A stretch of DNA of 23,798 nucleotides from a virus. The first letter of the stretch is position 1. Each line of letters opens with the position of its first letter. Positions 1 through 23,798 of this stretch are shown in pieces. Below the pieces are notes generated by a model. The model was not told the DNA's origin and ran no database searches. It saw nothing but the letters and a program-made list of their open reading frames with translations. The stretch lies in the IMG/VR virus record IMGVR_UViG_3300010401_000080, positions 1 to 23,798 of that record; one strand, given 5' to 3'. The position numbers were made by a program, and so were the translations under genes.

Positions 1-95
1 CTGCTCCCGTGAGGTATGCTCCCGTGAGGTATGCTCCCGTGAGGTCTGCTCCCGTGAGGTCTGCTCCACTGAGGTATGCTCCCCTGAGGTATGCT
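1..95. repeat. 15-bp coding tandem repeat (six copies plus a partial one)
   Basis: Six head-to-tail copies of a 15-bp unit (consensus MTGCTCCCGTGAGGT, M = A or C) fill 1-90, with five more matching bases to 95. Four copies differ only at the first base, which switches the minus-strand codon between TAC (Tyr) and GAC (Asp). The copies at 61-75 and 76-90 have one or two further changes. The unit encodes one pentapeptide repeat, so copy number can change without a frameshift. The array continues past the left edge, so its total length is unknown. Confidence 0.93.
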
Positions 96-202
96 TTGTT
101 TTTAACAGCTTCTATTACTGTTTCTTTAACTGAATTACCCTTTTTTTCATATTCAAAGAGAAGCGAACCCAACATTGTTTTAATTTGAATCTTTGTTTTC
201 AT
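1..202 (-). CDS. Pentapeptide-repeat protein, C-terminal part beyond window edge
   Basis: Reading from an ATG at 202, the frame is open to the left edge, giving 67 residues of a longer protein. The first 36 residues form a charged, probably helical head (begins MKTKIQIKTMLG). From about residue 37 the frame becomes strict five-residue repeats of the form A(Y/D)L(T/S/R)G, which is the pentapeptide-repeat pattern known to fold as a right-handed beta helix. The repeats are encoded by the 15-bp DNA tandem repeat at 1-95. A promoter-like site lies about 35 bases upstream. The protein's role is unknown; some family members mimic DNA and inhibit gyrase, but nothing here shows that. The Tyr variants at the position before the central Leu are less usual than Asp or Asn. 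The fold is fairly sure, the function is not. Confidence 0.8.
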   Translation of the reverse strand, partial: MKTKIQIKTMLGSLLFEYEKKGNSVKETVIEAVKNKAYLRGAYLSGADLTGADLTGAYLTGAYLTGA

Positions 203-237
203 TACTAAGTTTTTAAATTGATTAAAATATTACTTTA

Positions 238-268
238 CAAAGATAAGCTTAATTTATAATACGTGCAA
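238..268 (-). promoter_or_regulatory. Bacteroidota-type promoter for the pentapeptide gene
   Basis: On the minus strand TTG (268-266) is followed by 20 bases and then TATCTTTG (245-238), matching the Bacteroidota form TTG-N17-23-TAnnTTTG. Transcription would start near 231, leaving a leader of about 30 bases before the ATG at 202. The surrounding bases are AT-rich, so a chance match is possible, but spacing and placement both fit. Confidence 0.5.
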
Positions 269-282
269 AATAATACAGATAT

Positions 283-426
283 TTAATTCTTTGCCTTTTG
301 GAAAATCCTTACCTGATCTTTTACACGCTGATCAACAATAGCCTTTTTGCGCTTTCTCTTTTGCAAAATGCGAAGGAAAAGGAAAAATTTAATGTCGTCA
401 ATCAGTTCTTTGGATGGTGTTGGCAC
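283..426 (-). CDS. Possible small basic protein (47 aa, GTG start)
   Basis: This frame lies between the GGDW-ending protein gene and the pentapeptide promoter. It has no in-frame ATG; the only start near its head is GTG at 426, just after an in-frame TGA. The product would carry a short hydrophobic stretch (FFLFLRIL) followed by a strongly basic run (QKRKRKKA) and a charged tail ending KAKN. Its gap of about 58 bases to the upstream gene is larger than usual in this operon. I do not recognise it. It could be chance, although its composition resembles that of its neighbours and it would fill the only gap near the terminase block. Confidence 0.3.
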   Translation of the reverse strand: MPTPSKELIDDIKFFLFLRILQKRKRKKAIVDQRVKDQVRIFQKAKN

Positions 427-484
427 ATGTCAAAGGTAATAAAAAACCTATCTGAATGCTCAGTTTTTCGGATAAACACTTTTT

Positions 485-775
485 TTACCAGTCTCCATCC
501 GCGCCCCCTCCGCCTCCTGAACCTCCATCAAAGCCGCTAAAACTTGAATCAGAATCGCTATTGCTATCCGAATCAGAACTTGAAGAACTGAAAATATCAT
601 TCAATATTGCTGCTTCAATAACATCTTCAACAATAGATGTACCTGCACCATTGTCGTAGTATTGCCTATCGGCACTATTCCTAATATTGGAATAATTTGG
701 GTTATTGGTCTTAAAAACCTTTTCAGCAATTGCCTTGTCTTTCTTTTTCCGTTTAAAAATGTTAAATGGCTTCAT
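485..775 (-). CDS. Small protein with Ser/Asp-rich linker and Gly-rich GDW end
   Basis: The protein has 96 residues. Residues 1-25 are strongly basic (KRKKKDK). The middle is neutral. The end is low-complexity: a run of five Ser, alternating Ser-Asp, then a Gly-rich tail finishing ADGDW. Gly-rich tails that end in a Trp occur at the C-terminus of many small phage and bacterial proteins, but no enzyme function follows from this. It lies 14 bases downstream of the terminase large subunit, a position where many phages begin the portal and head genes; this protein is too small to be a portal. It may be a structural or accessory protein. Function unknown. Confidence 0.7.
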   Translation of the reverse strand: MKPFNIFKRKKKDKAIAEKVFKTNNPNYSNIRNSADRQYYDNGAGTSIVEDVIEAAILNDIFSSSSSDSDSNSDSDSSFSGFDGGSGGGGGADGDW

Positions 776-789
776 AATATTTAGTTTGA

Positions 790-1953
790 TTAAATTACGC
801 TTATCGAATACCTGCCTGAAGGTTTCAGCATATGCGAATGTACGGCATATCTGAGGGCGTCCATCAAATCGTCCTTGAATTTTACAGGCTCTTCAAAAAG
901 GTTGCCTGCCGAATCCTCACGCCACTTATAAGAGCCGCGCTCTTTCATGATGTTCTGCGGTCCAGTCCTGACGACATTAATCTTTAGCCTCTGCACCCTT
1001 TCAATCCCGTTCTTTACCGATTTGTCTGCTGGTTTCACGTTAAAGCCCGCTTTTCGTATTTCAGCAATTGCCTGTGGGTTTGCCACATCGGCATAGATAG
1101 GCTGGTTTGTGACGTTGGATTTCAGCACCTCAATAATATCCGCATTGGTCATATAGCTTTTATAAAGCAGTTCCTCGACAAACAATATCCGGCTGTCGGC
1201 AAGGTAGCACCTTACCAATGCTGTTGGGTGCACCCACCCAAAATCCAATCCATAGAAAACATCAAAGTTTGAAGGGTCTGGCATTTCATCAACCAAGTCC
1301 CAGGGAGGGTATATCAAGCCTTTAAGCTGCCCACGTTGCCCCAGACCGTATATTTTCCAAAGGTTTTCATCAACATCTTTGAGCCGTTCAATCTCTTTTA
1401 CGATTTCAGGGTCAAGGAATGAATTGTCCAAAAAGGTTGACTGTATAAATGTCACCTCTGAACTTGGCCTTGTCAACACATCCTCATAAATCCAGTGGTT
1501 TTCATCTGCCGGATTGTAGTCAATGAATATCTGGTCTTTTGTCCGTAAAGCAAGCTGTATGAACGTTTCCTGTGGGATAAGGTTGCATTCGTTCACAAAA
1601 AGAATATCCCTACGTGGCCCCCTCGCCTTGGCAGGTATGTCCACCGAAAAGAACTCCAGGATTGAACCGTTCGGCAGTTCAAAGATATTTTCTGTTTTGT
1701 TGTGATTTACAAGGTCGTAAAGTTCTGCAGCATGGAGGATATTTATAAAATCTCTAATTGCCCCTTTTTTAAGGTGCGGCAAAGTGATTGCACAAACGGA
1801 AATATGGAGCCGCTTTTCCCATGCCCTTTGAAGAAGCAACTGTAAGATACTGAAAGTTTTACCTGAGGATGAGCCCCCCTGGTTGACGACTATCCTTGTC
1901 TTGGCTTCATCGTTCCTGTCATAAATGCGTGGCGATACATTAATGGGCTTCAT
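790..1953 (-). CDS. terL: Phage terminase large subunit
   Basis: This is the DNA-packaging motor, which cuts concatemeric phage DNA and pumps it into the prohead using ATP. The 387-residue length suits the smaller PBSX-type class. The N-terminal ATPase has a Walker A motif at residues 25-33 (QGGSSSGKT) and a Walker B-like strand at 116-122 (DILFVNE) with Glu122 as the likely catalytic carboxylate; Asn occupies the place before it where Asp is common. The C-terminal RNase H-like nuclease shows YGLDFGW (Asp237), YADVANP (Asp289) and DDLMDALRYA (Asp362 and Asp365), the usual acidic metal-binding set. The start overlaps the preceding gene by 14 bases, as expected for coupled terminase subunits. 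The family call is secure. Confidence 0.95.
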   Translation of the reverse strand: MKPINVSPRIYDRNDEAKTRIVVNQGGSSSGKTFSILQLLLQRAWEKRLHISVCAITLPHLKKGAIRDFINILHAAELYDLVNHNKTENIFELPNGSILEFFSVDIPAKARGPRRDILFVNECNLIPQETFIQLALRTKDQIFIDYNPADENHWIYEDVLTRPSSEVTFIQSTFLDNSFLDPEIVKEIERLKDVDENLWKIYGLGQRGQLKGLIYPPWDLVDEMPDPSNFDVFYGLDFGWVHPTALVRCYLADSRILFVEELLYKSYMTNADIIEVLKSNVTNQPIYADVANPQAIAEIRKAGFNVKPADKSVKNGIERVQRLKINVVRTGPQNIMKERGSYKWREDSAGNLFEEPVKFKDDLMDALRYAVHSHMLKPSGRYSISVI

Positions 1954-2365
1954 TTAATTCCTTTGCCTCCAGTTCCTCTTTGGTTAGATATACATGGTTT
2001 ATCTGGATTGCTGTGATAAGCTGCTGGCCTTTAGTTGTCATGTCTATTGATTCCTGTGGTTTGCCATGTGCCCGGCTAAGGAACAGTTCTAAGTTGAAAG
2101 CAGAGCCACGTGAAATGTCCTTTTGTATTGCACCGATAACTATGCGCTCCAATACTGTTAAATTCGGGTTTTTGGAGGCTTCTGTAAGCTCGTCTTTGTT
2201 CATTGAAAGGATTACAAGGATGCAGTCTTTGACCTCCGATTGTGAATAGCCCTGTGCCTTCAGTTCTGAAATGTATTTTCGTGGTCTCCCCGCATAGTTA
2301 CCTGACTCCCCTTTTTGAAGTTGATTAATTGCGCCTCCATGCTCCTGTAATACTTTTTGAGCCAT
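1940..2365 (-). CDS. Probable terminase small subunit / DUF5681-like protein
   Basis: The protein has 141 residues. Residues 18-30 (KGESGNYAGRPRK) resemble the short basic motif of DUF5681-like proteins often found next to phage terminases. A helical segment follows, with ELKAQGYSQSEV at about 34-45 that could be part of a DNA-binding helix-turn-helix. The gene lies directly upstream of terL and overlaps it, which is the usual place for the subunit that recognises the packaging site. It follows the ParB-methyltransferase gene after six bases. Role assignment rests mainly on position and the motif; direct similarity to studied small terminases was not tested. Confidence 0.65.
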   Translation of the reverse strand: MAQKVLQEHGGAINQLQKGESGNYAGRPRKYISELKAQGYSQSEVKDCILVILSMNKDELTEASKNPNLTVLERIVIGAIQKDISRGSAFNLELFLSRAHGKPQESIDMTTKGQQLITAIQINHVYLTKEELEAKELNEAH

Positions 2366-2371
2366 CCTTTG

Positions 2372-3694
2372 TTAATCCTTTGTTCCCTCTAATGATGAAA
2401 AGTCCAAATCTGGGAAGTTTTCTTTTATCTTTTTAGGGTCGCCTTTATAGAAAATAAGGACGTTTTGATGGCATTTGCCAAGTTTTCTATTTTTCATTGA
2501 ATTAGCTACAATTAATCCTAAATTGCCAACATGATTTATTAATATACATTCATTATATAATAAAGTTGGATAAAAAGACATAATAGTCTCACTTACAAAA
2601 TTCCTGTAAAACCCTTTCTTGTCTCTAATATCGCCAACAACAAAACATGCAAATCGGTTATCTTTAAGCCTGTCTAATGACTTTTTTATAATTTCACGAT
2701 ATTGGATTAGAAATTTATCATAATCCATTGTCGAAAGGTCTTCTGGGTCATCTGAATACACTTCTAAATCAAAATAAGGCGGACAACTAAATATTAAATC
2801 TGCACCAATCTTATTACAAATCTTATCAATGTTTAATGAATTGCCGCAATGCCAAACGGGTTGTGGGTCTTTACAAATTTTTAAGGACTGTTGCCTATTT
2901 GCCTCAATTTGATCTTTTCGCAATTCAACACCTATGTATTGAAACCCTAATTGAGAAGCAACAATGCCACGTACAGAACCTCCTGCAAAAGGGTCTATTA
3001 TTGTGCCATTGATGGGACAAAACCATTGATATATAATTTCGCAAAGCACGGGGTCAAATATTGATATACCGTTGTTTATTGAGTTTAGTTTTTTTCTTAC
3101 ATCGGAATTACCAATAGTATCAAATGCCTGTACACCTTCTCTGCTTTTTTCAGACTCAATACCCAAATCAAGCCAATTACGCTTCCTTTCCTGCCAATAG
3201 CCCTGACGGGTGTCTAAAATCGAGAACGGTGGTATTATGAATTTATCAACCAGTTTTTTAGCATCGCCTTTGCCTCCAAATTCTTCATCTTCTGAATTAC
3301 TTTCAAACTCCAGCGGCAAATCAAGCCCCCAGCTCGCCAAATCTTCAACATCCCACTCATTGGCCAATTGTTCCCAATTCCATTCCCCAAACCCAAGATT
3401 GTCCTTTATCACAAATTCCTTCCATTGCTCCGCCGTGAGGTCTTTGGATTGTTTTACCCATTCCTCAGGCAATTCTTTATAACCAAGTTCTTTTAACGCC
3501 AATAATCGCATATTGCCACCCTGTACAATAAATGCAGAATCAACAACAATAGGGCGCAAAGCCATCATTCCAGGAAAAGATTTCAAAGAGTCGCAAAGCT
3601 GCTGAAACTTCTCATCTTTAATAATACGTGGGTTATTGGGGTTCTGTTTTAATTTAGATATTTTCACAACCGTTATTTCTTTAGTCTGTTTCAA
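2372..3694 (-). CDS. ParB-like domain fused to a DNA methyltransferase
   Basis: The protein has 440 residues in two parts. Residues 8-115 look like a ParB/Srx-type domain: KISKLKQNPNNPR opens it, QGGNMRLLAL (58-67) matches the GERR-like box, and IKDN followed by WNWEQLA closes it. Residues 195-425 form an AdoMet-dependent DNA methyltransferase with the cofactor loop DPFAGGS (234-240) before the catalytic SCPPY (303-307). This family modifies exocyclic amino groups; whether the target is adenine-N6 or cytosine-N4 is not clear. The start is TTG, fixed by an in-frame TAA just upstream and by overlap with the TGA of the preceding 58-codon gene. No restriction enzyme lies beside it, so it is probably an orphan methylase, perhaps protecting phage DNA. 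Confidence 0.85.
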   Translation of the reverse strand: MKQTKEITVVKISKLKQNPNNPRIIKDEKFQQLCDSLKSFPGMMALRPIVVDSAFIVQGGNMRLLALKELGYKELPEEWVKQSKDLTAEQWKEFVIKDNLGFGEWNWEQLANEWDVEDLASWGLDLPLEFESNSEDEEFGGKGDAKKLVDKFIIPPFSILDTRQGYWQERKRNWLDLGIESEKSREGVQAFDTIGNSDVRKKLNSINNGISIFDPVLCEIIYQWFCPINGTIIDPFAGGSVRGIVASQLGFQYIGVELRKDQIEANRQQSLKICKDPQPVWHCGNSLNIDKICNKIGADLIFSCPPYFDLEVYSDDPEDLSTMDYDKFLIQYREIIKKSLDRLKDNRFACFVVGDIRDKKGFYRNFVSETIMSFYPTLLYNECILINHVGNLGLIVANSMKNRKLGKCHQNVLIFYKGDPKKIKENFPDLDFSSLEGTKD

Positions 3695-3867
3695 TTTGGG
3701 AAAACTTTAATGCTTCTTGAAAAATGTTTAATTATGCCGTTATTGTAAGTCCTTTTAATGCCAAATTTTCTGTACACCCCTGTTGCTCTCATAAAATGAG
3801 ATATATGGATGACTTCTTCATTGAAAGAAATGTCAACCTTAACTATTTCTTTACTCTTTTGAGCCAT
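3691..3867 (-). CDS. Small protein of unknown function (58 aa)
   Basis: The frame runs from ATG at 3867 to a TGA that overlaps the TTG start of the methyltransferase gene. It begins MAQKSKEIVKVDIS and is basic towards its end (IKHFSRSIKVF). It overlaps the end of the preceding 55-codon frame by 25 bases. The pattern KVDISFNEEVIHIS suggests two beta strands. I do not recognise the family. Coupling on both sides supports it as a real gene; its function is unknown. Confidence 0.6.
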   Translation of the reverse strand: MAQKSKEIVKVDISFNEEVIHISHFMRATGVYRKFGIKRTYNNGIIKHFSRSIKVFPN

Positions 3868-4010
3868 TTCTGATATGCTTTATGTTGTTCTTTTCGTGAT
3901 AATTGTTGCCCTACCTCATAAGGCAACATGCACATTCGCATAAATAACCAAGCATGATTAAGCCTATAATAATAATTTAGGAACGGTTCTATATGCTCAA
4001 TTGGCATCAT
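3843..4010 (-). CDS. Small basic protein of unknown function (55 aa)
   Basis: The frame starts at tandem ATG codons (4010 and 4007) that overlap the end of the preceding gene. The product is aromatic-rich at its head (FLNYYYRLNHAWLF), has several Met residues, and ends in a basic helix (KEQHKAYQKWLKRVKK). No transmembrane segment or known motif is clear. It fills the space between two otherwise separate genes with overlaps at both ends, the same arrangement as elsewhere in this operon. Function unknown. Confidence 0.55.
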   Translation of the reverse strand: MMPIEHIEPFLNYYYRLNHAWLFMRMCMLPYEVGQQLSRKEQHKAYQKWLKRVKK

Positions 4011-4314
4011 TTTTCTTTACAAATTTACCGTTTTCGCGTTTCTGTTCAAATTTGCCCAAATCCTTGGCGTTAGGGTCTGGGATTTCCTGTAGCAAATATT
4101 TGTTCGCTTCCCACCAACCACAGATTTTGTCGATAAAACCCATGAGCGAAGGCCCACAATGGAAGCAAGGCGGTGGGTCACCTGTCTCTGCGCTGAAAAG
4201 GTCTGACGCACTGTACATGATGCTTGAATAACCACCGGGAACGCCCCTGTTTATGTGGCATTCGATAAGTTTTGGCATGTACTGTTCGAGCTGTTTAAGG
4301 GTGTCGAGTATCAT
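3997..4314 (-). CDS. Hypothetical protein with a CxxC pair
   Basis: The protein has 105 residues and no signal peptide or membrane helix. It contains CFHCG near residue 50, an isolated Cys and His earlier (IECHINRG), and a basic tail (KFEQKRENGKFVKKN). The Cys and His residues could bind a metal, though the spacing does not match a named zinc finger that I know. The start overlaps the preceding stop as ATGA. Overlapping frames on either strand here were judged spurious because this one is coupled at both ends. Confidence 0.7.
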   Translation of the reverse strand: MILDTLKQLEQYMPKLIECHINRGVPGGYSSIMYSASDLFSAETGDPPPCFHCGPSLMGFIDKICGWWEANKYLLQEIPDPNAKDLGKFEQKRENGKFVKKNDAN

Positions 4315-4631
4315 AATTCTATTTTTTCAGGTTTCCAATCTGGCAATTTTAATTTTACTTTTAGTTCCTCATAATTATCATGTAAATGAATGGTACAAAT
4401 TGCCTTTAAAATGTTACAGAATCCATTATATTGAGTTTCTTTTGAGTCCTCATCTTGTTGATTATAACAATCCATTATTAGTTGTCGTTCGTTTTCAGTA
4501 TGCGACCAAAATGCTTCGCTCCAATTTCTATTTATCAAAATATCGTTTAATAATAAATGAATTCCGGGAAAAGAATTATTCCAAATAGCTATTAAATTAC
4601 TTGATGCCTTTTTAAATAATTCATCTCTCAT
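4311..4631 (-). CDS. Hypothetical protein (106 aa)
   Basis: This is a soluble-looking, mostly helical acidic protein, rich in Asn, Glu and Leu, without recognisable motifs. It begins MRDELFKKASSN and ends DWKPEKIEL. It is ATGA-coupled both to the membrane protein upstream and to the CxxC protein downstream, so it belongs to the same transcript. Family not recognised. Confidence 0.7.
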   Translation of the reverse strand: MRDELFKKASSNLIAIWNNSFPGIHLLLNDILINRNWSEAFWSHTENERQLIMDCYNQQDEDSKETQYNGFCNILKAICTIHLHDNYEELKVKLKLPDWKPEKIEL

Positions 4632-4897
4632 ATCCTTGTAAATTTACTGATTAAAGTTGCAATAACGGAACAAATTGCGGCGTAAAATATAAAAAGCGGT
4701 TCTTGGTTAATTGCAAAATAAGCCAATCCTGACCAAAAACCCAAACATAATGGGCAAGAAAATGGTTTTAATTGTGCTTTTGGCTTTATAAAATGATTAA
4801 AAATCAATTCATGCCTTATCCTTTGTACTAACCCCGAACCCTCTGCAAAAAGCCAAGCGAAACATGCTATGCCGATTATTTCAAGTATTGTTTTCAT
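4628..4897 (-). CDS. Small membrane protein with CPLC motif
   Basis: A longer frame begins at 4960, but ATG at 4897 overlaps the preceding TGA as ATGA, so I take that start and an 89-residue product. There are two or three hydrophobic segments: an N-terminal one (about residues 4-18), one after the Cys motif (GFWSGLAYFA) and one near the end (FIFYAAICSVIATLI). The motif FSCPLCLGFWSG sits at the edge of a membrane segment, recalling DUF1360-like small membrane proteins that carry CPxCxxFW. Its place after a glycosyltransferase gene suggests a link to envelope modification, but this is inference. ATG at 4903 is an alternative start. Confidence 0.65.
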   Translation of the reverse strand: MKTILEIIGIACFAWLFAEGSGLVQRIRHELIFNHFIKPKAQLKPFSCPLCLGFWSGLAYFAINQEPLFIFYAAICSVIATLISKFTRI

Positions 4898-5769
4898 ATC
4901 CATTTCCCGTTTAAAAATTGATAAACATTTTCCGCATTGCCCCGGTAAATCACGCTCCAAAGCCCTCCGTTTCCGCTATGGGTAACAAGATATTTGCATT
5001 TTGCCATAATCAAAACTGCCGCAAAAAACTTTTTGCCATATTCCGCACGTTCTGACATTGGAAGCTCCAGGAAGTTTGCGGAATCCTTTTTTTTCATTGC
5101 CGGCAGCTCGTGGAACGTGAACGAATTTGGGAAATTATCCTTAAAAGTATTCATGAACTCCGCCTCGTCTGGCATAACAAGGAACCTGATGCCAGGGTTC
5201 TTTTTTTCAATTTTAGTTGCCTGGGAAATAAAATCGTAATAATTGGCACATTGCGTCTCCCGGTTCTTGTCATTGCCCCTGTAAAACACGGCACATGTAT
5301 TCTCAAAATCAATATTGTTGCCTTCTGTGAGATATAATTCCCAACTGTTAACCCCTTCGCTTGGTGTGAAATATTTTTTGATAAATGGCTTCATGCTATT
5401 AAAGTCCAGTTGCTTATAATCTGAATATTGAGGGTCTATGTTTTCCTGAAAAGTGATTGCCACAGGGTTCATTGCTATTTGATAATCATCATTTTCAGTA
5501 TAAGGCAATTCCCCAATTTCAAAACTCTTTTCATCAAAATAAAAAGGTACCAGATCACTCACAGTGTCAGATTTGTAAAAGGCATATTGAATTGACCTAT
5601 CCACAATATCAGGCAACCTGCCGTGATTCTTGTAATAAATCATAATATCCTGTAATGCAATAGAGCTATTTGAAAAGAACCCTGCATTGTGGATTACCAC
5701 TAATTTTGTTTCATCTATCATTGGCGAAAAAGGCGGGTTTGCCCCACTGTTTATTATTTCAAATTCCAT
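4894..5769 (-). CDS. Putative glycosyltransferase, fucosyltransferase-like GT-B type
   Basis: The protein has 291 residues. The second half carries AVFYRGNDKNRE (160-171), which resembles the sugar-nucleotide-binding loop HxRRGD of fucosyltransferases. It then has a hydrophobic strand FLVMPDEAEF (196-205) and, near the end, a helix plus AKCKYLVTHSGNGGLWSV (256-273), like the AxxCxxxIxSxSTFSWW region of GT11 and GT68 relatives. The likely role is transfer of a sugar from a nucleotide donor. The start abuts the stop of a 45-codon gene. It is the last glycosyltransferase-like gene of the run. The exact family is uncertain because the motifs are degenerate. Confidence 0.55.
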   Translation of the reverse strand: MEFEIINSGANPPFSPMIDETKLVVIHNAGFFSNSSIALQDIMIYYKNHGRLPDIVDRSIQYAFYKSDTVSDLVPFYFDEKSFEIGELPYTENDDYQIAMNPVAITFQENIDPQYSDYKQLDFNSMKPFIKKYFTPSEGVNSWELYLTEGNNIDFENTCAVFYRGNDKNRETQCANYYDFISQATKIEKKNPGIRFLVMPDEAEFMNTFKDNFPNSFTFHELPAMKKKDSANFLELPMSERAEYGKKFFAAVLIMAKCKYLVTHSGNGGLWSVIYRGNAENVYQFLNGKWI

Positions 5770-5907
5770 TTAATTAAGCGATATAGCAAATTTAATATAA
5801 TCAGTTTGGGCTAGCCCATGTGATTTTAATGAAAATAATATCCATACACACGGGAACCCTTCAAACACCCTGCCGCACTCAAATTGATAGGTTTTATATA
5901 ATTCCAT
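5770..5907 (-). CDS. Small protein of unknown function (45 aa)
   Basis: The frame begins at ATG 5907, overlapping the end of the preceding glycosyltransferase by 14 bases, and its TAA touches the ATG of the next one. The product has a Cys-containing head (YQFECGRVFEG), a short hydrophobic stretch (CVWILFSL) and a neutral tail. The exact fit between two coupled genes supports it. It might be a small partner protein or merely a link that couples translation. Function unknown. Confidence 0.5.
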   Translation of the reverse strand: MELYKTYQFECGRVFEGFPCVWILFSLKSHGLAQTDYIKFAISLN

Positions 5908-6547
5908 ACCTTTCATTTTTCTGTTGCTCTGTCATGTAGCCAGGGTCATTGTAGTAGTACATAATTTTGTCAATAAATACCTCGTTTTTCAGCAGCCCTG
6001 ACTGTTTTAACCTTATTGAAAAATCGTGGTCTTCTGCAAATCTCAATGAAGTATTGAGGCCAATCTGCCGGGCAATGTCGGTTTTTATCACGTCTTTGTG
6101 GAAGATGGTGCGTAAATAGTGATAATCGGGCCCAAATCTTTCATCATTAGGCATTATTAAATGCCTCCTTAATGTAGTTTCTTTATTGTATAATCCAGGG
6201 CCATGCCATTGGCTAAATTCATTCGAATGACAGGCAATTTTCCCACTTGGCCTTATCTCTTCCAAATAGCCAATGCAATCTGGTTTCGTTTCAAGGGCTT
6301 TTCTTATTTCAGAAATATAATCCATTGGAACATTGTCATCATCATCTATCTGGACAATATATTCTGTATCACACTTATCTAATAACAATTGCCTTTTTGC
6401 ACCAATTGCCATTTCTTTATTATCCTTTTCAGAAATAATTTTTGCAAAGCCCCCGACATTTTGAGCCAAAAGCCATAATTGCAAAGTATTGAACTGGCTT
6501 TCCCTCCCCTCAATCGTGGGTATCGCTATGGTGAGTATTGGTTTCAT
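5894..6547 (-). CDS. GT-A fold glycosyltransferase (GT2-like)
   Basis: The start is taken at ATG 6547, which overlaps the preceding TGA as ATGA; a longer frame from 6583 would run into the neighbour. The 217-residue product opens with the Rossmann-type strand LTIAIPTIEGR. It has AKRQLLLDKC before the acidic metal-binding motif VQIDDDDNVP (about 65-74), typical of GT-A enzymes that hold a nucleotide sugar through a divalent metal. A later acidic segment (RFAEDHDFSIRL) matches the catalytic-base region of the GT2 family. No membrane helix is present, so it probably works in the cytoplasm. Donor and acceptor are not predictable. Confidence 0.8.
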   Translation of the reverse strand: MKPILTIAIPTIEGRESQFNTLQLWLLAQNVGGFAKIISEKDNKEMAIGAKRQLLLDKCDTEYIVQIDDDDNVPMDYISEIRKALETKPDCIGYLEEIRPSGKIACHSNEFSQWHGPGLYNKETTLRRHLIMPNDERFGPDYHYLRTIFHKDVIKTDIARQIGLNTSLRFAEDHDFSIRLKQSGLLKNEVFIDKIMYYYNDPGYMTEQQKNERYGII

Positions 6548-7266
6548 AATTGTGGTATTTGCATCCCTTTGCTGTTGAGCCATTGGATGTGAGAGTTGTC
6601 AAAATTTACTTTTTTAATATCTTCGGCAGCTATGCCAAAGTTTTCCCGGTATCGTTGCAAATATAAGGCTTCCCCTTGTTGCCATGTCTGGTTTGATTTT
6701 ACAGAAAGGTCGTCCCAATGCCCTGTAACCGTGTAATGGTTGTGCCTGAAAAGCAAGTTGCTTGTTATTTTCCTATCCAAATAATCCGCGACATTCGTCA
6801 TTTCGGTATCACAGAAAAGATGTAAATATTCAGGGTAATATACATATCCAAACCGGTTGTAATAAGCCCTGTCCATAATCGGAAGAGTAATAATCCAGGG
6901 CTGTTGCCCGTCCTGCGTTTTCAAAATCCAGTCTTTACGGTCGCCAATTTCATCTAAAATAAGCCTGTCCCAATTCTGTAAAGGTTCGCTGAAATCGTCA
7001 GAAACAACGATAATAATATCGCCTGTTGTACAACTTGCCGCGTAGTTTATCGCACCAACTGCCGAGCGGTTATCATTGTAAATCATTTTCACGTCCTTGC
7101 CATGCTCCAAAAATTCCATTTTGTACTGATGCAATGTTTCATCGTCATAATCCAAAGAGATAATATACTCAATATCCTTGTTTTCAGCCATAGCGAGCCA
7201 CTTTTCCATAGTGTCGAAACACCATGAAGGGCGGTGGCGGGATGGGTGGATTATTGAGAATTTCAT
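6544..7266 (-). CDS. GT-A fold glycosyltransferase (GT2-like)
   Basis: The protein has 240 residues. The opening strand FSIIHPSRHRP and the region NRSAVGAINYAASCTTGDIIIVVSDDF (segments at about 66-92) are characteristic of GT2-like enzymes, with Asp90-Asp91 as the metal-binding pair. A His-rich stretch (LLFRHNHYTVTGHWDD) lies in the second half, where the acceptor is usually bound. The gene is ATGA-coupled to the lipoprotein gene upstream and to another glycosyltransferase downstream. The fold call is fairly secure, the substrate unknown. Confidence 0.78.
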   Translation of the reverse strand: MKFSIIHPSRHRPSWCFDTMEKWLAMAENKDIEYIISLDYDDETLHQYKMEFLEHGKDVKMIYNDNRSAVGAINYAASCTTGDIIIVVSDDFSEPLQNWDRLILDEIGDRKDWILKTQDGQQPWIITLPIMDRAYYNRFGYVYYPEYLHLFCDTEMTNVADYLDRKITSNLLFRHNHYTVTGHWDDLSVKSNQTWQQGEALYLQRYRENFGIAAEDIKKVNFDNSHIQWLNSKGMQIPQL

Positions 7267-7493
7267 TTTATACCTATCTTTTTTAAAGAATCACATGGTA
7301 CACATGTTATTGAAATGACTTCATGACCTAAATAAGTAACGCTATTAATAGTTGCGAAACACAAACCAGTTTTGTAATCTTTTGAAAATGTTATCTTTTC
7401 AATAGTTTTATTTGAATCGTCTGTTGAAGTCTTTTCTATTTGTGTACATGAAATTAGCCCAATTAAAACAATTGCATAAATTATATTTTTCAT
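7263..7493 (-). CDS. Small lipoprotein encoded inside the glycosyltransferase operon
   Basis: The 76-residue precursor has a classic type II signal: MKNIIYAIVLIG followed by the lipobox LISC, with Cys16 as the lipidated residue. The mature chain starts with an acidic linker (residues 17-32), so surface exposure is possible, and carries two more Cys in a CVPCD motif near the end. It is ATGA-coupled on both sides to glycosyltransferase genes. Small phage lipoproteins such as T5 Llp block the receptor against superinfection, and its size and context would suit such a role, but this is inference without sequence similarity. Confidence 0.75.
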   Translation of the reverse strand: MKNIIYAIVLIGLISCTQIEKTSTDDSNKTIEKITFSKDYKTGLCFATINSVTYLGHEVISITCVPCDSLKKIGIK

Positions 7494-8203
7494 AATGATA
7501 TCTTTTTATCGCTCTTGTACATTTTTCTAAAAAGTTGCTCGTTTTTGTAAAGGATAGGTTTCATGTTCAAACCATCTAAGCTATGCGTTTCAGGCTCTAA
7601 ACCCTCTGGAAAGCCCTCAAAATTGCATGAATAGATGTATTTTGTCACGTCCTTAATTGTTAGGTATGGGAAAGCCGTTAAGCCCATGTTATGGATACGG
7701 CAGCTCAGTTCGCAATGCTCATACCCATATACCTCAAAATCCTCATTGTAACCGCCTGCCGTCTCAATGCAATGCCTTGTAAAGTACATCATGCAGCCCC
7801 AGGCATAGTCGTATTTGACCAGTTCTCCAAATAGCAAGCCTTTTGTTTTGTCGCTCAATTTGCCCATCAGATGCCCTTTATTCGGGATATAGCTTAAATG
7901 GTGCTGCCCCATTGCTTTTGCGGAGTCAATGAAAACTTTATACCAATCGGGATGACGTGGATATGCGTCATCGTCAAATAAGAAAATATGTTGGCAGTTA
8001 TTATTAATTAAAAACCTAAGACAAAAGTTTTTAGATTTGGCAACGCCTTTTCTTTCACCATATTCATTATCAATATGTGGACAAAAAATAAATTCAAATT
8101 CATCAGTATCTTGCATTAAGGGTTCGGTTTTTTGCCATTCAGATTTTAATTGTTCATTGATTTTATGAACTCTGGTTATGCCAACTCCAATACGTATTTT
8201 CAT
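7490..8203 (-). CDS. GT-A fold glycosyltransferase with galactosyltransferase-like C-terminal region
   Basis: The protein has 237 residues. A strand and metal-binding motif, HIFLFDDDAYP (72-82), sit centrally. Downstream, WGCMMYFTRHCIETAGGYNEDF (two parts, 135-156) and YGYEHCELSCRI (159-170) match the acceptor and catalytic region shared by GT2 and GT7-type galactosyltransferases, where the acidic residue after GYE is important. It has no signal or membrane segment. It is coupled by ATGA to the GT-B gene upstream and the lipoprotein gene downstream. The donor sugar is unknown. Confidence 0.78.
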   Translation of the reverse strand: MKIRIGVGITRVHKINEQLKSEWQKTEPLMQDTDEFEFIFCPHIDNEYGERKGVAKSKNFCLRFLINNNCQHIFLFDDDAYPRHPDWYKVFIDSAKAMGQHHLSYIPNKGHLMGKLSDKTKGLLFGELVKYDYAWGCMMYFTRHCIETAGGYNEDFEVYGYEHCELSCRIHNMGLTAFPYLTIKDVTKYIYSCNFEGFPEGLEPETHSLDGLNMKPILYKNEQLFRKMYKSDKKISL

Positions 8204-9378
8204 TTCACCAATTCTTTTAAAAGTTGCGCCCTGATTTCATTCGCCGTGTCAATATGATATTTCACCTTCACATCCTCATATAGCTGCATCGCCAAATCAT
8301 TTACAAGATTTTCGTTCAAAATAAGCCTTTTCATGGCATTTTTCCACGCCAAAGCGCTATTTGCAAAACCGTCAGTTATTGAAATCGAGTTTTTATTGGT
8401 GGCCAAAAGTGAATAAGGCTCTACGTTGCTTGTGATTATTGCCTTTTGCATGAACCCCGCCTCAATCATTTTAAGCTCTGATTTGCAACTATTAAAAACG
8501 CTGTTCTGCAAAGGCGCAAGGGCAATATCAAAAAGGTTGTAGGCAAAGGCATAATTATTTGTGTCCTCCCCTTTTATTGCATTGAAATTGTCCATATATT
8601 TTCCGTTGCAGGTGAAAATTTTGGCATAGGATTCATAAATACCCCCTTTGTCCTGGTCTGAAAAGCCTAAAACATAGCTTTCAAACTCGTATTTTACCTT
8701 ATGGTCAGCATGTAGCATTTCAAAGGCTTTACGCAACAGGTTTAAGTTGTTGTAGTGGTAACTGCCACCTACCCATCCAATGCCTATGAAATCATTATAA
8801 GCTGGCTTAGGCTGAAACTGTGGCTGCTTTGGGTCTATCGCATTTTGCACATATTCGCATTTCAGGTCTTTGCGCTCCTGCATTATCATTTGTGCAAGCC
8901 TTTTGTTTGGAGTGGTCACATAATCCGCATTTTTAAGGCATTCCAGTTGTTTTGCGCCAGTGTTGTCACGTTTGTAAGGGATATAGTTGGGGTGGTTTGG
9001 CGGGAATATCCAATAGTCGTCCAAATCCATTATAACGACAATTCCCAAATATTTGAGCCTTTTTATAAGCCATAGGTTGTTGCCCGTTGCCGAAATCTCG
9101 CATGAAAAAACGACTGCCTGGAATTGTTGTAGAAATTCGGTTGTGGCTGTGTCGATCTGATTGCATTCAACGTACCTGAAATCGTTTGGGCTGTTTTGGG
9201 CAAGGTTGATGTAAGATATCTGCAAACGATGGTATGCCTGCCCTGTGTTTACATTTGGCACCAAAACCAAAATATTGATGCCCGAAAACGGCACATCGGG
9301 CAAAGAAGTAGTAACATCTTGCCTCGTGAAAGGAGAATCTTCAATGCTGTCTGTGCCGCTTAATTTTAGTGTTTTCAC
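8200..9378 (-). CDS. GT-B fold glycosyltransferase (GT4-like)
   Basis: The protein has 392 residues with two Rossmann-like halves. The first includes DIxxLVLVPN-like strand INILVLVPN and VVIMDLDDYW (114-123). The second begins IGIGWVGGSYHYNNL (198-212) and contains FDIALAPL followed by SELKMIEAGF (300-309), whose two Glu residues match the ExxxxxE-type donor-binding region of GT4 enzymes. The start codon is GTG at 9378; no upstream ATG is available. A promoter-like site lies just upstream, so this is likely the first gene of the glycosyltransferase transcript. Substrate unknown. Confidence 0.82.
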   Translation of the reverse strand: MKTLKLSGTDSIEDSPFTRQDVTTSLPDVPFSGINILVLVPNVNTGQAYHRLQISYINLAQNSPNDFRYVECNQIDTATTEFLQQFQAVVFSCEISATGNNLWLIKRLKYLGIVVIMDLDDYWIFPPNHPNYIPYKRDNTGAKQLECLKNADYVTTPNKRLAQMIMQERKDLKCEYVQNAIDPKQPQFQPKPAYNDFIGIGWVGGSYHYNNLNLLRKAFEMLHADHKVKYEFESYVLGFSDQDKGGIYESYAKIFTCNGKYMDNFNAIKGEDTNNYAFAYNLFDIALAPLQNSVFNSCKSELKMIEAGFMQKAIITSNVEPYSLLATNKNSISITDGFANSALAWKNAMKRLILNENLVNDLAMQLYEDVKVKYHIDTANEIRAQLLKELVK

Positions 9379-9401
9379 GAATTTTAGAATGTTACTGCCG
9401 A

Positions 9402-9431
9402 CAAAACTAAGTATAAAAAATCAAAAACCAA
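9402..9431 (-). promoter_or_regulatory. Bacteroidota-type promoter driving the glycosyltransferase run
   Basis: On the minus strand TTG (9431-9429) is followed by 19 bases and then TAGTTTTG (9409-9402), an ideal spacing for TTG-N17-23-TAnnTTTG. It lies in the only gap between the sigma-like regulator gene and the GT-B gene. Transcription would begin about 15 to 20 bases ahead of the GTG start. It may let the glycosyltransferase genes be expressed separately from the replication genes. Confidence 0.55.
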
Positions 9432-9433
9432 AT

Positions 9434-9913
9434 TTATTTTTCCAAACACTCGAGGCACTCGGCACTTTCTTTTATTTTCTGCTTTATTTCCCTTACTGTT
9501 TTCTGGACATTTCCCCGGCTTATCCTTAGTTGTTTTGCCAATTTCGTGCAATTTGAGGTCTTTAAATAGCTTTCCGCAATCCCTTTTTCATACCAGCCCA
9601 GCTTTTCAATCTCTTTTAACAGGCAATCGGTTTTTTGTATTTCCGACATTGGCTCGTCAACTATGGCAACATCTATAAAAACCTCAAATACGAGCCTGTA
9701 GTCCGCTTTTTTTTTAAAGATGGAGTAGATAAGGTTTTGACTGAAATGTGTAAATACCTGAATGTCCATCTTTTCCCACCCGGTCGATTCAGTAAGTGCA
9801 ATGAGGTAATCTTGATGGAGGTCTTGCGCCAAATCCGATTTACAGAGCAAAAGGCAGTAAGGGTAGAACCGCCTTGTATCTGACAATGCCTTTATTTGTG
9901 AATCTTTGGTCAT
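9434..9913 (-). CDS. Sigma-factor-like helix-turn-helix protein
   Basis: The protein has 159 residues. The C-terminal part (about 105-147) reads as a sigma-70 region-4-like helix-turn-helix: WYEKGIAESYLKTSN, then TKLAKQLRISRGNVQKTV and a basic helix. The N-terminal stretch CKSDLAQDLHQDYLIAL (24-40) recalls the DLxQExFxxL helix of sigma region 2. The whole is short for a full sigma factor. It may direct host RNA polymerase to late phage promoters or act as a plain DNA-binding regulator. It lies just upstream of the promoter-like site before the glycosyltransferase genes, and its start overlaps the preceding stop as TAATG. Confidence 0.7.
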   Translation of the reverse strand: MTKDSQIKALSDTRRFYPYCLLLCKSDLAQDLHQDYLIALTESTGWEKMDIQVFTHFSQNLIYSIFKKKADYRLVFEVFIDVAIVDEPMSEIQKTDCLLKEIEKLGWYEKGIAESYLKTSNCTKLAKQLRISRGNVQKTVREIKQKIKESAECLECLEK

Positions 9914-10158
9914 TAATGCGAATTTGTATTAGAAATACCATTCCACGCTGATTTTGAAGCAAATTTATCCAATCTTTCCATTCTAAGCGCAAAAGCAAGC
10001 ATTTCAGCCTCTCTTTTTAGTTTTTCAAGTTCAATATCCAACCGTTTACGTTCTTTTGCCAATTTTTCATTTTGCGCCCATCGTTTCCGTTGTTCGGGCG
10101 TTATTGTTTGTTTCTTCTTTTTGGTCGGCGCAGGTTGGGGAGGGTGCGCTTTTTGCAT
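9913..10158 (-). CDS. Small lysine-rich coiled-coil protein
   Basis: The protein has 81 residues. The head is Pro/Lys-rich (APTKKKKQTITPEQRKRW), and residues 25-65 form a continuous charged helix with heptad-like Leu spacing (RLDIELEKLKREAEML). There is no known catalytic motif. It could bind nucleic acid or join the sigma-like protein encoded next, with which it overlaps as TAATG, but there is no direct evidence. The start lies one base after the methyltransferase stop. Confidence 0.7.
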   Translation of the reverse strand: MQKAHPPQPAPTKKKKQTITPEQRKRWAQNEKLAKERKRLDIELEKLKREAEMLAFALRMERLDKFASKSAWNGISNTNSH

Positions 10159-10159
10159 T

Positions 10160-11149
10160 TTATGTGAATATTAATTGTTCATTAAGTGCAATTGCTGTTC
10201 GTGCAATATCGCAATATTCTTGCTTATATTCTATCCCAATAATCTTACGTCCTAATTGTTTAGCACGGGCAAGTGTAGTTCCTGTACCACAAAAAGGATC
10301 TAAAATAACCCCATTTTTAGGGCAACCTGTAATTATTGGTTTATCTATTAATGCAGAATTGTAAGAGGCATAATGCTTTTTTGAACTTGGTTTAGTGGGT
10401 ATATCCCAAAAATCGGAGACAGAACCGGGGTTTTTGCCATTAACATTCCATTCAGGGCGCGCCCCTTTTCCTATTGGAGACAATAAACCATTTTGATAGT
10501 TTTCTTTTGATTTGTCTCTAAGCCTAACACCTTTGAAATTATTGATTTCACCTCCTTCTTGCCCAGTAAATTCATATTGATACCTTTTTATTGAAACATC
10601 TTTTTGCTTTTCACGGATAGAATCCAAATCAAAATAATACTTCTCGTTCTTGACCATAAAAAACATATATTCATGCTTCTTTGAAAATCTATCTCTAACT
10701 GATTCAGGCATACCATTACGCTTTGCCCAAATAATATCATTGCGCACAATTAAACCCCTATCAATACAGCCTATAGCAAAGCGATGTGGTAAAAGTAATA
10801 GTGATTTATTTTTTATGGCTTTGGCTTTGGCAAATGAATCAATTGTGGTATTTTCACAATATCCTTTATTTGAAGTATTACCAATTTTATTTCCATTATA
10901 ACTATCTCCCAAATTAACCCATATTGTACCATTGGGAGTTAAAACCCTTTTACATTCATCAATAAATTGCCATAAATGCTCTAAATATTCTTGAAAAGTT
11001 GGCTCTAAACCCCATTGTTTGGCATATCCATAATCTCGCAATTGCCAATAAGGAGGGCTGGTAATAATGCAATTTATAGACTCATCAGGGAATAAAGCCA
11101 TTTGCTCTAAAACATCTCCTTGCAATATTTGGTTTATAAATTGATTCAT
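10160..11149 (-). CDS. Beta-class DNA methyltransferase (N4-cytosine or N6-adenine)
   Basis: This AdoMet-dependent amino-methyltransferase has 329 residues. The catalytic motif SPPYW (31-35) comes first and the cofactor loop DPFCGTGTT (284-292) is near the end, an order that defines the beta class. SPPY is common in cytosine-N4 enzymes but is also seen in some adenine enzymes. The central region of about 150 residues would hold the target-recognition part, including DLDSIREKQ. No cognate endonuclease is adjacent, although a VRR-NUC gene follows upstream in the transcript. It likely protects phage DNA from host restriction or marks it. Confidence 0.93.
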   Translation of the reverse strand: MNQFINQILQGDVLEQMALFPDESINCIITSPPYWQLRDYGYAKQWGLEPTFQEYLEHLWQFIDECKRVLTPNGTIWVNLGDSYNGNKIGNTSNKGYCENTTIDSFAKAKAIKNKSLLLLPHRFAIGCIDRGLIVRNDIIWAKRNGMPESVRDRFSKKHEYMFFMVKNEKYYFDLDSIREKQKDVSIKRYQYEFTGQEGGEINNFKGVRLRDKSKENYQNGLLSPIGKGARPEWNVNGKNPGSVSDFWDIPTKPSSKKHYASYNSALIDKPIITGCPKNGVILDPFCGTGTTLARAKQLGRKIIGIEYKQEYCDIARTAIALNEQLIFT

Positions 11150-11188
11150 TTTATGTATTTTTTATCAATTCCAAATCGTTTGACAAAT

Positions 11189-11566
11189 TTAAGACAGATG
11201 TTCGTTGATTATTTTCATGGCTTGGTCTAAATCACGTACAACATGGCAAAGATAACCTACATTGATCAGTTCTGCCATGTATTCGACCTGCTCTTTTGAA
11301 ACTTTGCCTGTTTTTCCAGCTTTGATTTCGAGAAACAAACCATGATAAATTACTGGATTATCTGGATTATCAAAATAATGCAAAACCCTTGGTTGCGCGA
11401 CGAACAAATCTGGCACACCTTTTTCCATACCCAGGGCTTTTGCCTGTACCTGTTCAAACATTGTCCTTTTTTGTCCTGACATGGAAGCGATAACCTTAAC
11501 TTTGGGATATTGCGCCCTGATGAATTGAATTATGGCTTTTTGGAGGTCTGTTTCGGGGTGTTTCAT
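11189..11566 (-). CDS. VRR-NUC domain nuclease
   Basis: The start is set at ATG 11566, one base after the preceding stop, giving 125 residues; a longer frame from 11635 lies inside the neighbour. The fold is PD-(D/E)XK: ETDLQKAI at the head, GVPDLFV with Asp53, and LFLEIKAG with Glu80 and Lys82, followed by SKEQVEYMAELINVGY (90-105) as in other phage VRR-NUC proteins. Family members are structure-specific or branch-resolving nucleases found in phages. Here it probably processes replication or recombination intermediates, which its place in the replication block supports. Confidence 0.88.
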   Translation of the reverse strand: MKHPETDLQKAIIQFIRAQYPKVKVIASMSGQKRTMFEQVQAKALGMEKGVPDLFVAQPRVLHYFDNPDNPVIYHGLFLEIKAGKTGKVSKEQVEYMAELINVGYLCHVVRDLDQAMKIINEHLS

Positions 11567-11567
11567 T

Positions 11568-12005
11568 TCAAAATATCTCCATTGCTTTTTGTACACGTTC
11601 TTTGAAATTTTTGTCAATTTGCATAAAACCTGCAATTTTGTTTATTCCTGAAATCACTGATGTATGGTCACGCTTTCCAAAATATATCGCAATATAACTT
11701 TTACTGTACTTTTTACCATCGCTCCATAAAATATAAAACAATATATGCCTATGCTCTGTAATCTCACGTTTGCGGCTTTTGCCCCTCAAATTTGTTATCG
11801 CAACACCAAAGGTATCGCAATATAGTTTTACATAATCGTCTATTTTTAGGATTTCCATATTGTGTTTTATCAATCTTTTACTACTTTCGTTCAAATTGTT
11901 TATCCGTCTTTCAAAAAGTTCATCAAAGCGGGAATTGAAATATATCTCAAATATTTCATTAAACAATCCTTTAGCTTCATCTCTTGTTAGGCAATCGAGT
12001 TGCAT
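11568..12005 (-). CDS. Protein with DnaA domain IV-type DNA-binding end
   Basis: The start at ATG 12005 overlaps the preceding TAA as TAATG, giving 145 residues. The C-terminal half (about 58-125) reads like DnaA domain IV: VKLYCDTFGVAITNLRGKSRKREITEHRHI (two parts) followed by the signature FGKRDHTSVISGINKI (109-124), close to GGRDHTTVLHA of DnaA. The AAA+ ATPase part of DnaA is absent; the first 55 residues are a charged helical region. It probably binds specific DNA sites, perhaps at the phage origin, or competes with host DnaA. The gene lies two genes downstream of the replication initiator. The domain call is strong, the role is inferred. Confidence 0.85.
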   Translation of the reverse strand: MQLDCLTRDEAKGLFNEIFEIYFNSRFDELFERRINNLNESSKRLIKHNMEILKIDDYVKLYCDTFGVAITNLRGKSRKREITEHRHILFYILWSDGKKYSKSYIAIYFGKRDHTSVISGINKIAGFMQIDKNFKERVQKAMEIF

Positions 12006-12649
12006 TATATTTCTTCTTTTGGTGGCAGGTTGTCTTTTTTCCACTGAAGGAAAGCCGGGTCTTGTAAACGCTCCCTTAATGAAAGTTTCTCTTTAGTCTC
12101 AAAATGTACCTTTGGTTTTTCGGGGGCATTTCTCATTTTCTCGTAGGCGTCTAAAATTTCCTGCTCTGTTTTGGTTGGGATTTCGTTCACCTCTGCAAAA
12201 TTCCTTTGTTCACAAATATAAAGCCGCTCTTGGCAATACTTTTCAAGCCATTCAAAAAATATAGCTTCATCAAGGCGGTTATAAGATTTGCCGAAATCTC
12301 CCCTTTTAGCCTGGTTCACGAAATAAGCTATCTCATCGAGTTTTATTCCCCAGTACTCATTGATTATCCTAAAAGTTATCCGGGTGACTTGGCGGGCATC
12401 CAAATTCATTGAGACGTTCAAACTATTGGAAAGGTCAACAACCCATGCGTAAATCGTGGCGGCCAAAGGTTCTATTCCCGATTCACGCTTATATGCTGAA
12501 ATTTGAAAACCGTCCATAGCCATTTCAATAGTCATTTGCCCCCGGTCAATCAATTCTAATATTTGGTTAGCGGCTATATCCACCTTTAGCAAGTCCTTCT
12601 GATAGGGCCTCAATTGCATCTTGCTCTGTGATTCGTTTATTTTGTCCAT
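12005..12649 (-). CDS. Conserved-looking replication-block protein of unknown function
   Basis: The likely start is ATG 12649, preceded by the A-rich leader TAAAAACA typical of these hosts; starts at 12670 and 12619 are possible. All three lie inside the end of the initiator gene, giving an unusually long overlap (83 bases for the preferred start). The 214-residue product is mostly helical. It contains RITFRIINEYWGIKLDEIAYF and NQAKRGDFGKSYNRLDEAIFFEWL, which read like a conserved fold, and a charged, flexible last third. No ATPase or nuclease motif was seen. It may be a helicase-loader-like partner of the initiator, but that is only inferred from position. Confidence 0.7.
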   Translation of the reverse strand: MDKINESQSKMQLRPYQKDLLKVDIAANQILELIDRGQMTIEMAMDGFQISAYKRESGIEPLAATIYAWVVDLSNSLNVSMNLDARQVTRITFRIINEYWGIKLDEIAYFVNQAKRGDFGKSYNRLDEAIFFEWLEKYCQERLYICEQRNFAEVNEIPTKTEQEILDAYEKMRNAPEKPKVHFETKEKLSLRERLQDPAFLQWKKDNLPPKEEI

Positions 12650-13361
12650 TGTTTTTATTTTTAAGTTCAAAAATTCCTTGATAGTTGTTTGCGATTGATT
12701 GGTGCAAAATCTGGATTGCCTCGTATTCGTTCCCTTTTGAAAGTTCTGACAATTTTTTTAGCGCGGCCTGCAAACCAATTTTTTTATATTTTGCCAATTT
12801 TTTTTCTTTTCTGTAATCTTCCCAAATCTGCCAATTTTTTTTAAAGTTTTCAGAAGTGAAAGGCCAAATTATTTCTTTTAAAAAATCGGTCTCTTTATTT
12901 ACGTTAGTAAATAAGTTGTTATCATTATTTTCTTTGTTCCCTTTATTACTTTGTTTAGTAGTTGTACTATCTGTTGTACCTTTAGATGTATAGTCAGTTG
13001 TACTATCTGTTGTATTATCAGTTGTACTAAGGTCTTGGTATTGATTGTAGTTAGTTATTGATATTAAGGTAATTAGCTTAGATTTCTGTTGTACTATTTG
13101 TTGTTCTTTTTCGAGCATGTTTAAGAAGCTATTTACCTTTATTCTTGACCACTTCCATCTTTCGCATAAAGTTTCCTGTGAATAAGCAAGTTGACCCCTG
13201 CCAATAATAACCACGTTGCCCCGGATAAGCATTTTAGATTCCTTGTATTTTGCCAGGAATAACATATCTATCCAAGCCTCAAATTTTGATTTAACCTTAC
13301 TATCTTTCCATAGATAGTTGTCCTGTATATTCCTTGAAATACTAATCCAACCTTTAGCCAT
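12567..13361 (-). CDS. Phage replication initiator with N-terminal winged helix
   Basis: A frame open from a GTG at 13439 exists, but the conserved part begins MAKGWISISRNI at ATG 13361, giving 264 residues. Residues 1-105 resemble the winged-helix DNA-binding domain of phage replisome organisers (YLWKDSKVKSKFEAWIDML, RGQLAYSQETLCERWKW). A low-complexity linker (110-150) carries four-residue repeats of the STTD kind. The C-terminal part (165-235) has W-x2-W-x2-Y and a Lys-rich helix, ending SIANNYQGIF, a pattern common in phage replication proteins that contact the helicase or its loader. The gene holds 12-bp repeats that may be its own binding sites. Confidence 0.8.
   Translation of the reverse strand: MAKGWISISRNIQDNYLWKDSKVKSKFEAWIDMLFLAKYKESKMLIRGNVVIIGRGQLAYSQETLCERWKWSRIKVNSFLNMLEKEQQIVQQKSKLITLISITNYNQYQDLSTTDNTTDSTTDYTSKGTTDSTTTKQSNKGNKENNDNNLFTNVNKETDFLKEIIWPFTSENFKKNWQIWEDYRKEKKLAKYKKIGLQAALKKLSELSKGNEYEAIQILHQSIANNYQGIFELKNKNNGQNKRITEQDAIEALSEGLAKGGYSR
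12961..13032. repeat. Six 12-bp direct repeats in the initiator gene, candidate origin iterons
   Basis: Six adjacent 12-bp units start at 12961, 12973, 12985, 12997, 13009 and 13021. Five begin GTTGTA and the third begins GATGTA; the best-shared unit is GTTGTACTATCT. A further GTTGTACTATTT-like copy lies at 13088-13099. The units encode a tetrapeptide repeat in the linker of the initiator. About 100 to 200 bases further along transcription the DNA turns very AT- and T-rich (12780-12900). Lambda O has this very layout: iterons within the initiator gene next to an AT-rich unwinding region. A purely protein-level linker repeat is the alternative. Confidence 0.6.
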
Positions 13362-13502
13362 TGGAAAAAAGTCTAAGTCACTTAACCCGGTCGAAACTGG
13401 CATTTTGCGAAGGTAAATCGCAGGGTTTCCCCCAAACACGGGCTAAGTGCTTATTATTTTAAAAATATAGTGTGTGTAATTGTAAACGCCAGTTTCATTT
13501 TA

Positions 13503-13510
13503 CAAATATA
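13503..13510 (-). promoter_or_regulatory. Possible -7 element upstream of the replication genes
   Basis: TATATTTG on the minus strand matches TAnnTTTG and lies in the gap between the 76-residue gene and the initiator. No TTG is present at the proper distance upstream, so only half of a promoter is seen. If used, it gives a leader of about 140 bases before ATG 13361, or 60 before the GTG at 13439. Confidence 0.3.
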
Positions 13511-13526
13511 ATACAATATCCGAAAA

Positions 13527-13757
13527 TCACTTACTTTTTTTCGCAGTAAATGGAGTTTCTGAAAATTGTATCACATCTACAGGCACATCACGTTTGGTTT
13601 GATGTGAAATTTTAAGTTGTAAGCCTGTCACACGTATTATTTCCCGTGCCTGACTGGCAATAGAATCGGCTTGGCCCGGGTCGATTTCTCCCGACTTAAT
13701 TCCTGACAATGTTTCCCAGAGTTCGTTTTTTAGGTTTTCTGCTGTGAGCTTTTCCAT
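13527..13757 (-). CDS. Small conserved-looking phage protein (76 aa)
   Basis: The product has a helical head with LTAENLKNELWETLSGIKSGEI and then DPGQADSIASQAREIIRVTGLQL, a pattern seen in small phage proteins of many hosts that resembles transcription or replication accessory proteins but has no assigned function. It ends in a Lys-rich tail. It overlaps the end of the preceding Cys-rich gene by 28 bases. There is a gap of about 85 bases to the initiator frame, where a possible promoter lies. Confidence 0.72.
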   Translation of the reverse strand: MEKLTAENLKNELWETLSGIKSGEIDPGQADSIASQAREIIRVTGLQLKISHQTKRDVPVDVIQFSETPFTAKKSK

Positions 13758-14239
13758 AATCGTTTTCTTTTTAATGATTTATTATAAGTATTGTTTAAAA
13801 TATTTGCTTCGATTTTTGAGCCTATTTCAGCTTCCAATTTTTCAAGGATAATAGAGCTTTCCCAAAATTCACCGTAATTTATTTGCGCCCTATGCTTCTG
13901 GTCATAATCTTTTTTCTTAGCCTTGTATTCAGGTTTCCTACAGTATTCAACGTGCTTAGGCATCCTCTCTTTGCGTATAATGGCGGCTTTTATAGGGTCA
14001 TAGGTTCTTTTGAAATAAGCCGCTTTCTCCGCTTTTATTTTATCGGAATATTCCTTTCTGTTTTTTCTATCGTATTCAGCTTTGAGCCGCTTTTTTTCTT
14101 CAATGGAATAGTTTTTTCGCCTATCCATTCCAAAACATATCTGGTTGCAATATAGCGACATATTCATTTTCTTAGCCCTATTATAATGCCCAATAGTTTT
14201 TTCTATCTCTTTCCCACAATATTTGCAATTACATTTCAT
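13730..14239 (-). CDS. Basic protein with N-terminal zinc-finger-like cysteines
   Basis: The start is ATG 14239; the frame also has a TTG two codons earlier. Of 169 residues, the first 40 carry CKYC (5-8) and YCNQIC (30-35), four Cys arranged as in treble-clef or zinc-ribbon folds found at the head of some HNH and homing nucleases. The rest is very rich in Lys and Arg, with repeated Tyr-Lys segments (YDRKNRKEYSDKIKAEKAAYFKR, two parts), and is probably helical and nucleic-acid-binding. A full HNH motif is not visible. It could be a DNA-binding regulator or a decayed nuclease. Confidence 0.65.
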   Translation of the reverse strand: MKCNCKYCGKEIEKTIGHYNRAKKMNMSLYCNQICFGMDRRKNYSIEEKKRLKAEYDRKNRKEYSDKIKAEKAAYFKRTYDPIKAAIIRKERMPKHVEYCRKPEYKAKKKDYDQKHRAQINYGEFWESSIILEKLEAEIGSKIEANILNNTYNKSLKRKRLWKSSQQKT

Positions 14240-14264
14240 AACCAATCTTTTTGGAACGGCAAAA

Positions 14265-14465
14265 TTATTTTTCAGGTTTTTCGGGAAGTGGCATCCAGTA
14301 GGTTATTTCAACAGATTCATAATTATCTATTCTGACAAATTCTCTTCCATCATGCAAAACACACATTACCTCCCATTCGTCATTATACATAAATCCGTAT
14401 CCGATAATATGTACATCTTCTTCAGGTTGTTTTTCTTTAATATCAATCCATTTAGATTTTTTCAT
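14265..14465 (-). CDS. DUF551 family protein
   Basis: The 66-residue product has the DUF551 layout: an early WIDIKEKQPEE, a strand region in the middle and the closing WMPLPEKPEK, which is the family's hallmark (THWMPLPEPP). DUF551 proteins are common in phages and prophages and have no known function. Its start follows the preceding stop by four bases. Confidence 0.85.
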   Translation of the reverse strand: MKKSKWIDIKEKQPEEDVHIIGYGFMYNDEWEVMCVLHDGREFVRIDNYESVEITYWMPLPEKPEK

Positions 14466-14469
14466 ATCA

Positions 14470-14619
14470 TTATTTTTTAAAACTTTTTGGGTTCCTGGAT
14501 AGCCTGAAAATGTAACGCCACCAAATGTTTATGTTGTTCGGTTGCTTATCGGGATGTGCAACTGATTGAATAAGCCTTAATTTATAAAATTCGTTAGTAA
14601 TCGTTACCATAAAATTCAT
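14470..14619 (-). CDS. Small basic protein of unknown function (49 aa)
   Basis: The frame begins at ATG 14619 (ATG 14610 is an alternative) and overlaps the end of the 51-residue gene by 26 bases. It ends four bases before the DUF551 start. The product includes HPDKQPNNINIWWRY and a basic end (RLSRNPKSFKK). No known motif is visible, except that HPD is also found in J domains; the surrounding residues do not support a J domain. It is kept because it fills the gap within a coupled gene chain. Confidence 0.5.
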   Translation of the reverse strand: MNFMVTITNEFYKLRLIQSVAHPDKQPNNINIWWRYIFRLSRNPKSFKK

Positions 14620-14749
14620 GTATTAAGAAGTTTGAAAATTTATTCCAAAGCCGTTTTATTGTTTTTGGGCCGAAAAAAATTATCCGGTACAAAGTATATC
14701 CCATTGAGACAAAGCAGAATAAAACGTAAAGGTTGGCGAGGGTGTTCAT
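14594..14749 (-). CDS. Single-pass small membrane protein (51 aa)
   Basis: The frame starts at ATG 14749, overlapping the stop of the ASCH gene as ATGA. A hydrophobic helix covers about residues 4-26 (LANLYVLFCFVSMGYTLYR), followed by a basic amphipathic stretch (KTIKRLWNKFSNF). The positively charged tail after the helix suggests the C-terminus faces the cytoplasm. It may be a small inner-membrane early protein, perhaps one that affects the host or excludes other phages, but this is only inference. Confidence 0.6.
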   Translation of the reverse strand: MNTLANLYVLFCFVSMGYTLYRIIFFGPKTIKRLWNKFSNFLIHEFYGNDY

Positions 14750-15039
14750 AAGGTTATTATTGGCCCTAATGATAAAATATATTGATGCCTATCTGGGTTA
14801 CCGCCCCATTTTTGTTTGCCAAAACCAATATCAATACCTTCCAAATTTATAAAGAATTTGGGGGAATCTTTTTTATATCCATTTTTAAAGCAAATCACAT
14901 CCCATTGGTTAAAATCAGTTTCGCCACCAATAAAACGATTTGACCAATAAGGTTTTATCTCCCTATATTCTTCTTTCTTTTCGCCAGAAAGAATCATATC
15001 AAACCATTGTTTTTTAAGTGTTAAATGGAGTATTTTCAT
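14746..15039 (-). CDS. ASCH domain protein
   Basis: The 97-residue protein begins LHLTLKKQWFDMILSGEKKEEYREIKPYW (two parts, 4-32), the typical opening of phage and bacterial ASCH proteins, and contains a later WDVICFKNGY strand. ASCH folds resemble PUA RNA-binding domains and some act on modified nucleosides. Its job here is unknown; a role in RNA binding or base modification is possible. It is ATGA-coupled to the AT-hook-like gene upstream. Confidence 0.85.
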   Translation of the reverse strand: MKILHLTLKKQWFDMILSGEKKEEYREIKPYWSNRFIGGETDFNQWDVICFKNGYKKDSPKFFINLEGIDIGFGKQKWGGNPDRHQYILSLGPIITL

Positions 15040-15302
15040 GCTTTCACTTTTTTATTCAAAGAACCCTTTGGGCGGCCTCGCTTTGAACCAAGTTGGCTTA
15101 AATAGGCCACTATCTGGCTTTTTGCAAAGGTTTGATTGATTAGCCTGGTTCCGGCACTTAATGGCGTAATGTGGCCTGGTTTCTTTTTTGTGCCTGCCCA
15201 TGTCACAATAGTACGGTGTGTTGCTATTTTCAGTAGTTCATCATAACTGATAATCGGCTTATCAGGCAGTAATTTTAGGTTGTATTTAGTCGTTGCTTTC
15301 AT
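15036..15302 (-). CDS. Small protein with AT-hook-like tail
   Basis: This is the first gene of the long minus-strand transcript. The 88-residue product has a helical middle part (SYDELLKIATHRTIVTWAG) and a tail containing KRGRPKGSLNKK, where RGRPKG matches the core of an AT-hook that enters the DNA minor groove. It may bind the AT-rich control region next to it, but this is inference. It overlaps the ASCH gene by ATGA. Confidence 0.72.
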   Translation of the reverse strand: MKATTKYNLKLLPDKPIISYDELLKIATHRTIVTWAGTKKKPGHITPLSAGTRLINQTFAKSQIVAYLSQLGSKRGRPKGSLNKKVKA

Positions 15303-15310
15303 ATTGTTTA

Positions 15311-15318
15311 CAAATTTA
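15311..15318 (-). promoter_or_regulatory. -7 element for the leftward operon
   Basis: TAAATTTG on the minus strand lies about nine bases before the ATG at 15302, so the transcript would be nearly leaderless. The nearest upstream TTG is 25 bases away, slightly longer than the usual 17 to 23. The position at the divergent boundary supports a promoter here. Confidence 0.4.
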
Positions 15319-15442
15319 TACTATATTATTTGAATAAACCTAACAAAATGTAAAATATTTTTTTACTATAATAAAAAGGTAGGTGCTCCAGTTCTGCCGG
15401 GCTTTATTTGCATTTAAAGGCACATTATATATAGGTGTAAAA

Positions 15443-15506
15443 TTATTTTTAAAAATAAATGAAATAAAAAGTACCACGTATTAATAAATGTAGTAAATTT
15501 GTACTT
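15443..15506 (+). promoter_or_regulatory. Rightward promoter region with candidate operator repeats
   Basis: TAAATTTG at 15494-15501 matches the -7 form and lies about 40 bases before the first rightward gene; no TTG is seen at the usual distance. The element is flanked by the inverted pair AAGTAC (15469-15474) and GTACTT (15501-15506). Further upstream is a perfect 16-bp palindrome, TTATTTTTAAAAATAA (15443-15458). Such sites could bind a regulator that controls both divergent operons. The 237-base gap 15303-15539 holds no convincing gene. Confidence 0.4.
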
Positions 15507-15539
15507 GTAATATTTAATAACAACTAAAAACTTTGAATT

Positions 15540-15842
15540 ATGAAAACCGTCGAAATTTTAAAACCAATCAAATCACTTAATGGCAATACTGTATATATAT
15601 CTTACAATGTAGATATACGCGAGAATGGCCAAGTAAATATTCATTGCCATATAGCACAGGAAGGCTATTCATACGGCAATCAATCATGGTCATTCGGGCA
15701 AGGTAAATATAATAGCCCTAAGCAACAGAATGTTAAGATTCAAACAAAAGTAAACAATACACAAGGATTTATAAGTGATATTATTGATTTGAAGCAATAT
15801 AACCCATTAACAGATATTAATTCTCCTTATTTTCAAGCATAA
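15540..15842 (+). CDS. First gene of the rightward operon, unknown function
   Basis: The 100-residue product begins MKTVEILKPIKSLNG and has strand-like segments (NTVYISYNVDI, QVNIHCHIAQ) followed by a Gln/Asn-rich part (YNSPKQQNVKIQTKVNN). No membrane segment or known motif is visible. The start is preceded by an A-rich leader (ACTAAAAACTTTGAATT) as is usual in these hosts. Being first after the control region, it is probably made early. Family not recognised. Confidence 0.75.
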   Translation: MKTVEILKPIKSLNGNTVYISYNVDIRENGQVNIHCHIAQEGYSYGNQSWSFGQGKYNSPKQQNVKIQTKVNNTQGFISDIIDLKQYNPLTDINSPYFQA

Positions 15843-15873
15843 CTGGCTGTTTTCAAAGTTCAGTTCTGGTTGT

Positions 15874-15899
15874 GGCTCCAGTCAAAAGCCTTTTTTTTT
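15874..15899 (+). terminator. Possible weak terminator or attenuator
   Basis: GGCT (15874-15877) can pair with AGCC (15887-15890), followed directly by nine T residues. The stem is only four base pairs with a nine-base loop, so termination would be partial at best. It lies between the first and second genes of the rightward operon and could lower expression of the downstream genes. Confidence 0.25.
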
Positions 15900-15924
15900 A
15901 ACTCAAACAATTTAATCAGAAAAA

Positions 15925-16353
15925 ATGGAAAATCAAAATCAGTCATTCAATGACAACAAGCCCTCACAGCTTTTCTTTGACATTGCGGAAAACCGGGAAA
16001 CATTCACATTTGCAACAGGTGAACATAACAGAACAAGCCCTTTGGAAATACAAAAGTTGACAATTTACGAACTAAAGGAAAAGCATGGCATTGTTGCCGC
16101 AGAAGTTGACAAGGCAAAGGCGACTATAAAAGGTATGCTCAATGCACTTTTAAAGACTATGGGAACGGGCTGGGTTAATGAATGGTATTACCACTATCAT
16201 AAGCATATTGACGTGTGGGCAACTTCTAACGGGCTTTATCAACTTTGTGTTAAGGATATTACTGTTTTTGAGCATCCAAATCCAGAACTTATTTATCGAC
16301 ATATTAAAACCATTGTTAAACTCAATAAAGATGAATTTGAAGATGAAAACTGA
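15925..16353 (+). CDS. Hypothetical protein (142 aa)
   Basis: This is a soluble protein starting MENQNQSFNDNKP. Residues 45-75 (LEIQKLTIYELKEKHGIVAAEVDKAKATIK, two parts) are probably helical. A short aromatic patch (WVNEWYYHYHKHIDVW) lies in the middle and the tail is acidic (KDEFEDEN). The patch of Tyr, His and Trp could bind metal or nucleic acid. No named family is recognised. It sits in the early recombination operon. Confidence 0.72.
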   Translation: MENQNQSFNDNKPSQLFFDIAENRETFTFATGEHNRTSPLEIQKLTIYELKEKHGIVAAEVDKAKATIKGMLNALLKTMGTGWVNEWYYHYHKHIDVWATSNGLYQLCVKDITVFEHPNPELIYRHIKTIVKLNKDEFEDEN

Positions 16354-16435
16354 AATACTATCCTACAACCTTAAACTCCTCACCCTCATTTGGGGGAAAA
16401 GAATCGAAAATAAAAAAAATAAATTTATAAAATAA
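16343..16435 (+). CDS. Possible microprotein (30 aa)
   Basis: ATG 16343 lies within the last codons of the preceding gene, and the TAA overlaps the next ATG as TAATG. The product would be a basic peptide starting MKTEILSYNLKLL and ending in Lys/Asn-rich sequence. A longer frame from 16178 exists but mostly overlaps the other gene and looks like chance. It may merely couple translation across the gap. Confidence 0.35.
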   Translation: MKTEILSYNLKLLTLIWGKRIENKKNKFIK

Positions 16436-16665
16436 TGGAAAAAGACCAATTAGAAAAAGGTAAAGAACTGGAAGCCAAACTTAGACGTGCAAATGATGAC
16501 TTGACCGCTTTAACCAAATGGAAAGACTCTAAGATAAAAGTCTATCTTAGAAATGATAATGGGGTGCAATTACAATTCAAATGTAGCCCAACTATAATAG
16601 CTATCTATGAATTTGAACTTACTCAACGAATTAATGAACTTCAAAAAGAATTTAACGAATTATAA
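16435..16665 (+). CDS. Small coiled-coil protein (76 aa)
   Basis: The first 30 residues are a charged helix (LEKGKELEAKLRRANDDL) and the end is another (ELTQRINELQKEFNEL), with a strand-like middle (IKVYLRNDNGVQLQFKC). It might be an oligomerising accessory protein. It lies one base ahead of the next gene. No family is recognised. Confidence 0.7.
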   Translation: MEKDQLEKGKELEAKLRRANDDLTALTKWKDSKIKVYLRNDNGVQLQFKCSPTIIAIYEFELTQRINELQKEFNEL

Positions 16666-16666
16666 A

Positions 16667-17866
16667 ATGACAACAGAAATCACAAAAAGCCCTTTGGTTC
16701 AAATCCTTGAAACCTCTGGAATCGAAAAAACAAAGGGCGAAATTGTCCTTGAAAAATTTACCCACTTCTTTCAACAAGCCAGTGAATGGGAAACTAAGGT
16801 AAAAGCATTGGTTATCACTGATGCAAGCCAAATCCGTGAAATGAAAATGGCAAGGGAAGGCCGTCTTGCATTGCGGGATATTCGCGTTGCCGCCGAAAAA
16901 GCAAAGGATAAATTAAAAGAAGATTCTTTGAGGGAAAGCAAATTTATCCAGTCGATTTATAACCTTATCGAAGGCACTATCAAACCTTTGGAAAATGAAT
17001 TACTTGAAAAGGAAAAGTTTGCCGAAAACCTCGAAAAAGAAAGGATTGCCAAATTGAAAAAAGAAAGGATTGAACTTCTTACGCCGTGGGTTGCCGATGT
17101 AAACCATTATTGGCTTGAAGGCATGAGCGATTCAGATTTTAAGGATTTGTTGGAAGGCTCAAAACTTGCCCATGAAACCAGGGTTGAGAATGAGCGCAAA
17201 GCCGAACAGGAACGCATCGAAAAAGAACAGGCTGAAGCCGCCGAACGTGAGCGGATTAGGCTTGAAAATGAGAGATTAAAAGCAGAGGCAGAAGAAAAAG
17301 AAAAGGCTTTGGCTGCTGAAAGGTTGGAAAGAGAAAAAGAATTAGCCGAGGCGTGGGCTGCTCAACAAGCACAAAAAGAGCAGTTGGAAAGAGATATGGA
17401 AAAAAGAGAAGCCATTAGAAATTTGAATTCTGCAAGATTTACGGAACTATTGCAATTAGGTTTCAAATATCCTTTTGATGATTTGGGAGATATGACTGAT
17501 TTTGCATACAACAAAATGCTGGCTGAACACCAAAAATCATTTAAGGAAAAACAAGCCAAAGAGGCTAAAATCAAAGCCGAACAAGATGCGATTTTAGCCA
17601 AAGAACGTGAAGCCCGGGAGAAATTGGAAGCCGAAAAGCTTGCAGAAGAAAACAGGAAAAAAGCAGAAGAAAAAGCACGTTTAGACGCTGAAAAAAAGGC
17701 ACTTAAAGCACCTGATAAGAAAAAATTGCTTAACTTAGCATCAGTTTTAGCATCAATAAGAGTTCCTGAATTAAAATCAAATGAAGCTCAAAAATTAGGC
17801 ATTGAAGCGCAAGACAAAATAAACTTTTTATCAAAATGGATTCAACAACAATCTGAAAATTTATAA
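16667..17866 (+). CDS. Long coiled-coil protein upstream of RecT, DUF1351-like
   Basis: ATG 16667, one base after the preceding stop, is preferred to an earlier one at 16607 that lies inside the neighbour. Of 399 residues, about 120-260 and 305-365 are nearly all Glu, Lys, Arg and Ala with coiled-coil heptads (RKAEQERIEKEQAEAAERER). The head contains KMAREGRLALRDIRVAAEKA, resembling the Lys/Arg-rich helix of DUF1351 proteins that precede RecT in many phages. It probably works with the recombinase, perhaps as a scaffold or DNA-handling factor. The DUF1351 link is by pattern and position only. Confidence 0.72.
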   Translation: MTTEITKSPLVQILETSGIEKTKGEIVLEKFTHFFQQASEWETKVKALVITDASQIREMKMAREGRLALRDIRVAAEKAKDKLKEDSLRESKFIQSIYNLIEGTIKPLENELLEKEKFAENLEKERIAKLKKERIELLTPWVADVNHYWLEGMSDSDFKDLLEGSKLAHETRVENERKAEQERIEKEQAEAAERERIRLENERLKAEAEEKEKALAAERLEREKELAEAWAAQQAQKEQLERDMEKREAIRNLNSARFTELLQLGFKYPFDDLGDMTDFAYNKMLAEHQKSFKEKQAKEAKIKAEQDAILAKEREAREKLEAEKLAEENRKKAEEKARLDAEKKALKAPDKKKLLNLASVLASIRVPELKSNEAQKLGIEAQDKINFLSKWIQQQSENL

Positions 17867-18670
17867 ATGGAAAATCAAACTGAATTGGCTTTAGTGCCTG
17901 AAATTTATGACGAACGCAAGTTGTCGGTATCAATATTTGATACCCCAGAAGCATTCGAGCAAGGGCAGCGTTACGCCAAAATGCTAATTATTAGCTCCCT
18001 TATTCCTAAGAACTATGTAAATAATATTCCAAATACCATGATTGCATTGGAATATGCTCACAGGCTTAGGATTTCTCCATTAATGGTAATGCAAAATTTG
18101 AATGTGATAAACGGAACGCCTTCGTGGGGTGCAAGTTTCTTGATAGGTATGATTAATTCGAGCGGTAAATATACCGATGATTTACAGTTTGAAATGACTG
18201 GCAACAAAGGGCAATCTGATAGGGGCTGTTACGCATGGGCTGAAAACAAAAAAGGTAAAATAATAGAAGCCCCTGAATTCACCTTCCAAATGGCAATTTC
18301 AACGGGGCTGGTCGATAAAACAGGCAGTAAATGGAAGGTAACACCCGAACTGATGTTGCGCTACCGCGCGGCCTCTATGTTTAGCCGTTTGCATTGCCCT
18401 GAAATAACTCTTGGTTTTTACACAACAGAGGAACTTTTGGATGAAAAGGATAATTTCAAAAAGATAAGCATTGAGGTTGAACCCATCGACCCGGCAGAAT
18501 TGGAAGCCGTTTCAAATGCAATGTCACAATGTGAAAATGTGGATGCACTGAAAAAATACTTTGCCGGGCTTGACGCAAAACTGCAAAAAGATGCAACGGT
18601 TATTACAATAAAAGACAGGATAAAAAACACTTTGGCGGCTAAGGCTATGGTTAAAAATGAGGGCATATGA
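17867..18670 (+). CDS. recT: RecT-family single-strand annealing protein
   Basis: This 267-residue protein should anneal complementary single strands during phage recombination. Motifs typical of the family are IALEYAHRLRISPLMVMQNL (59-78) with INGTPSWGASF after it, and KWKVTPELMLRYRAASMF (155-172) followed by LGFYTTEEL. Its start directly follows the stop of the coiled-coil gene, and its TGA overlaps the start of the exonuclease gene. Together with that exonuclease it forms the usual two-component recombination system that repairs double-strand breaks by end resection and annealing. Confidence 0.93.
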   Translation: MENQTELALVPEIYDERKLSVSIFDTPEAFEQGQRYAKMLIISSLIPKNYVNNIPNTMIALEYAHRLRISPLMVMQNLNVINGTPSWGASFLIGMINSSGKYTDDLQFEMTGNKGQSDRGCYAWAENKKGKIIEAPEFTFQMAISTGLVDKTGSKWKVTPELMLRYRAASMFSRLHCPEITLGFYTTEELLDEKDNFKKISIEVEPIDPAELEAVSNAMSQCENVDALKKYFAGLDAKLQKDATVITIKDRIKNTLAAKAMVKNEGI

Positions 18671-19281
18671 TAATATACAATATGCCACAAAGAACGCCTG
18701 AATGGATTGAAGTCAGGCGTGGGAAAATAACAGGCACCAGGTTAGCCGATATTTTCAAAACTGATAACCTTACCTTAGCAGATAAATTAATAGCCGAAAT
18801 GGGAAGCGACGAGGATTCACCTTCATTTACAAATGCAGCTATGCAGAGAGGCATAGATATGGAACCAGTCGCAAAAGCATTGTACCAAAGCCAAACCAGT
18901 TACGATATATTGGAATGTGGTTTTATCGAGCATGAAATACATTCTTTTATTGGCATGAGCCCAGACGGCCTTATTATTCAAAATGACAAATACGTTGGTG
19001 GCCTTGAAATAAAATGCCCTGATACGTCAAAACATGTACAATATATCCGACATAATAAGCTGCCAACTGAATACCGTTATCAGGTTTTGAGCATGTTTTT
19101 AATAAACCCTGACTGTCATTTTGTAGATTTCATTAGCTTTGATGATAGGTTCAAACCGAAACCAATATGGTATAATACCACTTTTAGAACTGATATTGCA
19201 GATGAACTTATAAAAATAGAAGCAGAAGTTTTAAAATTTTGGGATAAGGTTTTGAAACTGCAAAAAGATATAATTTTTTAA
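18667..19281 (+). CDS. YqaJ / lambda-exonuclease-like 5'-3' exonuclease
   Basis: The 204-residue protein has the PD-(D/E)XK exonuclease signature in order: RRGKITGTRLADIF (17-30), MQRGIDMEPVA with Glu66 (59-69), SPDGLI with Asp100, GGLEIKCP with Glu114 and Lys116, and YRYQVLSMFL with Gln139. Such enzymes resect duplex ends to yield a strand for RecT. The start overlaps the recT stop as ATGA, and a second Met at residue 6 is an alternative. The length is typical. Confidence 0.93.
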   Translation: MIIYNMPQRTPEWIEVRRGKITGTRLADIFKTDNLTLADKLIAEMGSDEDSPSFTNAAMQRGIDMEPVAKALYQSQTSYDILECGFIEHEIHSFIGMSPDGLIIQNDKYVGGLEIKCPDTSKHVQYIRHNKLPTEYRYQVLSMFLINPDCHFVDFISFDDRFKPKPIWYNTTFRTDIADELIKIEAEVLKFWDKVLKLQKDIIF

Positions 19282-19298
19282 CAGTAAAAAATAGAGAC

Positions 19299-19625
19299 AT
19301 GGAAAATAGAATTATCAAAGATGTTGCGGAAACAATGTACATCAATCACGAAACTTCGAGTTATGCAATATTCTGCTATAATTCACACGGAGATTTATTC
19401 GTGAATGGCGATTGGGGCTATTTTACTTATGCGTGGCGGTCTTTTAGTGGCACTTTCAAAGAGTTCTTGGCAGGTTGTAACGCTGATTATATTACTGGCA
19501 AATTGGCGATAAACTGGAACAATATTGCACCCCGCGGCAATAGGTTTGTTGGCAACAGGGAGAAAAATGTAAAAATACTGGTACAAATATTTATTGATGA
19601 ATTGAAAAAAGAACAGGCACTTTAA
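19299..19625 (+). CDS. Conserved-looking hypothetical protein (108 aa)
   Basis: The product carries an aromatic, strand-rich segment, FVNGDWGYFTYAWRSFSGTFKEFLAG (two parts, 33-58), followed by ADYITGKLAI. I know similar segments from phage and plasmid proteins in other bacteria, but no function has been assigned to them. The end is a Lys-rich helix. It lies 17 bases after the exonuclease gene with an A-rich leader. Function unknown. Confidence 0.75.
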   Translation: MENRIIKDVAETMYINHETSSYAIFCYNSHGDLFVNGDWGYFTYAWRSFSGTFKEFLAGCNADYITGKLAINWNNIAPRGNRFVGNREKNVKILVQIFIDELKKEQAL

Positions 19626-19638
19626 CCCCCTTAACAAA

Positions 19639-19857
19639 ATGAAAAAGATTTTAACAGCGGAACAATGGATAAAACAAGAATATGGATTTAATGTCCATAA
19701 AGGAATTTACAGCGAAGGAGACATGGTTGGTTACGCTATCTACGTGCGTGATTTTACTTTGGGTGTTGCGGCTGAAAAAGTAAAAAGTTTTACGTATAAA
19801 GATATTAATGCCATGATAATCCTCTTCCTCAAGAATGATAAAAATTTACAGATATGA
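19639..19857 (+). CDS. Hypothetical protein (72 aa)
   Basis: It begins MKKILTAEQWIKQEYGF and contains alternating strands (GYAIYVRDFTLGVAAEKV) and a short hydrophobic helix (INAMIILFL). No signal peptide or known motif is present. It is ATGA-coupled to the next gene. Family not recognised. Confidence 0.68.
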   Translation: MKKILTAEQWIKQEYGFNVHKGIYSEGDMVGYAIYVRDFTLGVAAEKVKSFTYKDINAMIILFLKNDKNLQI

Positions 19858-20114
19858 GCAGGTCAACAGGAATTAGCGAATTGATGTATAAATCCGTAAA
19901 TGAAAAAGGGGGAGTATATAAATTTGCCCTCAAATGTCTATTACAAGATATTGATGCTGATTATTATTCTGCCCAAGAATATGCAGATTTTATTGAGTTC
20001 CTTCAAAACGAATTAGGGCATTATGAATATCGTGAACTAAGACGCAAATTTGAAATCGAGCAAGAATATATTGAATTGACTTATGATGAAAACCTTGAAT
20101 TAATAGAAAGATGA
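19854..20114 (+). CDS. Hypothetical acidic protein (86 aa)
   Basis: This is a helical, acidic protein rich in Glu and Tyr. It contains FALKCLLQDIDADYYSAQEY and ends YDENLELIER. It is ATGA-coupled on both sides, which supports the start. No known motif is visible. Confidence 0.68.
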   Translation: MSRSTGISELMYKSVNEKGGVYKFALKCLLQDIDADYYSAQEYADFIEFLQNELGHYEYRELRRKFEIEQEYIELTYDENLELIER

Positions 20115-20383
20115 AAACAAACAAAGAATTGGCGATTGAATTAATAAATTTAGGCGTAAAGAATGTTAATGCTTTCCCAATGGTTGATTTATTAGTTGCC
20201 AAAGAAGCCATAGAGATAGCAGCAAAGCCTCCTGACCTAAGCGATATGTATAATCAATTAATTTCCGATAAACTTTTATATGCTACATGGTATGAGGCAC
20301 GTCATAAAAAAGAAATCGAGATAGCGTTTATGGAAAGATTAGCACAACAGAATATCATTTCACTCACACCCGATAAACTTTAA
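20111..20383 (+). CDS. Hypothetical protein (90 aa)
   Basis: The product starts MKTNKELAIELINLGV and appears mostly helical, with a Pro break (AKPPDLSDMYNQLI) near the middle. The start overlaps the preceding stop. No recognised family. Confidence 0.68.
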   Translation: MKTNKELAIELINLGVKNVNAFPMVDLLVAKEAIEIAAKPPDLSDMYNQLISDKLLYATWYEARHKKEIEIAFMERLAQQNIISLTPDKL

Positions 20384-20388
20384 GAGAT

Positions 20389-20586
20389 ATGGAACGCTGG
20401 AAACGATTGTTTAATAAGTATAAAAAATACACAGAGCCTCAATTAAATGAAAGGCTAATTGAACTTGACGAGGAAATGTGTATTATTAAAAATATGCAGG
20501 AAATTTATAGGTTTAAGCGGGAAAGAAAAGAATATTGGGCTAAACGTGAAAATACTTTATTATCGAATATCAAATCACCTTCTTAA
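20389..20586 (+). CDS. Small basic protein, last gene of the rightward operon
   Basis: This is a highly charged helical protein of 65 residues with clusters of Lys and Arg (RFKRERKEYWAKRE) and a Glu-rich centre (LIELDEEM). It ends 50 bases before the stop of the opposing gene. That convergent gap carries only a weak hairpin possibility and a run of pyrimidines, so no clear terminator can be named. Function unknown. Confidence 0.65.
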   Translation: MERWKRLFNKYKKYTEPQLNERLIELDEEMCIIKNMQEIYRFKRERKEYWAKRENTLLSNIKSPS

Positions 20587-20636
20587 TCCCTGCTAAAAAT
20601 GAGAAAGGTTTTCGATTTCTTTCCGATTCTTTCCTA

Positions 20637-21257
20637 TCATTTTCCTATTTTTATTTTCCACGACAAACCAAAGCTCACAACTTTTTCAGGAAACGTGAAA
20701 GATAGATTATATAATTGATCTTTTTTGCTGAGGAATGAAACCTGTGGGCCCGCTACAAAATGGTTCAAATCGGTTGACAAACCAAGATTGAAACCTACAA
20801 ATACTTTGTTTCTATTAGGATTGAGATTATTTTCAACGGTCAACCTATTATTCTTAATCTGAAAAGACCTTCCTAATATTTTATTCATTCCTACGCTGTC
20901 ACGAATCGCTACAAGCACGTTTGAGCCTTTAAGGGTGTCAATGTATATGCTTTTCACAAAGTATTCCTGTATAGCCTCTGCTGTGTCAAGATTAGTAAGA
21001 ATATAAGGTAGTCTGATAATGGTAGGTTTGCCCGGCACTTCAACAATCCTGCCTTTGATGAATTTGGGATCGGTAGGAATATAGGACATAACAGGGTGTT
21101 TGAACATGGAGTCCTTTTGCCCCTTCTGCCACATAGTATCTTTAACTGGCATTTTTACTATTTCAGGATTGCATTTTGGAGTACAGGCACGTTGAAAGAG
21201 GATTACCACAATTAGTCCGGCAATTACAATAAGCATTAAGGCTCTATCAACTGTCAT
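20637..21257 (-). CDS. Membrane-anchored protein with beta-rich end, possible spanin
   Basis: ATG 21257 is chosen because it overlaps the preceding small gene as TAATG; a TTG frame extends 12 codons upstream. The 206-residue product has one N-terminal transmembrane helix (about 6-21, LMLIVIAGLIVVILF) followed by ACTPKC. The middle appears periplasmic and extended. The last 60 residues alternate hydrophobic and polar residues (VFVGFNLGLS, NLSFTF, VSFGLSWKIKIG), as in outer-membrane strands. A protein anchored in the inner membrane with an end able to enter the outer membrane fits the job of a spanin, which joins the two membranes at lysis. It is the last gene of the lysis block. Confidence 0.6.
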   Translation of the reverse strand: MTVDRALMLIVIAGLIVVILFQRACTPKCNPEIVKMPVKDTMWQKGQKDSMFKHPVMSYIPTDPKFIKGRIVEVPGKPTIIRLPYILTNLDTAEAIQEYFVKSIYIDTLKGSNVLVAIRDSVGMNKILGRSFQIKNNRLTVENNLNPNRNKVFVGFNLGLSTDLNHFVAGPQVSFLSKKDQLYNLSFTFPEKVVSFGLSWKIKIGK

Positions 21258-21409
21258 TATGATATTTTTAAAAGTTTTCTCCTTGCTCTGCAAATATAAT
21301 ATGTAGAAACAGGGTCAATAAATATCATAGTTAAATAGCCTACTTTTAGTGTTACGCCTTGATAAATATCAGTGTAATATTTTCTTTCAAGCCTATATAT
21401 ATCATTCAT
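21257..21409 (-). CDS. Small basic protein of unknown function (50 aa)
   Basis: The frame starts at ATG 21409, overlapping the preceding stop, and its TAA overlaps the next ATG as TAATG. The product is rich in Tyr, Ile and basic residues (CRARRKLLKIS at the end), with a modest hydrophobic patch (VGYLTMIFI). A promoter-like match sits inside it. It fills a coupled gap but may be a chance frame. Function unknown. Confidence 0.5.
   Translation of the reverse strand: MNDIYRLERKYYTDIYQGVTLKVGYLTMIFIDPVSTYYICRARRKLLKIS
21291..21318 (-). promoter_or_regulatory. Possible internal promoter before the spanin candidate
   Basis: TTG (21318-21316), 17 bases, then TATATTTG (21298-21291) on the minus strand match the host promoter form. 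The site is inside the 50-codon gene, so it could be chance in AT-rich DNA. If used, it would allow the spanin candidate to be expressed on its own. Confidence 0.3.
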
Positions 21410-21593
21410 ATTTTCTTGCCCATGATTCAAAGTTTGGATTTAGCATAGCGCAATAGTCACCTGTTGTGGGCTTTTCTGATTGGTCTGATTCTGCAATGCA
21501 TTTGTCTATTTCATCAATAAACATTCGCAAACTTATTGGTTCGTCTGCCCAAAAATGTTTACTTACTCTTTTTAATAAATCTATTGCTGTCAT
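21402..21593 (-). CDS. Hypothetical acidic protein (63 aa)
   Basis: The product is mostly helical, begins MTAIDLLKRVSKHFW and includes a Cys-containing acidic helix (FIDEIDKCIAESDQS). There is no membrane segment. It overlaps the preceding gene as ATGA and the following small gene by eight bases. Not recognised. Confidence 0.62.
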   Translation of the reverse strand: MTAIDLLKRVSKHFWADEPISLRMFIDEIDKCIAESDQSEKPTTGDYCAMLNPNFESWARKYE

Positions 21594-21802
21594 ATTGTTA
21601 TAGTTTTGCCTGATTTTGTGAAGTCTGCGATTATTTCCCTAATTATATCCCTTTCGTGTTGCGTTAGTTTGGCTTCCTTAAACTTTACAGGATTGTATTT
21701 GCAAAGAACGTCTAACGCTTCCTTTTCAATAGCAGTTGGGAATAAAATACCTCGCATTATTTTACTTTTTTTAATAATTCCCTGCGCTTGTTTGAATGTC
21801 AT
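21590..21802 (-). CDS. Hypothetical protein (70 aa) with strong ribosome-binding site
   Basis: The product starts MTFKQAQGIIKKSKI and has a helical, basic character (KLTQHERDIIREIIADF). A duplicated AGGAG sequence lies just before its ATG, an unusual feature for this host type. The stop overlaps the next start as ATGA. Function unknown. Confidence 0.65.
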   Translation of the reverse strand: MTFKQAQGIIKKSKIMRGILFPTAIEKEALDVLCKYNPVKFKEAKLTQHERDIIREIIADFTKSGKTITI

Positions 21803-21824
21803 AATATCTCCTAATATCTCCTAA
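21803..21824 (-). promoter_or_regulatory. Duplicated Shine-Dalgarno sequence
   Basis: The minus strand carries two adjacent copies of TAGGAGATATT directly before the ATG at 21802. The nearer AGGAG is five bases from the start, close to ideal spacing. Other starts in the window show no such signal, so initiation at this gene should be unusually strong or differently controlled. Confidence 0.6.
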
Positions 21825-21844
21825 CTTTTCAATAATTAGGACAT

Positions 21845-21922
21845 TTAATAATTATAATTATCTGAATCTTTTGAATACGACCATAAAAACCAAGCGGCTA
21901 AGAAAATGAATAGGTAAATCAT
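21845..21922 (-). CDS. 25-residue transmembrane peptide downstream of endolysin
   Basis: ATG 21922 overlaps the endolysin stop as ATGA. The product starts MIYLFIFLAAWFLW, a single strongly hydrophobic helix, followed by a short polar, Asp- and Tyr-containing tail. A frame this short could arise by chance, but the exact coupling to the endolysin and the clear membrane segment favour a real microprotein. It may help form or regulate the lysis pore. Confidence 0.5.
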   Translation of the reverse strand: MIYLFIFLAAWFLWSYSKDSDNYNY

Positions 21923-22440
21923 GCCACAAATATTTGTTTGTCCAATCGGTTTAACCACCCTTGTAAGAACTTTTGGTTTGTAGGTTTTCTATTCACCAAC
22001 GATGTATAAAAGTTCTCATGCGCATCCCAAATTTTTTGAAACAGCTCATGTTGCAAAGGGTAGTCATTGATCGCTGAAATGGTTTTATTACCCACAATCC
22101 CATCCTGGACAACACCTAATATGCCTTGTGGAATTTCAATACCAGGAACACCGCTGTTTACTTCCCAATCAACAAGAAGTTCTGCAATAGATTGGTTTTC
22201 TATCTGATCGGCTTTCCATTTATCCCAAAATTTCAGTTTATAGACAAAGGAAACGAGTTTTGGAGTAAGCAATTTTATGTCCTCGCAATCAATAATCCAA
22301 TCACCATTCAAATCATGTCCGTATTGCTTCCATGTGGCTAATGTGATGCCTAAATTGGTACATATCGCACCGTCTATATTCCCTGCATAACCACCCTCGT
22401 AAGCCAATAATTTAGGGAAGTATTTATTGAAATCTGCCAT
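21919..22440 (-). CDS. GH108 endolysin (N-acetylmuramidase)
   Basis: This 173-residue enzyme cleaves peptidoglycan glycan chains at lysis. LLAYEGGYAG (11-20) contains the catalytic Glu15, followed by CTNLGIT (27-33), the family's TNxGIT segment. FWDKWKADQI (71-80) and LLVDWEVNSG (88-97) also match the family. The C-terminal part (about 105-165) resembles the peptidoglycan-binding domain that follows in GH108 proteins, with VQDGIVGNKTISAI. No signal peptide is present, so a holin is needed to release it. The gene is TAATG-coupled to the two-TM protein upstream. Confidence 0.93.
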   Translation of the reverse strand: MADFNKYFPKLLAYEGGYAGNIDGAICTNLGITLATWKQYGHDLNGDWIIDCEDIKLLTPKLVSFVYKLKFWDKWKADQIENQSIAELLVDWEVNSGVPGIEIPQGILGVVQDGIVGNKTISAINDYPLQHELFQKIWDAHENFYTSLVNRKPTNQKFLQGWLNRLDKQIFVA

Positions 22441-22607
22441 TACTTTTTAAAGATTGCCAATAAAATGCCTAAAACAGTAAAGCCCAAAGCACCCCAACAA
22501 TAGGTTTCAGAGTAAGGCAAATTCCTGTGAACATCAACCTTGAAAGTGATGTAAAGGATTAAGGCAAAAACAAAAGCCAATGCCACAAAAAACCATTTTG
22601 AGTTCAT
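22440..22607 (-). CDS. Two-TM holin candidate
   Basis: The frame starts at ATG 22607 and its TAA overlaps the endolysin ATG. Of 55 residues, about 5-22 (WFFVALAFVFALILYITF) and 38-53 (WGALGFTVLGILLAIF) are membrane helices joined by a short polar loop (KVDVHRNLPYSET). A small protein with two helices, a Lys-Lys end and a place directly before the endolysin matches the class II holin plan. There is no recognised family match, so the call rests on topology and context. Confidence 0.65.
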   Translation of the reverse strand: MNSKWFFVALAFVFALILYITFKVDVHRNLPYSETYCWGALGFTVLGILLAIFKK

Positions 22608-22608
22608 A

Positions 22609-23067
22609 TTATTTGATTTTAAAGTACAAAAATACAGAAAGTATTATAAATGATGCTATGCCGAAATATAGCGGCAAATTGGAGGTATCAGAATCTTTGC
22701 CGTAAACATTTGAATGTAGCCAATGCCAAATTTCATCCTCAATGCTACGGTCTTTTGAGGAGTCGGTTGGGTGTCCTATCCAATTCCACGCATTGCCCAT
22801 TTTGTAATTAAAAACAGGGTTGAAAATTATAAGGTTCAAAGGCAGGTACTCAAAAGCCAAAAGCATATATTTCGTGATTTTCCAATGCTCTTGCAATAAA
22901 AGGATCGCCAATGTGCCGACAATTACTGCAAAGAAAACCGTTTCTTGAAAGTGGTAAACTTTTAGTGGTGGGGTTTGTAGCCTACGATAAGCGTCATAAC
23001 TCGCATGTAACATTGGTATCACAATAATATATGCAAAGAAAGCCGCTATTTTGAGTATTAGAATCAT
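22609..23067 (-). CDS. Multi-pass membrane protein of unknown function
   Basis: The 152-residue product has three or four membrane helices: one at the head (LKIAAFFAYIIVIPML), one at about 45-60 (VFFAVIVGTLAILLL), a weaker one (YMLLAFEYLPLNLIIF), and one at the end (FGIASFIILSVFLYF). The loop at about 85-130 is Trp- and Asn-rich (NAWNWIGHP, DEIWHWLHSN). It sits one base before the holin candidate. It may take part in lysis or alter the host membrane. Not recognised. Confidence 0.72.
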   Translation of the reverse strand: MILILKIAAFFAYIIVIPMLHASYDAYRRLQTPPLKVYHFQETVFFAVIVGTLAILLLQEHWKITKYMLLAFEYLPLNLIIFNPVFNYKMGNAWNWIGHPTDSSKDRSIEDEIWHWLHSNVYGKDSDTSNLPLYFGIASFIILSVFLYFKIK

Positions 23068-23282
23068 TCTGTAATTACCTTAACTTTTGATACTAATTCT
23101 GCAATTTCTTCTCTCATTTTAACGCCTTCTTCATATCTTGTTGTTTTCCACCCCATTTGGGTAGATTTTGGCACGGTTTCGGTTAATTCTGCTAATAACA
23201 AATCATTATATTTTTGCAATGCAATAATCAAATTAACAGTCGGGTGTAAGTTCAATTTAATTTCAATAGATGTGCTTTCCAT
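23064..23282 (-). CDS. Hypothetical soluble protein (72 aa)
   Basis: ATG 23282 is preferred over a TTG two codons earlier. The product contains HPTVNLIIALQKYNDLLLAEL and a charged helix (KMREEIAELVSKVKV). There is no membrane helix. It follows the 28-codon frame by two bases and overlaps the membrane protein gene as ATGA. Function unknown. Confidence 0.65.
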   Translation of the reverse strand: MESTSIEIKLNLHPTVNLIIALQKYNDLLLAELTETVPKSTQMGWKTTRYEEGVKMREEIAELVSKVKVITE

Positions 23283-23284
23283 AA

Positions 23285-23371
23285 TCAAAAACTTTGTTCG
23301 GTAATGCTTGAATCTTCGTTATTCATGTCGTCACCAATGAGTAAAATGTCGTCAGGCTGGTTGTATTTCAT
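23285..23371 (-). CDS. Possible acidic microprotein (28 aa)
   Basis: ATG 23371 overlaps the preceding stop as ATGA, and the frame ends two bases before the next ATG. The product is strongly acidic (DDILLIGDDMNNEDSS). It could be a translation-coupling leader or a real peptide. No family can be named. Confidence 0.4.
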   Translation of the reverse strand: MKYNQPDDILLIGDDMNNEDSSITEQSF

Positions 23372-23655
23372 TTCCTGTTAAATTTTGAATAATCGTTTTT
23401 GCCATTTACTTCCAAAAGCATATCGAGTTTCAAGTTAAGGGTTTTTATGCTTTCCTTTAAATCTGAAATAGCGGATTTCTGATTATCAACCAATATATTA
23501 ACCACCTTTTCGTTATTTTCAATCCTTATTTCTGATGCCAATATACGGGTGTGGTCGTTAACCGCTACAGCGGTAAGCGAAATCAACGCAGCCCCTATTA
23601 AACTCATTATCCAGGGCTGCCCATTACCTCTCTTATCTATTATCTCCACACTCAT
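23368..23655 (-). CDS. Single-TM protein with coiled-coil tail
   Basis: The 95-residue product has a membrane helix at about 16-32 (MSLIGAALISLTAVAV) followed by a periplasm- or cytoplasm-facing coiled coil (NEKVVNILVDNQKSAISDLK, then LNLKLDMLLEV). The arrangement resembles XhlA-like phage lysis helpers and some inner-membrane spanins, although XhlA has its helix at the other end. It opens the lysis/membrane block within this window. Confidence 0.65.
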   Translation of the reverse strand: MSVEIIDKRGNGQPWIMSLIGAALISLTAVAVNDHTRILASEIRIENNEKVVNILVDNQKSAISDLKESIKTLNLKLDMLLEVNGKNDYSKFNRK

Positions 23656-23685
23656 TTAAATTTAAACAAACTTAATGCAAAATTG

Positions 23686-23798
23686 TTAATCCGTGTCTTT
23701 TTTATTTTCTTCTATTTTGGCACACATCGCATCAGGGTCTTTAACGGGCAGTTTGCAAAGTACTGCGGCAACTGTGGCAACCGTAAAGACGTGCGTAC
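23686..23798 (-). CDS. Partial CDS, hydrophobic protein end (start beyond right edge)
   Basis: The frame is open to the right edge and ends with TAA at 23686, leaving the last 37 residues. They begin with a hydrophobic stretch (VFTVATVAAVLC) and continue with a charged tail (CAKIEENKKDTD). This may be the last membrane helix of a holin-like or other membrane protein. No start is visible, so little more can be said. Confidence 0.55.
   Translation of the reverse strand, partial: THVFTVATVAAVLCKLPVKDPDAMCAKIEENKKDTD

Follow-up and report, generated by a model that had tools for sequence, protein, structure and literature searches.

The window analysed here, a stretch of 23,798 nucleotides from an uncultivated phage, carries a minus-strand replication initiator gene whose product belongs with SPP1 G38P and DnaD-like phage initiators (Table 1). 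Its open reading frame can be extended 5' to a GTG at 13439, and homologues begin at the Met of MAKGWISISR. Homology of the winged-helix domain is evident from phrog profiles (phrog_2514, E 7e-22; also phrog_186 and the O-like phrog_678, E 4.7e-9) and from tblastn matches in phages of Staphylococcus, Vibrio and Enterococcus and in SPP1 gene 38, the last with 37.8% identity across ORF residues 28-135. Pfam returned zero matches for the protein, and a sequence search against solved structures gave no significant relative. An AlphaFold2 model (27 sequences) predicts a confident winged helix, with helix-turn-helix (HTH) helices at residues 62-69 and 73-85 and wing strands at 89-93 and 98-102. Model confidence is low across residues 116-169, a stretch that holds most of the array-coded linker and is probably disordered. 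The nearest PDB folds, 4pt7 and 4pql, are weak matches (E 0.013-0.033) to RepA_N-type plasmid initiator domains.

The end of the initiator gene is overlapped by a gene that lacks Pfam and NCBIfam matches, resembles only phrog_35728 (function unknown) and has zero matches in the fetched family loci; its position hints at a helicase loader. Among the proteins scanned, which cover part of the ORFs of this fragment record, none was recognised as a helicase or helicase loader. One gene downstream of the initiator gene lies a gene for a small DnaA domain IV protein, with a similar one in another locus (L185); a phage protein reduced to the domain that binds DnaA boxes might influence initiation in the host. 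DnaA boxes themselves were considered and rejected, with 109 matches at up to two mismatches against 97 expected and none exact among the matches listed. Elsewhere the window holds a phage recombination pair, and the contig end encodes a pentapeptide-repeat protein (GAYLTGADL) through a 15-bp tandem repeat.

Inside the initiator gene, about 330 bp in and away from its promoter, lies an array of 12-bp iterons, which Tandem Repeats Finder places at 12960-13029 with the consensus AGTTGTACTATC. Allowing at most one mismatch, its word ATAGTACAACWG occurs five times on the minus strand of the window, all at 12959-13097; chance would give 0.22 copies in the window, and 100 shuffles gave at most two. 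The first-pass annotation had described six contiguous units with a seventh, outlying copy. The repeat is real, yet its fourth register is decayed; the outlying copy is present, but as one of a pair spaced 12 bp apart that precedes the first array copy by 67 and 79 bp. The AT-rich tract that the annotation had placed beyond the array is also there, and the AT-richest 40-mer of the gene lies further on, at 12778-12817. A possible second repeat, where the gene encodes the C-terminal domain, was not seen in the 16 relatives checked.

Table 1. Features of the initiator locus and of the rest of the window
Feature	Coordinates	Strand	Basis or content
Replication initiator gene, 264 aa, SPP1 G38P/DnaD-like	12567-13361	minus	phrog profiles, tblastn, sequence
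Winged-helix domain coding part, residues 1-108	13038-13361	minus	AlphaFold2 pLDDT 89-97 over residues 11-110; HTH and beta wing
Predicted recognition helix, residues 73-85 (R73 codon 13143-13145)	13107-13145	minus	base-3 covariation, AlphaFold2
Outlying iteron pair, codes for wing EQQIVQQK	13086-13109	minus	AAAGAACAACAA (13098-13109) and ATAGTACAACAG (13086-13097)
Spacer, outlying pair to array	13031-13085	minus	sequence
Iteron array, six 12-bp registers of ATAGTACAACWG, codes for (S/N)TTD linker	12959-13030	minus	Tandem Repeats Finder, word count
Array register	13019-13030	minus	TTAGTACAACTG
Array register	13007-13018	minus	ATAATACAACAG
Array register	12995-13006	minus	ATAGTACAACTG
Array register, fourth, decayed	12983-12994	minus	GACTATACATCT
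Array register	12971-12982	minus	AAGGTACAACAG
Array register	12959-12970	minus	ATAGTACAACTA
AT-rich stretch coding for Asn/Lys-rich linker, candidate DNA unwinding element	12880-12958	minus	76.5% AT (12880-12960)
Possible second repeat, C-terminal domain coding part	12746-12842	minus	AAAAAAATTG(G) x4 in three reading frames; post hoc p 0.0007
Gene overlapping initiator gene end	12005-12670	minus	phrog_35728 only
DnaA domain IV small protein	11568-12044	minus	Bac_DnaA_C E 1e-13; TIGR00362 C-terminal part only
AT-richest place of window, between divergent gene blocks	15303-15539		up to 88% AT per 60 bp
RecT-like annealing protein and adjacent YqaJ-type exonuclease	17867-19281	plus	
15-bp tandem repeat at contig end	2-95		6.3 copies, 93% match

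It had been claimed that the copies agree beyond what the encoded tetrapeptide needs, and synonymous-codon shuffling within the gene, with protein and codon usage kept fixed, bears this out to differing degrees. For the array alone, in frame, 14 near-repeat pairs stand against a null mean of 3.9, which reaches only p=0.017. When the outlying copy is included, out-of-frame near-repeats exceed the shuffles at p=0.001, and across the stretch from the wing to the Asn linker at p=0.0003. The common word is read as Ser-Thr-Thr-Asp in the array and, in another frame, as Ile-Val-Gln-Gln in the outlying copy. The window gene by itself provides modest evidence at the DNA level.

Homologous initiator genes were sampled from more than 140 loci of viral and genome contigs (best 80 loci per scan) plus four phage records, of which 106 non-redundant genes could be subjected to the shuffling test. 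Out-of-frame near-repeats exceeded the synonymous shuffles at p<0.01 in 79 of these 106, with 27 falling short. The same threshold was passed by 1 of 104 controls drawn from other ORFs (for each locus, the 70 codons of another ORF that most resemble a linker), and within the same genes by 1 of 100 C-terminal and 4 of 105 N-terminal parts. Iterons are spaced about 11 bp apart in most genes, so that successive copies pass through frames 2-1-0-2-1-0, and mostly 12 bp apart in the window gene and those closest to it, of which several come from Bacteroidales assemblies; 11-12 bp is about one helical turn. One DNA word encodes different peptides in two or three frames in each of L028, L046, L035 and L099. 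For example, GTACAACA is translated as VQQ, YN and TT in L028, ACGAACATCAA as EHQ, NIK and TSN in L099, and GGACACCAAA in three frames in L035.

The outlying copies recur across the family as well. In 63 of 127 genes the gene's own array word appears exactly in the wing-coding segment, compared with 2, 1 and 4 genes for equal-sized control segments. Among 32 genes below 60% identity, exact matches in the wing were found for 59% of own words versus 6% of other genes' words (permutation p 0.0005). Wing-to-array distances cluster at 45, 56, 67-69, 78-79 and 90 bp, that is, in 11-bp steps to which the 67 and 79 bp of the window belong. AT content across the family peaks just beyond the array, where the AT-richest 40-mer falls in 62% of genes (about 15% expected by length). 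Compared at the sequence level, the family argues strongly for conservation as DNA. Homologues with a Thr/Asp-rich linker but no DNA repeats had been proposed as the outcome that would count against an origin; the reverse was found, the DNA repeats being kept while the protein rotates through frames.

SPP1 served as a positive control, using its IMG/VR copy (positions 201-345 of locus L378 correspond to SPP1 4.8-4.95 kb). SPP1 theta replication begins at oriL, inside gene 38 (PMC5615212, PMC6316719). G38P is reported to bind direct repeats there and at oriR with nanomolar affinity, beside an AT-rich unwinding element, and oriL theta replication to have been reconstituted in vitro (PMC6316719). 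On the forward strand, the gene-38 word occurs elsewhere in SPP1 in one place only, at 4893-4909 with two mismatches; the sole further match outside the gene 38 array, on the reverse strand, is no more than a control pattern yields. The place at 4893-4909 is intergenic, within the ORF 7-8 interval (4.8-4.9 kb) and 12.96 kb from oriL round the circle. We identify it with oriR by position, since published work puts oriR in an intergenic region some 13 kbp away from oriL (PMC6316719). This non-coding place contains a group of three copies at 12-bp spacing, then, after a step of 57 bp, three more spaced by 12 and 11 bp, and finally AACAACAATGATAAACAATGAGAACAATAAAAATATATT, which is nearly the same as the DNA encoding NNNDNNENND in gene 38. 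The order of outlying copies, gap, array and AT-rich AACAACAATGATAA is the same as in the coding origins, and the gene 38 version of the AACAACAATGATAA stretch is translated as poly-Asn. Since the layout is shared by non-coding DNA, both the repeat linker and the poly-Asn linker in these proteins appear to be translated origin DNA.

The array, the outlying pair and the AT-rich stretch therefore very probably constitute a phage replication origin of the SPP1 oriL kind, a reading that draws on sequence comparison and on analogy with SPP1. The locus combines a winged-helix domain homologous to the G38P/DnaD-like initiators, direct repeats conserved as DNA rather than as protein, and an adjoining AT-rich stretch that follows the family trend. 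Nearly all comparisons support the earlier proposal of an iteron-like candidate origin inside the initiator gene; from them we infer that, in this phage, the initiator binds, the DNA melts, helicase is recruited and the origin fires. As in SPP1, where phased iterons are bound, AT-rich DNA opens and helicase is loaded, the most likely mechanism would have the winged helix of the initiator bind one iteron per helical turn through the recognition helix that starts at R73, occupying both the array and the phase-matched outlying pair. The resulting nucleoprotein complex would open the AT-rich stretch, and the disordered linker or C-terminal domain would bring in the helicase-loading machinery.

Another location for the main origin, with the array as an accessory in the manner of the two SPP1 origins, would be the AT-rich divergent intergenic region at about 15.3-15.5 kb, and we regard this as unlikely. 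Gene orientation and GC skew do flip there, cumulative skew is lowest at 14.5-15.5 kb and AT content is the highest of the window at 15.31-15.50 kb, but the region has no copy of ATAGTACAACWG with at most one mismatch, skew tracks gene direction in the window, and divergent promoters explain the AT-richness. The region is a probable promoter or regulatory region and an alternative origin candidate. Cumulative GC skew, suggested by the first-pass annotation as a check, proved unhelpful and was discarded as origin evidence: its minimum, at about 14.5-15 kb and so some 2 kb away from the array, falls where gene orientation changes, at the divergent junction that is also the AT-richest place of the window.

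We likewise give little weight to the idea that the initiator binds these iterons for autoregulation, as an operator or roadblock, or for incompatibility, and not to start replication. The pointers to binding are indirect and would not imply firing, and the skew minimum lies elsewhere; however, the array sits well within the gene instead of at the promoter, the AT-rich stretch comes after the array across the family, and in SPP1 theta replication begins at oriL, within gene 38 (PMC5615212, PMC6316719). That the repeats are a functionless by-product of a repetitive Ser/Thr/Asp linker and biased codons is scarcely credible: every array copy of the window is in one frame encoding (S/N)TTD, and codon bias alone yields some similarity, but the outlying copy carries the same 12-13 bp in another frame, most homologues repeat out of frame beyond synonymous shuffling, L028 and its like encode their own word as different peptides, and the SPP1 layout exists in non-coding DNA too. 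Across the family, sequence comparison has already refuted this idea.

One protein position follows the iteron sequence, an indirect pointer to specific binding of the repeats by the initiator. The iteron register was fixed by A-C-N-N-C-A with base 3 masked (positions 3 and 4 masked), a choice made after a first alignment had been seen, and two phased ACNNCA words are present in only about half of the genes. That first circular alignment over all 11 positions, in which R73 was not top at the strictest identity cut (n=37), was replaced because its registers were noisy. In the register so fixed, base 3 is linked more strongly to residue 73 (window numbering) than to any other protein position, whichever identity threshold is applied. 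Among 22 genes below 60% identity, R goes with A in 10 of 12, N with G in 5 of 7 and K with C in 3 of 3 (z 6.2; next protein position 2.7), and the Mantel-Haenszel odds ratio stratified by identity is 6.9. For held-out genes, less than 85% identical among themselves and to the training genes, predictions fixed beforehand were correct for base 3 in 17 of 19 cases (10 expected, p 0.0003). In a tree for which residue 73 had been masked, all five independent pairs differing in residue 73 also differ in base 3, three of them with both bases as predicted, whereas base 3 differs in 6 of 28 pairs sharing residue 73. With only five independent switches, shared ancestry is less likely as an explanation but may still contribute. 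The window, with R73 (the first residue of the predicted recognition helix) and ACAACA, agrees with the rule.

On balance, we favour the view that in G38P/DnaD-like phage initiators the first recognition-helix residue specifies one iteron base (R: ACANCA, N: ACGNCA, K: ACCNCA), such that origin and compatibility group would be readable from the gene sequence alone, and that origin DNA dictates the linker and wing peptides of its own binding protein. Neither this covariation nor the phased wing copy was found in the open papers searched, whose coverage stops short of the early SPP1 literature (for example Missich et al. 1997). The analysis assigns a candidate origin to an uncultivated phage, one whose terminase most resembles those of Bacteroides phages, and offers a recipe for phages with such an initiator, namely 11-12 bp out-of-frame linker repeats plus a phased wing copy. 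The residue-base correlation provides a testable rule of origin specificity, relevant to initiator/origin pairing and to prophage, plasmid or satellite compatibility. Shaping by origin DNA would also offer a reason for the Thr/Gln/Asn-rich low-complexity linkers of these initiators.

Among known systems, SPP1 is the closest. Its winged-helix initiator is homologous, its linker-coding DNA likewise carries direct repeats spaced by about one helical turn, and it too has outlying copies, 57-69 bp upstream, and an AT-rich AACAATGATAA stretch downstream. Its word is MGACAC, spaced 11 bp with rotating frames, whereas the window uses TACAAC, spaced 12 bp with the array in one frame. SPP1 further differs in having a second origin, oriR, with none seen in the window fragment, and in being a Bacillus phage, the terminase of the window being closest to Bacteroides phages. 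In the SPP1 replication module the genes for the G39P helicase loader and the G40P DnaB-type helicase adjoin; in the window, a fragment, the downstream gene is of no known family.

The gene O of lambda likewise contains iterons and an AT-rich tract inside an initiator gene, and its iterons are longer, at 18-20 bp, and partly palindromic. The analogy with lambda O drawn in the first-pass annotation is reasonable, helped by the match to phrog_678 ('replication initiation O-like'), but SPP1 G38P/oriL is closer. From lambda O the window differs in its 12-bp iteron register and in that its protein matches no Pfam domain, the lambda O type included.

RepA_N initiators such as pSK41 RepA, and PLE RepA, share a winged-helix N-terminal domain of DnaD-like fold, and 4pt7/4pql are the top fold matches. 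The window protein resembles them in fold only (best E 0.013) and, having no Pfam match, lacks the RepA_N domain (PF06970). In pSK41 the Rep boxes lie mid-rep, and the linker coded by the origin is dispensable as protein (PMC5703833). Most iterons of RepA_N systems form semi-palindromes around a poly-A tract (PMC7145576), in contrast to the short direct repeats of the window, and PLE iterons are non-coding where those of the window are coding. The pPR9 hybrid initiator joins a phage-like N-terminal domain and origin to a pSK41-type C-terminal domain (PMC5703833); there too, the N-terminal DNA-binding domain and in-gene origin move as one module, although pPR9 is a plasmid and its HTH is of pfam13730. 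In-gene origins are already known from SPP1 gene 38, pSK41 rep and lambda O; the window adds a new member, with in-frame repeats spaced 12 bp apart, from a phage that by its terminase stands nearest to Bacteroides phages.
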